A DNA stretch of 64,000 nt from the NCBI RefSeq assembly GCF_014651635.1, contig NZ_BMXG01000007.1:62001-126000 (forward strand), written 5' to 3'. The DNA is from Cerasicoccus arenae. Its GTDB lineage: Bacteria > Verrucomicrobiota > Verrucomicrobiia > Opitutales > Cerasicoccaceae. Below are positions 1 to 64,000 of this stretch, in pieces (positions within the stretch are counted from its first letter, which is position 1; each line of letters begins with the position of its first letter). The notes under the pieces were generated by a model that saw nothing but the letters and a program-made list of their open reading frames with translations, did not search any database and was not told the origin of the DNA. The position numbers and the translations under genes were made by a program.

Positions 1-1008
1 CTCCGGCTTGATACCAATCGTGGCCCATGCTTTCGGCGTGAGCACTCTGCCCTGCTGGGTACGAGCAAGGTAGCCTTCTTGGATTAGATACGGCTCGTGA
101 ACTTCCTCGAGCGTGTGCTCTTCCTCCCCCACTGCGACAGCAACGGTGCCGAGACCGACTGGCCCACCCTTGTAATTCTGCGCCATGAGGCGAAGAATAC
201 GCTTGTCCATTTCGTCGAGGCCATTGCGGTCAATCTCTAGCAATTCCAATGCTGAAGAGGCAACGGAACCCGTGATCTCGCCATCGGCGCGTTGCTCCGC
301 GAAGTCGCGGGCAAAGTTGATCAAATTATTTGCGATGCGCGGCGTACCTCGAGCACGGCCTGCGATCTCCGCCGCTCCGTCGTCTGTAATCGCCACATTG
401 AGCAGTTTGCAGCTTCGGCGGACGATCTTTTCGAGCGTGGCGCGATCGTAATAATCAAGGCGGGTCTGAAGCGTAAACCGGCTGCGTAATGGCGCGGTGA
501 GGAGCCCCGTGCGAGTTGTCGCGCCAACGAGCGTAAAACGAGGAATCGACAAGCGAACGCTGCGCGCGTTGGGGCCTTGGTCGATCATAATATCGATGCG
601 AAAGTCCTCCATTGCCGAGTAGAGATATTCTTCGACGGCCTTGGGGATGCGATGGATCTCGTCAATGAAAAGCAGGTCGCCCTCCTGTAGTCCAGTAAGT
701 AGCCCGGCGAGGTCGCCTGCCTTATCGATAACGGGACCGCTGGTCAGTCGCAAACTAGCGCCCATTTCGTGCGCGAGAATGTGAGCGAGGGTTGTCTTGC
801 CGAGTCCTGGCGGGCCATGCAGCAAAATGTGGTTCAACGCTTCACCGCGCTTGCTCGCCGCACCGACCATTACCTCAAGCCGCTCCTTGGTTTTGCCCTG
901 CCCGGAAAAATCGGCGAAGCTCAGAGGACGCAGCGCTTTTTCCACCGCAGTCTCGGGTGCTTCAAGCACCTGCGAGAGGTAATCCGTTCCTTTGGCTTCG
1001 TCGGGCAT
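1..1008 (-). CDS. ruvB: Holliday junction DNA helicase RuvB (3' end cut by window edge)
   Basis: RuvB is the hexameric AAA+ motor that drives branch migration of Holliday junctions together with RuvA and RuvC. Translating the minus strand from the ATG at 1008 gives 336 codons without a stop, running off the left edge, so only the last few residues can be missing (the family is about 330-350 aa). Visible motifs are Walker A (HGPPGLGKTT), Walker B (LLFIDEIHR), the sensor/arginine stretch GATTRTGLL, and the C-terminal winged-helix part (GGPVGLGT, then HEPYLIQEGYL near the edge). No Shine-Dalgarno sequence precedes the start. The gene follows murA in the same direction 55 bp downstream, but co-transcription is not shown. 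Confidence 0.95.
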   Translation of the reverse strand, partial: MPDEAKGTDYLSQVLEAPETAVEKALRPLSFADFSGQGKTKERLEVMVGAASKRGEALNHILLHGPPGLGKTTLAHILAHEMGASLRLTSGPVIDKAGDLAGLLTGLQEGDLLFIDEIHRIPKAVEEYLYSAMEDFRIDIMIDQGPNARSVRLSIPRFTLVGATTRTGLLTAPLRSRFTLQTRLDYYDRATLEKIVRRSCKLLNVAITDDGAAEIAGRARGTPRIANNLINFARDFAEQRADGEITGSVASSALELLEIDRNGLDEMDKRILRLMAQNYKGGPVGLGTVAVAVGEEEHTLEEVHEPYLIQEGYLARTQQGRVLTPKAWATIGIKPE

Positions 1009-1063
1009 AGTGGAGTGTTAGCTGGATTGCTGGGGAAACGAAAGAATTTTCCAGCAAGGCACC

Positions 1064-2368
1064 CTAGCTTTCGCCCGAGAGATCTTTGGGCATCTGATCC
1101 TGATTGAGCCGCTCCACATCGGCACCAAGCCCGCGGAGTTTTTCGTCAAAATTCTCGTAGCCACGGTCAAGATGGTAAATGCGCTGAACCCAGGTTTCGC
1201 CGTGAGCTGCCATCGCCGCCAAAATTAGGGCTGCACTTGCCCGAAGGTCGCTCGCCATGACGGGGGCACCAGAGAGCGGATTTCGACGTCCTTTGACGAT
1301 CGCACTGGCACCCTCGATGGCAATATCTGCTCCCATGCGCTGAAGCTCAGGCACGTGCATGAAACGATTCGGATATACGCGCTCTGTGATGATCGATAGG
1401 CCCGGAGTAACGCTCATTAGCGTACACATTTGCGCCTGTAGATCGGTCGGAAATCCTGGATGCGGCAATGTGATAACGTCGACCGGATTCAACGTGCCGG
1501 GGGTGCCTCGCATCCGGATACGGCCACCGAGTTCGATGGAAAAATCGGCCCCGGCCTCCTCCAGCTTGTCAAGGAGAGCCGATAAATCTTCTGGATGCGC
1601 GCCATTGACGGTGATGTCGGCATCCAGCATCGCGGCGGCAATCAAATACGTTCCTGCCTCAATGCGGTCGTCGATCACACGGTAAGTCGTGCCATTCAAC
1701 TTATCCACGCCTTCGATTGTCAGGCAATGACTGCCGACGCCTTCGATCTTCGCCCCCATGGAAAGGAGCATTTTGCACAGGTCAACGACCTCAGGCTCGC
1801 AGGCAGCAGACTCGATACGCGTGACACCCGGCGTAAGTACGGCGGCCATTAAAATGTTTGCCGTGCCAGTGACCGTGCTGCCATGTCGGCCACCAAGGAA
1901 TACATGCCCCCCCCTCGCGCGTTTTGCGTCGATGTGAACGTAGCCCGCACGGACATCCACCTCGCAATTGAGCTTGGCCAAACCTTTCAGATGCAGATCG
2001 ATTGGGCGCGGGCCAATGACGCAGCCACCAGGCAGCGAAACTTCAGCTTTCTTTAGTCGGGCAACGAGTGGCCCCAGCAAACAAACGCTCGCACGCATGC
2101 GACGGACTAGGTCGTAGGGGGCGCGATGAGTGATGTTTTTCGCAGTGATGCGCCAGGTGTTCTTGTCGGGGCGCTCGACCTCAGCACCAAGATTTTCAAT
2201 AATCTCTGCCATGAAGCGGAGGTCAGATAGGTCCGGCACGTTTTCAATGACGCACGTTTCACCCGTTAATAAAGTAGCAGCAAAAATGGGCAAACATGCA
2301 TTTTTTGCCCCGCTAACGGTTACCTCGCCACGAAGGGGGCGGCCCCCATTAATACGAAAAACATCCAT
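1064..2368 (-). CDS. murA: UDP-N-acetylglucosamine 1-carboxyvinyltransferase MurA
   Basis: MurA transfers enolpyruvate from PEP to UDP-GlcNAc, the first committed step of peptidoglycan synthesis in the cytoplasm. The 434-aa product has the normal family length. It opens with the typical FRINGGRPLRGEVTVSGAKN block. The catalytic loop PGGCVIGPRPIDLH places the PEP-binding and fosfomycin-reactive cysteine at residue 116, so it is predicted to be of the cysteine (sensitive) type. A G8 homopolymer (C8 on the plus strand, 1907-1914) encodes Gly-Gly in the middle of the gene. It lies downstream of the RG-rich protein gene, separated from it by a strong terminator at 2465-2498, so it probably has its own promoter in 2369-2464. 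No Shine-Dalgarno sequence is visible. Confidence 0.97.
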   Translation of the reverse strand: MDVFRINGGRPLRGEVTVSGAKNACLPIFAATLLTGETCVIENVPDLSDLRFMAEIIENLGAEVERPDKNTWRITAKNITHRAPYDLVRRMRASVCLLGPLVARLKKAEVSLPGGCVIGPRPIDLHLKGLAKLNCEVDVRAGYVHIDAKRARGGHVFLGGRHGSTVTGTANILMAAVLTPGVTRIESAACEPEVVDLCKMLLSMGAKIEGVGSHCLTIEGVDKLNGTTYRVIDDRIEAGTYLIAAAMLDADITVNGAHPEDLSALLDKLEEAGADFSIELGGRIRMRGTPGTLNPVDVITLPHPGFPTDLQAQMCTLMSVTPGLSIITERVYPNRFMHVPELQRMGADIAIEGASAIVKGRRNPLSGAPVMASDLRASAALILAAMAAHGETWVQRIYHLDRGYENFDEKLRGLGADVERLNQDQMPKDLSGES

Positions 2369-2464
2369 GAATAAAATAACGCGGCTAGCGCGCTCATCGC
2401 GTTAACCAACTTGGCTAGCCAAAATGAAGGCCGCCTCGGGTTCAACGTCATTGTGCAAAAGTTC

Positions 2465-2498
2465 AAAAAAAGCGCCGCTCCAATTACGGAACGGCGCT
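2465..2498 (-). terminator. Rho-independent terminator after the RG-rich protein gene
   Basis: On the minus strand an 11-bp stem (one G-U pair, arms 2488-2498 and 2471-2481, six-base loop) is followed directly by a run of seven T. It sits 22 bp past the stop codon of the gene ending at 2520 and separates that gene from murA. Confidence 0.88.
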
Positions 2499-2519
2499 GA
2501 AAATTAGGCGTTGCTTCGA

Positions 2520-3878
2520 TTAAGAATCGGAGGCGGGGGGGCGACTGTCGCGGCGGCTATTCTGGCCTGAGCCATCTTGGCGTGGCCCATCCTGACGTGG
2601 CCCGCTACGACGGTTTTTACCACCACGCTTACCACGGCGGCGCTTTGGCTGATCACCCTCTTCACCAGCAGGACGATCAGTGCGAGGTCCACGGTTCTGG
2701 CTTTGGTTGCGATTTTGTCCCCCACGAGGCCCACGATTCTGATTAGAACCTTTTCCACGCGGCCGACCGTCCGAACGACGATCGCTGCGAGCTGATGGTT
2801 CTTGCTTTGCTTCAGCTTTGGGCGCTTCTGCACCGCCAAAGAGCGAGCGGAAAACCTTCTTAACTGCACCAAGGAAACCCTTTTCAGCCTTAGCTACTGG
2901 TTTGGCACTGGAGCTAGCAGCCTCATTACGGGGCTTCCATTCGCTGGTGCGGGTACCACGCTCATTTGAGCGTGGTCCTCGATCACTACGTGGTCCTCGG
3001 TCGCCACGTGGGCTGCGATCACCTGAACGTGGTCCACGATCGCCAGAGCGTGGATCGTTGTTGCGCGGAGCACGCTCTGAACGAGGGCCGTCTGGGCTCA
3101 CATCGCTAGATCCCGTGGCCGCTTCGCCCTCTACAGGCTTCTTTTTACGGTTACGACTGCGCTTACGCTTTGGTTTTGGTCCGTCTTCCGAGGATTCCGT
3201 TGGAGACTTGGCAGCTTCGTCGGTGACACCGTCAGTTGGAGCGGTTTCTCGTTTTGGAGCAGTGTGGCGCTTCCGTTCAGGTTTACCGTCTGCTAGACGA
3301 CCACTGAGCTTTTCTTCAAAAGCGGCAGGAGATTCGACTAGACTTGGGTAACCAGAGACCTCTTTCGACTTACTCGCCTCCGGACGGTTGCGTTTCCGGC
3401 TAGAGGACGATTTCGACACTTCTGAGCGATTTTGCAGCAGTGCAGGGCCAGGATCCGGCAAGCCACTATCGTCAATACGACGTGTTTCCGCCTTTGGAGC
3501 AACTGGTTCGGTTTTGGACGCGGTTGCTGCAACTTCTGGTTCTTTTTCTGCTGTGATATCGTCTTCTGCGAGTCCTTCAACTGCTACATCCATTTCGGGG
3601 TCGTAGTCAGTCATATCAAACTCATCTAGGGATTCCTCTTCAAGTATCGGTTGGACTTGGGCCTGTGCTGTAGCAGCTTCAGCTGCTACAGAGGTTTCTT
3701 CGGGCTCAGTCGGTTCGGGTTCTTTAGCTAAATCGCCCCAGGACAGACGTTCCTGTCCGAGGCCGATGTTTTTGGTTTCTTCGGCGGAAGCGTCCGGTGT
3801 GGTCGCATCTTCGCCTGGACGATAGTTATCGTCCTTTCGCGCCTTAGGCTGCGAATTAGTGTGTTCGAATGAAGGCAT
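2520..3878 (-). CDS. Disordered, RG-rich basic protein, putative RNA-binding
   Basis: This 452-aa protein has no recognisable enzymatic domain. Residues 1-130 are acidic and rich in Glu/Ala/Pro, with a short SWGDLAKEP element at 46-54. The middle is mixed charge with a KRKRSRNRKKK cluster near 238-247. Residues 262-310 hold degenerate repeats of a GDRGPRS-type unit. Residues 333-350 form one hydrophobic, probably amphipathic helix (KGFLGAVKKVFRSLFGG). The C terminus (360-452) is again Arg/Gly/Gln rich and includes PKRRRGKRGGKNRR. Composition resembles RNA-binding tails of bacterial RNase E, DEAD-box helicases or IF-2, so an RNA or ribosome role is inferred from composition alone. It is transcribed alone: a divergent gene lies upstream and a terminator downstream. 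A G7 tract occurs near its 3' end. Confidence 0.8.
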   Translation of the reverse strand: MPSFEHTNSQPKARKDDNYRPGEDATTPDASAEETKNIGLGQERLSWGDLAKEPEPTEPEETSVAAEAATAQAQVQPILEEESLDEFDMTDYDPEMDVAVEGLAEDDITAEKEPEVAATASKTEPVAPKAETRRIDDSGLPDPGPALLQNRSEVSKSSSSRKRNRPEASKSKEVSGYPSLVESPAAFEEKLSGRLADGKPERKRHTAPKRETAPTDGVTDEAAKSPTESSEDGPKPKRKRSRNRKKKPVEGEAATGSSDVSPDGPRSERAPRNNDPRSGDRGPRSGDRSPRGDRGPRSDRGPRSNERGTRTSEWKPRNEAASSSAKPVAKAEKGFLGAVKKVFRSLFGGAEAPKAEAKQEPSARSDRRSDGRPRGKGSNQNRGPRGGQNRNQSQNRGPRTDRPAGEEGDQPKRRRGKRGGKNRRSGPRQDGPRQDGSGQNSRRDSRPPASDS

Positions 3879-4182
3879 ACTTCGTTGTTAGGTGTTGGGT
3901 GGCCGGCCGCTCAACTATAGATTTAAAAGGCGCCGCGCCAAATTCGGGTACGGATGAGATGACCAAAAAAGTCCTAATGGCTTCAAAACCAATTAGCCCG
4001 AAAGCCTCCTGTGATACGCATTGCTGCGGATCATACAAGCGCAAAATGCCGTCAGGACTGACGTTGAATGTGGTTAATCTCGTAATTAACTTGAACGTCT
4101 GGTATGATTTAGACCCATTAAAGAAACAGAAGTTCCTCACCAATCGGGAGTAGCGTTACTTTTGGGCTAGACCTGACCACCG
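3879..4182. other. Intergenic region between divergent genes
   Basis: About 300 bp separates the divergently transcribed RG-rich protein gene (minus) and the sensor kinase gene (plus), so promoters for both should lie here. The best plus-strand candidate is an extended -10 element TGGTATGAT at 4100-4108, without a convincing -35. Open frames exist on both strands but look like nothing known and have no neighbours to support them. Confidence 0.4.
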
Positions 4183-5361
4183 ATGGGACTAGAGTTTAAT
4201 CCATGTGGACGCACCTTCGCCTACCTGAACAGTCATGAATTGAACGATCGTATGAACCTCAACGATCATCCGTTTTTTCGCAACTCTGATCAAGAGAGTG
4301 TGGCGCAGCTCGTCGACCAGGCGGATGTCTCCAGCTATGTTGACGGAGAAGTCGTCTTTTTGGAAGGAAGCCCTTCGGACAGTCTGTGTCTAGTGCTGGA
4401 AGGCACGGTGGCTTTTGCGGCCGAAACGCCAGATAATCGACGACGCATTATTTCGACCGCAAAACAGGGCAACTTCTTCGGCGAAATTGGGATATTCACT
4501 GGTGCCCCTCGTTCCTTGAGCGCAATTGCAGAGGGAGAGGTCCGCATTGCTAAAATTTACCGTGAAGACCTCCTGACGTTCATTAAACGCACACCTGGAC
4601 CGATTGAACAAATCTTGGGCAGCATTGTTAATCATCTTCATCAGACGACCCGCCATTATCTCGATGACATGCTCCAGCAGGAGAAAATGAGTTTGGTGGG
4701 CACGATGGTGAACAGCATTATCCATGACTTCAAGAACCCCTTCACCCTCATAGGATTAGGCGCTCAAATGCTGGAGAGTCGCCATAAGGAAGACGCCAAA
4801 ACAATTAAAATTTGCACCAACATCGCCGCTCAAGTCGATCGCATGGTTGAGATGGCCAACGAGCTTTCCGAATTCTCTCGAGGCGAGCAAAAGCTCATTT
4901 TCAGTCAAGTCAGCCTAACACAGCTTTTTGAAGAATTCCGTGAACTCAACGAACCCTCCTTCGTAAAAGCAAACCTCCAGATCGAGATGGATATTGTCGA
5001 TCTCACCATTGAGGCGGAAAAAAACAAGTTGCTGCGCGTCATTCAGAATCTTGTTGGCAACGCCGTGGACGCACTGGGAGACAAGCCAGATGCAATAATC
5101 TCGCTTCTCGCCAAATCTGAAGGCGACCACGTAGTGATTACCATTACCGACAACGGAAACGGTATCCCTGAACAGATTCGCAATAAATTTTGGACGCCAT
5201 TCGTTACATTTGGTAAAAGCCGTGGGACTGGGCTAGGTTCTGCCATCGTCAAATCTATCGTCGAAGCTCATTGTGGCACAGTGGAATTTGAAACTGAAAC
5301 AGGCAAAGGCACCACCTTCACTGTGAGCCTGCCGATCGAGCAACCTGACCATATTGCCTGA
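4183..5361 (+). CDS. Cyclic-nucleotide-binding-domain histidine kinase
   Basis: A soluble sensor kinase of 392 aa. Residues about 28-140 form a CRP-type cNMP-binding fold; its phosphate-binding cassette reads GEIGIFTGAPRSLSA (100-114), close to the canonical GEL...PR pattern. A helix (HQTTRHYLDDMLQQEKMSLVG) leads to the H-box SIIHDFKNPF with the predicted phospho-acceptor His181. An HATPase_c domain follows, with N box (NLVGNAVDAL), G1 (DNGNGIP) and G2 (GTGLGSAIV). There is no receiver or transmembrane segment, so it is probably cytoplasmic. A second in-frame ATG at 4252 is an alternative start; no Shine-Dalgarno sequence marks either. It lies 46 bp before the UrtA-like lipoprotein gene and probably shares its transcript. 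No response regulator is in the window, so its partner is unknown. Confidence 0.88.
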   Translation: MGLEFNPCGRTFAYLNSHELNDRMNLNDHPFFRNSDQESVAQLVDQADVSSYVDGEVVFLEGSPSDSLCLVLEGTVAFAAETPDNRRRIISTAKQGNFFGEIGIFTGAPRSLSAIAEGEVRIAKIYREDLLTFIKRTPGPIEQILGSIVNHLHQTTRHYLDDMLQQEKMSLVGTMVNSIIHDFKNPFTLIGLGAQMLESRHKEDAKTIKICTNIAAQVDRMVEMANELSEFSRGEQKLIFSQVSLTQLFEEFRELNEPSFVKANLQIEMDIVDLTIEAEKNKLLRVIQNLVGNAVDALGDKPDAIISLLAKSEGDHVVITITDNGNGIPEQIRNKFWTPFVTFGKSRGTGLGSAIVKSIVEAHCGTVEFETETGKGTTFTVSLPIEQPDHIA

Positions 5362-5407
5362 TTAGGCTCGGCATCCGCTTGCCTTTTAGGTTGATGCTTA
5401 CACCGCG

Positions 5408-6709
5408 ATGCCGAAATATATCTCATCGATGACCCGCATTTATCTGCTCAGTTTATTGGCCACAGCAATTGCGCTCTTAGCCGGCTGTGGCGAACGACAA
5501 AAGGAGCAAACCGTCAAAGTAGGCATCCTTCACTCCACCACTGGCACGATGGCCTCCTCCGAGGAGCACGTGATTGACGCTGTTCAGCTCGCGATCAAGG
5601 AGATTAACGAGAGCAATTACCTACCAGGCATCAAGCTCGAAGCGATTGTGCGAGATGGTCACTCGAATGAAACAATATTCGCACAACAGGCGGAAGACCT
5701 GCTAGCTCGTCAGGGTGTCGCAGTTATCTTTGGTGGGTGGACCTCAGCCAGCCGAAAAGCAATGATCCCTGTTCTTGAGAAACACGACGGACTGCTCTTT
5801 TATCCAGTTCAATATGAAGGGGCAGAAAGTTCCCCCAATGTCGTCTACACGGGCGCAGCACCGAACCAGCAAATAATCCCTGCAGTTTACTGGGCAATGA
5901 AAGATAAGGGCGCAAAGCGCTTTTATCTGGTCGGCTCAGACTATGTTTTTCCACGCACAGCAAATGAAGTTATCAAAGATCAAATTAAGGCCCTTGGCGG
6001 CGAAATTGTTGGCGAGCGCTATCTCCCCTTGGGTTCTGAAGATGTCGAAGAAATCGTTGCAAACATTAAGGAATCTCAGCCTGATTTCATCCTCAACACG
6101 ATTAACGGTGACAGTAATGTAGCTTTTTTTCGCGCACTTCGGGCTGCTGGGATCGAGTCAAAAGATGTCCCCACAATGTCATTTAGCGTCGACGAGAACT
6201 TACTCAAGAGCATGGGTATGGAAAAGCATTTGCTCACTGACGACTACGCCGCTTGGAACTATTTCCAATCAGTACCGACCCGCGAAAACCGGCGATTTGT
6301 AGATAACTTTAAAAAGGAATATGGCGAAGATAGCGTGACCTCCGATCCTGTTGAGGCAGCTTATAGTGCGGTGTATTTATGGGCGGAAGCCGTTAAAAAG
6401 GCTGCCCTCGATAAAGAGTCCATCACTGTGGAGATGACTCAGCCCAATGTAGTTCTAGATGAGCTTGGCAATCGCAGTTTCCAAGCTCCAGGAGGGATCG
6501 TTTTTATCGACCCTCAGAATCAACACATTTATAAGACTGCTCGTATTGGTCGAATCAAACAGGACGGCCAATTTGAAGTCGAGTGGCAGAGCGATGCCCC
6601 AGTACGCCCTGCCCCCTACCCCATTTTTCGGCCAATGGAGTCTTGGGACGAATACCTAGCCATGCTCAAAAAAGGCTGGAATGGCCAATGGAGTGCGCCC
6701 CCCGAATGA
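5408..6709 (+). CDS. UrtA-like (urea/short-chain amide) substrate-binding lipoprotein
   Basis: This is a periplasmic binding protein of the UrtA/AmiC group, which normally delivers urea or short-chain amides to an ABC transporter. The 433-aa product starts with a lipoprotein signal: a hydrophobic stretch ending in the lipobox LAGC (Cys27). The body carries blocks typical of UrtA: VGILHSTTGTMA, FGGWTSASRKA, LLFYPVQYEG, YTGAAPNQQI, VGSDYVFPRTANE, NGDSNVAFF and AAWNYFQSVPT. There are no urtBCDE permease or ATPase genes next to it. Instead a kinase gene precedes it and its stop codon overlaps the chemoreceptor start (ATGA at 6706-6709). This suggests a sensory role, presenting ligand to the receptor, rather than transport. 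The ligand itself is inferred from family resemblance only. Confidence 0.88.
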   Translation: MPKYISSMTRIYLLSLLATAIALLAGCGERQKEQTVKVGILHSTTGTMASSEEHVIDAVQLAIKEINESNYLPGIKLEAIVRDGHSNETIFAQQAEDLLARQGVAVIFGGWTSASRKAMIPVLEKHDGLLFYPVQYEGAESSPNVVYTGAAPNQQIIPAVYWAMKDKGAKRFYLVGSDYVFPRTANEVIKDQIKALGGEIVGERYLPLGSEDVEEIVANIKESQPDFILNTINGDSNVAFFRALRAAGIESKDVPTMSFSVDENLLKSMGMEKHLLTDDYAAWNYFQSVPTRENRRFVDNFKKEYGEDSVTSDPVEAAYSAVYLWAEAVKKAALDKESITVEMTQPNVVLDELGNRSFQAPGGIVFIDPQNQHIYKTARIGRIKQDGQFEVEWQSDAPVRPAPYPIFRPMESWDEYLAMLKKGWNGQWSAPPE

Positions 6710-8814
6710 GCAATCAACAACAGCCACACACGTTTCTATCTGCTGGCCGCAAGAGCCGACCAGCAACAAAGACTGCGACCGAGTCAAAACGTGCGCCTAA
6801 AGCGGGGCGTCGATTGTTCCGGCAGATCATGATCTACTTCTTGGCCATCGCCATGGCCCCGTTGATTATTGTCAGTGTCGTTCAGTATCTGCTGGCGCGT
6901 AAGGCTCTATTAGAGACAGAGGGTACATATTTGGCCTCAATTGCCGATCTCCAGCTCAACGAAGTACGCGCATATCTGGAGGAAGTTGAGAACATTGTTG
7001 GGCTGGTGGCTGATAGCCCTGCGGTTCAGTACAGCCTACTCTATCTCAAAGAAATGACCGCCATTGATCTGCCTACCATTGAGCAAGATACAACCTACCT
7101 TGAGGTGAACGAGTTCGCACGGCCGATCATGCGCGACCTCCGCAGTAAGTTAGGCTTTAAACAAATTTGCCTCATCAACAATGAAGGCGTGGTTGTCTAT
7201 AGCGACCCAGCTATTCCACAGGAATATCGTGATTTGCGGGACGAAAGCAACCGCGAGAATGAGCTCGCGAAGTCGTTTGAAAGCTCGATCCGGCTGATGA
7301 GCGTGCAAGCTGGAGATTACGATAGATTTCCCGGCACACAGGAACCAGCCCTCTTCATCACCAGCCCAGTACTCGAAGATGGCATCCTGCTCGGGGCAGT
7401 CGCCCTTGTGCCCGAAAACAAAAAACTGCTTTCGGTCATAGAAGACACCACTGGCCTAGGAGAAACAGGCGAAGTCATGTTTATCGCCAAACGAGGTGAG
7501 GACATTATTGCGCTCAATAATCTACGAAGTGATCAGACTCTGGCATTTAGCAAAATCACCGACTACGAGCCCAATCCCGGGCAGCAATTAAGCCCGTCGC
7601 AGAAAGCTATACGAGGCATGAGCGGTGGAGATCTGGATGTTGATTACCGCGGAGAGGAAGTGGTTGCTATCTGGGATTACTTGCCGAACCTTCGCCTAGG
7701 TCTCGTCTTGAAAATCGACCGAGACGAAGTTTTCGGGCCGGTTAATCATCTCCTGCAAGCGTCTATTCTGGTTGCGGGCATCACGCTATTTGTCGTGGCT
7801 ATCGCCGCGCTATTAATGTCACGAGGCATTACTCAACCAATCGCTGGCTTGACCGATGCTGCGCACCGACTGGCCGAAGGCGACCTGACTGCAGAAATTC
7901 GTTGCAAGGCACGTAACGAGATTGGCCAGCTTTCCGCCGCCGCTCAAACGATGGCCACGAATCTTAAATCACTTGTGGGGAAGGTCAAAGTCACAGCAGA
8001 AGAAATTAGTGGGGCCTCGCGACACCTCAGCGCATCGGCTCAACAACAGGTAACTGCCGCAGAGCAAACGGGCACCGCCTCCGTGGAAGTCAATGCCACA
8101 GCCAAGCAAATTTCCACGACATCGCGCGAGTTGGCCGAGACCATGAAACAGGTGAACGCTGTCACTCAGGACACCGCACTCAAAGCGGAGTCTGGGCTGG
8201 ACGTCCTCGCTGCTATTGGGACATCGATGAAAGAGCTAGGTATCGCCAATGACGAAGTCGCCGAACAACTGGATGTTATTAATCAGCGTGCACATGCGAT
8301 AACCAGCGTCATCGCAACGATGACCAAAGTCGCCGATCAGACCAATTTACTTTCGCTGAACGCAGCCATTGAGGCAAAAAAGGCCGGTCAGCATGGGCGC
8401 GGCTTTTCCGTCGTTGCCATCGAAATTCGCCGCCTCGCCGATCAAGCTGCATCCTCCACACTTGAGATTGAGCAAAGCGTTCAAGACATGCTTGCAGCTG
8501 TCCAAAACGGGGTAAAAAATATGGGTATGTTTTCCCGAAAAGTGGACACAAGTGTCGGCGAAATCATTGATATTAGCGGACGTTTAACGGACGTCATTCA
8601 GCAAGTGCAAGGACTCCCCCCCCGCTTCGATATGATTTTAGAGGGAATGGAAAGCCAGGCAGAAGGCGCAAGCCAGATCAACGAAGCCATGGGGCAACTG
8701 AGCACATCCGCCCAGCAAACCGCTAACGCAGTCCGTGAAACCAATCGCATGATTCTGAACCTGAAGCGTAGCGCCGACGTCCTACGCTCCGAAATTACGC
8801 GTTTTCAGACTTAA
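6706..8814 (+). CDS. Methyl-accepting chemotaxis protein with periplasmic sensor region
   Basis: A 702-aa chemoreceptor. I chose the ATG at 6706 because it overlaps the upstream stop as ATGA and follows a tightly coupled gene; longer in-frame starts lie inside the binding-protein gene. A basic N terminus precedes TM1 (about residues 42-66), then a periplasmic region of about 280 aa that is probably dCache-like, TM2 (about 351-372), a HAMP domain (RGITQPIAGLTDAAHRLAEGD) and a long cytoplasmic coiled coil. The signalling tip is recognisable near residues 545-575 (DQTNLLSLNAAIEAKKAG, then GRGFSVVA.EIRRLAD). It reads EAKKAG where most receptors have EAARAG. No CheA, CheW or CheR gene is in the window. 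A C8 tract at 8616-8623 encodes Pro-Pro near the C terminus. Confidence 0.93.
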   Translation: MSNQQQPHTFLSAGRKSRPATKTATESKRAPKAGRRLFRQIMIYFLAIAMAPLIIVSVVQYLLARKALLETEGTYLASIADLQLNEVRAYLEEVENIVGLVADSPAVQYSLLYLKEMTAIDLPTIEQDTTYLEVNEFARPIMRDLRSKLGFKQICLINNEGVVVYSDPAIPQEYRDLRDESNRENELAKSFESSIRLMSVQAGDYDRFPGTQEPALFITSPVLEDGILLGAVALVPENKKLLSVIEDTTGLGETGEVMFIAKRGEDIIALNNLRSDQTLAFSKITDYEPNPGQQLSPSQKAIRGMSGGDLDVDYRGEEVVAIWDYLPNLRLGLVLKIDRDEVFGPVNHLLQASILVAGITLFVVAIAALLMSRGITQPIAGLTDAAHRLAEGDLTAEIRCKARNEIGQLSAAAQTMATNLKSLVGKVKVTAEEISGASRHLSASAQQQVTAAEQTGTASVEVNATAKQISTTSRELAETMKQVNAVTQDTALKAESGLDVLAAIGTSMKELGIANDEVAEQLDVINQRAHAITSVIATMTKVADQTNLLSLNAAIEAKKAGQHGRGFSVVAIEIRRLADQAASSTLEIEQSVQDMLAAVQNGVKNMGMFSRKVDTSVGEIIDISGRLTDVIQQVQGLPPRFDMILEGMESQAEGASQINEAMGQLSTSAQQTANAVRETNRMILNLKRSADVLRSEITRFQT

Positions 8815-8819
8815 AAACG

Positions 8820-8858
8820 CAAGTGGGCAAAAATTAGCCCGTTTGTAATTTGTTTTTT
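8820..8858 (+). terminator. Probable terminator after the chemoreceptor gene
   Basis: A 9-bp stem with two G-U pairs (8820-8828 with 8837-8845, eight-base loop) begins 5 bp after the stop codon and is followed by TAATTTGTTTTTT. It would end the three-gene sensory operon. Confidence 0.65.
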
Positions 8859-8921
8859 CGGTTTTGCCTTCGAGTCTCAAAATTTTCAACGTTTCAAGCT
8901 TAGAACTTACAAACATACGAA

Positions 8922-9497
8922 ATGATCCTCCGCGTAACCCAATACGGCGAACCCATCCTCCGCGAAAAAGGTGCTAGCGTCACCGAGTTTAACGACAAGC
9001 TTAAGCAGTTTGCCCGTGACATGCTAGAGACCATGTATGACGAAGAAGGCATCGGACTAGCCGCGCAGCAAGTCGATGTCGCCAAGCAAATCTTTGTGAT
9101 GGATCTCCAGCTCGGTGATCGGCCAATAGAATTTCATTATGAGATCGACGGCAAGTCTCCGCCCCTTGAGCTGATCATGCCGCTCGTCGTGGTCAACCCA
9201 CAGATCGTCACCCGTGAGCCCAGTGCACCTTACGAGGAAGGCTGCTTGTCCTTCCCTAGTATCCGTGGCGAAGTCGTTCGCGATACGGTTGTCGAGATGC
9301 AATATCAAGATCTTGAGGGCGCATCCCATACCATCGTCTGCGATGGCCTCTTTGCTCGCGTTATTCTCCACGAAAACGACCACCTGCAAGGCGTGCTCTT
9401 CATTGATCATATGACGCCTCTGACTTTGCGCCCACTTCAGACCAAGATCAAGAAACTCAAGCGCTCGACCCGAGACTGGATTAAGCACTACGGTTGA
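8922..9497 (+). CDS. def: Peptide deformylase
   Basis: Deformylase removes the formyl group from the N-terminal methionine of new proteins. The 191-aa product has all three metal/active-site motifs: GIGLAAQQ (43-50), EGCLS with metal ligand Cys108, and HENDH (150-154) giving the two His ligands and catalytic Glu151. It is slightly longer than E. coli Def because of an insert around residues 63-88 (before VVVNPQI), as in some other bacterial deformylases. The fmt gene that often accompanies def is not nearby. No Shine-Dalgarno sequence precedes the ATG. Confidence 0.96.
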   Translation: MILRVTQYGEPILREKGASVTEFNDKLKQFARDMLETMYDEEGIGLAAQQVDVAKQIFVMDLQLGDRPIEFHYEIDGKSPPLELIMPLVVVNPQIVTREPSAPYEEGCLSFPSIRGEVVRDTVVEMQYQDLEGASHTIVCDGLFARVILHENDHLQGVLFIDHMTPLTLRPLQTKIKKLKRSTRDWIKHYG

Positions 9498-9560
9498 GTT
9501 GCTGACACGAGCCCTTTGTTGGTTTGCACATGGCTAAAATGATGCAATGTTGAGAGTCGG

Positions 9561-10460
9561 ATGACGAACTCAAAACGTATTGCAATCACCGGAGCCACCG
9601 GCCTCGTTGGGACTGCTCTAAACGCTGCCCTTCGAAAGCGCGGAAATATCGTAATCCCTATTTCCCGAAGCTCGCAGCCTGAAGGTGTCGTTTGGGATCT
9701 AGAAAAGGGTGAACTACCGACCGAGCAACTAAACGGTCTTGAAGCGGTTATCCATTTAGCAGGCGCTGGTGTGGCTGATGAACGCTGGACACCATCCCGC
9801 AAGCAAGTAATCCGAGATAGCCGTATCAAAAGTGCAAAGCTGCTCATTGATACACTTAGCAAAGTATCGATGCCGCCCAAGACATTCATTTCAGCATCTG
9901 GGATTGGTTATTACGGTCCTAAGCCTGCCCAGGAATGCGATGAATCCAGCCCGTTAGGTCCGGGCTTCCTAGCAGATGTTTGTCGAGAGTGGGAAACAGC
10001 TGCGCATCGAGCAGAAGAGTTTGGGGCAAGGGTTGTTATCGCACGCCTTGGAGTAATTCTATCGCCTGAAGGTGGAGCACTTGCCCGAATGCTACTGCCA
10101 TTCAAGCTCGGTCTTGGTGGGCCTGTTGGCTCAGGAAAACAACGACTGGGGTGGATCGTGCTGGATGATGTAGTCCGTGCGATTCTTTTTCTGCTAGACC
10201 ATTCCCAAGCAACCGGCCCATTTAATCTGACTGCTCCTCAGATCATAACAAATGCCGCGTTTGCAGATACTTTAGGCAAGGCACTCAATCGTCCGACGAA
10301 GCTGCCCGCCCCTCGATTTGCCCTCAAATTGGCCTTTGGCGAACTGGTTGATGAAACCCTGCTCGCGGACTCTCCATCCATTCCGAAGCGACTAACCGAA
10401 TTAGGATTCGATTTTCAGTTTCCGAAACTCGACGCAGCTTTACGGGATATGCTTAAGTAA
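9561..10460 (+). CDS. TIGR01777-family (YfcH-like) epimerase, SDR fold
   Basis: A 299-aa extended short-chain dehydrogenase/reductase-like protein. The N terminus has the NAD(P)-binding pattern ITGATGLVGTAL, followed by VIHLAGAGVAD and the family-typical SASGIGYYG segment that contains the tyrosine of the active-site region. The RLGVILSPEGGAL, GSGKQRLGWIVLDD and FNLTAP segments are characteristic of the YfcH/SDR39U1 group, whose substrate is not established. It ends 3 bp before the flavoprotein gene, so the two are very likely cotranscribed. Confidence 0.9.
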   Translation: MTNSKRIAITGATGLVGTALNAALRKRGNIVIPISRSSQPEGVVWDLEKGELPTEQLNGLEAVIHLAGAGVADERWTPSRKQVIRDSRIKSAKLLIDTLSKVSMPPKTFISASGIGYYGPKPAQECDESSPLGPGFLADVCREWETAAHRAEEFGARVVIARLGVILSPEGGALARMLLPFKLGLGGPVGSGKQRLGWIVLDDVVRAILFLLDHSQATGPFNLTAPQIITNAAFADTLGKALNRPTKLPAPRFALKLAFGELVDETLLADSPSIPKRLTELGFDFQFPKLDAALRDMLK

Positions 10461-10463
10461 TCT

Positions 10464-11435
10464 ATGAACTCTGAGAAGATTGATGTTCTCGTAATCGGTG
10501 CCGGTATTGCCGGACTATTGGCGGCGCACGAATTGACAAATCAGCATGGCCTGCGTGTCGCGATTCTCGACAAGAGTCGCGGAGTTGGTGGGCGCATGGC
10601 CACTAGGCGTGATGGTGAGGCAGCCTATGATCATGGTGCTCAGTTTTTTACAGTGCGTAATCCACGCTTCAAGCAATGGGTGGACCGTTGGCTAGAGCAA
10701 GGATTGATCAAACTATGGTTCGACCAACTCGCTGACGAAGCCCCATTGATGCGCTACGCTGCGATGCCCTCGATGACTGCCATTGCCAAACAGTTGGCGG
10801 TTGGCCTTGAATTGCACCGAGAGTCGCAGGTGGTTTCCGCTCAGCGAGCAGATGGTGAATGGACGCTTGTCACGAAGTCAGGTGCTACCTATCAGGCTCC
10901 CAAACTTTTAATCAATGCTCCAGTCCCTCAAGCCATGGAAATCATCGACGCAGGTGGCATCCAATTGGCCACGGCTGACGAGCAGTTCCTTCGCTCAATT
11001 CATTATGCCAAATGCATCGTCGCTATGGTTGAACTTAATCGACCTAGCGGACTGCCTGCTCCAGGACGTATTAAATTCGACGATCAGGAACCAATCTCAT
11101 GGATGGGCGACAACCAGCAAAAAGGCGTCTCGATGCGCCCAGCAATTACAATTCATAGCGGCCCTGCTTTTGCCGAGAAATACTTTGATGCTCCAGATGA
11201 CGTTCGGTTGCCTCTGCTTGTGGCCGCGGCAAAGCCGTGGCTTAAGGCAGAAATCCTTTCAGTCAAAGGTCATCGCTGGAAATTTGCCCACCGTTTGACT
11301 GAACATGATCGCGATTTCTTTGGCGACCCACCACTGGGCCTATGGATGGCGGGTGACAGCTTTAATGCACCTCGTGTCGAAGGTGCCGCCATGTCTGGTT
11401 TGCTTGCGGCAGACGCGATTGCGGCGACAATATAA
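10464..11435 (+). CDS. Renalase-like NAD(P)/FAD-dependent oxidoreductase
   Basis: A 323-aa flavoprotein. The dinucleotide-binding motif VLVIGAGIAGLLAA opens the chain, followed by LDKSRGVGGRMATRR and YDHGAQFFTVR, the signature of the bacterial renalase/amine-oxidase-like group. The FAD-contacting C-terminal motif LWMAGDSFNAPRVEGAAMSG is complete. Members act on pyridine nucleotide isomers or unknown substrates, so I leave the substrate open. It starts 3 bp after the epimerase gene and probably forms a two-gene unit with it. Confidence 0.88.
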   Translation: MNSEKIDVLVIGAGIAGLLAAHELTNQHGLRVAILDKSRGVGGRMATRRDGEAAYDHGAQFFTVRNPRFKQWVDRWLEQGLIKLWFDQLADEAPLMRYAAMPSMTAIAKQLAVGLELHRESQVVSAQRADGEWTLVTKSGATYQAPKLLINAPVPQAMEIIDAGGIQLATADEQFLRSIHYAKCIVAMVELNRPSGLPAPGRIKFDDQEPISWMGDNQQKGVSMRPAITIHSGPAFAEKYFDAPDDVRLPLLVAAAKPWLKAEILSVKGHRWKFAHRLTEHDRDFFGDPPLGLWMAGDSFNAPRVEGAAMSGLLAADAIAATI

Positions 11436-11488
11436 AACCTTGGACTAATAAACGTGTCGGCCGGCACGGCTTTGCGTTTTCACTGCCT

Positions 11489-12364
11489 ATGCCAATCCAC
11501 TACCTATTGCCTGCACTATCCGCCGCATTGTATGCGGTTTCTTCACTCTTTAGCAAACGCGCATTGGAAGAAGGCGTTGGCATTATGCGGCTTTCATTTG
11601 TGGCAAATGTAGGCTTCTTTTTGGTTTTTGCTCCTTTGGCACTATTGGCCAATGAACCGCCTGACTGGAGGGCCGTCCAATGGCCAATCCTAGCCGGAAC
11701 CGGCTTTTTCCTTGGGCACGTACTAACCTTCTCAGCGATTAAATTTGGCGATGTCTCGGTGCAGGCCCCAATGATGGGGACCAAAGTCGTTTTCGTCGCC
11801 ACATTCACCGTAATTATTGGTGCGGGGACTGTTCCACTACACTGGTGGATCGGAGCTGGGTTGACTGCGGTTGCCATTTTTCTCTTAGGTTTTTCTGACT
11901 GGTCAAACCGTCGCGCGGTCTGGCGAACGGCATTGTTGGCCCTGTCGGCATCGGCTATTTTCGGCCTTACAGACGCACTGGTGATGAAGCATGCAATTTC
12001 ATTTGGGCCTGGGTGGTTTCTCTGCGTGGTTAACGCGGTGATGTTGCTGGAATCAATACTGCTCGTACCATTCTTTGAAGGGAAAATGAACGCAATTCCT
12101 CGCAAAGCCTGGCCCTGGCTGATCGGCGGAGCGGGCTTGATGTCCCTTCAGGCACTAGGAATTGGGATATCGATTGCTTTCTGGGGTGAGGCAACAGCCG
12201 TGAACATTATCTACGCCTCGCGAGGATTATGGGGCATTATTCTCGTCTGGATCATCGGCAGTTGGTTTGGCAACCGTGAACGCGATGCGGGCGGTAAGGT
12301 CATGGGGCGACGCTTAGTCGGTGCGATGTTACTTGTGGCATCAATCATCCTCGTGCTGATTTAG
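11489..12364 (+). CDS. EamA/DMT-family membrane transporter
   Basis: A 291-aa protein with about ten hydrophobic segments arranged as two five-helix halves, typical of drug/metabolite transporters in the inner membrane. Features include the N-terminal LPALSAALYAVSSLFSKRAL helix, the FGDVSVQAPMMGTKVVFVA segment ending repeat one, and a second EamA unit from about residue 145. Substrate cannot be predicted. It lies between the flavoprotein and hisS genes in the same direction with 53 and 59 bp gaps. Confidence 0.85.
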   Translation: MPIHYLLPALSAALYAVSSLFSKRALEEGVGIMRLSFVANVGFFLVFAPLALLANEPPDWRAVQWPILAGTGFFLGHVLTFSAIKFGDVSVQAPMMGTKVVFVATFTVIIGAGTVPLHWWIGAGLTAVAIFLLGFSDWSNRRAVWRTALLALSASAIFGLTDALVMKHAISFGPGWFLCVVNAVMLLESILLVPFFEGKMNAIPRKAWPWLIGGAGLMSLQALGIGISIAFWGEATAVNIIYASRGLWGIILVWIIGSWFGNRERDAGGKVMGRRLVGAMLLVASIILVLI

Positions 12365-12423
12365 CATTGCGCTAGCGTAGCATGGGCCTACGGTTTTCCG
12401 CTTTTCCACCTAAGCGAACCACC

Positions 12424-13755
12424 ATGGCCACACATAAGACATTACCCGGATTCCGTGATTTTTACCCTGAAGATTGTTCGCTGCGCAATCACTTGTTTTC
12501 AGTGTGGCGGCAATGCGCCAAACGCTTTGGGTTTCAGGAATACGACGGCCCAATACTTGAGTCCCTTGAGCTTTTAACCGCGAAATCTGGTGACGAGATC
12601 GCTGGCCAGCTTTTTAATTTTGAGGACAAGGGCGGACGCGCCGTTACACTGCGACCTGAGCTAACTCCCACGCTGGCTCGCATGGTCAGCGCAAAAGCAA
12701 ATGCCCTTCCCCGTCCCATCAAGTGGTATAGTATTGGTGAAAACTTTCGCTACGAGCGCCAACAAAAAGGCCGCCTCCGTTCCTTTTATCAATTTAACGC
12801 AGACATTCTCGGTGAAGCTGGCCCCATTGCTGACGCCGAAGTGATCGGTTTGCTGGTCGAGAGTCTTTGTTCTCAAGGCCTCCAAAGAGATGAGTTCATT
12901 GTCCGCCTGAGTGACCGGAATCTCTGGTTCTACTTCATTGAAAGCCTGGGCTTTACCGGCGAACAGGCAACTGGCGCATTGGGCATCATCGATAAGATGG
13001 AGCGTATGCCCCCGGAAAAAGCGCTTGCCGCACTCGGTGAACTCGGTGCCCCCGATCCAGCCAAGACCTTTCAAGCGATCACTGATTTCCAGCAACTACC
13101 AGACGTTGAAGCAATCGCTGCCTTTCTCTCAAAAATGGATCTGAGCGAGGAGTCTCATGATAAATTAAATGGCCGCTTAGACGCTTGGCGCGAACTATTG
13201 GACCTGCTTGATGCCGCTGGGCTCAATGACTTCGTTAAGCTCGACTTACGTATTGTCCGCGGGCTGGCCTATTACACGGGATTTGTATTTGAGGCCTTTC
13301 AAACAGTGGGTAAAGGCCGGGCGTTAGCTGGCGGTGGACGCTATGACGATTTGCTGGAAAAGCTTGGCGGCTCTGCGATGCCCGCAGTGGGTTTCGGCAT
13401 GGGCGATGTCACCCTACGCGACCTTTTGGAAGAGGTTAACCGTCTTCCCCGGCTGATTGACAAGGCTGATATATTCCTCGTCTACACCGGAGATGCTGGT
13501 TTTAAGGCGGCCCTTGGAGACGCCTACGCATTGCGGCGCCAAGGATTACGCGCAGAACTGCCCTTTCGCGAGGCAGGCATGGGTAAGCAATTTAAACAAG
13601 CGGCCCAGTCCGGGGCAGACTTTACGCTGGTCTATGGGCCGGAAGAGCTCGCACAAGGCATTGTCCAAGTGAAGCATATGCGTACCGGCGAGCAAAAGGC
13701 AGTCCCTGCCGCACAATTGGTCGGTAGCGTGCTGGCGCTATGGCGGGAAGGCTAA
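12424..13755 (+). CDS. hisS: Histidine--tRNA ligase
   Basis: Class II synthetase that charges tRNA-His. From the ATG at 12424 it is 443 aa; this start matches the family N terminus (TLPGFRDFYP), while an upstream in-frame ATG at 12382 adds 14 non-conserved residues. Motif 2 is KWYSIGENFRYERQQKGRLRSF-like (written here in part), the histidine-specific motif LRIVRGLAYYTGFVFE is present, and motif 3 is AGGGRYDDL. The C-terminal anticodon-binding domain covers about the last 90 residues. The complete histidine motif and C-terminal domain argue against the HisZ regulatory paralogue. Confidence 0.93.
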   Translation: MATHKTLPGFRDFYPEDCSLRNHLFSVWRQCAKRFGFQEYDGPILESLELLTAKSGDEIAGQLFNFEDKGGRAVTLRPELTPTLARMVSAKANALPRPIKWYSIGENFRYERQQKGRLRSFYQFNADILGEAGPIADAEVIGLLVESLCSQGLQRDEFIVRLSDRNLWFYFIESLGFTGEQATGALGIIDKMERMPPEKALAALGELGAPDPAKTFQAITDFQQLPDVEAIAAFLSKMDLSEESHDKLNGRLDAWRELLDLLDAAGLNDFVKLDLRIVRGLAYYTGFVFEAFQTVGKGRALAGGGRYDDLLEKLGGSAMPAVGFGMGDVTLRDLLEEVNRLPRLIDKADIFLVYTGDAGFKAALGDAYALRRQGLRAELPFREAGMGKQFKQAAQSGADFTLVYGPEELAQGIVQVKHMRTGEQKAVPAAQLVGSVLALWREG

Positions 13756-13860
13756 TTATTCACGAACCGAGTGAAATTCTGCGCTTATATGCATAATATG
13801 CAAAGTTTTAGCTAATAAGATGTATATAGGACGCCTTGGGATTCACGGGCGGCAATTCGT

Positions 13861-13902
13861 ATTGTCATCACAGTTACGAGGTGATAACTCAATGGTGACA
13901 AT
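13861..13902 (+). promoter_or_regulatory. Structured leader with two mutually exclusive hairpins
   Basis: Upstream of the gene starting at 13921, a 10-base arm (13861-13870) pairs with 13893-13902 through nine Watson-Crick pairs and one G-U. A competing inner stem pairs 13867-13871 with 13881-13885. The two stems share bases and so cannot coexist. Promoter position is unknown, so it could be a leader RNA structure or a protein operator. Confidence 0.35.
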
Positions 13903-13920
13903 CTAATTATAGGAAATGCC

Positions 13921-14388
13921 ATGAAGCTTAAAAATCTTATTGGAATCATCGTGCTTGGAGCCGCTGGCTATTTTGGCTATACGTTTCTAGTCACGAATTT
14001 CAGCGCAGAAGCCATGGTCTATAAACGCTATGCATCAGCGTTGCTTGATTCAGAACCCTCAAGAATCAAAACCCTTGTCGCTGATAATAGTGCGCTGGAG
14101 CCGTTTAAGGCCGGGCAACAGCGAAAAGATCTGATCAATGGCGAGGTCCGATTTACTTGGTATGAATTCAAAGATAAGAAATTTTCCAATGACGGTAAAT
14201 CCGTCACATTGACGGTTCTCCAAAAGATGCGCGTCGATCCACCAGGAGAAGATACTTTTTACGGAACTGTCGTTCGATCCGATCGGCACGTCGTTGTTTT
14301 GGAAAAGTTTCAGTCATCTTGGCGGATAAGGTCTTTTGAGGATACGCCCATGATGAATTATCGAGCCGAGAACAGTAGCCGTCGATGA
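13921..14388 (+). CDS. Small membrane-anchored protein of unknown function
   Basis: A 155-aa protein. It begins with a single hydrophobic helix (residues about 5-25, LIGIIVLGAAGYFGYTFLV) after a KLK start, so it is likely anchored in the inner membrane with the rest outside. The soluble part starts with helices (YKRYASALLDSEPSRIKTL) and continues with strands, suggesting an NTF2/SnoaL-like alpha+beta fold, but no family motif is recognised. Its stop overlaps the next start (ATGA at 14385-14388), so the two products probably act together. Confidence 0.75.
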   Translation: MKLKNLIGIIVLGAAGYFGYTFLVTNFSAEAMVYKRYASALLDSEPSRIKTLVADNSALEPFKAGQQRKDLINGEVRFTWYEFKDKKFSNDGKSVTLTVLQKMRVDPPGEDTFYGTVVRSDRHVVVLEKFQSSWRIRSFEDTPMMNYRAENSSRR

Positions 14389-14879
14389 TCTGGCTGCAGC
14401 AGAATCTAAAAGTTGCCTTGGGGGTTATTGGGTTGGCAGCGATTGCCCTCTTTTTCATTCTTTCAGGTGAATCTGGGCCTGAAGGTGCCATTAATTCCCG
14501 CCTCGATGACCTATGCGAGCTTGTTTCCTATGAGCAGCGGGCTCCACAGTTAGCTCAGATAACGACCACCAAGAAGCTTTCAGGATACTTTACCGAGAAG
14601 CCGTATTTGATCGCCTGGCCAGGACAAGCCGCCATCACTGATCAAAATGCGGTCAGTGGCATGTTTATGTATTTGCTCAAGTATGCCTCCGAGGCGGAGG
14701 TCTCCTTGGGGAGCCGTCAAATGACATTGCAGAACGAGACATCTGCCATTGTAACCGCCAACGTCACGGCCAAAGCCAAGGTGAACGGTGAAACAGAACG
14801 GCATTCGGGGCGTTATCGCATAGAATTGGAAGAGGTAGATGGCAACTGGTTGATTAGTTCAGCCCAGCCTATTAACTAA
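14385..14879 (+). CDS. Small membrane-anchored protein, possibly NTF2-like
   Basis: A 164-aa protein with an N-terminal hydrophobic helix (residues about 9-27) and a soluble domain ending in RYRIELEEVDGNWLISSAQPI. That ending, a strand pair with Trp near the C terminus, is common in NTF2/SnoaL-like domains. It is translationally coupled to the preceding gene, which has a similar size and layout; the pair may be diverged duplicates. Function unknown. Confidence 0.75.
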   Translation: MIWLQQNLKVALGVIGLAAIALFFILSGESGPEGAINSRLDDLCELVSYEQRAPQLAQITTTKKLSGYFTEKPYLIAWPGQAAITDQNAVSGMFMYLLKYASEAEVSLGSRQMTLQNETSAIVTANVTAKAKVNGETERHSGRYRIELEEVDGNWLISSAQPIN

Positions 14880-14890
14880 TTTTCCGCAGA

Positions 14891-15682
14891 CTAATTGAGG
14901 TCTTCCTTGCTCACTTTTTGGTAAGTGCTGGGCTTCGTGAAATAAAAACTTAGCATGCCCGTGTTGCGTCTAATTTTGGTAATGTTGATGCGAGCCAGTT
15001 GCTTGTCTTTGAACACCGATTCCATGGTGTAAGGCGTATAAATCCCGTCGACTTTACGGTAATCGCTGAAAGTCGTTACCAAGGGTTCAGCTTCTTCATT
15101 TGGGCGATACGAACGGCGCTTTTCCAAAAAATCAATGGCGTCGATCCAAACGTCAACAGTGTCGCCAAAACGTTCACTGCTAAGCTGCACATGATGCTCT
15201 GGCTCAGATTTATCATTAATCTCGACCCCCAAGTATCTCACATCGAAATCATACAATTGCGGGCGATCTAGTGGTGTGTGAAACGAGTTGTTTAAACGAA
15301 AAAATCGAAGTTGCGCATCAGTAAGCAGATTGGCCCCCAATTCTGGTCGACCAGAAATCCAGCGCCAGCCATCATGCCCATCATGCACTTGAATGATTGT
15401 TTCTTCGTCCAGAGTAAGCGTGTAGCGAATCTCCCCAGTATCCTTCTGGTTCAATTCAAAAGAGTAAGTTTGCCCACCCTGCTGAATTTCACCAATAATA
15501 GCGACACTGCGAATATTTAAAAATGCAGAAGATTCCGCTCGTGCTTGCCGATAGCGGTTTAGCAAATCCTGTAAGTCCGAAGATGAAAACTGGGCTTGTA
15601 CGGCGATTGCGGAGAATAAGAAAAATATTATTGTCCGAAAGTGACTGGTCATTCGTAAATTAGAATTGTAGGGAAAATTCAT
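14891..15682 (-). CDS. Secreted LolA-like protein
   Basis: A 263-aa protein with a signal peptide (hydrophobic core FRTIIFFLFSAIAVQA, predicted cleavage near AQA-QF). The mature part alternates beta strands (VAIIGEIQQGGQTYSFELNQ, IRYTLTLDEETIIQVHDG.DGW, LVTTFSDYRKVDGIYTPYTMES), resembling the half-barrel of LolA/LolB and DUF4292 proteins that handle lipids or lipoproteins in the periplasm. The DYRKVDGIYTP segment is typical of that fold. An internal ATG at 15652 would give a shorter signal peptide. The gene is convergent with the preceding pair (11 bp gap). Family placement is by resemblance only. Confidence 0.72.
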   Translation of the reverse strand: MNFPYNSNLRMTSHFRTIIFFLFSAIAVQAQFSSSDLQDLLNRYRQARAESSAFLNIRSVAIIGEIQQGGQTYSFELNQKDTGEIRYTLTLDEETIIQVHDGHDGWRWISGRPELGANLLTDAQLRFFRLNNSFHTPLDRPQLYDFDVRYLGVEINDKSEPEHHVQLSSERFGDTVDVWIDAIDFLEKRRSYRPNEEAEPLVTTFSDYRKVDGIYTPYTMESVFKDKQLARINITKIRRNTGMLSFYFTKPSTYQKVSKEDLN

Positions 15683-15775
15683 GATAGAGCATTCTCTAAA
15701 GTTGGCAAAGAAAATACGAGTAGTAGCGCATGCATAAGCGCCTATCTATCATGCAATAAGAAGGACGGATGCGCC

Positions 15776-17368
15776 CTACTCAGTTTCACCGTGATCCAGA
15801 GCAATCTTGTACAGGAATGCATCACGCAGGGCCTCTAGAGAGGCCTCAATTATGTCGTCTGAGGCACCGACAGTGCCCCAAATATTAACGCCATCCGTCG
15901 ATTCCACCTGCACGCGAATGATCGCTTTAACACCTTTTTGCCCATCGAGAATGCGCACCTTGAAATCAGTCAAGCGCACGTCGTTAACTTGTGGAAACTC
16001 ATGGGAAAGCGCCTTGCGCAGCGCTCCATCAAGGGCACCGACCGGCCCCGTGGATTCATCAACCACATGGTAAATGTTTTCGCCAATTTTGACCTTTACG
16101 GTGGCCTCAGCCGTCACGTCATCCGTCCATTCACCGTACTCATCGATAACTTTGTAATTGAGCACCTTGAACGGATCGGCCTTCTGGTTCACATAGCGCC
16201 GGATGAGCAGCTTGAAGGAAGCATCGGCGGCTTCGTATTCGTAGCCACGGAATTCCAATTGCTTAAGCTCGTCCAGGAAATGAGTCATCGCTGGCGATTT
16301 CGATTCCACATCGAGCCCCATCTCTTGAGCCTTCATCATGATCGAAGCGCGGCCAGACATATCCGAAACCACCACGCGCGTGCGGTTGCCCACGGCCTCA
16401 GGGGCAATGTGTTCGTAAGAATGCTTCACCTTGTTAACAGCGTCTGCATGCACCCCTCCTTTGTGGACAAAGGCCGACGCGCCGACGTAAGGCTGCTTGC
16501 TGTCATGGCGTTGATTCGCCAATTCCGCAGTGAATAGAGACAAATCGCGCAAGCGACTGATGTGCTCCGCGCAGGCCATCGGGTAGCCCATTTTCAACGA
16601 GAGATTCGGGATGACTGTCGTCAAGTTCGCGTTGCCAATGCGTTCGCCATAGCCGTTCATCGTGCCCTGCACCATAACGGCACCCGCTTCGACGCCGGCC
16701 AGCGTCACCGCAACACCCAAACCAGCGTCATTATGGCAGTGCATACCAATCTTTGTCTTGGGAAAATGCTTCTGTACTGCACCGACAATGTTTTGAACTT
16801 CGCCAACCAATGTTCCCCCGTTGGTGTCACAGAGGGTTAGGAATTCCGCACCGCCGCGTTGAGCAGCTTCCAGCGTTGCTAGAGCGAACTTTGGGTTGTC
16901 CTTGTAACCGTCAAAAAAGTGCTCGGCATCATAGACAACTTCACGGCCGTTATCCTTCAGGTAACGAACGGTGTCCTCGATCATCTTGATGTTTTCCTCG
17001 GCAGTCGTACGAAGAACCTCGGTCACATGCATGAGCCAAGTTTTGCCGAAAATAGTCACGACCGGCGTTTCGGCTTCGAGAAGAAGCTTAACCTGTGGAT
17101 CGACCTCTACTGCATTGCTCGCACGACGCGTGGAGCCAAATGCCGCCACCTTGGCGCGCTTCAGCGTGACCTTGCGGATCTGATCGAAAAAAGCCATGTC
17201 ACGCGGGTTTGAGCCCGGCCAGCCGCCCTCAATATAATCGATGCCAAACGAGTCCAGTTTCTCCGCCAGGCGCACTTTGGAGCTAACGGTGAAGGAGATG
17301 CCCTCGCCCTGCGTGCCGTCGCGCAAGGTGGTGTCATACAGAAAAACGTTTGGTTTCGCGGATTCCAT
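15776..17368 (-). CDS. cimA: Citramalate synthase
   Basis: CimA condenses pyruvate and acetyl-CoA to citramalate, opening the threonine-independent route to isoleucine. The 530-aa product has the HMGL-like catalytic motif YDTTLRDGTQGEGI at the N terminus, the metal/substrate segments TLCDTNGGT and GMHCHNDAGLGVA, and the MVQGTMNGYGERIGNANL signature. Next come YVGASAFVHKGGVHADAV and a C-terminal LeuA-type regulatory domain. The length, the GYGERIGN variant and FVHKGG favour the citramalate-type group over 2-isopropylmalate synthase. I chose the ATG at 17368; an in-frame ATG at 17389 adds seven residues. Neither has a Shine-Dalgarno sequence. It is divergent from hflX. Confidence 0.9.
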   Translation of the reverse strand: MESAKPNVFLYDTTLRDGTQGEGISFTVSSKVRLAEKLDSFGIDYIEGGWPGSNPRDMAFFDQIRKVTLKRAKVAAFGSTRRASNAVEVDPQVKLLLEAETPVVTIFGKTWLMHVTEVLRTTAEENIKMIEDTVRYLKDNGREVVYDAEHFFDGYKDNPKFALATLEAAQRGGAEFLTLCDTNGGTLVGEVQNIVGAVQKHFPKTKIGMHCHNDAGLGVAVTLAGVEAGAVMVQGTMNGYGERIGNANLTTVIPNLSLKMGYPMACAEHISRLRDLSLFTAELANQRHDSKQPYVGASAFVHKGGVHADAVNKVKHSYEHIAPEAVGNRTRVVVSDMSGRASIMMKAQEMGLDVESKSPAMTHFLDELKQLEFRGYEYEAADASFKLLIRRYVNQKADPFKVLNYKVIDEYGEWTDDVTAEATVKVKIGENIYHVVDESTGPVGALDGALRKALSHEFPQVNDVRLTDFKVRILDGQKGVKAIIRVQVESTDGVNIWGTVGASDDIIEASLEALRDAFLYKIALDHGETE

Positions 17369-17482
17369 GGGGATTGAAAAACGGAGCATTGTGCCAGATT
17401 CTGCCGCTTGGCCAAGTCTGAAAGTAAGAGTTTCCCAGTTGCAAGTTCAGCCCAATCAGCTGTAATTTGTTAAGTTTCTCCC

Positions 17483-18781
17483 ATGATACAAACCGACGAC
17501 CTCAATCCAATGATCAACCGCGCCTTCCTTCTGGGGGTACAAGGGCCACGGACGCCTGACGGAGAGGCTGAAACCCTACTCGATGAATTGGAGGAATTGG
17601 TTTCGAATCTGGGCATCGGCGTCGAAGAAAAGCGCGTGATAAAAGTCCGCCAGCCAAACGCCGCTTTTCTCCTCGGCTCGGGCAAAGTCCGCGAAATTGT
17701 CGAAGAGATCAAACAGCACGGCTGGGATTCACTCATTTTCGACGAGCCAATGACTCCCGGACAACAGCGCAATTGGGAGAAAGAGCTTGGCGGGAAGGTG
17801 CTCGTGATCGATCGCCAAGAGATCATCTTGGACATTTTTAATAGCCGAGCACAGACCAAAGAAGCCTCACTTCAAGTGGAATTAGCTCGCTTGGAATATG
17901 AACTGCCGCGCATGAAGCGCGCGTGGTCTCACCTCGACCGACAACGCGGTGGCGGTGCCATGCAGCGTGACGCGGGGGAAACCCAGCTCGAAATTGACCA
18001 GCGATTGATCCGCACCCGGATCGCACGGCTTAAAAAGGAACTAAACGAGGTGCTTCAGCACCGCGAAGTGCAGCGTAAGCGCCGCAATAGAGTCCCGCTG
18101 CCATCAGCATCCATTGTGGGCTATACCAACGCTGGCAAGTCCAGCTTGCTCAATCGAATTACTCAATCCGATGTCTTGGCGGCAGACAAACTCTTTGCCA
18201 CCCTGGACCCCACGACACGTCGCACGATTTTGCCGAATGGCCAAACTTTGCTGATGACAGACACTGTGGGATTCATCCGCCGCCTCCCTCACCGACTTGT
18301 CGAGGCCTTTAAGGCCACTTTGGAAGAAGCCGTTGTTGCCACGTTCCTTATCCATCTACTGGATGCCTCCAGCCCAGATGTCGCCCAGCATTACGCCACG
18401 ACGATGGGTGTGCTAAAGGAACTCAAAGCAGACGAAAAAACGATTTTAACCGTCTTCAACAAAGTAGATCGCGTCGAAGATCGCATGCAATTGGCTATGC
18501 TGCGGCACGACTACCCGGACGCACTTTTTATCAGCGTTAAGACTGGCGAGGGGCTGGATACCCTTCTCCGTCTCTGTGAACAGAGCATCGGCGAATGGGC
18601 GGAAACCGTTGAGCTAATGATCCCACATGATCGATATGATCTTGTGAACCGTTTACACGAGGCTGGAGCAGTCACTAGCAAGAAGGTGCTGGACGAAGGC
18701 GTACACATTGTCGGGGCTATTCCTTTACGATTACTCGATCCTGTGAAGCAGTTTCTTGTAAATGGCAAGACGCCTGCTTAA
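17483..18781 (+). CDS. hflX: Ribosome-associated GTPase HflX
   Basis: HflX binds the 50S subunit and helps split stalled or heat-damaged ribosomes. The 432-aa protein has the N-terminal HflX domain (FLLGSGKVREIVEEI; VIDRQEIILDIFNSRAQTKEA), a linker with LDRQRGGGAMQRDAGETQLE, and a GTPase domain with G1 GYTNAGKSS (213-221), G3 DTVGFIRRLP and G4 NKVD. Length and motifs are normal. It starts 114 bp from the divergent cimA and ends 10 bp before the next gene, which it probably shares a transcript with. Confidence 0.95.
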   Translation: MIQTDDLNPMINRAFLLGVQGPRTPDGEAETLLDELEELVSNLGIGVEEKRVIKVRQPNAAFLLGSGKVREIVEEIKQHGWDSLIFDEPMTPGQQRNWEKELGGKVLVIDRQEIILDIFNSRAQTKEASLQVELARLEYELPRMKRAWSHLDRQRGGGAMQRDAGETQLEIDQRLIRTRIARLKKELNEVLQHREVQRKRRNRVPLPSASIVGYTNAGKSSLLNRITQSDVLAADKLFATLDPTTRRTILPNGQTLLMTDTVGFIRRLPHRLVEAFKATLEEAVVATFLIHLLDASSPDVAQHYATTMGVLKELKADEKTILTVFNKVDRVEDRMQLAMLRHDYPDALFISVKTGEGLDTLLRLCEQSIGEWAETVELMIPHDRYDLVNRLHEAGAVTSKKVLDEGVHIVGAIPLRLLDPVKQFLVNGKTPA

Positions 18782-18791
18782 CTTTGCCTCT

Positions 18792-19646
18792 ATGAAATAT
18801 TCGCTGCTGGGACTACTGCTTGCGTGCTGCTTATTAGCAACCGGCTTTCGCCCCGTGTCTCCCGAAGATCGCGCACGGGAGCTAATTCAGCGCACAGAAG
18901 GCCATTTCGGCATTCGTGAACATGCTGAGCTCTACCGCTATGTCCGCGCTACCAGTGACGGCGAAATCTACGACGGCCATATGCTCATCATCTTTCGATA
19001 CGAGAAAGATGAGGTAAACGGCGTCTTCCGACTCTTGCCCGATAATGACAATGAAGGCGTCACTCTAATTAGTCAGCAATTACCTGGGAAATTACCTGCA
19101 CTGGGCGTTTATGACCACAATAAGGACACGGGCGGCCCCGTCGAAACCGAGGAACTTCATCAAAAGCTCGGTGACACTGACTGGTTCTTTGAAGGCATTT
19201 ACGACGATGACAAGAACCCGTGGACTTATCGGAATACTGGCTCCATTACTTACCGAGGGACTTCTGCCGATGTCATTGAAGCAACCTACTCGGATAAACG
19301 CCTGAAAGACGCCGTTGGCTATGACCACCGCCGCATTTTAATTCGCCAGTCAGATGATCAACCACTATCATCTGAATTTTACAACAGCGAGGGACAGCTC
19401 ATCTACGTCATCGATCTCCTTGGTAGTGAACACTTTGAATATCAAGGAAAAGAGCAGGCTCGCACTAAACAGCTTCAATTGATCGACTTTGATGCGGGTT
19501 CCACGACTGTATTTACCCGTATTCGCAGCAACTGGAACCCACAACTACCAGCGGATATCTTTGAACTGGATTTCGCGCCTAAATGGGACAAATCTACTGA
19601 CGACATGGTTGTCTCAAAGCTATTACGGGATCAGCCGGCAAACTAA
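18792..19646 (+). CDS. Secreted LolA-fold-like protein (outer-membrane lipoprotein-sorting type)
   Basis: A 284-aa exported protein. I place the start at the ATG at 18792, which gives a clean signal peptide (YSLLGLLLACCLLATGF); an upstream in-frame start overlaps hflX. The mature region begins with a helix containing ARELIQRTEGHFG and continues with beta strands (GTSADVIEATYSD, RRILIRQSDDQPLSSEFYNSEGQLIYVIDLLG). This matches the pattern of outer-membrane lipoprotein-sorting proteins, in which a late strand reports on substrate conversion. It is probably periplasmic. It lies 10 bp after hflX and 2 bp before the DUF983 gene, so the three form a likely operon. Confidence 0.78.
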   Translation: MKYSLLGLLLACCLLATGFRPVSPEDRARELIQRTEGHFGIREHAELYRYVRATSDGEIYDGHMLIIFRYEKDEVNGVFRLLPDNDNEGVTLISQQLPGKLPALGVYDHNKDTGGPVETEELHQKLGDTDWFFEGIYDDDKNPWTYRNTGSITYRGTSADVIEATYSDKRLKDAVGYDHRRILIRQSDDQPLSSEFYNSEGQLIYVIDLLGSEHFEYQGKEQARTKQLQLIDFDAGSTTVFTRIRSNWNPQLPADIFELDFAPKWDKSTDDMVVSKLLRDQPAN

Positions 19647-19648
19647 GC

Positions 19649-20035
19649 ATGCCCCCCCCCCCTTCATCAGAAATAATTTCCCGCGGTTTGACTGGTTGCT
19701 GTCCCAAATGCGGTACCCGTGGGCTCTTTCGCCATTGGTTTCGTTTGCACGAATCATGCAACAAATGTGGCCTGAGCTTGGGCAAAGAAGATGGTTTTTA
19801 TCTCGGCACAACGTCAATTGGTTACGTCCTGGCGATCATTGTGGTGCTAATTCCCGTATGCTTCCTGGTAGTCACGGATGTGATCGGTGTTTGGCTCGGC
19901 GTTTCGATTGGTATCTTCGGCAGCCTCGTGCTCGTTGCTGCAATTTACCCAGCAATGCTCTGCGCCTTAATTACCGTCTATTACCTATTCAGACCGCAAG
20001 AACTCGTTGATTCCCAAAACGACTCCTCTGACTAA
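19649..20035 (+). CDS. DUF983 family small membrane protein
   Basis: A 128-aa protein with the family layout: RGLTGCCPKCGTRGLFRHWFRLHESCNKCGLSL gives two CxxC pairs (a zinc-ribbon-like head), followed by two transmembrane helices (about residues 55-75 and 80-105). Function of the family is unknown. The start codon is followed directly by 11 consecutive C (19652-19662), read as four prolines. Gain or loss of one C would shift frame after the third or fourth codon. It follows the LolA-like gene by 2 bp and converges on the HAD gene 11 bp away. Confidence 0.85.
   Translation: MPPPPSSEIISRGLTGCCPKCGTRGLFRHWFRLHESCNKCGLSLGKEDGFYLGTTSIGYVLAIIVVLIPVCFLVVTDVIGVWLGVSIGIFGSLVLVAAIYPAMLCALITVYYLFRPQELVDSQNDSSD
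19652..19662 (+). repeat. C11 homopolymer immediately after a start codon
   Basis: Eleven C in a row follow the ATG of the DUF983 gene. Tracts of this length are prone to polymerase slippage; a one-base change would switch the gene out of frame. Confidence 0.9.
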
Positions 20036-20046
20036 TTTGCTTGTTC

Positions 20047-20721
20047 TCAAGCGTGGTCAACGGACGCATCTTCAGAGGTAGAGATCAGTTGCAGGAGCTC
20101 CTTCGGGTCTTGGAACAAATAATCTGGCTGCTGCTTAGCGAGCACATGATGTTTATTAAAGCCCCAGCAAACACCGACCGAACCCACTCCTGCTTTATTG
20201 GCTGCAAGGAGGTCGCGATATTCATCGCCAACATAGACAACTTCATTCGCCTCAAGTGTGAATGTTTTCATGACGGCCTTCAGATTCTTAGATTTTCCTC
20301 CAAGTTTCGATACGCTGCTAATGAAGTCAAAGAATTCAAGATTTTCCTTAGCTAGGAAAGCCTCAACGTTGGATTTAGCGTTAGAGGTAACAATGCCAAG
20401 TATTTTCACTTGTGGCCGCAAAGCGCACAAAACCTCAGGCATACCGGCGATTGGCTTGATTTCAATGATGCGCTTGCCGATGATACGCCGCCCTTCACGG
20501 ATCAATGAAGGGATTTTCATGCGAGGAATGTCATAGCTACGAATGAATTCTTTTGTCGTCATGTTCCGCGCACGAGGCAGATCATCCGGCAATAACTGCT
20601 TATAGCCATAGACTGGTGCTAATCGATTAAACAAGCGAAGTGCCTCGCTGAAAGTGTCGGCAATAGTGCCGTCAAAATCGAAGATAAGGGCTGTCGGGGC
20701 CTGCTGTTGCTTGACGGACAT
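20047..20721 (-). CDS. HAD-superfamily hydrolase (phosphoglycolate-phosphatase-like)
   Basis: A 224-aa cytoplasmic phosphatase-type protein. HAD motif I is FDFDGTIADT (nucleophile and acid/base Asp), motif II is VTSNAKSN, motif III Lys lies in GGKSKNLK, and motif IV is VYVGDEYRDLLAANKAG. A helical cap between motifs I and II resembles the Gph group. I chose the ATG at 20721 just before the conserved domain; an upstream in-frame ATG at 20748 adds nine residues. The substrate is not predictable. Confidence 0.88.
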   Translation of the reverse strand: MSVKQQQAPTALIFDFDGTIADTFSEALRLFNRLAPVYGYKQLLPDDLPRARNMTTKEFIRSYDIPRMKIPSLIREGRRIIGKRIIEIKPIAGMPEVLCALRPQVKILGIVTSNAKSNVEAFLAKENLEFFDFISSVSKLGGKSKNLKAVMKTFTLEANEVVYVGDEYRDLLAANKAGVGSVGVCWGFNKHHVLAKQQPDYLFQDPKELLQLISTSEDASVDHA

Positions 20722-20865
20722 AGCACGCAGAATCATTGGAATAAACAACGCTATTGCAAATGCGAATATCTATCAGCCAAACGTTTAGCCAACGTTGCTA
20801 GATGCCAAAGAAAATAGCAACACAGCTTATTGCCGGTTCTCCGCCTTATGGATGGTTTTTTAAAG

Positions 20866-21321
20866 CTAAAACGGCACGTCTTCGTCTATGCCGTCGTCAG
20901 AAGCAGTCGGTGTAGATTTCGTTTGACGAGGTGGAGGCGCGGAACGTTCGTAGGATTCATCGCTGTTATCAGACTCGCCCGAACCACTCTCACGGCCACC
21001 AACGAATTTAAATGTCTCGCAAACAACCATCAGTTTGCTGCGTTTTTCTCCTTGTGGCGTTTCCCACTTATCAAGTCGAAGACGACCTTCGACAAGTATC
21101 GGGCTGCCCTTACTGAGGTATTTAGAAATGACCTCAGCGCTACGGCCAAAAGAATCTACGTCAATAAACGCAACTTCCTCGCGCTGCTCGCCCTCTTTAG
21201 TCGTGAATTGTCGGTTCACCGCTAGAGTGAACTTACAAATCGACATGCCGCCTGGCGTGACCCGCATTTCGGGGGCCGCCACCAAGTTGCCCATAATGAT
21301 GACTTTATTAAATGAGGCCAT
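20866..21321 (-). CDS. ssb: Single-stranded DNA-binding protein
   Basis: SSB coats single-stranded DNA and recruits repair and replication partners through its C-terminal tip. The 151-aa protein has an OB fold (MASFNKVIIMGNLVAAPEMR, FTLAVNR, AFIDVDSFGRSAEVISKYL, ILVEGRLRLDKWE) and a disordered tail ending in the acidic/hydrophobic tip DEDVPF. The start at 21321 is fixed by homology. It lies only 8 bases past a terminator-like hairpin, leaving no room for a Shine-Dalgarno sequence. A longer TTG frame from 21357 would run through that hairpin and encode 12 non-conserved residues. The gene follows rpsF in the usual order. Confidence 0.95.
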   Translation of the reverse strand: MASFNKVIIMGNLVAAPEMRVTPGGMSICKFTLAVNRQFTTKEGEQREEVAFIDVDSFGRSAEVISKYLSKGSPILVEGRLRLDKWETPQGEKRSKLMVVCETFKFVGGRESGSGESDNSDESYERSAPPPRQTKSTPTASDDGIDEDVPF

Positions 21322-21355
21322 AAAAACAAGACTCAGGCTTTGTCTAGCCTGAGTC
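21322..21355 (-). terminator. Terminator or attenuator hairpin directly upstream of ssb
   Basis: On the minus strand a perfect 10-bp stem (21346-21355 with 21330-21339, six-base loop) is followed by TTGTTTTT and then at once by the ssb ATG. It has the form of an intrinsic terminator for rplY-pth-rpsF, yet ssb has no space for its own promoter downstream of it. Confidence 0.7.
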
Positions 21356-21393
21356 AAGCGTTGCGACGTGGATTCACACCCTACGCCGTAAAA

Positions 21394-21699
21394 TTACTTA
21401 ATTTCTTGGATCAAAACGCGGTTCACTGTCTTATCTAGACGGAAACGCTCATTGATTTGAGCAGGGCTCTCTGGCGCTGCATCCATTTCATACTCAACGT
21501 AAAGACCACTTGGCATCCGGCGGTCAGTAACACGGATGAAATCTTGGTTGCCCAAGTTATCGACCTTAGTAACGTTGACGCCAACGCTGGTTAGGTTTTC
21601 CTTAATCGAATCGACCAGCGTTTCTACCGCTTCGGTGTAGTTGCGTGTGTCGAGAATGAATGTAGCGCGGTAGCGCTTAGTTGTTGCTGTCTGGCTCAT
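21394..21699 (-). CDS. rpsF: 30S ribosomal protein S6
   Basis: S6 binds 16S rRNA with S18 in the platform of the small subunit. The 101-aa product has the S6 pattern: YRATFILDTRNYTEAVETLVDSIK at the start, a strand with LYVEYEMDAAPESPAQINERF, and RLDKTVNRVLIQ at the end. The start overlaps the pth end by 23 bp, so translation is probably coupled. ssb follows 72 bp downstream. rpsR, which usually accompanies this pair, is not seen. Confidence 0.93.
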   Translation of the reverse strand: MSQTATTKRYRATFILDTRNYTEAVETLVDSIKENLTSVGVNVTKVDNLGNQDFIRVTDRRMPSGLYVEYEMDAAPESPAQINERFRLDKTVNRVLIQEIK

Positions 21700-22285
21700 G
21701 ATTGCTGGGAGGTGAAATACGGGTGTTAATACGGTTCATCGCGATAGTTGTCCCTTGCTCCGCCAAAAGACGTAATCCATCGATATACTCAGGAAACTGC
21801 GATTGTATGTGAATGTTTTCTTCGTTTGTAAATTTGCCAAGAACCCAATTGATCAGATCTCCGCGATGCGGATTGCCACCAATTCCAATGCGATATCGCA
21901 CAAAGCCGCTACCCATATGCTTTAACAAACTGGCTACTCCATTATGACCACCAGCACTTCCATTGATGGTAATTTTGCAGCGACCTAGCTCAAGGTTGAT
22001 TTCGTCATATATCACGACTATAGTTTCAACCGGAACCTTCAGGTAACGCATGACGGCACCGAGAGCGACGCCACTTTCGTTCATATAAGTTTCTGGCTTA
22101 ACAAGAATTATGGATTGTCCAGCAATCGTTACTTTAGCCATTTTCGCTTGGAGGCGCTTTTGCAGCTTCCACTCGGCACGGCAGGCAACAGCCAACTGAT
22201 CCACAACTTGAAATCCGACATTGTGGCGCGTATCGCGATATTCAAGTCCGGGATTTCCCAAACCAGCAATAACGGAAACGGCCAT
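21677..22285 (-). CDS. pth: Peptidyl-tRNA hydrolase
   Basis: Pth recycles tRNA by cleaving peptidyl-tRNA released from ribosomes. The 202-aa protein shows AGLGNPGLEYRDTRHNVGF with catalytic His21, then KPETYMNESG, IYDEINLELG and GSAGGHNGVASLLKHMGSGFVRYRIGIG. All key blocks are present. The C terminus is a little longer than in E. coli Pth and overlaps rpsF. It lies in the order rplY-pth-rpsF-ssb. No Shine-Dalgarno sequence precedes the ATG. Confidence 0.96.
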   Translation of the reverse strand: MAVSVIAGLGNPGLEYRDTRHNVGFQVVDQLAVACRAEWKLQKRLQAKMAKVTIAGQSIILVKPETYMNESGVALGAVMRYLKVPVETIVVIYDEINLELGRCKITINGSAGGHNGVASLLKHMGSGFVRYRIGIGGNPHRGDLINWVLGKFTNEENIHIQSQFPEYIDGLRLLAEQGTTIAMNRINTRISPPSNHEPDSNN

Positions 22286-22300
22286 CTTGGCAAAGAACAG

Positions 22301-22338
22301 GGTTAAAACGCGATCAGCGACTCAATGGTGCTGACCGC
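22301..22338 (-). terminator. Hairpin with short T-run between rplY and pth
   Basis: On the minus strand, 22330-22338 pairs with 22310-22318 (nine pairs, one G-U) and is followed by GTTTTAACC. The T-run is short, so it may be a partial terminator that lowers pth expression relative to rplY. Confidence 0.4.
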
Positions 22339-22350
22339 GGAAATTGAAAC

Positions 22351-22962
22351 TTATTCAGCTTCTGCTTCGACTTCAGGTTCAGCCGTTGTGGTAGCAGCTT
22401 CAAGCTTCGCAGGAGAAGCAACTGCAACGATCACCATGTCTGGTTCACCATCGAAATGAACGCCTTCCAGCACAGGAAGGTCTTCGAGATGGACTGCATC
22501 ACCCACATTCAAAGCTGAAACATTGATTTCAATGAATTCCGGCAAATTGCGTGGCAAGCAATGGACTTCAACTTCGTGCACCACTAGGTCAAGCAGACCA
22601 CCACCGGTTTTGACGCCGATTGGTTCACCAACGATGTGAACTGGGATATGCGCGTGAATCGATTCACCAGCGACAACTTCCAAAAAGTCAATGTGGCGGA
22701 ACCGATCAGTCAGCGGATCGCGTTGTGTTTCGTGAATCAGTGCTTGAATGCTCTGATTTTCTTCAACGTTAAGGGTAATGACTGCGGTCGCCCCGGCGAC
22801 CTCGCGCAATAGCATCTGAAAGTCTCGCTCAGCGACTGCAAAATTGCAGTTGCCGCTTTTACCGTAGATGACTGCAGGGATCATTCCCTGTGCGCGCAGG
22901 CGTCGTGAATTACCACGGCCAATGCCCTCACGTTTTTTTACGGACAGGAGGTGTTCGCTCAT
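22351..22962 (-). CDS. rplY: 50S ribosomal protein L25, general stress (CTC) form
   Basis: L25 binds 5S rRNA. The 203-aa product is the long CTC form: an N-terminal L25 domain (KREGIGRGNSRRLRAQGMIPAVIYGK, then LIHETQRDPLTDRFRHIDF) plus a C-terminal beta domain (VEVHCLPRNLPEFIEINVSALNVGDAVHLEDL) and an acidic tail ending EVEAEAE. It is the first gene of the rplY-pth-rpsF-ssb group. The usual prs neighbour is absent. No Shine-Dalgarno sequence precedes the ATG, which follows an AAAAAAC stretch. Confidence 0.95.
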   Translation of the reverse strand: MSEHLLSVKKREGIGRGNSRRLRAQGMIPAVIYGKSGNCNFAVAERDFQMLLREVAGATAVITLNVEENQSIQALIHETQRDPLTDRFRHIDFLEVVAGESIHAHIPVHIVGEPIGVKTGGGLLDLVVHEVEVHCLPRNLPEFIEINVSALNVGDAVHLEDLPVLEGVHFDGEPDMVIVAVASPAKLEAATTTAEPEVEAEAE

Positions 22963-23285
22963 GTTTTTTCTGGGTGTTATTTGTATTCGGAAACTCCCGC
23001 AAGATTATGCGGAAACGAACCAAAGAATCATTTATCGACATTATGGCAATCAAAACTTTTACCAATTTGAATGCCAAAATTCGACCTAAAGGAGCTACCG
23101 GTTGAGTGGTCAGCAAGAAAGTGGTGGAACCAGCGCGTCGAAAATCCTAATGGGCGTATAACTTCAATTCAGCATAGTTGCACAGTCAGTCCATCATTCT
23201 CAGATTGGCCTCATGTCTTTAAAGGATCAACAAAAACGGCGTTGCCAAGGCAAGAATCGGCGTTCTTGATTGATTGTTTTGATTG
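22963..23285. other. Intergenic region between rplY and the SGNH operon
   Basis: About 320 bp separates divergent rplY and the SGNH operon. It should carry promoters for both, but I found no clear -35/-10 pair. A 6-bp hairpin with a 6-base loop (about 23252-23269) lies just before the first SGNH gene. Short open frames here have no recognisable features. Confidence 0.4.
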
Positions 23286-24248
23286 ATGAGAAAATTCATT
23301 TGTGAGATCGTAAAATTCGTCAGCATCCAGGCCGTTATTACGGTTACGATCCTGTCAGTCTTTTTCGGCATCCCAGAAAAGTATCATTACCTCGCGTCTA
23401 CCGAGGATAAGGCCTTCCGCTTTTATCACGCAGAGTCCCCTCGCCTCATCCTCATTGGTGACTCTGGAGTTGCCTACGGGATGAAGTCAGACATCCTCGC
23501 CAAGCAGTTTCCACAGTTTACCGTGGTAAATATGGCCCTGATGGCGGGTCTGGGCTTTCGCAATATCATGGCTGAAGTAGAGGAAGACCTTCGCCCGGGC
23601 GATGTCGTGGTAATGATTTTCGCCCATCAGGTCTTCGATCGTAATATCCTGCACTATCAGTATTGGAACTACATTGCCTACCGCCCAGAAATGCTCAAGC
23701 GGATGAAATGGCGCGACGTACCGTTCCTCATGGACAACAGCTGGTTTATCTTCAATCGAGCTTTGCACGTTTACCGCCGTATAATGACGTGGAAATTGCA
23801 TCCACCGCGCGATGGACCGGTTAATCGAGCAGGCTTCGACGAATATGGCGACCTCATAGCCCACCACGGCGGCAAAACAGTCCCGGGAACAAAATTTGAA
23901 ATGGTTGACCTAAAACTGGATGATCCACGTTTTTCCAAGGAAGTCGTTAAGGAGATGAACGCCTTTGCTGACACTGCCCGTGCCCATGGTGCTCAGGTGT
24001 ATTACATGTTTCCGGCAATCCCTGATGTTGCTTGGGAAGCGAACGGTGAGAAGATTCGTGAAGCGGCTGCCTATGCCATTGACGGCCTGAACTTTCCTGT
24101 AATCAATTCCGTAGAAGAAATGGTCTATCCCGCCAGCGAATTCTACGACACCAATTACCATATGCTCGGTGAGGGCGCGACTCGCCGGACCAAGTTACTG
24201 GCTGAGCGTCTCCAAGAGCAGTTTGATCAGGAGGAGAAGTCGAAATGA
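23286..24248 (+). CDS. Membrane-anchored SGNH-hydrolase-like protein, paralogue 1
   Basis: A 320-aa protein starting at the ATG at 23286 (the TTG three bases earlier is less likely; paralogue 3 also begins MR-[KR]-F). One N-terminal transmembrane helix (about residues 12-30) is followed by an extracytoplasmic domain. It has an SGNH block I, LILIGDSGVAYGM, and a C-terminal block FYDTNYHMLGEGA in the position of the catalytic Asp/His. Such Ser-Asp-His proteins usually add or remove acyl groups on cell-surface glycans (AlgJ/AlgX, DltD and acyl esterases). No MBOAT acyltransferase gene is adjacent. It overlaps paralogue 2 by ATGA. Confidence 0.75.
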   Translation: MRKFICEIVKFVSIQAVITVTILSVFFGIPEKYHYLASTEDKAFRFYHAESPRLILIGDSGVAYGMKSDILAKQFPQFTVVNMALMAGLGFRNIMAEVEEDLRPGDVVVMIFAHQVFDRNILHYQYWNYIAYRPEMLKRMKWRDVPFLMDNSWFIFNRALHVYRRIMTWKLHPPRDGPVNRAGFDEYGDLIAHHGGKTVPGTKFEMVDLKLDDPRFSKEVVKEMNAFADTARAHGAQVYYMFPAIPDVAWEANGEKIREAAAYAIDGLNFPVINSVEEMVYPASEFYDTNYHMLGEGATRRTKLLAERLQEQFDQEEKSK

Positions 24249-25276
24249 CCACTAACGCCGTCAATTTGCCCGCACCAAAGCCGCATGACCTACGCCTTTT
24301 TATCAAGGAATTCGGGAAATTTGCAGTAATTCAATTCATTGTCCTCGGGTTCTGCCTTTACTGCTTCTTCAGCTTCCCACGCGATAACGACCCCAGCGCC
24401 TGGGGCTTGGAAAAGCGCCAACGGATGGAAACCACGCCAGGTCCGAGATTGGTTATCATGGGCGACTCCAATGTCGTACTCGGCTTAAACTCTGGACCAA
24501 TTGCCGCAGCTTTCCCCGAATACCATCCCGTGAATGCCGGACTCTACGCCTTCCTTGGGCACCGCATCATTTTGGAGGAAATAGCGGATATGGTGCAAAA
24601 AGACGATGTAGTTGTCCTGACTTGGGCCTATTCCCACTTTGCTAAAAACGAAATCCAGTCGCTCTATTACCACTACGCCGTCCAGCGTCCAGAGTCCTTC
24701 AAGCATTTCACTTGGGAAGAGACATCTTGGTTCCTCGACTCTGGCATGACACTGATCAAAGAGGCAATGAAGCGCACACGGAAGATTGTTTTGCGTCACG
24801 AGCGCGATCCTTTCGGCAAACCTTACGGCCGCGACAATCTCAATGAATACGGCGATGGCATTGGACATTACGGCATGCCCAGCCCTCCCGGCACCACAAC
24901 CACCATAAAGCAGCTTGTCTGCACCCCAGACGGCTATACGGGCAAAGTCATCGACATGTTAAACGATTTCAATGCACGTATGGAGGCCAAGGGCGCACAT
25001 GTGCTATTTGCCTATCCACCAATCTCTGAGGCCTCCTACGAGGAGAATAAAGAGGCCTTGCAGTTGCTTGATAAAACCCTACGCACAGAGCTCGACTTCC
25101 CAGTGATCAATCAGCAAAACGAAAAGTTCTATGAGCCTGAAGAGTTCTTCGACACCGCCTATCATCTCAAGAAAGACGCGGTCTTTGATCGAACCGATCG
25201 CCTTATTGAAAACCTCCGTCCCTACCTGCTAATTGAGCCTGAATCGGAAAAGGTTGCCCCACAAAACCAGCCATAA
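24245..25276 (+). CDS. Membrane-anchored SGNH-hydrolase-like protein, paralogue 2
   Basis: A 343-aa paralogue, the most diverged of the three. It has a longer N terminus (about 12 extra residues) before the single transmembrane helix (FAVIQFIVLGFCLYCFF), then block I LVIMGDSNVVLGL with Asn in place of Gly after the serine, NAGLYAFLGHRI, and the C-terminal FFDTAYHLKKDA. The Ser, Asp and His positions are kept. Its ATG lies within the end of paralogue 1 (ATGA), preceded by AGGAGGAG, one of the few good Shine-Dalgarno matches here. A C-terminal extension (EPESEKVAPQNQP) is hydrophilic. Confidence 0.75.
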   Translation: MTTNAVNLPAPKPHDLRLFIKEFGKFAVIQFIVLGFCLYCFFSFPRDNDPSAWGLEKRQRMETTPGPRLVIMGDSNVVLGLNSGPIAAAFPEYHPVNAGLYAFLGHRIILEEIADMVQKDDVVVLTWAYSHFAKNEIQSLYYHYAVQRPESFKHFTWEETSWFLDSGMTLIKEAMKRTRKIVLRHERDPFGKPYGRDNLNEYGDGIGHYGMPSPPGTTTTIKQLVCTPDGYTGKVIDMLNDFNARMEAKGAHVLFAYPPISEASYEENKEALQLLDKTLRTELDFPVINQQNEKFYEPEEFFDTAYHLKKDAVFDRTDRLIENLRPYLLIEPESEKVAPQNQP

Positions 25277-25307
25277 CTGATAACAATACCCTACACGCAG
25301 CCAGCCA

Positions 25308-26255
25308 ATGAGACGCTTCCTGCTAGAAATGACGAAGTTTTTTGGATTACAGAGCGTGATTCTAGGCATTAGCCTGATGACGTTCTTCGGTGTGCCCAAT
25401 AAGCATCATTACCTAGCAGCATCGCAGGATAAAAAACGAATTTTGGAGGACGCACCCAGCCCGCGCATGATCATCATCGGGGATTCTGGCGGTGCCTACG
25501 GCATTTGCTCACCCATTCTCCAAGAACGTTTTCCTGACTATCATGTCGTCAATATGGCACTTATGGCCGCTGTCGGCTTACCGTCAATGCTCGCCGAGGT
25601 TCACGACGAATTACGCCCCGGCGACGTGGTTATCATGGTCCTTGCATACCAACACTACGACCGCTACGTGCCGAGCTGGGAATACTTTACATATCTGTCC
25701 TACCGTCCCGACATGATGTTCACGAAGCCTTTGCGGGAAGTCCCGGAACTCTGTCAAACGGGCTACTACCTCTTCAATCGTGCCATCAAGGGTATGTTGC
25801 GAACGATCACCAAGGGGCCACATGTCCCCCGTAAGCCACCACTGCACCGCGAAGGCTTCAATAAATACGGCGACCTCGTGGCGCACTATACCATGACGCC
25901 GCCTGGGAACATCGACTTCAGCATGGCAGACCTCACCTTCAGCCGCCCTCGCTACAGCAAGGCGGTGTTAAAGGACCTCAACCAGTTCAACGTCGACGCC
26001 AAGGCGAAAGGAGCGCAAGTCTACTTGTTGTTCCCCGCTATTAGCACAACCACGTGGGAAGAAAATGGCGAAGTTATCCGCGAAATCTCTGATTACGTCG
26101 TCGAAAACATCGACTACCCGATTCTCAACCAGCCACAGGATGTCATTTATCCGGAAGAGGACTTCTTCGACACTTTTTACCACCTCACCGGTGAAGCTGC
26201 CCAACGCCGCACGACCAGTCTGGCCGAAGATCTCGAACCCTACATACAACCATGA
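25308..26255 (+). CDS. Membrane-anchored SGNH-hydrolase-like protein, paralogue 3
   Basis: A 315-aa paralogue close to paralogue 1, sharing MR-[KR]-F, KHHYLA, VVNMALMA, DELRPGDVV, the FNRA segment, and a Y-G-D-L stretch. Block I is MIIIGDSGGAYGI and the C-terminal block is FFDTFYHLTGEAA. It has one N-terminal transmembrane helix. The stop overlaps the nucleotidyltransferase start as ATGA, so all four genes of this run are cotranscribed with coupled translation, apart from a 31-bp gap before this gene. Function is inferred as glycan acyl modification from fold only. Confidence 0.75.
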   Translation: MRRFLLEMTKFFGLQSVILGISLMTFFGVPNKHHYLAASQDKKRILEDAPSPRMIIIGDSGGAYGICSPILQERFPDYHVVNMALMAAVGLPSMLAEVHDELRPGDVVIMVLAYQHYDRYVPSWEYFTYLSYRPDMMFTKPLREVPELCQTGYYLFNRAIKGMLRTITKGPHVPRKPPLHREGFNKYGDLVAHYTMTPPGNIDFSMADLTFSRPRYSKAVLKDLNQFNVDAKAKGAQVYLLFPAISTTTWEENGEVIREISDYVVENIDYPILNQPQDVIYPEEDFFDTFYHLTGEAAQRRTTSLAEDLEPYIQP

Positions 26256-27127
26256 AGCCCACTCTCCTCGTCCTCGCCGCTGGCATGGGTAGCCGTTACG
26301 GCGGACTCAAGCAACTCGACCAAATGGGACCGCAGGGCGAAACACTGCTTGATTATTCCCTCCGCGACGCCCACCAAGCTGGTTTTGGTAAGGTTGTTTT
26401 TGTCATCCGCAAAGACTTTGCTGACGCCTTTAAGACCTCTGTTGGTGCCCGACACGCCGACCAAATCGAAGTTGCCTATGCCTTTCAGGAGCTTACCGAC
26501 CTGCCCGCCGGTTTCACGGTTCCGACCGATCGAATCAAGCCTTGGGGCACCGCCCATGCCATCCGTGCGGCGAGAGATGTCATTAATGAGCCTTTCGTCG
26601 CCATTAATGCCGACGACTACTACGGTGCCGACGCCTATCAGCGAATTGCCCAGTACCTTCAATCAGATACCAGCTCGGCCACGACCGACATCGCCATGGT
26701 TGGTTACCCGATCCACAATACGCTCTCGCCGCATGGGTCGGTCAACCGTGGCGTCTGCTCACTCAATGGCCTCTACCTGCAAACCGTGGAGGAGCATACG
26801 CAGATCTCTGAACGTAAAGGCGTAATTCGCGGCAACAACCTTGCGGGCGAAAGCGTCGTTATTGATCCCAAGACCCTCGTTTCGATGAATTTTTGGGCCT
26901 TCCCGCCAAGTTTTTTCGAGCCACTCGAAGCCTACTTCACCGATTTCCTGCGAGAACGCGGCAACGAGCTAAAATCAGAGTGCTATATCCCCACCGTCGT
27001 CGACGACATGATCAAGGCAGGCCAAACCCGTTGCGCCGTGCTCCCCACCACTGGAGAATGGTTCGGCGTCACCTATCCCGAAGACAAGCCCCTCGTCCAA
27101 GAACGCCTCCTCGCCCTCACCGTTTAA
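26252..27127 (+). CDS. Nucleotidyltransferase (NTP-transferase family, sugar- or choline-nucleotide type)
   Basis: A 291-aa cytoplasmic enzyme. The N-terminal signature LVLAAGMGSRYGGLKQLDQMGPQGETLLDYS-like region (quoted in part: LAAGMGSRYGGLKQ) binds the nucleotide. INADDYYGADAYQ supplies the metal-binding Asp, and EEHTQI and NFWAFPPSFFEPLE match the acceptor part of the fold. This branch activates sugars or phospho-alcohols with NTP, but the substrate cannot be named. It is coupled (ATGA) to paralogue 3 of the SGNH run, hinting that it supplies an activated precursor for the surface polymer those proteins modify. Confidence 0.83.
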   Translation: MKPTLLVLAAGMGSRYGGLKQLDQMGPQGETLLDYSLRDAHQAGFGKVVFVIRKDFADAFKTSVGARHADQIEVAYAFQELTDLPAGFTVPTDRIKPWGTAHAIRAARDVINEPFVAINADDYYGADAYQRIAQYLQSDTSSATTDIAMVGYPIHNTLSPHGSVNRGVCSLNGLYLQTVEEHTQISERKGVIRGNNLAGESVVIDPKTLVSMNFWAFPPSFFEPLEAYFTDFLRERGNELKSECYIPTVVDDMIKAGQTRCAVLPTTGEWFGVTYPEDKPLVQERLLALTV

Positions 27128-27157
27128 TCAAATGGCCAAAGCCCAGCGATTGCTCGT

Positions 27158-28813
27158 CTACCACTGGGTCTTGCGGCAACCGATAGCGACCATTGCAATG
27201 CCGACTGTGGCCTGAACGCCGAGCACCGTCAAAGCAAGAGCGGGTGAGGCAATCCATTCCGGGTTTGAGTCACGATAGGCGTCGAAAATACGACTGTCGA
27301 TCATCGAGCGCATATACCCTGCCCACCCCCAATAGCCGTTGATAAATGGCCGACAGACCCAGATTAGGTAGTCCGGTAGCGCGAGCACCACACCCGATAA
27401 TGGGAGCTGGAAGCCAACCAAGTAAATTGAGAGCAGCGACGCTTTTTCCGCTGAGCGAAACAACGCGCTGAAGCCTAGGCAGACGAAAGTCATCGATACA
27501 CAAACCGCCGAGAGCACGCCAATCTGCCAGAGCCACGGTCCAGGGAACTGACAAATCACCTTAACGAAAGTGGTCATCCACGCGCCTTGCAGCGCCGCAA
27601 GCACACCAACGAAAATCAGCTTGGAAATGGCATAAGCCCCAACGCTTAGCCCGGAGAGGCGTTCCTTTTCGTAAAGGGTGCGTTCGGCAGCGATTTCGCG
27701 GGCACCATTGTTAGAGCCCATCAGTGTCAGCAAGATCACTTGGAACATGATCAAGCCCGTGACGAGTGACGCAGTTTTCATGTTTTCAATGCGGTACTCC
27801 ACACTATCCACCATTTGCTGCATGATGCCGCCACTACGCTCCAAGCTCATGGTTTCGATCTGTGGTAGGCCATCCAGTGCGAAAATGACAACGAGGCACG
27901 GGAAACCAAAAGTGATTGCGAGCGTCAGCCAAAGGTAACCACTATCGCGGAAAAAAAGCAGCAGACGGCGGTTTAGCAGCGTTATCAACTGAGATATCAT
28001 GCCCGGGTGGGCCACGGTAGGCTCAGGCGCAGGTTGCGGGGGCGGTGTTTGCAGTGCAGCTTTACCCTCGGCCCAGCGTTCCTGCCAATACGCCAATTCC
28101 TGCTGGTTCAGTAAATCGTAGAGATGCAGGGCGTCAGGGATGCCAAAATACGCGCATAGCTCCTCGTTATTGCCCTGGAAGACAACGTCGCCATCGTAAA
28201 CCACAGTAACGCGGTCGAAGAGCTCCAGCTTGGCGAGATTGTGAATGATACACAGGAAGGTCTTGCCGTCGCGCTCACTGAGGCTGCGCAGCAGAGCGAG
28301 AATCTGGTCTTCGGAGAGCGGGTCGAGGCCGGATGTCACCTCGTCACACACCAAGCAATGAGGATCAAGGGTCAACTCCAGCCCAAGTCCCAGTCGACGC
28401 AGTTGACCGCCAGAAAGTGATTCCACCCGTTTATTTCGGTGATCAGCCAACCCGATGGTCTGTAGGATGTTTTCCAAGCGCGCGCTACGCTGCTCGGATT
28501 CGGCCACATTGAGCTGAAGCGTGAAGCCAATAGACTCCTCGACGGTCAGCTTGGGCTGAGCGATGCTGAACTGTGGGGCAAAACCTACGCGGCCCACTAG
28601 ATCTTCTGATCGAGTGATTCGAGCATCGCCATAAAAGGCATCTCCCTCGCTCGGCAATATCCCGAGGATGGCTTTCATCAGCGTGGTCTTACCGCAGCCT
28701 GAGGGGCCAATGACGGCGTTTAAGCCCCCATCAAGGAAGTCAGCCGAGGCCCCCCGCAAAATCAGCGGGCCTTGCCCACCGGCGCGGACTGTCATATTTT
28801 TACAACGAAGCAT
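27158..28813 (-). CDS. ABCG-type half transporter (ATPase fused to ABC-2 permease)
   Basis: A 551-aa fusion in the order nucleotide-binding domain then membrane domain, as in the ABCG/White group. The ATPase part has Walker A GPSGCGKTT (36-44), signature ESLSGGQLRR, and Walker B/D-loop CLVCDEVTSGLD. After a linker rich in Pro (about residues 245-265), the membrane part starts with NRRLLLFFRDSGYLWLTL and has about six helices. It probably works as a dimer and exports a lipid, polymer or small molecule. It converges on the nucleotidyltransferase gene (30 bp gap) and diverges from the gene at 28851. A role in exporting the product of the SGNH operon is possible but unproven. Confidence 0.87.
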   Translation of the reverse strand: MLRCKNMTVRAGGQGPLILRGASADFLDGGLNAVIGPSGCGKTTLMKAILGILPSEGDAFYGDARITRSEDLVGRVGFAPQFSIAQPKLTVEESIGFTLQLNVAESEQRSARLENILQTIGLADHRNKRVESLSGGQLRRLGLGLELTLDPHCLVCDEVTSGLDPLSEDQILALLRSLSERDGKTFLCIIHNLAKLELFDRVTVVYDGDVVFQGNNEELCAYFGIPDALHLYDLLNQQELAYWQERWAEGKAALQTPPPQPAPEPTVAHPGMISQLITLLNRRLLLFFRDSGYLWLTLAITFGFPCLVVIFALDGLPQIETMSLERSGGIMQQMVDSVEYRIENMKTASLVTGLIMFQVILLTLMGSNNGAREIAAERTLYEKERLSGLSVGAYAISKLIFVGVLAALQGAWMTTFVKVICQFPGPWLWQIGVLSAVCVSMTFVCLGFSALFRSAEKASLLSIYLVGFQLPLSGVVLALPDYLIWVCRPFINGYWGWAGYMRSMIDSRIFDAYRDSNPEWIASPALALTVLGVQATVGIAMVAIGCRKTQW

Positions 28814-28850
28814 GAATCAAAAAAGCAATTGCGTGGTTTAACAGGATTGA

Positions 28851-29456
28851 TTGACTTATCTTGTGGCAACGCGAAAAAACATCCTTATCCTTCTATTGAC
28901 CGGCGTGCTTATGGCGCTTTCCCCGCTGGGCGCGGTTGTGGTCAAGGAAAACGCCCTGCGTAATAAACGACTTTTTGGCATCGAGATGCCAGAGAACCTC
29001 CAGTCCTTTTACGGACGACACGACCGGATTAACTCCGTGTCGTTGCAGGAATATCAGGCAGGACCTTACGCAGTAACTGAAGTTGTCATCGACATGGCCT
29101 CCAGCCCCTGCCAGTTGCGTATGTATCATACTGAGCTGGCATCCCTGCAAGACGTCCAGGCTGCCGCCCCTAATACCCCCAGAGGCACGGCCACAATCCC
29201 CCCAGGCGTACAGAAAGCCGCAAACAAGGCTCGTGATAAAGCCAACAGCGCTGATCCTCCAGTGATCAAGGACTACCCCATAACAACTCATGCGATGACG
29301 ATTGAATTCCGGGTTTCGACAAAGAAGGAACTGGAAGATTTTTACCGGACATTTGTATCAACCTACACTCAGAACAACGCCACGGGCGCAACCGATGAAG
29401 CCGATGATGAAGCTTCCGCCCGAGGGCTGGCCGGCACGTTGTTCCAGATTGAGTAG
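28851..29456 (+). CDS. Exported or membrane-anchored protein of unknown function
   Basis: A 201-aa protein. The N terminus has a hydrophobic stretch (ILILLLTGVLMALSPLGAVV) after ATRKN, so it is a signal anchor or signal peptide. No ATG is available; TTG at 28851 has an AGGA four bases upstream, while GTG at 28863 gives a shorter, cleaner signal. The rest contains a low-complexity Ala/Pro segment (AAAPNTPRGTATIPPG) and an acidic C-terminal part (ATDEADDEASARG). No family is recognised. It is divergent from the ABC transporter (37 bp) and precedes the GH78-like gene. Confidence 0.65.
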   Translation: MTYLVATRKNILILLLTGVLMALSPLGAVVVKENALRNKRLFGIEMPENLQSFYGRHDRINSVSLQEYQAGPYAVTEVVIDMASSPCQLRMYHTELASLQDVQAAAPNTPRGTATIPPGVQKAANKARDKANSADPPVIKDYPITTHAMTIEFRVSTKKELEDFYRTFVSTYTQNNATGATDEADDEASARGLAGTLFQIE

Positions 29457-29522
29457 CTGAAGTTGCCTGCTAAAAGCGAGTTTGGTGTGGCCAAGGCATC
29501 CAGATTGTGCCTCTTTGGCGAT

Positions 29523-29557
29523 CCCCCCCCCTCAGTCGATCCTCATGCCCCCCCCCC
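29523..29557 (+). repeat. C9 and C10 homopolymers flanking a start codon
   Basis: Nine C (29523-29531) lie 13 bases before the ATG at 29545, and ten C (29548-29557) follow it directly. The second is read as three prolines and part of an arginine codon; a one-base slip would take the GH78-like enzyme out of frame. Confidence 0.9.
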
Positions 29558-32508
29558 GCTTAGGCAGTTTTACTCCCACAGTTCGTTATCGTTATTTTTC
29601 TGGAGCTGAATGCATTTGGAAGCGAGAGCTCGTTCATGCGTATAATTGCCATCTGATTTTCCGTAAGCGCTTCGATTGCGACAGCCCGATTTTTGCTGGC
29701 GAACTGCGCATTACCGCCAGTGACACATACCGACTCTTCATTAATGGGCAATTTGTTGGTGATGGCCCAACGCGCAGTGAACGCGGTCAGGCCTATGTAG
29801 ACCATTACAACGCAGTTGATCTGCCCATCAGCCCTGGTGAAAACGTTATCGTTGTCATCGCCCTGAATAAATATCTTGCCGAGCACGGCCAGCCCCCGAA
29901 GGACGGCGCTATCGCACTGGCGCTAGATGCTCATTGCTCTAGCGGCTGTGCTTTGGAATTACGAACCGGAAAGGACTGGAAAGTCCGCATTGCCGACTGG
30001 TATCGGAAACCAGCACCTCGTCGTTTTTCCCCTATCGGCTTCAATGAGCACATTGACTTCCGCAAAGCAGGACAAGATGTCCTTAATCTTCGCTTTCCTG
30101 ACACGCATTGGGAATCAGCTGACGTCGTCGACGACAAACATTTAGCTCAGTGTTATCCGCGACCAACCCCCCCCTTCATCTACAATCACATTTTTCCCAA
30201 AGCAGCGCTTCGCTGGGGCAAAACGGGTTCGTTGACAGGGATGATGGGTGTGGCCAGACATAAAGCTGAATTACCCGCGGCAAGCCAAGGGCGCTTTAAA
30301 ACTTGGGTCTATGCGGAATCTAATATTAACGACGCCTACGTCTTTTTTGGCTGCGATAATCACGCCCGAGTAATTGTGAATGGTGAATCAGTTTGGGAAC
30401 AGGGTGCTCCTGACAACCAATTTCGCCAGCATCTGAGCACTTACGAAGACGCTTGGTATCAGGGCATGTTTCATGGCCATGGCATCCGTTTCGAGCCCAA
30501 CGCTGCAGATCGCGTGACCTCACGTTGTCAATTGAAAGCAGGCTGGAATGAACTGGTTGTGGATATCGACTTTTTCGACAAATGCTACGGCTTCGAGCTG
30601 ACTTTTTGCGACACGAACAGTAACCAGCGACTGCCTCTGCTGAACAGAGCTCAACAGGCAATTGACGAGAACAATACCTGGCTTTGGCGCGTTGCGGACA
30701 CCGATGATTGGCAACTGCTTAAAAATACGAGCGAAGAAATTAGGCCCTATCTTGAACCTTCGCATCTCACTGAATGGGATTACCGCGAAAAAACTGAGAT
30801 ACCGGAGGGGGTGGATACTGTATTTCGTAGGGCTGAGGACGGTGGTCTTGTCCTTTTACCCGGCCAATTCGTGGAATATGAATTGGAAGCTTACGCCGTC
30901 GGGTTTCTTAAAATGAACCTCAGTGGGCCTGAAGGCAGCATTGTAGAATTCGCTTTGTCAGAGCGAAATGACTTAACGAGCGACCGCATCTCACCGATTA
31001 ACAATGGTCAATGGTTGGTTGAGCGCATCACTCTTAGCGGAAATGAAGACCAATACACTGGGCTTGAGCGGCGTGGCGGGCGTTACCTCAGCATCCATGT
31101 GAGAAAGGCCAGAGGGCCAGTCATCATCACAACGTTGATGATGCGTGCTATGCGTTACAACAATGAGCGCATGGGCGAATTCACATGCTCGGACCCAGTA
31201 CTAAATTGGATGTGGAAAATCGGCTATCGAACCACGGAGCTTAGCACGTTTGACCTTAGTGAAAACTGCCCCACGCGCGAAATGGCGCAATCTAGTGGCG
31301 ACACCTTTGTGCGCACGCACCAACTAGCCTGTATGTGGGGAGATCTACGCGTCTCCGAAAAGGCGATACGCGAGTTCGCGGCCGATCAGTTGGACAACCG
31401 ATGGGGGCGCGCCATGGTCCCCTCAGGATATGGTGATAGCATCGTCGATTTCGCGTTGTTACTCCCAATCTGGATTTGGTCCCACTACCAGATAACTGGC
31501 GGCGAGGCGTTGATCCCCGATGTTTTCTCCGGTGTGCGCAATCTCTTTACCTATGCTTCCAAATTCGAAGATAAGCGCGGTTATCTGATCCCGATGGAGC
31601 GTTCACGCAACCAAGTTTACTTGGATATGAAACTCGCGGACGCTGTTCGCCAATTGCCCAACGTGGCCGGTCTACAGGCTTATTATGTCAAGTCGTTGGA
31701 GCATGGCGCGTTACTCGCGGATATGCTCGGCCAAAAACCAATGGCGCACCAGTGGCGTGCGAAAGCAAAGAACTTACGTACACGAATCAATGAGGATTTC
31801 TGGGCCGTCAATCAAGCACTATATATGAATGGTGAGGACGGCAACGGGCGAATTTGTCCGGAGACTGGAGCCGCCACCAATTACATTATGCTCTGGGCTG
31901 ACATTCCTCCTGCCGACCGTGCAACAGCAATGCTCAAACAACTTTTCCCAGCCGCAGACGAAGAAAACCTCAATTTATGGCCCGATGGCGAAGGAGTCTA
32001 CCTGAAGCACTTGATGGCGGACGCATTGTTGAAACGCGGATGCTGCTATGAAGCCCTCACCGCTTGGCGTGGCTTTTATGGTAGTATGATGAATCAGATG
32101 AAAACCATCCCCGAGGCATGGGACCGGAGTTGGGCAGATAAACTCCCCACTGAATATAGTAGCACACCTTCAGCCAATTTTTCCACAGTTAGTCCAGCCT
32201 CATCACGCAGCCTGGTTCATCCGGTTGGCATTGGGGCAATGTGGCACTTGATGACCCACATCTGCGGCATTAAACCTGCCAAGCCCGGTTATAGGGAAAT
32301 ACATTGGGAACCGATGCCTGGAGACCTCCAGACCATGAATGCGCGCTTTCCCCTCGTTAACCGCGAGGAATATGTCGAGATCAGCATAGAACCCAATGCG
32401 CAAGGTGGCCGTTGTATCACCCTCTCCTGCCCCACTGATATTGCCGTAGAATCCAGCAACCGCTGGTTGGCCAGTAACGATTACTTGGGAATTCAAAGGA
32501 ATGCCTGA
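29545..32508 (+). CDS. GH78-like alpha-L-rhamnosidase
   Basis: A 987-aa enzyme predicted to release alpha-linked L-rhamnose. An N-terminal beta-sandwich has GELRITASDTYRLFINGQFVGDGPTRSE-like features (short form: LFINGQFVGDGPTR), typical of rhamnosidase accessory domains. The (alpha/alpha)6 region carries ENCPTREMAQSSGDTF near residue 573, corresponding to the GH78 CPTRE...GD motif but lacking the usual GW before TGD. The end has SRSLVHPVGIGAMW and GIKPAKPGYREI, a family hallmark. No signal peptide is visible, so it is probably cytoplasmic, working on sugars brought in by the neighbouring MFS carrier. The start follows a C-rich stretch; an upstream in-frame GTG at 29482 would add 21 residues. 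A C8 tract also occurs at 30167-30174. Confidence 0.83.
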   Translation: MPPPRLGSFTPTVRYRYFSGAECIWKRELVHAYNCHLIFRKRFDCDSPIFAGELRITASDTYRLFINGQFVGDGPTRSERGQAYVDHYNAVDLPISPGENVIVVIALNKYLAEHGQPPKDGAIALALDAHCSSGCALELRTGKDWKVRIADWYRKPAPRRFSPIGFNEHIDFRKAGQDVLNLRFPDTHWESADVVDDKHLAQCYPRPTPPFIYNHIFPKAALRWGKTGSLTGMMGVARHKAELPAASQGRFKTWVYAESNINDAYVFFGCDNHARVIVNGESVWEQGAPDNQFRQHLSTYEDAWYQGMFHGHGIRFEPNAADRVTSRCQLKAGWNELVVDIDFFDKCYGFELTFCDTNSNQRLPLLNRAQQAIDENNTWLWRVADTDDWQLLKNTSEEIRPYLEPSHLTEWDYREKTEIPEGVDTVFRRAEDGGLVLLPGQFVEYELEAYAVGFLKMNLSGPEGSIVEFALSERNDLTSDRISPINNGQWLVERITLSGNEDQYTGLERRGGRYLSIHVRKARGPVIITTLMMRAMRYNNERMGEFTCSDPVLNWMWKIGYRTTELSTFDLSENCPTREMAQSSGDTFVRTHQLACMWGDLRVSEKAIREFAADQLDNRWGRAMVPSGYGDSIVDFALLLPIWIWSHYQITGGEALIPDVFSGVRNLFTYASKFEDKRGYLIPMERSRNQVYLDMKLADAVRQLPNVAGLQAYYVKSLEHGALLADMLGQKPMAHQWRAKAKNLRTRINEDFWAVNQALYMNGEDGNGRICPETGAATNYIMLWADIPPADRATAMLKQLFPAADEENLNLWPDGEGVYLKHLMADALLKRGCCYEALTAWRGFYGSMMNQMKTIPEAWDRSWADKLPTEYSSTPSANFSTVSPASSRSLVHPVGIGAMWHLMTHICGIKPAKPGYREIHWEPMPGDLQTMNARFPLVNREEYVEISIEPNAQGGRCITLSCPTDIAVESSNRWLASNDYLGIQRNA

Positions 32509-32565
32509 TGCCACACCGGATTAAAAAGAATTGTCTGACTCGGGAATGACTTCATCGTTGCTCGC

Positions 32566-33786
32566 TTGAGTCGACAAACAGACAACGCGACAACGACATA
32601 CCTATACGACCGCTTACGCGCTCCCTTTCAGGGCATTTGTGACGCGGGCTGGATTACCTTTGCCCTGCTCATCGTCATTCGTGGCTATGGGGCGGACCAA
32701 GGAACTGTGGCGGATCTCATCAAGGGACTCATTACCGCATCAAGCTTTATTGGCCTTTTATTGACCGCGGTATGTATCGCTCTCGTAGGCAAAACAGGTT
32801 GGCGTGCCACGAGCATTGTTTCGGTCTATCTCAGTATTGCAGGCGTCCTTCTGTTGGCCTCCGCATTAGTAAACAGCCTGATCGCCTTCACTTTGCTCTT
32901 CGTTGTAGCGAGCATCATTTTCAACCAACAAGCGCCGATGATGATCCGCGCTTATAGCAGTAATTACTCACCAACGGAACGAGGGCAAAAAGTCTCGACC
33001 GTTCTCGTGATTGTGGCTGGATGCGGCGCCGTGTATTCCTTTCTCGGTGGCCGTTTGCTGGACTGGAATTTCAACTTGTATCCCCTAATCCTGATCGTCA
33101 TCGCTATATCCTGTTTCATAAGCGCATCCCTGATTCACCGGATTCCCTCTGAACCACTCACCCAAGCGGAAACGGGCAATCCGTTCAGGAGCTTTAGCCT
33201 GATCTGGAAGGATAAACTGTTTGGCTGGCTACTCATGAGCTGGGCGCTGATGGGCTTTGCCAACATCATGACAATTCCTATACGCGTAGAAATCTTGGCC
33301 AATCCCGACTACGGTATCAATGCCAGCAACGAGCAGATTGCGCTGGCTACTTTTATTATCCCAGCTGTCGCTCGAGTGCTTAGTGGTAAGGTCTGGGGCG
33401 CTCTCTTTGACCGGATGAATTTCATCCTCTGGCGAATATGCGTCAATTCCTGCTTCTTTATCGGACTACTGCTTTTTTTTAGCGGCATGAATCTGCCGGT
33501 CATCTACCTAGGAGCTACGTTTATAGGACTCGGTATGGGAGGGGGTATGATCGGCTGGAATCTCTGGGTTACCAAAATCGCACCGCTGGAAAAGGTGTCG
33601 GCCTATATGAGTATTCACACCATGCTGACAGGCCTACGCGGCGTCATAGCCCCATTCGTTGGTTATCTGGTGTTGACCTCTTTTTCTTCACAGGCAGTTG
33701 GCTGGCTCGCGGCTAGCCTCGTCATTGCCTCAAGCACGATGTTCGCACTGCTTTGGCGTAATGATCGCTTCCGCCGTGCAGCTTAG
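32566..33786 (+). CDS. Major facilitator superfamily transporter
   Basis: A 406-aa inner-membrane carrier with about twelve hydrophobic helices in two halves. Helix 1 is ICDAGWITFALLIVIRGYGAD, and the large central loop sits around IPSEPLTQAETGNPFRS. The likely start is TTG at 32566, 57 bp after the rhamnosidase stop; no ATG fits before helix 1. Placement after a rhamnosidase suggests import of rhamnosides or rhamnose-containing oligosaccharides, which is inference. Transcription probably ends at the hairpin at 33808-33833. Confidence 0.82.
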   Translation: MSRQTDNATTTYLYDRLRAPFQGICDAGWITFALLIVIRGYGADQGTVADLIKGLITASSFIGLLLTAVCIALVGKTGWRATSIVSVYLSIAGVLLLASALVNSLIAFTLLFVVASIIFNQQAPMMIRAYSSNYSPTERGQKVSTVLVIVAGCGAVYSFLGGRLLDWNFNLYPLILIVIAISCFISASLIHRIPSEPLTQAETGNPFRSFSLIWKDKLFGWLLMSWALMGFANIMTIPIRVEILANPDYGINASNEQIALATFIIPAVARVLSGKVWGALFDRMNFILWRICVNSCFFIGLLLFFSGMNLPVIYLGATFIGLGMGGGMIGWNLWVTKIAPLEKVSAYMSIHTMLTGLRGVIAPFVGYLVLTSFSSQAVGWLAASLVIASSTMFALLWRNDRFRRAA

Positions 33787-33807
33787 ACATGCATTTTTCC
33801 ATACAAA

Positions 33808-33833
33808 AAAGCTCTCCGCGCACGGAGAGCTTT
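33808..33833. terminator. Bidirectional terminator between convergent genes
   Basis: A perfect 11-bp inverted repeat (33808-33818 with 33823-33833, loop of four) begins with a run of A and ends with T, giving a U-tract on either strand (six T on the minus strand, three on the plus). It lies between the MFS gene (plus) and the gene ending at 33860 (minus). Confidence 0.88.
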
Positions 33834-33859
33834 GCATTGAAAAGCATTGGTCTGTTCGC

Positions 33860-34567
33860 CTAGGAATTAGGCGGTGTGTGGGAAGTGATGTGCAACACCA
33901 TACGTGCGAGAATTCGGCGTTGGAGACGCTCACGCTGAGTCAATTGATCTTCAGGCTTGTTGAGTAATTCGCCAAGCGTAGTATCCATTGCAACCAGTGA
34001 TTGCAGAAGATTCTCGTTGAAGTAGTTGAGCCCATTTCCACCCGTTGCATCCTTCATTCGTATATCGATCTGCAAGGCAAATTCAGCCATCATTTGACGT
34101 GTGAATTCCTCGGCAAATTCTTGGCTGTCATGTTGGTTTGCGAACTCCCTTAACTCGACTTCGTTCGACTTGATATATAATCGAACCATATCGTTGAACT
34201 CTTCGCTCAGATACGGAATCTGATCTTGGTAACTCATGTCGATCTTCTCCTTGCCCGTGGCGGCAAACTTGGGGACCAACTGCTTGAAACGGTTACTAAC
34301 CTTATTTGCGGAAATCGACGCATTTTTGGCTAGGGTCATTTCTCCACTATGGATCATATCAGGCACTGCCTGCTCCACCTGCTGGCGCACCGCAATTGCG
34401 AGGAATTCTCCATCAGTGGCTTGCTTGACCATCGACAGGATGAAGGCCATATAACCGGCCACGAGAACTGCGGCAATGATGCCGAAGAGATAGGTGTGCC
34501 CTACTCCCTTGCGCGTACGGGCAATTTCTTCCCGCATGAAATCGATTAGCTTCTTTTCGTCGCTCAT
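33860..34567 (-). CDS. Single-pass membrane protein of unknown function
   Basis: A 235-aa protein beginning MSDEKKLIDFMREEIARTRK, then one transmembrane helix (about residues 27-47), then about 185 helical, charged residues rich in Glu/Gln and ending with THTPPNS. No family recognised. It lies 15 bp downstream of a gene of the same size and layout (34583-35287). Both begin MSD, have one transmembrane helix near residue 30 and a long helical extracytoplasmic part, so they are probably diverged duplicates acting together. Confidence 0.75.
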   Translation of the reverse strand: MSDEKKLIDFMREEIARTRKGVGHTYLFGIIAAVLVAGYMAFILSMVKQATDGEFLAIAVRQQVEQAVPDMIHSGEMTLAKNASISANKVSNRFKQLVPKFAATGKEKIDMSYQDQIPYLSEEFNDMVRLYIKSNEVELREFANQHDSQEFAEEFTRQMMAEFALQIDIRMKDATGGNGLNYFNENLLQSLVAMDTTLGELLNKPEDQLTQRERLQRRILARMVLHITSHTPPNS

Positions 34568-34582
34568 GATAATTTTTCGTGC

Positions 34583-35287
34583 TTAGGATTCAGACTCAAT
34601 TTGGGCAGCGGTCTGGATTTCCAAACCTACCAGTTCCAACAACAAGCCAAGCGTATACTTGACGTCGCCCGGCGTCAGATCGTCCTCTTCTTCTGCGATC
34701 TGATTGAGCTTATTGATGATGTCCTGACTGACTTCCATGTTTACCGCAAATTTGCCTTCCATGTAGTGAGAGAGGTATTTCTGCAAAGCTTCATTATAAT
34801 AGACACTTAGGTTAGCAAGTTTGTCTCGTGGTATAAACTTCATGAGCTCTGCGCTAGCAGTTTCTTCTTGCTCAACGACAAGCTGGGCCATCGCTTCTTC
34901 AATCTTTGGCCAAGCTCCCTGGGCATGTTGTTGCAAGCTGATGTATTCATCAGAAAGAATCGCGTAATACTCTTCTTCATTTTCTTTGAATACTTCGACA
35001 AATGCTTCTTCATAAACCGGAACGAGACGATCAAACGCTTCGCCAAGATCTTTCGCAATTACTGGGGCCAACTGGCCGGCTTCTTCGCTTAACGCGGTGG
35101 CAAATTCGCCTAATTCCTCTTCTTGGAATTTATTAATTTCTTGGAGTCCAAGAAAAATAAAAACCACAACAACAATCGCGATTAACGCCGTCATAATATT
35201 ACGCGCGTTACGTCGGTCTCGTTGTGCAGCTTGCAGTTCTTCAATCAGTCGATCAACTAGATCGCCTTCATTGGTTCCATCACTCAT
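34583..35287 (-). CDS. Single-pass membrane protein of unknown function, likely paralogue of its neighbour
   Basis: A 234-aa, strongly acidic protein. A charged N-terminal segment (LVDRLIEELQAAQRDRRNARN) precedes one transmembrane helix (about residues 32-48, TALIAIVVVVFIFLGL). The remainder is helical and Glu-rich (VYEEAFVEVFKENEEEYY), so it could form a coiled coil or bundle outside the membrane. It is the first gene of a two-gene unit; an extended -10 promoter candidate lies 24 bp upstream. Function unknown. Confidence 0.75.
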   Translation of the reverse strand: MSDGTNEGDLVDRLIEELQAAQRDRRNARNIMTALIAIVVVVFIFLGLQEINKFQEEELGEFATALSEEAGQLAPVIAKDLGEAFDRLVPVYEEAFVEVFKENEEEYYAILSDEYISLQQHAQGAWPKIEEAMAQLVVEQEETASAELMKFIPRDKLANLSVYYNEALQKYLSHYMEGKFAVNMEVSQDIINKLNQIAEEEDDLTPGDVKYTLGLLLELVGLEIQTAAQIESES

Positions 35288-35310
35288 AGTTGAATAGCAG
35301 TTAGGAGTTT

Positions 35311-35319
35311 AGTATAGCA
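35311..35319 (-). promoter_or_regulatory. Extended -10 promoter candidate for the two-gene membrane unit
   Basis: On the minus strand the bases read TGCTATACT, an extended -10 (TG-n-TATACT). Transcription would start near 35304, giving a leader of about 17 nt before the ATG at 35287. No good -35 is visible, which extended -10 promoters tolerate. Confidence 0.4.
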
Positions 35320-35528
35320 GAAACTACCGATGTAGGCACTCCACTCTAGACTTTTTCTAGCACCAATCAACCCTTTATCTAAATCTCTAATAATAAGCCA
35401 GGAAACTCAGACTGAATCTCATTTGGTTAATCATTAGCAAATTGATTCATTGACGCGAAATTTAGTCGAGACTCTCCGTGATTTAGCGTAAAATGCGATC
35501 AACACTTAGAAGGATGTAGCGTTTAGCG

Positions 35529-36890
35529 TTGCCAAGGGGAGCCCTTCAGCACTTCCCTATTCGCGTGAAAAACAAGCGTACTATCAGGATTGGACTCCTC
35601 GGTTTCGGCACAGTCGGCCAAGGTGTTTGGAAGCATCTACAGGCTGATCAAACGGCTCTCGAATACCGCCTCGGTGCTAAGCTCGAGCTCGTCCGTGCTG
35701 CTGCCCGTGACCTTACCAAGTCTAGAGCCGTCCAGCCCCGCCCTGACCAACTAACGGACGACCCATTCTCCATCGTGGATGATCCCAACATCGACATCGT
35801 CTGCGAGCTTATTGGCGGAACAACTTTAGCCCGGGAACTAACACTGCGCGCATTGAAAAATGGCAAGACGGTCGTTACGGCTAACAAGGCCCTCATCTCA
35901 GAGTTCGGAGAGGAAATCTTCGCCGTCGCACGTGAGTCCAATACGCATTACTTTTTCGAAGCCAGCGTCGCGGGCGGTATACCGATTATCAAAACGCTAC
36001 GCGAAGGCCTCGTTGCCAACCGTTTTCCGCAAATTTATGGTATTCTCAATGGTACCTCGAACTACATCCTCACGCGGATGGAACGCGAAGGCCTCAGCTT
36101 CGAAGACACCCTTAACGACGCCCGCGCCCTCGGCTACGTAGAGGCCGACGAAAGCCTTGATCTTGATGGGTGGGACGCTGCGCACAAGGCAGTCATTCTC
36201 GCCTACCTAGCCCATGGTAAATGGGTGAAGCTCGATGACATGGTAGTGGAGGGCATTCGTGACATCACCACCGGAGACATCGCCTACGCCAAGGAACTCG
36301 GTTATAAAATCAAGCTCCTCGCCGTCATCCGCCGAGACTTCACCCAAAATACGGTCTCCGTCCGCCTACATCCGGCACTCATCGCCAAACAGGAACTCAT
36401 TGCGCAGGTCGACGAAGTCTTTAATGGCATCAGCCTCACAGGCGATGTTGTCGGCACGACAATCCTTGTTGGTCGTGGTGCCGGACAGGATGCCACCGCG
36501 AGCGCCGTCATCAGCGACATCGCCGACGCCGTCGCCGCCCTTCTCGGTGCCCCCCCCCCCATCATCTCTGAGGAAGACGTGGACATCTATCGTGCTTTAG
36601 CGGACGAAGTGCAACTCGCCGGCCCCGAGTCATTAGTGTGCCCTTACTACATACGGCTACGCGTCAAGGATGAGCCCGGCGTACTCGCCCGCGTCGCTCA
36701 AGTCTTTGCCGACCACGGCGTTTCTGTGGCCACAATGATCCAGCAGGAAGAAATCAACTCCGCCAGCGCCCGTATCATTTTCACCACACATGCCGTGAGT
36801 GAAGCCAGCCTTGATCAGTCCCTTGGGCTCGTCGCCGAGCTGCCATTCTGCCTTGAAACACCCTTTCGCCTGCGGGTTTTTAAGCCGTAG
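35529..36890 (+). CDS. hom: Homoserine dehydrogenase with ACT domain
   Basis: Reduces aspartate semialdehyde to homoserine for threonine and methionine synthesis. The product has the NAD(P)-binding motif IGLLGFGTVGQGVW, TANKALIS, the signature FEASVAGGIPIIKTLREGL, and catalytic-region blocks NGTSNYILTRM and ADESLDLDGWDAAHK. A C-terminal ACT domain (IRLRVKDEPGVLARVAQVF) points to feedback control, usually by threonine. No ATG precedes the domain. TTG at 35529 (453 aa, AAGGA 14 bases upstream) and GTG at 35565 (441 aa) are both possible. A C11 tract (36550-36560) encodes three prolines just before the regulatory domain. Aspartokinase and thrC are not nearby. Confidence 0.94.
   Translation: MPRGALQHFPIRVKNKRTIRIGLLGFGTVGQGVWKHLQADQTALEYRLGAKLELVRAAARDLTKSRAVQPRPDQLTDDPFSIVDDPNIDIVCELIGGTTLARELTLRALKNGKTVVTANKALISEFGEEIFAVARESNTHYFFEASVAGGIPIIKTLREGLVANRFPQIYGILNGTSNYILTRMEREGLSFEDTLNDARALGYVEADESLDLDGWDAAHKAVILAYLAHGKWVKLDDMVVEGIRDITTGDIAYAKELGYKIKLLAVIRRDFTQNTVSVRLHPALIAKQELIAQVDEVFNGISLTGDVVGTTILVGRGAGQDATASAVISDIADAVAALLGAPPPIISEEDVDIYRALADEVQLAGPESLVCPYYIRLRVKDEPGVLARVAQVFADHGVSVATMIQQEEINSASARIIFTTHAVSEASLDQSLGLVAELPFCLETPFRLRVFKP
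36550..36560 (+). repeat. C11 homopolymer inside hom
   Basis: Eleven C encode part of Ala-Pro-Pro-Pro in the linker between the catalytic and ACT domains of homoserine dehydrogenase. A slip here would cut off the regulatory domain while leaving the catalytic part. Confidence 0.9.
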
Positions 36891-36947
36891 AACTTCAGTG
36901 TTTTCTCGCTCAATTTCACCGATGCTGCTCAAGAGACAAGGAGTGCC

Positions 36948-37928
36948 CTACTTCGACCATTCCAGCATGCGCTTGATGGGAGCATAAGCCTGCTGACGGA
37001 CGCCTTCGTCCATGGTGATTTTAGGCGTCATGTCCCGCAGGCAATTGCGTAGCTTCTCCACGGTATTCATCTTCATGTAGCGGCAGTCGTTACAGGCACA
37101 ATTGTCCGTCGGGCCAGCAACAAACGTCTTCTCGGGAATTTCCCGTTGGAGCCGATGAATCATACCAGTCTCGGTGACGACGATGATCGTGTCCGACGGG
37201 TGGCTACGACAGAAGCCGACCATTTTCTCAGTCGAGCAGACTTCGTCGGCCATATCGCGGACAGCTTCCACGCATTCCGGATGAGCGACCACTGGTGCAC
37301 CCGGAAAAGCCATTTTCACTTTCTCGATTGCGCGAACTGAGAATAGGACATGTGCGTAACAACTCCCTGGCCACAACTGCATTGGGCGGTCTAGTTGCTT
37401 GCTAACCCAATTGCCTAGATTTTGGTCGGGCACGAATAAAATTTGCCGGTCTGCGGGGATGCGCTCTGCGATTTTAACCGCATTTCCACTGGTGCAAATA
37501 ACGTCGCTGAGCGCCTTGACGCCTGCCGAGCAATTAATGTAGGCCACCGTATAAAGGCCGGGATTGGCATCCTGATAAGCCTTCAGTTTTTCGGGGGGGC
37601 AACTGTCCGATAGCGAGCAACCAGCATTAAGTTCAGGCAGCAAAACCGTCTTACTCGGGTTAACGATCTTCGCGGTTTCGGCCATGAAATGCACCCCGCA
37701 GAACACAATCACATCGGCATCTGTCGCTTCCGCCTTGTAGGCCAAGCCCAAGGAGTCACCAACGAAGTCTGCAACCTGCTGGATCGGATCGATCTGGTAA
37801 TTGTGTGCAAGGATGACGGCATTGCGCTGTTTTTTCAATTCGAGGATCTCCTCCTGCAATGCGGTCAGCGGCGCTTCGCCACCTACGCGGGGCGCAAACA
37901 CCATCGGTTCGTAATCAAGGACTGCCAT
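36948..37928 (-). CDS. nadA: Quinolinate synthase NadA
   Basis: NadA condenses iminoaspartate with dihydroxyacetone phosphate to quinolinate in de novo NAD synthesis, using a [4Fe-4S] cluster. From the ATG at 37928 it is 326 aa. Conserved blocks are ILAHNYQIDPIQQVADFVGDSL, VFCGVHFMAETAKI, LLPELNAGCSLSDSC, CTSGNAVKI, HPECVEAVRDMAD and the C-terminal CACNDCRYMKMNT. Together these supply the three cluster cysteines. A TTG-initiated extension from 37967 is possible but not conserved. nadB and nadC are not in the window. A G7 tract on the plus strand (37593-37599) encodes CPPEK here. Confidence 0.95.
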   Translation of the reverse strand: MAVLDYEPMVFAPRVGGEAPLTALQEEILELKKQRNAVILAHNYQIDPIQQVADFVGDSLGLAYKAEATDADVIVFCGVHFMAETAKIVNPSKTVLLPELNAGCSLSDSCPPEKLKAYQDANPGLYTVAYINCSAGVKALSDVICTSGNAVKIAERIPADRQILFVPDQNLGNWVSKQLDRPMQLWPGSCYAHVLFSVRAIEKVKMAFPGAPVVAHPECVEAVRDMADEVCSTEKMVGFCRSHPSDTIIVVTETGMIHRLQREIPEKTFVAGPTDNCACNDCRYMKMNTVEKLRNCLRDMTPKITMDEGVRQQAYAPIKRMLEWSK

Positions 37929-38023
37929 GTTGCGGACAAACTGTTTGAATTGGCGCCGGTTTGTCAAACGCAGGCTTAAACTCGTTTCATTGGCACCCTG
38001 CTACTACTTGGAAATAATTGACG

Positions 38024-39367
38024 TCAAGGCTGACTGGTAGCAACACGCTGCACAGAATCCAAATAACGCGCCACGCGGTCTTCAGGGCGAATCGATTGAG
38101 CGCGACGAAGCGCTTCAACCGCTGCTGACCATTGTGACTGTTTCACGTAAAGTCTCGCTAGCTCCAACCAGGCATCAGCGGCTACATCGTCCAACTCAGT
38201 CGCACGTTCCAAAATCAGTTGTGCCTCGGCAAAGTGGTCTAACTCCAATTGTGCAGAACCAAGCAAAAGTAGCGTCTGACCGTTAAGCGGATCGCGCGTA
38301 GATGCCTCGGTCAACAAGCGGGCAGCGGACGCAACCTGCCCCGACATTAGCTTAAGACGGCCTTGCAAGCGAAGTAATTGGCTCATCGCCTCACCGGAAA
38401 TCGCATCACCATATTGCTGATAAACAACCGCTAGCAAAGCCTCTGTCTCGTCAACGTTACTCCGTTGTGCGAGCATTTCCGCAGCTTCAAGTAATTGCTC
38501 GATCGTGGGCTTCTGCTGATGCCGCATCGATTCCAGAAAGGACTGTGTTGCCCGGTGCGGTAGCCCCAACGCCAAGTAGGCCCGCCCCAACTGCAAAAGA
38601 GCCTGAGCGTCAGCCTTGTTTTGTCGGCGAAGTAATTCAAGGTGGGCTGCAGCATTTTCCCAATCCAGCATGGCCACGCAGGCATTGACCGCTACGCGAC
38701 GCGCCTCAACGTGCTCAGGGTGACGGCTCAAGTAACGTTCCGCCACAGACAGCGCCTCTGCTGCACGCGAAAGCTGGATGAGGCATTGCGCACGCCCAAG
38801 TTGCCAGTCCGCATTTTCCGGATTGAGAAAAACAGCCTGCGCGTAGCCTGTGAGAGCGGCGGAGTAATCGCTGTCCTGATAATGACAAAAAGCCAGCGCT
38901 CCAAGTGTTGTCGGGGCGTTATCCCCTCGCTCAATGGCTTCACGCAGCGCCGGAATTGCCTCAATGATACGACCTTCCTGAGTCAGCATTAGGCCGAGAT
39001 TGCGAGAGGCACGGACAAAGCCCGGCTGCTTGGCCAAGGCCCGGCGATAAGCGTTTTCTGCTGAGTTGGTGTCACCTGCCTGTAGATAAAGATTGCCCAA
39101 CGTGTAGTCGAAAGCGGCGCTAGAATCCTGTGTCGTTGCATCCTTCAGACGGCGAGCCGCCTCCACGATTTGGCCGTTCTCCATCAGTGGCACGATAGAC
39201 TGGAGGGCCTGCTGCTCGGCTGAGGTCACACTGGGCTCTCTTGGTCCATCGAAGCCATAGCTACCCAAAAAACGCGCTTGGAACCCCGGGCTGGACCACG
39301 ATAGCGAATCCAACGCAAACGCAAAGGGTGTAACGAGCAGGGTCAAAATAGTGAGAATGCGGTACAT
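38024..39367 (-). CDS. Exported TPR protein of the TonB2-like operon
   Basis: A 447-aa protein with a signal peptide (ILTILTLLVTPFAFA) and a chain of about ten tetratricopeptide repeats. Clear ones are FDYTLGNLYLQAGDTNSAENAYRRAL, APTTLGALAFCHYQDSDYSAAL and AWLELARLYVKQSQWSAAVEALRRA (each quoted in part of a 34-residue unit). In Vibrio tonB2 operons a TPR gene occupies the same last position after tonB2, so it is likely a periplasmic partner of the TonB machine. It starts 3 bp after tonB and closes the operon. Confidence 0.85.
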   Translation of the reverse strand: MYRILTILTLLVTPFAFALDSLSWSSPGFQARFLGSYGFDGPREPSVTSAEQQALQSIVPLMENGQIVEAARRLKDATTQDSSAAFDYTLGNLYLQAGDTNSAENAYRRALAKQPGFVRASRNLGLMLTQEGRIIEAIPALREAIERGDNAPTTLGALAFCHYQDSDYSAALTGYAQAVFLNPENADWQLGRAQCLIQLSRAAEALSVAERYLSRHPEHVEARRVAVNACVAMLDWENAAAHLELLRRQNKADAQALLQLGRAYLALGLPHRATQSFLESMRHQQKPTIEQLLEAAEMLAQRSNVDETEALLAVVYQQYGDAISGEAMSQLLRLQGRLKLMSGQVASAARLLTEASTRDPLNGQTLLLLGSAQLELDHFAEAQLILERATELDDVAADAWLELARLYVKQSQWSAAVEALRRAQSIRPEDRVARYLDSVQRVATSQP

Positions 39368-39370
39368 TGT

Positions 39371-40021
39371 CTAAAAAGAGATCGGGAAAATATAGGCCGT
39401 AGCGACAGGCTGGTTATTGCGCATTGGTGGCTCAAAACGGCACTTTTCGGCGAAACGACGTGCTGGCGTAATTAACCGCTCATGATCGGTGGAAAGTACC
39501 TCAAGCACACTCACATGGCCCTTGGGGCTGATGAGGATCTTTAATCGAACTTGCCCGCGTATTTCGTCGCGCAAAAGATCATAGGGCATGACGCGTGCGG
39601 GGTTGCTTATCAACTGAGGTACACGGTCAAGGTCAACGACGTCAAAAACCAACGCTTCCGCTGGACCGCTCATTTGCAAAGGAAATTGCTCAATGTCCAG
39701 CACGCCAGTAGTAACGCCTGATAATTGCAAAGTCTGGGTCGGCAACGCTTGCAACTCAATCGGTGCCCCTAATGGACGGGGGGCGGAAGCAGTGACTTCT
39801 GCGATCTCCTGAACGACCTCTTGCTCGGTCGTAAGGGGGGGGGGCGGTGGTGGTGGCAAAGTGACCGTGGAAATGGTTCGAGGGGGGGGGGCAACTGGAT
39901 CTTTGGCCAGCCAATGGCTGAGTGGCACCACCAATACGAATAAAACCGCCGTAACGAGCGCCGAGCCAGTCAACGAAACCAAACGCGAACGCCAGGACGT
40001 GAAATCGACGGCATGGCTCAT
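39371..40021 (-). CDS. tonB: TonB-family energy transducer
   Basis: TonB links the inner-membrane ExbB-ExbD motor to outer-membrane receptors. The 216-aa protein has an N-terminal anchor (about residues 14-36), a short proline-rich spacer (TLPPPPPPPLTTEQE) and a C-terminal TonB fold with IRGQVRLKILISPKGHVSVLEVLSTDHE and CRFEPPMRNNQPVATAYIFPISF-type ending (in part: RFEPPMRNNQPV). The spacer is short compared with E. coli TonB, as in TonB2-type proteins. Two G10 tracts on the plus strand (39835-39844, 39882-39891) encode prolines. Its ATG overlaps the exbD stop (ATGA). Confidence 0.9.
   Translation of the reverse strand: MSHAVDFTSWRSRLVSLTGSALVTAVLFVLVVPLSHWLAKDPVAPPPRTISTVTLPPPPPPPLTTEQEVVQEIAEVTASAPRPLGAPIELQALPTQTLQLSGVTTGVLDIEQFPLQMSGPAEALVFDVVDLDRVPQLISNPARVMPYDLLRDEIRGQVRLKILISPKGHVSVLEVLSTDHERLITPARRFAEKCRFEPPMRNNQPVATAYIFPISF
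39835..39891 (-). repeat. Two C10 (minus-strand) homopolymers in the TonB proline spacer
   Basis: Ten-base runs at 39835-39844 and 39882-39891 (G on the plus strand, C in the coding sense) both encode prolines between the TonB anchor and its periplasmic domain. A third, six-base run lies at 39778-39783. A slip in either long run would remove the functional C-terminal domain. Confidence 0.9.
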
Positions 40022-40440
40022 TGGTCAGCCTCCTGATTGGCGGCAATGCTAACTGAAGGCGCGCCAGCCAAGGTTGCTTCGTCAATCACTTTAATGAGTG
40101 TTTCTGTGGTCACTGTGCGATCCGCAATGATCACCACTGGGCGCGGGGCCGCACGGTTAAGCCGACGGACGACCATTCCCAGTTCGGAGAGCGAAATCGT
40201 GCGTTCACCGTAATGAATTTGTCCCTGGTCGGTGACAGAGAGTAAAATGTTCTGTGGTTCCAGCTCTTGGGCGCTTCGTGATGTGGGCCGCTCAATCGGC
40301 ACACCGGTTTCTTCGACGAAGACGGTCGTTACGACGAAGAAAATCAGCAGGATAAACACCATGTCAATAAGCGGTGACAGGTTGATGTCCGTGATAACGG
40401 GTGGGCGAACCCGCTGTTGACGCCGAGCACGCAAGCTCAT
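40018..40440 (-). CDS. exbD: ExbD/TolR-family motor subunit
   Basis: A 140-aa single-pass protein that forms the proton-driven stator core with ExbB. The transmembrane helix carries the essential aspartate: INLSPLIDMVFILLIFFVVTTVF (quoted in part: LSPLIDMVFILLIFF). The periplasmic part ends with an STAND-like VVIIADRTVTTETLIKVIDEA. The upstream AAGGAGG lies four bases before the ATG, a strong Shine-Dalgarno sequence within the end of exbB. It overlaps both exbB and tonB by four bases (ATGA). Confidence 0.93.
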   Translation of the reverse strand: MSLRARRQQRVRPPVITDINLSPLIDMVFILLIFFVVTTVFVEETGVPIERPTSRSAQELEPQNILLSVTDQGQIHYGERTISLSELGMVVRRLNRAAPRPVVIIADRTVTTETLIKVIDEATLAGAPSVSIAANQEADQ

Positions 40441-41024
40441 GCTGCCTCCTTTCGCATCGGGCGTAGGCCAATGCTCTCAACGTGGGTGATCGCGGCGGCC
40501 CATTCATCACGGCGACGGCGCAGCGCGTAGAGTGCCATGTAGGCGGGAATGGCGATGATTAAGCCCGTCTGCGTACTGATAAGTGCCTCATAGAGGCCGG
40601 ACGCTGCACCTTCGGCTAGCGGGCCGTGCTCCGTTGAAAGCCCCCGAAATGTCGCCAGTAAGCCTGTCACCGTCCCCAGAAGTCCGGTCAATGGAGCGGC
40701 GCTGGTCAAGATCGCCAGAAACGTCATTCGCCGGTCCAAACGCAGAAGCAGGCGGCGGCGGAGAACATCAAAAACGCGGGCACTGTCAGCTGGATTTGAC
40801 TGGGCGAGCGCGTCTGATAATTCAACTGGCAGGTCAGCGCTGGACAATTGGTCTTCGGTCAAGGCAAGTAATCGACCCAGAGGCCAACGGCTCGCTTCGC
40901 GCCACAGTTCGAACGCCGCATAATAGATGGCCAGAGCGAGAACCGCTAGCACTATCATCAGCCAGCCACCTCGCTCCCAAACAGGCCAAACCTGCGCATC
41001 AAACCATGAGACCAGCTCAGGCAT
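40437..41024 (-). CDS. exbB: ExbB/TolQ/MotA-family proton channel protein
   Basis: A 195-aa short ExbB. The likely start is the ATG at 41024 (MPELVSWF), overlapping the ttpC-like gene by 8 bp; an in-frame ATG at 41063 is further inside that gene. Helix 1 is GWLMIVLAVLALAIYYAAF. The conserved pore region reads APLTGLLGTVTGLLATFRGL, then EALISTQTGLIIAIPAYMALYAL. It lacks a large cytoplasmic domain, as ExbB2 does in Vibrio. Overlaps exbD (ATGA). Confidence 0.9.
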   Translation of the reverse strand: MPELVSWFDAQVWPVWERGGWLMIVLAVLALAIYYAAFELWREASRWPLGRLLALTEDQLSSADLPVELSDALAQSNPADSARVFDVLRRRLLLRLDRRMTFLAILTSAAPLTGLLGTVTGLLATFRGLSTEHGPLAEGAASGLYEALISTQTGLIIAIPAYMALYALRRRRDEWAAAITHVESIGLRPMRKEAA

Positions 41025-42387
41025 CGGCGGAATCCTTGGTTGAAGCGGCAGGCAGGCCATCAATAAAGCGAGTCGCGACGTTCTCCAAATCCGAGGTCAA
41101 GCTCTGCGCCTTGCGAGACAGCAGCGCGTGGACGATCAATGCTGGAATAGCCACCATCAGGCCAAGCTCGGTCGTGACCAGTGCCTCAGAAATACCGCCC
41201 GAAAGTGGTCGCGCGTCGCCGCTACCGTAAACGCCGATGAGTCGGAAAGTAGCAATCATCCCCGTCACAGTGCCTAACAAACCGAGTAGTGGTGAGACCG
41301 CGGCGGTCACCGCAAGCACAGCCAGCCCACGCTCCCAGTGCATTTGCCAGCGAATCACGTGCTCCAGCATGAGATCTTCGAGCACTTCCCTCGGTTGGCC
41401 GACTCGCTCCAAAGCCTCGGCGAGGAGAGATTTTGCCGGATCACGGAGCCGTGCAATCTGCTCTTTGGCTGCATCAATACGGCCATTGCTGAGGTCCTTG
41501 AATAAACTGTCCAACGCAGCATCTGATGGCATACGCACGATGCCAATCTCGACTACCTTGTAAATAAACACCGCCAAAGCTAGCACTGCCAGCGTGAGTA
41601 TGGGCCAAACCCAAACACCGCCCGAGCGCAAATGATCGGCGATGTCTTCGTGCTCTTGAGTCAAGCGAAGAGCTCGACCATTACTGGCGTCGAGAGGCAG
41701 GGTTGCGGGTTGGCCAGCCATGGCGTGCTCAAGTTGCTCATGCTCACCTTCGTTGGTGAAAGGCGTCAGATGTGGGGATAGCCCCTCTTCATCAATGACA
41801 AAGCCGGATTCATTCGTCCATTCATTGGAGAAGTAAGCCATCGGCCCCCAAAGTAAAAACTGCCCACTGAGTAGCTCACCACTTGGCCCGACCGCTTCGC
41901 CAGGAATGACACGCCCAGCCAACGATTCCCGCAGACGTTCCATCCCATAGTCAACGAGATCACGCGCCTGCTCAGCAGTCAGGTCGCCAGCAGCGGAGGC
42001 ATCACCAAAGCGTTTCTGGTAATCCGCCATTTCGATTGAATGAAGATTCGATTCGAGATAAATCCGATAGTCCACAAGTGCGGCCTGAAAAGCGCCATAC
42101 TTCTGCTCCAACTCAGCCAACTGACGGCGGCGTTGCTCATAGTCAGCCCCTTGCTGGCCAGCGGTCAGCTTCAGCAGTTCCCATTGGCGACGCTTTTCAC
42201 GGACGCTGGCTTCCAGCTCATTAAAGGTCTGAAGCAGCACAGCCTTCTCCTCGGCAATCGCCGTGCGTTCAGCACGGAGACGATCTAAAGAAAGCTTGAG
42301 ATCAGCCTTCGCGGAGGCTGCCAAATCATCCGCCCCGGCAAAAAGCGGTGCGAGCAGGAGAAATAAAAGGAAAAACCACGGCCTCAT
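41017..42387 (-). CDS. TtpC-like ExbB-family protein with periplasmic coiled coil
   Basis: A 456-aa protein from the ATG at 42387, which places a signal peptide (PWFFLLFLLLAPLFAGA) at the N terminus; TTG at 42417 would add ten residues. Residues about 20-130 form a coiled coil (LRAERTAIAEEKAVLLQTFNE onward). After a linker come three ExbB-type helices: VWPILTLAVLALAVFIYKVV, then AVSPLLGLLGTVTGMIATFR and ELGLMVAIPALIVHALLS. This architecture is that of TtpC, the extra ExbB-like component of Vibrio TonB2 systems that contacts outer-membrane partners. Gene order around it matches that operon. Confidence 0.88.
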   Translation of the reverse strand: MRPWFFLLFLLLAPLFAGADDLAASAKADLKLSLDRLRAERTAIAEEKAVLLQTFNELEASVREKRRQWELLKLTAGQQGADYEQRRRQLAELEQKYGAFQAALVDYRIYLESNLHSIEMADYQKRFGDASAAGDLTAEQARDLVDYGMERLRESLAGRVIPGEAVGPSGELLSGQFLLWGPMAYFSNEWTNESGFVIDEEGLSPHLTPFTNEGEHEQLEHAMAGQPATLPLDASNGRALRLTQEHEDIADHLRSGGVWVWPILTLAVLALAVFIYKVVEIGIVRMPSDAALDSLFKDLSNGRIDAAKEQIARLRDPAKSLLAEALERVGQPREVLEDLMLEHVIRWQMHWERGLAVLAVTAAVSPLLGLLGTVTGMIATFRLIGVYGSGDARPLSGGISEALVTTELGLMVAIPALIVHALLSRKAQSLTSDLENVATRFIDGLPAASTKDSADA

Positions 42388-42443
42388 GCTAGGAATAGTG
42401 AGTATCTGAAAATTCAATGGATGAAATTGATAAAAAGAGCGTG

Positions 42444-43202
42444 CTAGTCGACCGTTACTGGTGCCTCGAGATAGACGGATGGGCGCCGCCGCTCGGCAAT
42501 AGCGATCATGTCTTCAGCCAACGGAGTAAGCTCTGGTGCTGAACGGCGAATCCAGCCCGTCGGTAACGGGTCTAGATAACCGCCACGTTTCCCATCCGCT
42601 GTTAGCCAATAGCCACCTCCAAGACCAAAATAAATCTCCCGCACTTCCCAACTTTTGCCGTCGGGCAATGTGTCGAGGCCGTAATGCACCGTCACCTGAC
42701 CATTAAACTGGTCAGCTTGCATCAACAGTGTAATCCAAGCTGGAACACGCGTTAACCAAGCTTCGTTCGATGTCGCTTTCTTTTGCAACGCTGGCAGCTG
42801 ATCAAGTTCCTCGGTTAGAGCTGTCGGCCAAGCATTGACTACGGGCCAAGCCGTTGTTTCCCAATCAGGCAAGATCGCCGCGAGCTGACCAATTTCGCCT
42901 TGGATGTTTGCCTCGCGATCCGCTAGGGCTTGTGTTTTCGCGGAAGAGTCGGCAATTGCCTTCTCCACTGCAGCCATCTGCTCATCAATTTGAGCAGACT
43001 CACGCTCAAGCAGCGCGATCATGTCTTCCAAGACCATCCGGTCTTCCCGCCAATTGGCCGCTTCGGTCGAAATTAGCTTCTCCGTCCGCACCCATTCCAG
43101 TAAGGCCGCATGGGCGTCAGGCTGCTTATTCTGCGCAAGCGACAAGCTAGTTCCCGCTAGGAGAAAGCCACAGAACGCACAGAGACGTATAGAGAAAAGC
43201 AT
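42444..43202 (-). CDS. DUF3450-like periplasmic coiled-coil protein of the TonB2-like operon
   Basis: From the ATG at 43202 it is 252 aa with a signal peptide (LCAFCGFLLAGTSLSLAQ). The mature N-terminal half is a long coiled coil with heptads (MIALLERESAQIDEQMAAVEKAI). The C-terminal half has VTVHYGLDTLPDGKSWEVREIYFGLGGGYWLTADG (in part: EIYFGLGGGYWLT), which resembles the DUF3450 family found upstream of ttpC-exbB-exbD-tonB in Vibrio and Shewanella-type operons. It is the first gene of this six-gene run, 56 bp before ttpC. The next gene upstream is divergent. Confidence 0.8.
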   Translation of the reverse strand: MLFSIRLCAFCGFLLAGTSLSLAQNKQPDAHAALLEWVRTEKLISTEAANWREDRMVLEDMIALLERESAQIDEQMAAVEKAIADSSAKTQALADREANIQGEIGQLAAILPDWETTAWPVVNAWPTALTEELDQLPALQKKATSNEAWLTRVPAWITLLMQADQFNGQVTVHYGLDTLPDGKSWEVREIYFGLGGGYWLTADGKRGGYLDPLPTGWIRRSAPELTPLAEDMIAIAERRRPSVYLEAPVTVD

Positions 43203-43287
43203 CCCTGAATCTAAAGCCAGTGAACACACTCGGCGCAACGACGAAATAACATTGCTAAGGGAGCAAGGAGCCGCAGCATGGCGAAAC

Positions 43288-43794
43288 ATGCGGACTTTGC
43301 TCATCGTTTTATCGGCGCTATGTGGCCCAGCGCTGCTGGCGGAAAAAATGCCCTCTGTCGAGATCGACAGCGTGGTTTCCTATTATAAGCCCGAACAGGC
43401 TTTTAAGCGTATTGGAGAATACTTGGGTGGAGAGGAGCAAACTGGCCGTAAGATCATTCTGCGTACTCAGACCAGCCCGCGCAAAGGACTTTATTTTGTG
43501 GTGCGTATCACTGAATTTGCCGACGAACTGCCCGCTGGATGTTTTTTTGAGGTCGACCTACTGCGACCCGATAAAAAGCGACCTGTGACCAAGCGATTTG
43601 ATCTGCCAGCCAATCCAAAATCCCACCGTGAAATCTGGTTGGGATTCACAGGAGACGATCAACCCGCCAATGACGAGCCACCAGTTGCTTGGCGTGTGCG
43701 CATGCTCGGGCCCGACGGGCAAGAGCTGTCCAGCTACCAGAGCTTCTTGTGGAGCAAGCCAGCGGATGATGAATCCGCCAGCACCGAGCAATAA
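43288..43794 (+). CDS. Small exported protein of unknown function
   Basis: A 168-aa protein from the ATG at 43288, which gives a signal peptide (TLLIVLSALCGPALLA); longer in-frame starts overlap the divergent DUF3450 gene. The mature part looks like a small beta protein (GLYFVVRITEFADELPAG, WRVRMLGPDGQELSS). No family is recognised. Its end overlaps the OGG1-type glycosylase start by about 29 bp, and its promoter shares the 85-bp gap with the TonB operon. Confidence 0.7.
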   Translation: MRTLLIVLSALCGPALLAEKMPSVEIDSVVSYYKPEQAFKRIGEYLGGEEQTGRKIILRTQTSPRKGLYFVVRITEFADELPAGCFFEVDLLRPDKKRPVTKRFDLPANPKSHREIWLGFTGDDQPANDEPPVAWRVRMLGPDGQELSSYQSFLWSKPADDESASTEQ

Positions 43795-44656
43795 AGTGAG
43801 CGCATGGGGCCAATGGCGGTCAGTCAAACCAGTAGTCCGCTGTCCAGATGACGTACTGGCCGAACTTCTTGATGGCGGCCAAGCCTTTCGCTGGAATCGT
43901 GTAGACGGCGTTTGGCGAGGCGTTTGGGGTAATTACATCGCCGAACTAACAAGCCAGAACGACGTTGTCCAATGGCGAGCACCTGTGTTGATCGAAGATC
44001 GCGTCAGCCGAGACATCAGCACCTATCTCGGGCCGGATGACGTCTTTGCAGATGCGTGGGACGCCCTACCCCACCGTAGCGATCCAGTCCTCAAAGCGGC
44101 AATGGGCCAATGGCCTGGCCTCCGATTACTACGCCAGCCTTTTGCTGAGGCCGTGCTCTGCTTTTTGTGCAGTTCGATGAAGCAGATCACACACATAAAG
44201 CAGATCTGCGAAACGCTGGCACTACGCTTTGGCGCAGAAATCATCCCCGGCGTACGCGCTTTGCCAAGCTGGAGCACATTGCACCGGGTAAGCGAGGGCG
44301 AGTTGCGGGCGGCAGGCTTGGGCTATCGTGCGCGATTCATACATGGAACCAGCCATTTTCTAGCTGGGCAACCAGGATGGCTCGATGTTGTCGAGGACCT
44401 GCCCTACCCCGAAGCTAAGCATCGCCTGATGCAGCTACCAGGAGTGGGTGCCAAAATTGCAGATTGCGCACTACTCTTTGGCGCGGGTAAGCTGGAGGCT
44501 TTTCCCGTGGACACCTGGATAGCACGCGTGATGACCGAACGCTACCGGTTGGAAGGCTGGAGCTTAGAGCAGATTGCCCACTTCGGTCGTGCCCACTATG
44601 GTCAGTATGCAGGCTTGGCGCAGCAGTATCTATTTTCCAGCGCCCGCCGAGCCTAG
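43766..44656 (+). CDS. OGG1-type 8-oxoguanine DNA glycosylase/AP lyase
   Basis: Removes oxidised guanine from DNA and cleaves the abasic site. The 296-aa protein has an N-terminal OGG_N-like domain (LAELLDGGQAFRWNRVDGVWRG, with the typical GQ.FRW) and a HhH-GPD domain: hairpin LMQLPGVGAKIADCALLF with the catalytic lysine in GAKIADC, and AFPVDTWIARVM with the catalytic aspartate. This is the eukaryotic-like OGG1 family, present in scattered bacteria. The start could be either ATG at 43766 or 43769, or GTG at 43796. It overlaps the preceding small gene. Confidence 0.9.
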   Translation: MMNPPAPSNKVSAWGQWRSVKPVVRCPDDVLAELLDGGQAFRWNRVDGVWRGVWGNYIAELTSQNDVVQWRAPVLIEDRVSRDISTYLGPDDVFADAWDALPHRSDPVLKAAMGQWPGLRLLRQPFAEAVLCFLCSSMKQITHIKQICETLALRFGAEIIPGVRALPSWSTLHRVSEGELRAAGLGYRARFIHGTSHFLAGQPGWLDVVEDLPYPEAKHRLMQLPGVGAKIADCALLFGAGKLEAFPVDTWIARVMTERYRLEGWSLEQIAHFGRAHYGQYAGLAQQYLFSSARRA

Positions 44657-44686
44657 TGTATGATCAGATTTGGCGAGTTCTCCCCT

Positions 44687-45118
44687 CTAATCAGAGGAGA
44701 ACATCACGTATTTGATCTTGGCTGCAGCACAGGCATTGAGGACTGCGATGGAGCGCTCATGCAAGGAATCCGGATCAGCAACAATGGTAACAGCTGTCCT
44801 CTGACCACCACGATCAGCGGCACCTTTGAGCTTCGAAAGCGTCGAGACAAGCTGTGGCATATCGATGCTCACCTGATTATCCATTGTTAACCCATTCAGG
44901 CGAACTTCACCACTAGGCAAAATGTCTACTGTGTTTTCATCCGGCGGGCTCGCGTCTGGGTCAGGTGGCGTCATCGCGGGCAACGTAATGCCGAGGTCGG
45001 ACTCCTGCGTCAGGTCAGTCGTAACCATGAAGAAGGCCAGCAGGAGGAAGACCACATCGATCATCGGAGTGAGGTCGACGGAATCCTTGGTTTCAAGAAA
45101 TGAGATCGTCTTGGCCAT
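44687..45118 (-). CDS. ExbD/TolR-family protein, second cluster (last gene)
   Basis: A 143-aa single-pass motor subunit. The transmembrane segment VDLTPMIDVVFLLLAFFMVTT keeps the essential Asp (quoted in part: LTPMIDVVFLLL). A proline-rich stretch (MTPPDPDASPPDE) is inserted after the helix. The start ATG at 45118 shares one base with the preceding ExbD stop (TAATG), showing coupling. A hairpin at about 44678-44703 overlaps its stop codon but lacks a T-run. Confidence 0.9.
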   Translation of the reverse strand: MAKTISFLETKDSVDLTPMIDVVFLLLAFFMVTTDLTQESDLGITLPAMTPPDPDASPPDENTVDILPSGEVRLNGLTMDNQVSIDMPQLVSTLSKLKGAADRGGQRTAVTIVADPDSLHERSIAVLNACAAAKIKYVMFSSD

Positions 45119-45522
45119 TATTTCTGCTGAAAGGTTGCGAAAATGACGTCGAGCACACCGTTTTCGGCGCACGTCTTCATTACGTCATTCACGAATTTAT
45201 GGGGGACGCGGGAGTCGGCGCGGACAAAGACCTTGAAGCCAACAATTTCACTGTTGCCGATGCGAACACGGTCTCCGAGTTCACTCATATCGACCGGAAT
45301 CATGCCCACATAGACATCTCCAGCTTCATTGATGGAGACTTCCATGCGGCGTCCAAGCTCTTCAGGAACAATGGACTTATCTGCCTCGGGAAGCTCAACT
45401 TCGATCTTTTGCGTGATTTCCGCGGCCACCACCATGAAGAAAACGATGAGCAGGAACACCACGTCGATCATCGGCGTGATGTCGAAGTCCTGGTCATCCA
45501 TCTTGGGCGGGTGCGCTTTCAT
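45118..45522 (-). CDS. ExbD/TolR-family protein, second cluster (first ExbD)
   Basis: A 134-aa ExbD with FDITPMIDVVFLLIVFFMVVAAE holding the conserved Asp (in part: ITPMIDVVFLLIVFF). The periplasmic part includes ELPEADKSIVPEE and FKVFVRADSRVPHKFVNDVMK. Two different ExbD proteins with one ExbB suggest a mixed stator, as in several Bacteroidota and Verrucomicrobiota Tol/Exb-like clusters. It starts 21 bp after exbB. Confidence 0.9.
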   Translation of the reverse strand: MKAHPPKMDDQDFDITPMIDVVFLLIVFFMVVAAEITQKIEVELPEADKSIVPEELGRRMEVSINEAGDVYVGMIPVDMSELGDRVRIGNSEIVGFKVFVRADSRVPHKFVNDVMKTCAENGVLDVIFATFQQK

Positions 45523-45543
45523 AGGCGTAAGGTGTCGCGTAGA

Positions 45544-46326
45544 TTATTGACCGTGACGACGGAGGCCGCGGAGCATTTCGAAGAAGACATCGCCAACAAG
45601 CTTGGATACGCTGGATGCGATCTTACCGTATTTGTTCTTAAAGAAGAAAAAGAAGAACATGGCCGGAATCGCAACGATCAGACCCGATGCTGTAGTGATG
45701 AGCGCTTCGGAGATGTTCGAGGCCAGTCCTTGTGGATTACCCATCCCCTGCTGCTCAATCGACTTAAACGCTTTAACCATACCAGAAACCGTTCCCAACA
45801 GACCAACCATCGGGGAAAGTGTGGCGATCAGTGAAAGGTAGTTGATCATCACGAAAGGTCCAGCGAGCTCCTCTGTGGAAGACTCTTCCATGGCTTCCTT
45901 GATCGCTTCTGGGTCGAAGTTATCTGGGTCCACGCGGTCGAGACCGGAGTAAATGATGTTCGTAACTACCGATGGGTTTTCGTCGCAAATCTGACGAGCC
46001 TTGTCGAACTGCAGGTTGCCCATGACTGGCTTGATTTGCTCTACCAAGTCAGGGCGAAGGAATACCTTTTCGCGGATCATCATGAAGTTATAGATGACCA
46101 AGCCAAATGCGCTTGTGGATAGAAACAGCAGCGGATACATCGCGAGGCCGCCTGCTTTGAACATGCCTAGCACATTCATACCACCGTCGCCCGGTGTGGT
46201 CTCTGCGGCGGCTTCTTCTGCAGCCGCGTCAGTAGGCTCGGCGTCTTGCGCCCAGACGCTGGACGCGCCTGCGAACAGGGTCAGTCCCAGGGTTAGAAGG
46301 AGAATGGTTTTACGGATACTTTGCAT
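45544..46326 (-). CDS. ExbB/TolQ-family protein, second cluster
   Basis: A 260-aa ExbB with an N-terminal signal-like helix (TILLLTLGLTLFAGASSVWA) and an Ala/Glu-rich linker (DAEPTDAAAEEAAAETTPG), then three membrane helices. These are LAMYPLLFLSTSAFGLVIYNF, TLSPMVGLLGTVSGMVKAF and ALITTASGLIVAIPAMFFFFFF (the first and third given in part of the helix). The cleavable or extra N-terminal segment is typical of long ExbB forms in this type of organism. It lies between the TPR genes and the ExbD pair. Confidence 0.92.
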   Translation of the reverse strand: MQSIRKTILLLTLGLTLFAGASSVWAQDAEPTDAAAEEAAAETTPGDGGMNVLGMFKAGGLAMYPLLFLSTSAFGLVIYNFMMIREKVFLRPDLVEQIKPVMGNLQFDKARQICDENPSVVTNIIYSGLDRVDPDNFDPEAIKEAMEESSTEELAGPFVMINYLSLIATLSPMVGLLGTVSGMVKAFKSIEQQGMGNPQGLASNISEALITTASGLIVAIPAMFFFFFFKNKYGKIASSVSKLVGDVFFEMLRGLRRHGQ

Positions 46327-46362
46327 TGCGATGATGTTGTTTAGATTTTTGCGAATGAGGGA

Positions 46363-47472
46363 CTAAGCGCCGGGGGCTTCTTCTTTAGGAGCTGGTGGTG
46401 GCAGGCGCATCAGCCCACCCTCAGCTTCTTTAGCCCATTTGGATTCCGGGTAGAAAAGCACAATTTCATGATACACCTCCCGGGCAGTGTCGGGGAAGTC
46501 GAGATTCTCGTAACACAAGCCAGTGGTGTAAATAAGTTCGGGGGACCAGTTATAGCTAACATCTGTAGCGACCACACCTTTGGCGACTTCTTCCATCGCT
46601 GCAGTGTAGTTCAATGTTTCCAGCTCGATCTTGGCCTTGACGAGTTGCGCCAATGAATATGGACGATCTTCAGCCGTAAACTTACCGGCCTTTTCGACAA
46701 AAATACCTGCTAATTGATAACGCTCCAGCACCACATTGCAATAGGCACTCCAAAGGGTAGCCAACACTGCTTGTTCGGTGCCCTTGGTCTGTTGGAGACG
46801 GTCGTAAAGGAAGAGTGCTTCGTCGAGATTACCCTCTTCACGGAGGTCGTCGGCAAATTCCATAACAAGCTCCAGCATGATCGGATTATCCGAGTCCATC
46901 GGGATGCGATTTAGCAATTTAAGCGCATCTTGCTGCTGCCCCATCTCTACCAAACGTGCCACATAATGTAGTGCATGAAGACTGAAAATCGGTGGAGCTT
47001 TCTTAAGTGGAATGCGACGAAGCAGCTCCGAGATTTCTTCGTCGTTGCCCTTGCTGTTAACTAAAGCAAAGACATAGCGCTCGATGATCTCGTGGCTGTT
47101 AATGTTCTCCGGTGGAACTTCAAAGTACTGAACTAGCGGATAAACCATTGGGCGAAGGACTTCGATTGCTTCCGCATATTCGCCTTTGTTTATCTGTTTG
47201 TAGGCAACCCCGACAGAATCCGGGAACTGAATACTCAGCTTCAGGCCTTCAGTGTCGAGTGGCAGACCGACTTCACCAGGGCGATTTTCAAACTTGAGGA
47301 TCAGGTCGCCGCGATCAACTCCAGTGAGATTAAGCACTTCCTGACTGGCAGGGTCCGTGCTCTGGTTAATCACCTTAACGGGTTTGTTACCGTATTTGCG
47401 GAAGTAATCTTCTGCGTTTGCGGCGAGAGCGCTGAGGGTAAGCAGGCAGGCAACTGTAAGAATGCGCTTCAT
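46363..47472 (-). CDS. Exported TPR-like protein of the second Exb cluster
   Basis: A 369-aa protein with a signal peptide (ILTVACLLTLSALAANA, cleavage near ANA-ED). The mature part has an N-terminal beta-rich region and several helical TPR-like repeats (YKQINKGEYAEAIEVLRPMV; ALHYVARLVEMGQQQDALKLL). It ends in a Pro/Glu tail (PPPAPKEEAPGA). It is probably periplasmic. Its ATG shares a base with the stop of the large TPR gene (TAATG), so the two are coupled. No specific family is recognised. Confidence 0.8.
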   Translation of the reverse strand: MKRILTVACLLTLSALAANAEDYFRKYGNKPVKVINQSTDPASQEVLNLTGVDRGDLILKFENRPGEVGLPLDTEGLKLSIQFPDSVGVAYKQINKGEYAEAIEVLRPMVYPLVQYFEVPPENINSHEIIERYVFALVNSKGNDEEISELLRRIPLKKAPPIFSLHALHYVARLVEMGQQQDALKLLNRIPMDSDNPIMLELVMEFADDLREEGNLDEALFLYDRLQQTKGTEQAVLATLWSAYCNVVLERYQLAGIFVEKAGKFTAEDRPYSLAQLVKAKIELETLNYTAAMEEVAKGVVATDVSYNWSPELIYTTGLCYENLDFPDTAREVYHEIVLFYPESKWAKEAEGGLMRLPPPAPKEEAPGA

Positions 47473-50400
47473 TAGAGTGACTTCCGTTCTTGCTGAATAA
47501 TGGGATATACTTCCGTGGTCTTGAACATGTCATTTTCCAAGAATTCATCGTATGTGCGGCGTGCATCTTCTTTATTGCCCATGGCTTGAAGGGTTCGGCC
47601 ACTTTCTAAATATGCCTTGGAGGCCCAGTCAGTGTATGCTGAATAGCCAATATAGACACGTTCGTAACTGGCCAATGCGTGTTTTAGGTCTCCCTCTTCC
47701 GCATAGCTCTGTCCTGTCTTATAGAGTGCCTCGGCATGGGCGGGGCCACGCCAGTCACGAGTCGTGCTGACTTGGCGATATTTTTCACGGGCCGATGCGT
47801 TGTCACCCATTTTGCGTTTTACGTCTCCCTGACGCAAAACGGCGTCTACACCGTCCTCATGCATTGGGAATTCGCGCTCAGCACGCTCAAAATACTCTAA
47901 GGCCTGTTGATTGTTACCCGCTTCCATTTCCAAGTTGCCAAGGGCGACCAGTGCATTAAAGACTTGGTCAGAAGATGGATGGTCTTCCACGACCATCTCA
48001 AAGGCGGACCGGGCAGCAGTGGTATCGTATTGCTCGATTTGCTTACCGACCCACACAAGGCTAACTGGGCTGGCGTAGAAGAAATCGTCCTCGGTGAAAA
48101 CACGGCCTGGATCAACCTTTACGCCCTGTTGAGCCAACGAATACTTAAGTCGAAGAGCCAACGTTTCCTCACCATCCTCACGCGCTTGTTTATAAAGACG
48201 GCTGAATGAGTCTTCCGGCGTCTCACTTGGAAATACTGTACTTAGTTCTTGGTATTTAGTTAACCAAGGTTGAATGCTTTCCTGATTTTTAACCAGCCCT
48301 TCACGGAAATTCTGATCGTATAGGGCTCGCTTAATTGGCTCTTCGATGAGTGGGTTCTGGCCAAGAAATGTAAAGACTGCCTGCCGATCATCTGCAATGA
48401 GTTTGCGGTAGCTTGCATCTGTATTGAGCTTCTGAAGCAATGCGAGATTCTGAGCAATACGCTCCTTGTTCAGGTAATAGCCTTCAGGGTATGCCTTTAG
48501 AATATCATCAAGGCCATAGGTATAAGGGTCGTCACCAAATTCGCTGATCGCCGCGAGGTATTCTTTGAGCATTAGCTGCGGCTGGTCATTTAGCTCATAG
48601 GCGCGGCCCAAATGGAAGATGGCACCAGTCAGCTCGCCGCGGTCCGCATATTTATCAATAAAGGTACCGTAGACTTGCGCCATTTTCTCGTAATCGCGAT
48701 TGGTCTCAAGGAGAGCCCCCATGCGGAAATAAGCGTTTTGGATAAACTGAATACTGTCCGTGTATTCCTCAACTTTATTATAGTGGTTGAGCGCTGACTC
48801 CACGTTACCAGTGGCCGAATCAACTTCACCAAGAAAGAACTCCACCTCACCACGCTGACTATTTTCAGGGTATTGACGGATGTATGCGTTGAAGTCCCTC
48901 TTAGCGCCATCAAAGTCTTCAATACCCATGTAGCAGATGCCGCGACGATAAAGGGAATCTTCCGCATAGGTGCTGCTAGGGTAATCGAGGAGGATCTTAT
49001 TATAGTTATCCCACGCCTCACCATACTCACTTTTGAGAATTTTCGCGAGACCAATCCAGTAATAGAGACCTGGCGTCATAGGCGAAGTCGGATATTTTTT
49101 GTCCCATGCCTCGAATTGGCGAATCATATCATCAAACTGACTGAGTTTGGTGTAGGTATCGCCCATTAAGAAGATAACTGATTTCGCGTAATCCGTGTTC
49201 GGACTCTGCTCGACAAAGGACTTAGCTAACTCGAAAAAGTCATAATACTCGCCGCGATTTTTATAATATTCCAACAGCTTGACGATGACGTCGTCGCGGT
49301 ATTGCACATATTTGGAATTATCCAGATATTGCTCACCCAAGCTAATAACGGCATCGGGTTTATTGATCTTCGTTGCCCCAGTAAAGGCAGCATAAATGTA
49401 AGACTCGACGTTCGCGTTATCCGGGTACTCCTCAATAAGGTTCATGTAGGCGTAGAAGGACTCCCAGTCGCGATTCGTCATGAGGTAGTTCCGTGCAATA
49501 CGGACCTGCAGCTCAGAAGTGTAAGATTTTAGATCCTCCAAACCCTTAATCTGAGCCTTAGTGTTGAAGATCTTGGTCTCCAGCTCAATGGCGCGTTCGT
49601 TGTCCTTATCCTTCACCGTTATGCGCAAGCGGTTAAGCTGGCCTTCAAGATCAGTAAGGCGTTCTTTCTGCCATTTAGTGATCTCCTCCACAGTCAGCAC
49701 CATGCGATACATGAGCATCGCTTCAGTATAACGCTTCTCCTTGGCCAAACGATCACCGGCATCAATTAAAGCAACGTTGAGCTGCAAATTATAGCGTGCC
49801 TCGGACTCACCGACTAAAAATCGGAGATATTCGAGCGCGACGTCAAAATGACCTTCCTTAATATTCCCCTCAAGCAATGCCGCAGCAGCCATCGCCTTGT
49901 GCTCAGGATTGCGTGTTTCCTTGAGAAATACCGTAAACCAAGGCAACCCGCGCTTCCACTCACGCTTAATATAAAGCGCCTGGGTAAGCTTTTCCAGCAC
50001 CTCCATCCGCTGCTCATAATTCATGCGCGCCTCCAGCGGTTGCTTCAACATCATCTCATACACGTCCGCTGCCTTTAGGAAGTCTTGAAGCCCACGGTAA
50101 GCATCCGCCTCATAAAGGTATCCCTTGATCGCGTTCTTGCCATTGGGAAATTCCCGTTGCATACGCTGCAGCCATTCGACAGCCTTAGTCAGCGATCCCT
50201 TGCTTGAAGTGTCTGAATACTCAACCAAATAGCTGATCGCCAAATAGAAGTAAACACTCTCCAGGTTGTCTTTTTGGTCACTGGCTTGGAACCGGGACAC
50301 TAACTCCTCCATATAGGGGCGCGCACCAACAAAGTCCTTGTTGCCGACCATAGTGTCCGCCGTTTCTAGTAGGTTTGACAAAGTCAGGTTAGTCGCATCC

Positions 50401-50480
50401 TGCCCCCATGAAAGAGAGCCGAAACCGAGTAATAACCAGAAAAATGAAACCTGAGCAGATCGATGTAAAAATCTCCGCAC
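47472..50480 (-). CDS. Large exported TPR protein, first gene of the second Exb cluster
   Basis: About 1002 aa from the GTG at 50480, which yields a good signal peptide (RRFLHRSAQ then VSFFWLLLGFGSLSWG). TTG at 50585 would add 35 residues and push the signal inward. The rest is almost entirely TPR-like helical repeats, well over fifteen, for example YYWIGLAKILKSEYGEAWDNY, YRRGICYMGIEDFDGAKRDF and AEALYKTGQSYAEEGDLKHAL. Similar large TPR proteins accompany Tol/Exb-like motors and may bind envelope complexes. The product is predicted periplasmic or outer-membrane-associated; partner unknown. Confidence 0.82.
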   Translation of the reverse strand: MRRFLHRSAQVSFFWLLLGFGSLSWGQDATNLTLSNLLETADTMVGNKDFVGARPYMEELVSRFQASDQKDNLESVYFYLAISYLVEYSDTSSKGSLTKAVEWLQRMQREFPNGKNAIKGYLYEADAYRGLQDFLKAADVYEMMLKQPLEARMNYEQRMEVLEKLTQALYIKREWKRGLPWFTVFLKETRNPEHKAMAAAALLEGNIKEGHFDVALEYLRFLVGESEARYNLQLNVALIDAGDRLAKEKRYTEAMLMYRMVLTVEEITKWQKERLTDLEGQLNRLRITVKDKDNERAIELETKIFNTKAQIKGLEDLKSYTSELQVRIARNYLMTNRDWESFYAYMNLIEEYPDNANVESYIYAAFTGATKINKPDAVISLGEQYLDNSKYVQYRDDVIVKLLEYYKNRGEYYDFFELAKSFVEQSPNTDYAKSVIFLMGDTYTKLSQFDDMIRQFEAWDKKYPTSPMTPGLYYWIGLAKILKSEYGEAWDNYNKILLDYPSSTYAEDSLYRRGICYMGIEDFDGAKRDFNAYIRQYPENSQRGEVEFFLGEVDSATGNVESALNHYNKVEEYTDSIQFIQNAYFRMGALLETNRDYEKMAQVYGTFIDKYADRGELTGAIFHLGRAYELNDQPQLMLKEYLAAISEFGDDPYTYGLDDILKAYPEGYYLNKERIAQNLALLQKLNTDASYRKLIADDRQAVFTFLGQNPLIEEPIKRALYDQNFREGLVKNQESIQPWLTKYQELSTVFPSETPEDSFSRLYKQAREDGEETLALRLKYSLAQQGVKVDPGRVFTEDDFFYASPVSLVWVGKQIEQYDTTAARSAFEMVVEDHPSSDQVFNALVALGNLEMEAGNNQQALEYFERAEREFPMHEDGVDAVLRQGDVKRKMGDNASAREKYRQVSTTRDWRGPAHAEALYKTGQSYAEEGDLKHALASYERVYIGYSAYTDWASKAYLESGRTLQAMGNKEDARRTYDEFLENDMFKTTEVYPIIQQERKSL

Positions 50481-50722
50481 GATTATTGTCTTAAATGGGG
50501 TGTTAACTTGAGGTGTTGAGGCCCTTGAAATGAGCCGAAGGTAAGAAGAACAAAGACTTGTCGGATAATGACAAGCTTTTTTCAAATTTAGATCAATTGA
50601 TTTGGAATAATGTCACGAACGTCTAGATAGTTACTAAAGAACGCTTTTCGCGATTTCAGAAGTTTTCTAACTATCACTTCAATCGACTAATTCGCGCTAA
50701 ACTAAACAAATTTCTGCAAGTA

Positions 50723-51502
50723 ATGGTCAAACAACTACCAGTAGCCCTCTCCATTGCCACCAGCGATAGTGGCTGTGGAGCAGGTATCCAGGCTGATCTT
50801 CTGACATTTGCGGCCTGTAATGCCTATGGCATCACAGCGCTAGCGGCGCTCACCGCTCAAAACCCTGATGGCGTAACCGAAATTGAGGCCATGTCCCCAG
50901 GCTTCCTCCGTGCTCAGCTCGCTCAGCTCGCCGCCTATTATCCCATCAAGGCCGCCAAAACCGGGATGCTCTTTTCCTCTGAATTGATCGAAACCGCCGC
51001 TGCATTCATTGCCAAACAGCAAATAGCAGTGGTTGTTGACCCGGTCATGGTCGCCACCAGCGGCGCGCGCTTGCTCAAAGAAGGCGCCATCCATAGCCTG
51101 ACAACGAAACTACTTCCGCTCGCCACTTTGATTACACCTAACCTTGACGAGGCAGCTGTGTTGCTCGGGCGACGGCCCAATTCCCCAGTCGAAATGCGGG
51201 CCTCTGCCCATGAACTCACTGCCCGCTTCGGCACCGCGACATTGCTAAAAGGCGGACATCTGCCAGGCGACGAATTACTGGACATATTGGCACTTACAAG
51301 TGGCAAACTGATTGAAATCGCCAGCCCACGCATTCCAGATGTCGATACCCACGGCAGCGGATGCACGCTTTCAGCTGCCATTACGGCTGAACTCGCAAAA
51401 GGGCGCGCATTAACGGATGCTGTCCAAACCGCACATGCCTATTTACGACGTGGCCTCGAACGGCCACTCCACGTGGCTGGCCGGGCGTTTATTCGACACT
51501 AA
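50723..51502 (+). CDS. thiD: Hydroxymethylpyrimidine/phosphomethylpyrimidine kinase
   Basis: ThiD phosphorylates HMP and HMP-P for thiamine synthesis. The 259-aa protein has the N-terminal SDSGCGAGIQADL signature, VVVDPVMVATSGARLL, ITPNLDEAAVLLG, LLKGGHL and the anion-hole/catalytic motif DTHGSGCTLSAAI. It stands alone, divergent from the TPR gene. The roughly 240-bp upstream gap (counted from 50480) has no recognisable TPP riboswitch. Confidence 0.94.
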   Translation: MVKQLPVALSIATSDSGCGAGIQADLLTFAACNAYGITALAALTAQNPDGVTEIEAMSPGFLRAQLAQLAAYYPIKAAKTGMLFSSELIETAAAFIAKQQIAVVVDPVMVATSGARLLKEGAIHSLTTKLLPLATLITPNLDEAAVLLGRRPNSPVEMRASAHELTARFGTATLLKGGHLPGDELLDILALTSGKLIEIASPRIPDVDTHGSGCTLSAAITAELAKGRALTDAVQTAHAYLRRGLERPLHVAGRAFIRH

Positions 51503-51691
51503 ACCTAGCGTTTAGGCCGACTGCTACCCATGTCGAAGAAAATTAACGAAAATGCCACGTGATACGGATGTATCAATTGAATTTAATTTATTCACGGATT
51601 AGTATTTTCTTTGACATACCCAAAGCCATACGTTGACATGGCAAATGTTCCACCTACGGAATGTCATTGTTAATTATAAAAAGTTATTATT

Positions 51692-52156
51692 ATGAAGAGT
51701 AATCTAAACAAAAAATCACGCAGTAAGCATGGTTTCACATTGGTTGAAATCATGATCGTTGTCGTGATCATCGGGCTGCTCGCAGCGATCGCGATCCCCG
51801 CGTTCCAGAAAGTGCGGCGGAATAGCCAAGCCACTACGCTCGGAGAAAATTTACAGTCCTTCCGCGACGGACTCTATTTGTATGATATGGAAGAAGGCTC
51901 TTTGCCTGCCACAATGGACGCAGACCTCCTCACTTGGATGCCAGAAGCGTGGGGCACCACCCCCCCCATCGAAGGTGCCTACGCCTATGCTGGCACCGGA
52001 AACAACGGCGCGATCACTTTCACTCCCGCAGGCGCACTGGATGCTGCCGTTGGCGAGCAGATTGACGATATGCTCGATGATGGCAACTCCGCCACCGGTA
52101 TCGTGCGCTACGACGCCAACGCGATTACAGTTAACGTTTACGACCCCGACGCTTAA
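51692..52156 (+). CDS. Type IV pilin / type II secretion pseudopilin-like protein
   Basis: A 154-aa prepilin. A short basic leader (MKSNLNKKSRSKHG) ends at the prepilin peptidase site G-FTLVEIMIVVV, with Phe at +1 and Glu at +5, followed by the hydrophobic N-terminal helix (IIGLLAAIAIPAFQKVRRNSQ). The globular part has LYLYDMEEGSLPA and a Gly/Ala-rich end, similar to GspG/GspH-like or major pilins of Verrucomicrobiota. There are no assembly genes nearby, so it is an orphan. A C8 tract (51960-51967) encodes Thr-Pro-Pro. Two TTGACA boxes (51611 and 51633) lie upstream without clear -10 partners. Confidence 0.88.
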   Translation: MKSNLNKKSRSKHGFTLVEIMIVVVIIGLLAAIAIPAFQKVRRNSQATTLGENLQSFRDGLYLYDMEEGSLPATMDADLLTWMPEAWGTTPPIEGAYAYAGTGNNGAITFTPAGALDAAVGEQIDDMLDDGNSATGIVRYDANAITVNVYDPDA

Positions 52157-52162
52157 GCTGGC

Positions 52163-53677
52163 TTAGTAAGACTTAGCAAAAACAACGCGTTTCGGACTGG
52201 GGTTTCCTGTAAATGGGCAAACCCCAGTTTCGTTTTCGCCTTCAAGCGGAACGCAACGAATCGTGACCTTGTGCGCCTTGGCGAGCGCATCTTCTTCTTC
52301 CGCCGTGCCGCCCCAATGAGACATGGCAAACCCGCCGTGAATCTCTGGACGATCAGCATTCTGGGCGGTAAAGAAGTCAATAAACTCGTCCTTGCTGTCG
52401 ATCTTGTGCGTGTGCTCCTCGCGGTGAGCCTTAGCGCGAGCCAATAGATTGTCCTGAATTGCGTTTAGACGCTCAACGGCAGTGGCGATAAATTCTGCCC
52501 GGCCAACACCCTTCTTTTCACCGGTGTCACGGCGGAAGGCAAAGACGCTATCCTGCGCCATATCCCGCGGCCCGACTTCAAGTATGATTGGCGCGCCCTT
52601 CTTGATCCATTCCCAGCGCTTGTCGCCGCCACGGATATCGCGCTTGTCAATCTCGACCTGTAGTGCGCGATTCGCGAAAAGTTGATTTTCCAGCTCGGCC
52701 TTGATTTTGGCGCAGTATTCAAGAATAGCACCCGGATCATCTGCCTTATGCAGCACGGGCAGAATGATGACCTGTTTCGGCGCAAGCTTTGGCGGCAGCA
52801 CGAGGCCGTCGTCGTCAGAGTGCGTCATGATAATCCCACCAACCAAGCGAGTCGAAACGCCCCAAGATGTGGTCCACGCAAATTCCTGTTCGCCCTTTTC
52901 ATTGAGGAACTTAATCCCGCAGCCCTTCGCAAAATTCTGCCCTAGGAAGTGGCTCGTGCCAGCCTGCAAGGCCTTACGATCCTGCATCATGGCCTCGATG
53001 GAATATGTGTGGTCAGCACCGGGGAAACGCTCACCCTCGGTCTTCTCGCCCTTAATAACGGGCATCGCCATCCAGTTTTCGGCAAAATCAGCGTACACTT
53101 CGAGCATCTTGCGCGTCTCCTCCATGGCCTCCTCCGAAGTGGCGTGGGCGGTGTGCCCCTCTTGCCAGAGAAATTCCGTAGTCCGCAAAAAGAGGCGTGT
53201 GCGCATTTCCCAACGGACAACGTTGGCCCATTGGTTGATGAGGATAGGCAGGTCGCGATAGCTCTGCACCCAATTCGCGTAACTCGCGCCAATGATCGTC
53301 TCCGAGGTCGGGCGGACAATCAACGGCTCTTCGAGTGGTGAATCCGGCTTCAACCCGCCCTGCCCGTCATCGACGAGCCGCGAATGCGTGACCACGGCGC
53401 ACTCCTTGGCAAAGCCTTCTACGTGCTTGGCTTCGCGCTCAAGAAAGCTCTTGGGAATGAACAACGGGAAGTACGCGTTCACGTGCCCCGTCGCCTTAAA
53501 CATGTCGTCGAGTGCGCGCTGTATGTTTTCCCATAGGGTGTAGCCCCAGGGTTTAATCACCATGCAACCGCGCACGGACGAGTTCTCCGCCATGTCGGCG
53601 GCTTTGATCACTTGCTGATACCACTCAGGGTAGTCGTCGGCCCGAGTCGGAGTAATGGCTGTTTTCGCGTTGCCCAT
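52163..53677 (-). CDS. proS: Prolyl-tRNA synthetase, archaeal/eukaryotic type
   Basis: Class II synthetase charging tRNA-Pro. The 504-aa form lacks the long editing insertion of the E. coli type and has the archaeal-like layout: N-terminal DDYPEWYQQVIKAADMAE, GCMVIKPWGYTLWENIQ, motif 2 RWEMRTRLFLRTTEFLWQEGHTAHA (in part: RTTEFLWQEGHTAH), and motif 3-type segment WTTSWGVSTRLVGGIIM. The anticodon-binding domain follows, and the C-terminal extension ends FAKSY with Cys residues (RCVPL; GVCPFTG) for the zinc-binding-like tail. It converges on the pilin gene with a 6-bp gap. No T-box leader is seen upstream. Confidence 0.95.
   Translation of the reverse strand: MGNAKTAITPTRADDYPEWYQQVIKAADMAENSSVRGCMVIKPWGYTLWENIQRALDDMFKATGHVNAYFPLFIPKSFLEREAKHVEGFAKECAVVTHSRLVDDGQGGLKPDSPLEEPLIVRPTSETIIGASYANWVQSYRDLPILINQWANVVRWEMRTRLFLRTTEFLWQEGHTAHATSEEAMEETRKMLEVYADFAENWMAMPVIKGEKTEGERFPGADHTYSIEAMMQDRKALQAGTSHFLGQNFAKGCGIKFLNEKGEQEFAWTTSWGVSTRLVGGIIMTHSDDDGLVLPPKLAPKQVIILPVLHKADDPGAILEYCAKIKAELENQLFANRALQVEIDKRDIRGGDKRWEWIKKGAPIILEVGPRDMAQDSVFAFRRDTGEKKGVGRAEFIATAVERLNAIQDNLLARAKAHREEHTHKIDSKDEFIDFFTAQNADRPEIHGGFAMSHWGGTAEEEDALAKAHKVTIRCVPLEGENETGVCPFTGNPSPKRVVFAKSY
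52196..52238 (+). terminator. Pilin terminator embedded in the proS coding end
   Basis: A perfect 10-bp stem (52196-52205 with 52219-52228, 13-base loop) followed on the plus strand by TTCGTTTTCG. It lies 40 bp after the pilin stop but inside the 3' end of convergent proS. It encodes the ProRS C-terminal ETGVCPFTGNP stretch in the other sense. Confidence 0.6.
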
Positions 53678-53860
53678 AATGAAAACGCGAGCAAATGCGA
53701 AATCTCGCAGCTTGCAATCGTCAAAAACAGGAAAATAAGAAGAACCGATTTATCTGATGTATCTCAAATCCCTGATAAACAGTGGCTGAGATGATTAATC
53801 ATAAAAAACATCTTTTTACAGGAACTCTTTAAAGAGACCCGTGTCATGTTAACAAGGAAG

Positions 53861-53869
53861 TGTTATTAT
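53861..53869 (+). promoter_or_regulatory. Extended -10 promoter candidate for the small RNA
   Basis: The bases read TGTTATTAT, an extended -10 (TG-n-TATTAT), 5 of 6 matches to TATAAT. The -35 position (about 53841-53846) matches poorly. The predicted start is near 53876. Confidence 0.45.
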
Positions 53870-53875
53870 TTTGTT

Positions 53876-53950
53876 AGGTCCCGAGAGGGACGTTTTGGGG
53901 TAGAAACTAGCGCCGTCCTTTCCATCAGGAAAGGACGGCCATTTTTTTTC
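53876..53950 (+). ncRNA. Candidate small RNA of about 75 nt with strong terminator
   Basis: A transcript starting after the extended -10 would fold a 5-bp hairpin with a GAGA tetraloop (53878-53891), then a 20-nt single-stranded part, then a perfect 12-bp terminator stem (53912-53923 with 53928-53939, ATCA loop) followed by ATTTTTTTTC. The terminator has no protein gene upstream on its strand: the nearest gene, proS, runs the other way. This arrangement fits a stand-alone small RNA. I do not recognise the sequence as a known RNA family. Confidence 0.5.
53912..53949 (+). terminator. Strong Rho-independent terminator in a gene-free region
   Basis: A 12-bp perfect stem with a 4-base loop and eight T. 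It is a textbook intrinsic terminator on the plus strand, with no upstream coding gene in that direction. Confidence 0.9.
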
Positions 53951-54468
53951 TCTCCTCAAATCATCTCGAAACACCGGTTTCACAGGGCGAACAGCCTAGT
54001 TCTCAATCCTATAGAACGTATGCCAATTATTCTGTAATTTTAATGAGGATAAAAATATCCTCAGAGATATAAGCCTAACTCTGCCGCTGGCATGATGACT
54101 GGTGGGCAGGTCAATTTCTTTGAGAATATGACATCTTCGCTTTTTGACATTTATAGTATGTTTTGGTCGAATAAATATAATGATTCTGGACATAGCAATC
54201 TAGCAGAATTCCTCGATATGCACAGACGTCACAGTAACCCATCGCTACGAGTTACTTGAGAAAATGTCGTCTCCACCATCGACAATATGCTTTAGGCATC
54301 GAGCAATCCGTTAGTAAGATATTGAATGCATTTAGATGGCCATATCCATATCGTCGGCCTCTGCGCCTACGTGAGAAAATCCCGCACCGTGCAAGCGGTC
54401 TCTCCCGTGATTGAAAATTTCCACATTCCCTCGTTGGCAAACGGCCCTGCCCTGCCTTTACTGTGGCG
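53951..54468. other. AT-rich gene-free region
   Basis: About 520 bp between the small RNA candidate and the next gene. It holds a perfect 8-bp inverted repeat (54044-54051 with 54056-54063) without a T-run, a TTGACA at 54144 and a TATAAT at 54176 that are too far apart (26 bp) to form one promoter, and no convincing coding frame. Confidence 0.4.
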
Positions 54469-54666
54469 ATGGAATTGCAATCCACTACTGGCCGAGGCTT
54501 TCAAGGCACGCTGCACGTAACGATTACGGCGGAGCAATTTCCCGCGATCACGCGGCATTGCCTGGGCGACCCCGAATTCCAGCAGCTCATTGCTGATAAC
54601 CTCGAACGTGTCGTGGAAGAATACCTGAACGCGGCCGAAATCCAAGTAGCAGCCACCAAGGACTAA
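54469..54666 (+). CDS. Small protein upstream of the EVE-domain gene
   Basis: A 65-aa protein (ATG at 54469; a GTG at 54463 adds two residues). A beta stretch (FQGTLHVTITAEQF) precedes two helices (PEFQQLIADNLERVVEEYLNAAEIQ). It ends 4 bp before the EVE-domain gene, which supports it being real and cotranscribed. No family recognised. Confidence 0.6.
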   Translation: MELQSTTGRGFQGTLHVTITAEQFPAITRHCLGDPEFQQLIADNLERVVEEYLNAAEIQVAATKD

Positions 54667-54670
54667 TCTT

Positions 54671-55144
54671 ATGCCCCGTAAATACTGGCTAATGAAAACC
54701 GAACCGGACGTATTTTCGTTCGACGACTTAAAAGACCGCCCACACCAGACGGAACCCTGGGATGGCATTCGCAACTATCAGGCGCGCAACTATATGCGCG
54801 ATGAAATGAAGATCGGCGACCGCATCCTCTTCTACCATTCCCGCTGCGATCCACCCGGCATTGTTGGCGTGGCTGAGGTTGTCGGTGAAGCCGTTCCCGA
54901 CCCATCAGCCTGGGACCCGAAAAGTAATTACTACGACGAAAAAGCTTCGCCCGAAAACCCGCGCTGGTGCATGGTTTCCGTGCGCTATTTTGAGACATTT
55001 CCGCGGCTGGTCAGCCTGGAAGAGCTCAAGGCCGATCCCAAGCTTTCCGAAATGCGCGTTGTTCAACGCGGTAACCGCCTCTCCATCATGCCCGTAACGA
55101 AGGAGGAGTTTGATTACGTCATTAAAATGTCCCGCAAATCGTGA
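54671..55144 (+). CDS. EVE-domain protein (Thy28-like)
   Basis: A 157-aa single-domain protein of the EVE family, related to PUA/YTH folds and implicated in recognising modified bases in DNA or RNA. It opens with KYWLMKTEPDVFSFDDL, continues with WDGIRNYQARNYMRDEMKIGDRILFYHS (in part: WDGIRNYQARNYMRD), and has WCMVSVRYFETFPR and a C-terminal LSIMPVTKEEFDYVIKMS. All are typical. The last codons overlap the next start as GTGA, so the neighbouring unknown proteins may be partners. Confidence 0.92.
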   Translation: MPRKYWLMKTEPDVFSFDDLKDRPHQTEPWDGIRNYQARNYMRDEMKIGDRILFYHSRCDPPGIVGVAEVVGEAVPDPSAWDPKSNYYDEKASPENPRWCMVSVRYFETFPRLVSLEELKADPKLSEMRVVQRGNRLSIMPVTKEEFDYVIKMSRKS

Positions 55145-55752
55145 ACCGCCCAACCTTTCTTGCCCCAAACGCCATTGCGCCTGCTCAGGAGTTGCTCGAT
55201 TCATTTCTGGATGCGCAACTGAAACAAGGCGTGCCCTTCGAACCCGGTCAATTCATCCAGTTGGCTTGGATGTGGCTTAAAGTTGGCGGCTCTCAGGAAG
55301 CACCCGTCATCATGGCTCCGATCATCGGCATTGCGCCCATGACGTTTGCCCCGGACTGCTCCGATGCACTGAACCTTATCTTCCTTCAACGATACGTCTG
55401 CGACAGCTTTCAGGCGGGTTTCCAGATCTGCGATGCCCGTCAGAGCATCATCGTGATGAAGGACATCGAGAATTGCAAAGAACTGCACATGGCACGCGCT
55501 CCCAATGAGTCACCTCACGCCTCGGGATGGTTCCTCGGGGCCGCAGACAGTGCGCTGGACGCCGAAAAACCGGACAGCTTGGAACTCAAGAGCCTGTGGG
55601 ACGTTGCCTGCCTTTTCCCGCAAATCCTCGACTTCTTCCTGCTGCCGGATGGCTGGCAGGTCGTGTTTAAAGACAGACCCATCGTTTTGCACGACTACGA
55701 GCCCGCAAACGCCGTCCCTGAGTCCTATTTTGCCCGTAAGTACCTCGCCTAA
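55141..55752 (+). CDS. Cytoplasmic protein of unknown function, C-terminal part Imm33/DUF2185-like
   Basis: A 203-aa protein starting with GTG at 55141, overlapping the EVE stop by four bases. The first half is not recognised. The second half (about 110-185) reads ASGWFLGAADSALDAEKPDSLELKSLWDV then FPQILDFFLLPDGWQVVFK (quoted in part), resembling the SGW...G.D...LSL.W...P.I...L..G..F pattern of DUF2185/Imm33 proteins. That assignment is by eye and tentative. It is followed by a long inverted repeat. Confidence 0.65.
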   Translation: MNRPTFLAPNAIAPAQELLDSFLDAQLKQGVPFEPGQFIQLAWMWLKVGGSQEAPVIMAPIIGIAPMTFAPDCSDALNLIFLQRYVCDSFQAGFQICDARQSIIVMKDIENCKELHMARAPNESPHASGWFLGAADSALDAEKPDSLELKSLWDVACLFPQILDFFLLPDGWQVVFKDRPIVLHDYEPANAVPESYFARKYLA

Positions 55753-55827
55753 TCGAGAGGGGCGGCATTTGAATCCGGTCGAAATCTGTCGAAACACGGT
55801 TTTTGAAACGGCGTTATCAGATTCAAG

Positions 55828-55890
55828 ACTGATACTTTAATGCCCGTTTTCAGCTCAGTTGAGCCTCAAAAAGAGCATTAAAGTATCAGT
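55828..55890. repeat. 16-bp perfect inverted repeat enclosing a smaller hairpin
   Basis: Arms 55828-55843 and 55875-55890 are exact reverse complements, with a 31-base middle holding a 5-bp hairpin (55853-55857 with 55860-55864). TTTT begins within the end of the right arm, so it may act as a terminator for the EVE cassette. The nested form also resembles a small mobile or repeat element; no second copy is in this window. Confidence 0.7.
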
Positions 55891-55947
55891 TTTGCCCCTT
55901 CCCCCCCCTAAAGGGTGAGTAGAAGACTGAACCAAGTTGACGCACCC

Positions 55948-55985
55948 TTAATGCTCGGGTGCTTCGTTAATGCTCGGGTGCTTCG
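55948..55985. repeat. Tandem duplication of a 19-bp unit over the symporter stop codon
   Basis: Two exact 19-bp copies lie back to back (55948-55966, 55967-55985). The right copy encodes the last residues and stop codon of the symporter; the left copy lies just past the stop. It looks like a recent local duplication. Confidence 0.85.
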
Positions 55986-57865
55986 TCAATATTCGTCGGC
56001 GCGAGTGAGTCCTCAGGTTCGCGGACGGAGTCAATCAGGGCTTGAATGTGCGGGCCAGGTCGCTCGCAGAAAGGTGCTAATCCGAGCGCCACCGCGAAGT
56101 TGATCAGCATCCCGATGCAGCCAATCGCCTCAGGCTTGATTCCCTTTTCGGTTAGGCCAAATAGCGTCCATTCCGGCATGCCGAAGTAGACTGTGCCAAT
56201 GATGTAGAACAGCGTCACGCCTAGCCCTGAGAGCATCCCAAAGACCGCTGGAGTCGTACCCACGCGTCGATTGAAGATGCCCAGAATGATGATTGGGAAG
56301 AAGCTCGCCGCCGCCAAACCAAAGGCAAAAGCAACCACCTTGGCCACAAATCCGGGCGGATAAATCCCAAAGATACCGGCCACCACAACCGCCAATCCAA
56401 TAATGCCTCGACCGATCGCTAAACGTTGTTTATCAGAGGCTTTCGGGTTCAGAATACGGTAATAAAGATCATGCGCGACCGAGGACGAAATCACGAGTAA
56501 CAGACCACTAGCCGTGGACAACGCTGCCGCCAACCCCCCCGCGGCCACAAAGGCAATGATCCAGTTCGACAAGCTCGCCATCTCAGGCGTCGCCAGCACA
56601 ATAATATCTTTATCCGGCCCACTCAGGCCCTTGTCGCGAAGAATAGTGCGGCCGTCCATGCCCTTAGGCGTAGCGGTGTCCTTGGTGTCGAGCCACAACT
56701 GATGCTGCTGCACAATCGAGCCGAAGTCATCCGCACTCAGGGTGCCTTGGCGGAAGATTTCATTGTCGGCGTTGTTGGAGAAATGGAGCTTACCGTCGCC
56801 CCCATCGAGCCAGAGAATGAGGCCGGTTTTCTTCCAGTTATTGAACCACTCAGGGATCTCTTCCTGGCTCGCGCCATTGAGCGTATTGATCATGTAGTAG
56901 CGCGCAAAGCCAGCCAATGCCGGGGCGGTCAGGTAGAGGCCAGAGATGAAAAGTAACGCCCAGAATGCGCTCCAACGCGCTGCCGCCGGCGACTTAACCG
57001 TGTAGAAGCGCACGATAACATGGGGGAGGCCTGCCGTGCCAGCCATCAACGCCAGAGTCACCATGAAGACGTTGAGCTTGTCCCATCCACCTTGGAAGGG
57101 CTCAGTATAGCTTGTGAAACCCAGCTCCTTGTGGATGCCATCTAGCTTATCAAGGAGCATCATGCCCGAGCCGACAATTTCCGAGCCCAAGCCAACTTGA
57201 GGGATCGCACTGCCGGTCAACTGGATCGAGATCGCAATCGATGGGACAAGAAAGGCCGTGATCAGCACCCAGAACTGCGCGACCTGTGTCCAGGTGATCC
57301 CCTTCATTCCGCCAAGGGTCGAATAGATAAAGACAATCACCATGCCGATAATCACACCGACGTTAACGTCAACTTCCAGAAAACGGCTAAAAACCACGCC
57401 CACACCGCGCATCTGTCCGGCAACATAGGTAAAGCTGACAAATAACGCGCAAACCACTGCTACCACACGAGCAGGATTGGCGAGGATGCGCTGAATCACA
57501 GTATTTTGAGCGCCTTGGGAGCGCTTCGTGCCGAAACGGTCGCCCACAAAGTCAGGCACCGTGTAATGACCGAATTTGCGCAAATACGGCGCGATGAGCA
57601 GCGCTAGTAGCACGTAGCCACCGGTCCAACCCATTAGGTATACTCCGCCCGAATAGCCCATGGTGGAGATCAGGCCTGCCATCGAGATAAACGAAGCGGC
57701 GGACATCCAGTCGGCGGCGGTCGCCATGCCGTTGGCAGCAGCGGGGACGCCCTGCCCTGCTACATAAAAACCCTTGGTGTCGGCTACGCGCGCCCACCAG
57801 GCGATCCCTAGATACAGGGTGAAACTCAGGCCGACGAAAAGATAGGTCCAGGCTAGAACACTCAC
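55967..57865 (-). CDS. Sodium:solute symporter, large subunit of a two-component SSS pair
   Basis: A 632-aa inner-membrane carrier with about 13 helices. The SSS signature region GVPAAANGMATAADWMSAASFISMAG (in part: ATAADWMSAASF) follows helix 1, and the sodium-site helices are intact. It is related to acetate permease ActP and the VC_2705-type subfamily. Pairing with a DUF4212 small subunit points to that two-component subfamily, thought to carry short-chain carboxylates such as acetate, lactate or pyruvate. The start is GTG at 57865, overlapping the small-subunit stop (GTGA). Residues about 330-430 are an extra soluble insert (EWFNNWKKTGLILWLDGGDGK region). A G7 tract on the minus strand (56534-56540) encodes Gly-Gly. 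Confidence 0.88.
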   Translation of the reverse strand: MSVLAWTYLFVGLSFTLYLGIAWWARVADTKGFYVAGQGVPAAANGMATAADWMSAASFISMAGLISTMGYSGGVYLMGWTGGYVLLALLIAPYLRKFGHYTVPDFVGDRFGTKRSQGAQNTVIQRILANPARVVAVVCALFVSFTYVAGQMRGVGVVFSRFLEVDVNVGVIIGMVIVFIYSTLGGMKGITWTQVAQFWVLITAFLVPSIAISIQLTGSAIPQVGLGSEIVGSGMMLLDKLDGIHKELGFTSYTEPFQGGWDKLNVFMVTLALMAGTAGLPHVIVRFYTVKSPAAARWSAFWALLFISGLYLTAPALAGFARYYMINTLNGASQEEIPEWFNNWKKTGLILWLDGGDGKLHFSNNADNEIFRQGTLSADDFGSIVQQHQLWLDTKDTATPKGMDGRTILRDKGLSGPDKDIIVLATPEMASLSNWIIAFVAAGGLAAALSTASGLLLVISSSVAHDLYYRILNPKASDKQRLAIGRGIIGLAVVVAGIFGIYPPGFVAKVVAFAFGLAAASFFPIIILGIFNRRVGTTPAVFGMLSGLGVTLFYIIGTVYFGMPEWTLFGLTEKGIKPEAIGCIGMLINFAVALGLAPFCERPGPHIQALIDSVREPEDSLAPTNIDEAPEH

Positions 57866-58170
57866 GCTGACGGCCCTTCCTGGTTAAACTGTTGCATCTC
57901 GCGCTTGTGCTTGCTGTCCAGACGATTCATCAGGATGGCATAAACGAGGATCAGAACGACAAAAACCATGACCGAGCCTTGTTGCGCAAACCAGAACCCG
58001 AGGGGGTAACCCGAACCGAACAGGTGGACGTCGTGCAACTTGTCCGCAAATAGAATTCCGGCTCCAAAGCTCACCGCCGCCCAAATGGACAGCAGGCTGA
58101 TCGTTATCGTTAAATTGGACCGCCAATATCGGCTAACCAATGCTTCTTTAGTAGGGGCGTCTTGAGGCAC
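57862..58170 (-). CDS. DUF4212 small subunit of the sodium:solute symporter
   Basis: A 102-aa protein with two transmembrane helices (LTITISLLSIWAAVSFGAGIL and GSVMVFVVLILVYAILM). The N-terminal YWRSNLTIT and the PLGFWFAQQGS segment between the helices are hallmarks of DUF4212. It starts with GTG at 58170 and is coupled to the large subunit by a four-base overlap, as usual for this pair. Confidence 0.9.
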   Translation of the reverse strand: MPQDAPTKEALVSRYWRSNLTITISLLSIWAAVSFGAGILFADKLHDVHLFGSGYPLGFWFAQQGSVMVFVVLILVYAILMNRLDSKHKREMQQFNQEGPSA

Positions 58171-58260
58171 GCGCGCTGTTATCAGGTGATAGCGCGTCTA
58201 GCGCAAGCAATATTTATTAAGGCAAGGAGTGATACTTATATTTTGCAGACATTTAGAGCG

Positions 58261-59241
58261 TCACCGAGTAAATGCATACACGAACACATTCACACCGAGT
58301 TGGGTGTAAAAGCGGTGTGCGTAGTCACTGATCTCAGGCGTGTAGTAGTAGCGGAATACTCGCCAGTCCCCACCAGGCTCCTGCACCCAAGCGGGCATGG
58401 CCTCTTCTTGCGTGTAAATAACGTCTTGGCGACCATCCTCCCGCACAACCTCGAAACGCGTGCCAGTGTAGGCAGCTTCGGAGAGACGTTCAGAGAGCCC
58501 CTCCGCTCCCTCCCGAATACGAAAGCCGATGAACGTAGTCCATTGATCGAGTTCATTCTGACCCCATCCCATGGCAAGTATTGGCATGCACAGCACAGCG
58601 AGGCGATCATTGACCATCAAGCCCATCGCGGAATACGTCCCTTGTGGCCACTTCTCGTTGACCACGAAATCACGCACCGTCTCTGGCAACACCGCTGCAT
58701 CAGGTAGGCCAGCGTGAAAGGCGCGAAAGAGTGAGTGATCACGCGGCAAAGCACGAAAGCGATCCCCAGGATACATATCCCGGAAAACAGCTTCGACCTC
58801 TGGACTCACACGCCATTCAGCAAAACTATGGCTTTGACTATAGGCTGGGTTCGACTCGCGAAGGAAGTCTGCGTTGATACCAGCATCAATGTAGAGAAAA
58901 CCGCCGCGGTCGAGGAAGCCCTTCAAGTTTTTCTTCTCCGCATCAGTTAGCTCCCAATCCTTACGGTCACCAAAATTAACGTAGCAAACTGGGTGCTCCA
59001 GTAACTTTGGATCGTCAAAGCCCTCGATAAAGACGGGGTCCAGATCAATGTCGAAACTGGTCGAATCGTTGATTGTCTCAATGAGGGTCGGCAGCGCGTC
59101 TGGGTAGTTACGCTGTAGAATCGGCCCCTGCACAAGCTGGGTAACCGAGAATCCTGACAACTGTGGCACCTTCACCGTGGCAAAAAGCGGAGCGGCCAAG
59201 GAAACGACTAGAGCGAAAAATAGGGTGCGAGAAATGCGCAT
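58261..59241 (-). CDS. DUF4159-domain exported protein
   Basis: A 326-aa protein with a signal peptide (TLFFALVVSLAAPLFA). The body matches the DUF4159 pattern: LEHPVCYVNFGDRKDWELTDAEKKNLKGFLDRGGFLYIDAG (in part: LKGFLDRGGFLYIDAG), then FRDMYPGDRFRALPRDHSLFRAF. This is a glutamine-amidotransferase-like fold. It is found in Verrucomicrobiota and Planctomycetota, often near MoxR/von Willebrand gene sets that are not seen here. Function unknown. Predicted periplasmic. Confidence 0.85.
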   Translation of the reverse strand: MRISRTLFFALVVSLAAPLFATVKVPQLSGFSVTQLVQGPILQRNYPDALPTLIETINDSTSFDIDLDPVFIEGFDDPKLLEHPVCYVNFGDRKDWELTDAEKKNLKGFLDRGGFLYIDAGINADFLRESNPAYSQSHSFAEWRVSPEVEAVFRDMYPGDRFRALPRDHSLFRAFHAGLPDAAVLPETVRDFVVNEKWPQGTYSAMGLMVNDRLAVLCMPILAMGWGQNELDQWTTFIGFRIREGAEGLSERLSEAAYTGTRFEVVREDGRQDVIYTQEEAMPAWVQEPGGDWRVFRYYYTPEISDYAHRFYTQLGVNVFVYAFTR

Positions 59242-59357
59242 GAACTAAGATGAGTAAACTATAACTAGCGCGACTGAACGCGACTTTTTTTTGAAATCAT
59301 GGCATTTATGACAGCACTGCCGCCCGGATGTCTCCAAACGTTTTTGCTCAGATCTGG

Positions 59358-61187
59358 CTACTGAATCTCAAGCGAAAACGGCAAGCGGGCATAGACATTC
59401 CGCGGGTCGTTAAACGAACGCAGCGACGCAAGATCACGCTGGAGACGACGCACGGTCGCGGAAACAAGATCGTCGCTTGGCGCTTTGACGACAGGCGCAG
59501 CCCCTGGAGCCTGCTGCATTACTTCCACAATCGATTCCGCCAACGTGCGTGGCTCGGGCATTTGGGTAACCATCCAATCATCCTGCACTCCGGCGGCTGT
59601 GACCGCGAATTTTATCGCGTCAGTGAGCCCACCGATTTGATCGACGAGACCAACCTTCAAGGCATCTGCACCGCTCCAAACACGCCCCTGAGCGATCGTT
59701 TGCACCTCCTCCAGTGGCAGGCCGCGGCCTTCTGCCACTTTGTTGATGAACTCGTCGTAGATGTGGTCAGTGAATTGCTGGATCAGTGCCATTTCACTTT
59801 CAGTTTTTGGCCGAGAAACCGTGAACAAATCGGCGTATTGGCTGGTTTTTACCCCATCAAAGGTCACACCATGCTCATTCGCCAACTCCTTTAAATTAGG
59901 CACGAGTCCGAAGACGCCAATTGAGCCGGTAATGGTCGCTGGATCGGCGAAAATCTGGTCGGAATAAACTGAGATCCAATAACCGCCGCTTGCCGCCATA
60001 GAACCCATGGAGACGACGACAGGCTTCTCCTTGCGCGCTTCGCGGACTTCACGCTGGATCAGCTCAGAAGCGACTGCGCTGCCTCCCGGGCTATTCACAC
60101 GCAATACGATCGCGGCGACATCGTCATCTAAACGCAGTTGGCGAATCCAGCGTGACAGGCGATCTCCGCCGATTTGGTCTGAATACCCTTCGCCATCGAC
60201 AATTTCGCCTTCGGCGTAAATAACTGCAATTTGCGGGCTAGAGGGCCAAATGGGTGCACCTTCAGCCCGAAATCCATGACGTCTTATGTAGTCGCTTAGG
60301 GCGATTTGGCGGAAGGAATTCAGCTCTTCATCAACCTCATATTTCTCTTTCAGCTCCTCGATGACTTGGTCGAAATAAGCAACCTGATCCACCAACCCGA
60401 TTTCCTTCGCTTTGGCCCCGATGAAAAAGCCTTGTTCATTGCTTTGCTGAAGTAGTTCAGAACGGCTGGCACCACGAGCTGAGGCAATATCGGTGATAAT
60501 CTCTTGCCAGAGGTCCTCGATGAGCGCGGTCAATTGCTCGCGATCCGCCGGGCTCATGGCGTTGCCCGTAAACATCTCCACCGCTGACTTGTATTTGCCA
60601 ACTTTAGTGGCCTGAACGCCGATACCATATTTCTTAAATGCATCGCCCAAATAGATGCCCTCTGCGGCAATTCCATTAAGGCTAATCAGGCCGAAGGGGT
60701 TCATGTAAACTCGGTCGGCGATGGACATTAGGTAATAGTCCTTCATGCTGGGATCAACCATATAGGCATAAATCGGCTTACCAGATTTCTTAAATTTTTC
60801 CAGCGCCTCGCGCACCTCTGAAATCACTGCCAGCCCCGAACCATGACCCACCGGCAATAGGGTGCCGTGGATAAATATCGCGTCAATCCGATCATCATTC
60901 TCCGCCTGTTCCAGCGCATCAATCAGCTCCAGTAGGTAGTAATTGGGGATGTGGCTACCATCAATTGCTTGGTTAATGGCCTCATTGAGCGTTTCTTGCT
61001 TCGGGGCATCACTGATATTGGCCCAAAGCTCCACAACAAGCACCGTGTGATCCTCAATATCCACTGGTTGCGAAGAGCCGCCTATCATGACCATCACGAG
61101 GAAAGCCAGCCCGCCCAGTATCAGCGTTGAGACGATAATCGACTGTGCAACCAAGTTGCCGAGGACTATTTTAAAAAATTCTTTCAT
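59358..61187 (-). CDS. sppA: Signal peptide peptidase SppA, 67K type
   Basis: Membrane-bound serine protease that degrades leftover signal peptides. From the ATG at 61187 it is 609 aa with one N-terminal transmembrane helix (IIVSTLILGGLAFLVMVMI). It is the long, duplicated form: an N-terminal domain carrying the general base Lys200 in KVGKYKSAVEMF and a C-terminal domain with nucleophile Ser400 in GSMAASGGYW, matching E. coli Lys209/Ser409. An in-frame upstream ATG at 61352 would add 55 non-conserved residues overlapping the divergent gene. Confidence 0.93.
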   Translation of the reverse strand: MKEFFKIVLGNLVAQSIIVSTLILGGLAFLVMVMIGGSSQPVDIEDHTVLVVELWANISDAPKQETLNEAINQAIDGSHIPNYYLLELIDALEQAENDDRIDAIFIHGTLLPVGHGSGLAVISEVREALEKFKKSGKPIYAYMVDPSMKDYYLMSIADRVYMNPFGLISLNGIAAEGIYLGDAFKKYGIGVQATKVGKYKSAVEMFTGNAMSPADREQLTALIEDLWQEIITDIASARGASRSELLQQSNEQGFFIGAKAKEIGLVDQVAYFDQVIEELKEKYEVDEELNSFRQIALSDYIRRHGFRAEGAPIWPSSPQIAVIYAEGEIVDGEGYSDQIGGDRLSRWIRQLRLDDDVAAIVLRVNSPGGSAVASELIQREVREARKEKPVVVSMGSMAASGGYWISVYSDQIFADPATITGSIGVFGLVPNLKELANEHGVTFDGVKTSQYADLFTVSRPKTESEMALIQQFTDHIYDEFINKVAEGRGLPLEEVQTIAQGRVWSGADALKVGLVDQIGGLTDAIKFAVTAAGVQDDWMVTQMPEPRTLAESIVEVMQQAPGAAPVVKAPSDDLVSATVRRLQRDLASLRSFNDPRNVYARLPFSLEIQ

Positions 61188-61305
61188 AATGAGTTTACTG
61201 ATAAGTATGACCTCAGAATCAATTTGGCAACTCCCTTGGCTACGTTTCTGTATCGCTAAGATTACCGATTGATTGCTGGGCGCAGATCCTGCTAATGTCG
61301 GACAA

Positions 61306-62802
61306 ATGAAGAACCCAGAGCTGCCTACTAACGAACTAACCACCAACCGCAAAGCACTGCTGGTTAATCTAGACCAGGATGTCTATGGAACCTTTGCCGA
61401 GATCGGTGCCGGGCAGGAGGTGGCCCGCCATTTCTTCAAGGTAGGTGGCGCTGCAGGTACTATTGCAAAAAGTATGTCGGCCTACGACATGAAATTTAGC
61501 GACTCGATTTACGGTAAGGCCGCGCGTTACGTTTCTCGCGAGCGCCTGGTCCAAATGCTTGATCACGAGTATGATCTACTCCTTCAGCGACTGGGCGAGA
61601 CGAGAGGCAAAGAAACCACGTTTTTCGTCTATTCCAACACCGTAGCCACCGCAAGTTTCACCAATAACAAGCCGGGGCACGGCTGGATGGGTATGCGTTT
61701 CCAAATCGAGCCCGGTGGCCCGCCCCACGACATCCTCGTCCACGCCCGCATGCTTGAAAAGACCGCCCAGCTCCAACAGGAGGCCATGGGCATCTTTGGC
61801 GTCAATTTCATTTGGGCTGCGCTCGTTTACCACAACGATCTAGACCGCTTCATCCCTTCCCTGCTCGATCATCTCGAAGACGAACGCATCGAGGTTGATA
61901 TGCTTGAGTTTATTGGGCCACACTTTGAGCAGATCGAAAACCGTATTGTCGGGCTCAAACTCGTAGAAAACGGCCTGACCAATGCCGTGCTTTTCAATAC
62001 CGAAGGCGGCTTCATGCTACCAATGGAGGCGTTCTACAAAAAAGCTATCCTCGCTGAACGCGGCTCTTTTCGCCCCGTAACACACGTCAATGTGGACATG
62101 ATTACCTGCGCTGGTTCTCAGTTTGTTCAAGAAGAAGCCGTTATGGACGAAAGCGTGATGCCACTCTTCGAAATCACAATGAAGAACCTGTTGGCCGGCG
62201 GTCACGACATTGATTACAAGGACTTCCTCGCCCGGGTTGATACCATCAATACGCTAGGCTACCCCGTGCTCGTTTCCAACTACCAAGAGTATTATCGCCT
62301 GTCAGCTTATTTCCGTCGATACACCGATCGCATGGTCGGCCTTGTGCTTGGAATCAACCACCTGCAAGCCATCTTTAACGAGGAATATTATCAACACCTT
62401 GATGGTGGCATTCTGGAGTCCTTTGGCCGCTTGTTTAAGGAAAAGGTCAAGCTTTTCGTCTACCCGATGAAGGGCACAGGCTATCACGCTTATCTGGCAG
62501 GCAGTGGCGATAAATTACGCGAAACGTCGGCAGGCTTTGAGAGTAAAATGCTTATCACTGCTGACAACCTGCGCGTCAAGAATCACCTACGCCACCTCTA
62601 CGCCTACCTGCTGGAAAACCATTATCTAGTCCCCGTTCTCGGCGCGAATCCGGACATCCTCGACATTTTCTCGCGCGACATCATTCGCCAGATTCTCGAT
62701 GGAGAAGACAATTGGGAAAAGGCCGTCCCCGAGCCAGTGGCCAAAAAGATTAAGGAAGACGGTCTTTGGGGAACGAAGACGATTGCTGCTCCAGCAGAAT
62801 AG
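61306..62802 (+). CDS. Conserved protein of unknown function
   Basis: From the ATG at 61306 it is 498 aa (TTG at 61273 would add 11). It has no signal peptide or membrane segment. Distinctive blocks near the N terminus are YGTFAEIGAGQEVARHFFKVGG, AKSMSAYDMKFSD and RYVSRERLVQMLDHEY. Later ones are NKPGHGWMGMRFQ, FIGPHFEQIENRIVGLKLVE and YRLSAYFRRYTDRMVGLV. The very even conservation-like composition suggests an enzyme or large cytoplasmic protein, but I recognise no catalytic motif. It is divergent from sppA. Confidence 0.8.
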   Translation: MKNPELPTNELTTNRKALLVNLDQDVYGTFAEIGAGQEVARHFFKVGGAAGTIAKSMSAYDMKFSDSIYGKAARYVSRERLVQMLDHEYDLLLQRLGETRGKETTFFVYSNTVATASFTNNKPGHGWMGMRFQIEPGGPPHDILVHARMLEKTAQLQQEAMGIFGVNFIWAALVYHNDLDRFIPSLLDHLEDERIEVDMLEFIGPHFEQIENRIVGLKLVENGLTNAVLFNTEGGFMLPMEAFYKKAILAERGSFRPVTHVNVDMITCAGSQFVQEEAVMDESVMPLFEITMKNLLAGGHDIDYKDFLARVDTINTLGYPVLVSNYQEYYRLSAYFRRYTDRMVGLVLGINHLQAIFNEEYYQHLDGGILESFGRLFKEKVKLFVYPMKGTGYHAYLAGSGDKLRETSAGFESKMLITADNLRVKNHLRHLYAYLLENHYLVPVLGANPDILDIFSRDIIRQILDGEDNWEKAVPEPVAKKIKEDGLWGTKTIAAPAE

Positions 62803-62977
62803 CCAAAAAAAATCAACGAGCGTTATCAGCGCAAACATTCGTTGAATAGGTTAACTGAAACCACCGATATTCATACGGGAAAATCAAATGCGGATATGCA
62901 ATTCTCGCCTCCGCGAGATCACTGATTCTACCAACTTATAGCGATTCGCGGTTTCCTCTATCCTAACTCCGTTTTGT

Positions 62978-64000
62978 ATGTACCAACAGGCTTCTTTCCT
63001 TCGATTACTCACTGGGTTCATTCTGCTTACAGGATGCACCGCTTCTGCCAGTAGCAACCTCATCATCAATGGAGCGATGACGGATTGGGATGCGGAGATG
63101 CCGACCGCGTGGACGAGCCAAATCACTCAGAAACTTGAAAAAGTAAAGGGCCCCACTCCAGAAAACCAAGCGCTACAGGTCGAAGTCAGCACTGCATATC
63201 CTTTGGAGCATGGGAGCATTTCTCAAGCATTCGCCATCAAGCCGCAGACTCGCTACCGTATCTCGGGGCAAATTAAGGGCACCCCTGGCATGGGCTACCT
63301 TCAGATTGCCCTCCAAAAAGACAGCGAACCGTTCTCTCGTTTGCAATCCAAACGCAACGCGGGAGACGACTGGACGCCAATCGAACTGACATTCCATACC
63401 GCAGACTGCAATAGCGCGGAGGCAATCCTGCGGTGGGAGCAAGAAACGGATTATCTCGGTAAGCGAGTTGCATTTGCCGATCTCACCGTCGAAGAGCTCG
63501 GGCCACTTGTTTATGAGGGTGAGGAAGTCGCTCCGAGAGCCGTAGCCACATTTAACTCGATCGGTCTTTATTGGAAGCCGAATGGCGGCACCGCCACGCG
63601 CAGCGTCTCCGTAAACTATCGTAAAAAAGGCACTGACACTTGGGCTGAGGCAATGCCGCTCTGGTTCGACAGCAACGAGCATCCCGAGGAGGAAGCTGAA
63701 CACACAGCCGAGTACCGGGGAAGTATCGTTTATCTCGATTCCGGCACGGAGTATGAGATCAAGCTCGCTCTTGAAAATGGGCCAACGCGCGTCATTACCG
63801 CGACAACTCGATCTGACGACTTTAAGATCATTCGAAAGGTCACACTACCAACTACTTATACAAAGAAATATGAGATATTTGAAGGAGGCAGCGCCGAGGA
63901 GGGTTATGTGCTCTACGAGCCTGCCGAAGGAGCCAAAGCCGTTTGGGATGGTGGCGGTCTCATTGAGCAGAATCTGGAAATCAAGGCCTCCTATGTTATT
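62978..64000 (+). CDS. Secreted lipoprotein with carbohydrate-binding-like and Fn3-like domains (3' end cut)
   Basis: The frame from the ATG at 62978 is open for 341 codons to the window edge. A lipoprotein signal ends with LLTGC (Cys at residue 20). Residues about 28-175 form a CenC/CBM-like jelly roll: LIINGAMTDWDAEMPTAW, then SISQAFAIKPQTRYRISGQIKG and RVAFADLTVEEL. Residues about 185-290 look like an Fn3 domain (ATFNSIGLYWKP, VSVNYRKKGTDTWAEA, LDSGTEYEIKLAL). Such heads often precede a right-handed beta-helix or polysaccharide-degrading domain, which would lie past the edge. The 175-bp gap upstream has a 6-bp hairpin at 62903-62918. Confidence 0.75.
   Translation, partial: MYQQASFLRLLTGFILLTGCTASASSNLIINGAMTDWDAEMPTAWTSQITQKLEKVKGPTPENQALQVEVSTAYPLEHGSISQAFAIKPQTRYRISGQIKGTPGMGYLQIALQKDSEPFSRLQSKRNAGDDWTPIELTFHTADCNSAEAILRWEQETDYLGKRVAFADLTVEELGPLVYEGEEVAPRAVATFNSIGLYWKPNGGTATRSVSVNYRKKGTDTWAEAMPLWFDSNEHPEEEAEHTAEYRGSIVYLDSGTEYEIKLALENGPTRVITATTRSDDFKIIRKVTLPTTYTKKYEIFEGGSAEEGYVLYEPAEGAKAVWDGGGLIEQNLEIKASYVI

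Follow-up and report, generated by a model that had tools for sequence, protein, structure and literature searches.

Layout of the locus

The window, a stretch of 64,000 nucleotides from Cerasicoccus arenae, carries three co-directional genes on the forward strand. They encode a soluble histidine kinase with a cyclic-nucleotide-binding domain (positions 4,183–5,361), a UrtA-type (Peripla_BP_5) solute-binding lipoprotein (5,408–6,709) and a transmembrane receptor composed of dCache, HAMP and MCP signalling domains (6,706–8,814). Pfam and NCBIfam gave the domain assignments, and the sequence bore out the coordinates and shared strand of these genes in the original prediction, as well as the overlap of the urtA-like stop codon with the receptor start codon in an ATGA at 6,706–6,709. 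The overlap is identical in all four Cerasicoccus species, and the two genes are predicted from it to be translationally coupled. By the listed starts, the gap between the genes for the kinase and the solute-binding protein (SBP) is 46 bp, as originally reported, and it ranges from roughly 46 to 60 bp across the genus. However, the spacing here is probably 67 bp, because the SBPs of congeners start at an MTR that matches M8 (ATG at 5,429). The kinase probably starts at the ATG at 4,252, as alignments with the majority of its orthologues begin only near residue 20.

A terminator had been proposed downstream of the receptor gene, and a terminator-like hairpin followed by a T-rich stretch indeed occupies positions 8,819–8,846 of the forward strand. 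The region holds five terminator-like sites, with 5.8 expected by chance; this one has the longest stem of the five and lies directly after the receptor stop codon. Beside the kinase gene, the reverse strand (2,520–3,878) encodes a strongly basic, repeat-rich protein of 452 amino acids that has no Pfam match and is conserved at this place in the genus.

The lipoprotein and receptor genes form a conserved pair

We detected a UrtA-like protein at E ≤ 1e-60 in 66 of 273 Opitutales genomes. Outside the Cerasicoccaceae, the matches inspected lie in apparent urt operons, called by ORF sizes, with domains checked only in Cerasicoccus frondis. Stable SBP–receptor gene linkage is a criterion for SBP-dependent pairs, and within the family the two genes share a strand in all ten genomes, which represent four genera of one family and hence few independent events; they are adjacent in seven genomes and separated by one gene in three. 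In three genomes outside the genus, the ATGA overlap is replaced by a gap, which measures some 1–11 bases. The intervening gene (L047 8,784–9,690, L048 8,050–9,721 and L049 8,035–9,768) encodes a secreted protein without a Pfam match, in which units that start with FAFGGIGFxGxTSPGEIKF are repeated in the longest version.

Trees of the SBP, the receptor and CheA have six of seven splits in common in each pairwise comparison, as expected under joint vertical inheritance. The nearest named matches of the UrtA-like protein are in C. frondis (77% identity) and C. maritimus (74%), and a single-protein scan of named genomes returned two congeners and one distant match. When 388 Verrucomicrobiota genomes were searched with a profile of the receptor sensor domain, only weak matches (24–29% identity) were obtained, and no UrtA was present in the ten regions inspected (L123–L132). 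These distant Cache-like sensor domains belong to other Verrucomicrobiota and are mostly near, or fused to, histidine kinases. We conclude that the real unit is the SBP–receptor pair rather than a three-gene cassette.

A UrtA relative without a transporter

The UrtA-like protein scores 491 bits against Peripla_BP_5 and 477 bits against TIGR03407 (urea_ABC_UrtA), the latter just below the curated cut-off of 492.75, and retains the UrtA-family signature FGxWTSASRK...YPVQYEG. Its closest solved relatives are 8tg1 (the closest chain), 7s6e, 8hic, 7s6f and AmiC (1pea). In all ten receptor-linked SBPs, a cysteine follows an N-terminal hydrophobic stretch. Here it belongs to an LAGC lipobox (codon at 5,486–5,488, forward strand) and is the predicted lipidation site; two of the ten read TGGC, outside the strict lipobox motif. 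No lipobox was found in 28 transporter-type UrtAs of Opitutales.

A second distinguishing feature is the C-terminal tail (residues 405–433; 6,620–6,706), in which W413, W424, W428, A430 and P431 are common to all ten receptor-linked SBPs. This invariance makes the tail a candidate receptor-contact element; the AlphaFold model of the SBP (pLDDT 85.5) is of low confidence from residue 422 onwards. A tryptophan-bearing tail after residue 405 was not found in the transporter UrtAs of Opitutales. Outside the order, possession of a tail does not by itself mark an SBP as receptor-linked, because Vibrio and Photobacterium UrtAs with aligning tails are parts of ordinary urt operons, and we rejected these plasmid matches as further pairs.

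The receptor-linked SBPs form one clade (support 1.0) that is separate from the Opitutales transporter UrtAs. Two congeners, C. frondis (G094) and G069, carry a second, transporter-type UrtA, and these copies fall outside the clade. At the C. frondis locus (L070 633–11,853), the second urtA is accompanied by genes for two BPD_transp_2 permeases, an ABC ATPase, urea carboxylase and allophanate hydrolase; the G069 locus resembles it in ORF-size pattern. The urt-type permeases of C. frondis have no counterpart in the source genome.

The source genome (4.13 Mb, 97.6% complete) encodes a single UrtA-like protein and yielded no match in a search for BPD_transp_2 permeases that was positive in 12 of 14 control genomes. 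The lack of a transporter noted at the locus therefore extends, for the permease, to the whole genome, leaving the SBP without a transporter partner of its own family. None of the ten Cerasicoccaceae genomes searched encodes urease alpha, so that no nutritional benefit of sensing urea is apparent here; a urea carboxylase route was seen in the congener C. frondis.

A strong UrtA family score is also what would be seen if a transporter urtA had been displaced and had come to lie beside a receptor gene by chance. We find this hardly credible in view of the family-wide pairing, the separate clade and the coexistence of a transporter-type urtA in two congeners. The pairing and the clade, together with the lipobox and the missing permease, instead agree with the earlier proposal that the lipoprotein is a receptor-linked sensing SBP. 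In this family of marine Verrucomicrobia, its probable role is to signal the presence of urea, or of a comparable small molecule, and not to serve import.

UrtA of the UrtABCDE transporter (TIGR03407; 7s6e, 7s6f, 8hic; 8tg1) thus shares its fold family and signature motifs with the lipoprotein, which differs in its predicted lipid anchor, distinctive tail, sub-cut-off score and pairing with a receptor, in a genome without a UrtBC-type permease. AmiC of the Pseudomonas amidase operon (1pea) is likewise a related binding protein used for regulation and not for transport. AmiC, a cytoplasmic protein, regulates the antiterminator AmiR, whereas the SBP described here is predicted to be exported and is paired with a transmembrane receptor.

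A putative SBP-dependent receptor

In the receptor, Pfam assigned HAMP and MCPsignal domains and a dCache_1 domain that, at 46.1 bits, is barely over the threshold of 45. An AlphaFold model (pLDDT 85) and fold matches in the PDB place a periplasmic double-Cache sensor domain at 6,889–7,740, the best matches being the sensor domains of PctA, Tlp3, McpH and DctB; at the sequence level, the sensor profile matched nothing in the PDB. Across the family, the signalling domain is 66–89% identical and the sensor domain 41–78%. The hairpin tip QTNLLSLNAAIEAxKAGxxGxGF is common to the receptor and to the CheA cluster's own receptors, and over 170 aligned residues the signalling domain is 45–46% identical to those of the three other receptors of the genome.

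Our favoured explanation, to which we attach somewhat better than even confidence, is that the urtA-like gene and its partner encode an SBP-dependent receptor module that feeds an ACF-type pathway, with urea or a short amide as the most likely ligand. The lipoprotein, with its predicted lipid anchored in a membrane, would bind this small polar ligand, and the ligand-bound form would then dock on the double-Cache domain. The receptor, in turn, would join the CheW/CheA array encoded elsewhere at cluster C3, which holds the only CheA present, and would modulate an ACF-type pathway with a CheR-TPR protein and a CheA-REC hybrid.

Alternatively, the receptor may sense its ligand directly through the double-Cache domain, with the lipoprotein as a mere neighbour that scavenges ligand or delivers it to a different transporter. 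We consider this unlikely, but it stays a rival because the Cache model resembles the direct sensors PctA and McpH, the fold matches as a whole including direct sensors of amino acids, purines and dicarboxylates. Solute-binding lipoproteins can also serve non-cognate transporters, and the secreted-protein gene between the SBP and receptor genes in three genomes counts against a docking module. A separate task for the lipoprotein is, however, difficult to reconcile with the absence of a BPD_transp_2 permease from the genome and with the anchoring and tail that set the SBP clade apart from transporter UrtAs, and an unrelated neighbour would not explain why the pair is kept family-wide, with an ATGA overlap in four species.

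The docking that we favour has precedents in MalE–Tar, LuxP–LuxQ and NspS–MbaA, in which an extracytoplasmic receptor domain is presented with ligand by the SBP; the domain in LuxQ is of the tandem PAS/Cache type. In contrast to these systems, the SBP here is of the UrtA type and predicted to be lipid-anchored, and the receptor probably belongs to an ACF pathway. Activation of receptors by SBPs with bound ligand is a general mechanism, reported for at least 13 SBP families (PMC9602780). A chemoreceptor with a Peripla_BP_5 ligand domain has been listed as one cluster with one sequence (PMC8547431); that case is a single fused receptor, whereas the Cerasicoccaceae encode separate, family-conserved proteins. 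Our search of the open-licence literature found no description of a UrtA-type lipoprotein paired with a chemoreceptor. Thus, SBP-dependent receptors are already known, but the pairing of a UrtA-type lipoprotein with an ACF receptor appears new. The apparent conversion of a transporter binding protein into a sensor can be followed cleanly here within a single family, two members of which also carry transporter-type copies. The pair further suggests a specific input, accessible to experiment, for an ACF chemosensory pathway in bacteria that have no flagellar switch.

An ACF-type pathway with a probably non-flagellar output

Four receptors are encoded in the source genome but only one CheA cluster, C3, with the order MCP-MCP-CheW-CheR-TPR-CheW-CheA-REC, which is conserved in all ten family genomes. 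In its CheA, a REC domain accompanies two Hpt matches, and all three CheW-domain matches of the genome fall within the cluster. There is no separate multidomain output regulator in C3, the REC domain being fused to CheA. A CheB homologue follows the cheA cluster in six family genomes (two checked by Pfam). CheR-TPR marks ACF pathways (PMC3447774), and in C3 it occurs together with CheA, CheW and MCP proteins. Wsp and other ACF pathways (PMC3447774, PMC8846402) likewise combine an MCP, two CheW proteins, CheR-TPR and a CheA-REC hybrid, with the CheB component found in most of the family. The system differs from Wsp in that the source genome has neither WspR nor any other GGDEF protein, and in its input, which is a 4HB_MCP_1 domain in WspA and a Cache domain plus an SBP here.

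FliG is absent from the source genome and from nine of the ten family genomes; the sole FliG-bearing member has a second, different CheA nearby. With no FliG, and with the only CheA in an ACF-type cluster, flagellar chemotaxis is unlikely, and the chemotaxis of the original prediction, taken in its motility sense, is not supported. Nor is a WspR-type output supported, given that no GGDEF protein is encoded. The output of the pathway would be non-flagellar here, with surface, pilus, envelope and developmental control as candidates. Upstream of the window lies a gene for a T2SSE ATPase similar in length to PilT, which keeps a pilus among the possibilities.

The kinase and cyclic nucleotides

The kinase combines cNMP_binding (68.5 bits), HisKA (29.6) and HATPase_c (88.9) domains, and no membrane segment was seen in its sequence, in agreement with its description as a soluble kinase with a cyclic-nucleotide-binding domain. 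Orthologues are present in all ten family genomes (59–80% identity) and all conserve a CRP-like FGE...R nucleotide-pocket signature and the H-box IIHDFKNPF, so that cNMP binding is plausible. At least one class III cyclase is encoded in every family genome.

Only in the four Cerasicoccus genomes does the kinase gene adjoin the SBP–receptor pair; it is unlinked in the other six, and in several family genomes outside the genus it adjoins a polyA polymerase gene. Because of this, its membership of a cassette is weak, and we downgraded it from a core member to a conserved stand-alone kinase that, in the genus, is encoded just upstream of the pair and may be co-transcribed with it. A mechanistic link between the two is possible.

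The original prediction had gone further, envisaging a three-gene cassette for urea-directed chemotaxis in which the kinase contributes to the response by reading a second messenger. The gene order and its roughly 46–60-bp gaps are indeed kept throughout the genus, and both the CRP-like pocket and the family-wide class III cyclases would suit such a role. The order is not kept in the other six family genomes, though, and neither the missing FliG nor the ACF-type che cluster fits urea-directed chemotaxis. We therefore regard the cassette as quite improbable, and participation of the kinase in the receptor's response as weakly indicated by its adjacency in one genus. A broader scenario, in which a lineage in Verrucomicrobia turned a urea-transporter SBP into a lipid-anchored urea or amide sensor that drives an ACF pathway with a non-flagellar, non-c-di-GMP output, and a cNMP-reading kinase joined in one genus, strikes us as doubtful when taken as a whole.

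In the source genome only, genes for a WecG-type glycosyltransferase and a CHASE2–class III cyclase follow cheA (L004 13,406–16,829; G000:C3). This arrangement raises the idea that the pathway output is itself a cyclic nucleotide, with CheA acting on the CHASE2 cyclase and the cNMP-domain kinase reading the product. The lack of GGDEF proteins would be compatible with such an output, and in Pseudomonas the Pil-Chp system is connected with cAMP. But the cyclases of relatives lie elsewhere, none following cheA in any of the nine, congeners included, and the conserved neighbour in six genomes is the CheB-sized homologue. We dropped the link between cheA and the downstream cyclase, as it is kept in no relative, and rate a cNMP output as highly improbable.

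At another site in the source genome (L011 7,466–10,008; G000:C5), overlapping genes for an orphan receptor and a single-domain response regulator lie beside apparent glycine dehydrogenase genes. This response regulator may handle the output of the genome's single CheA.
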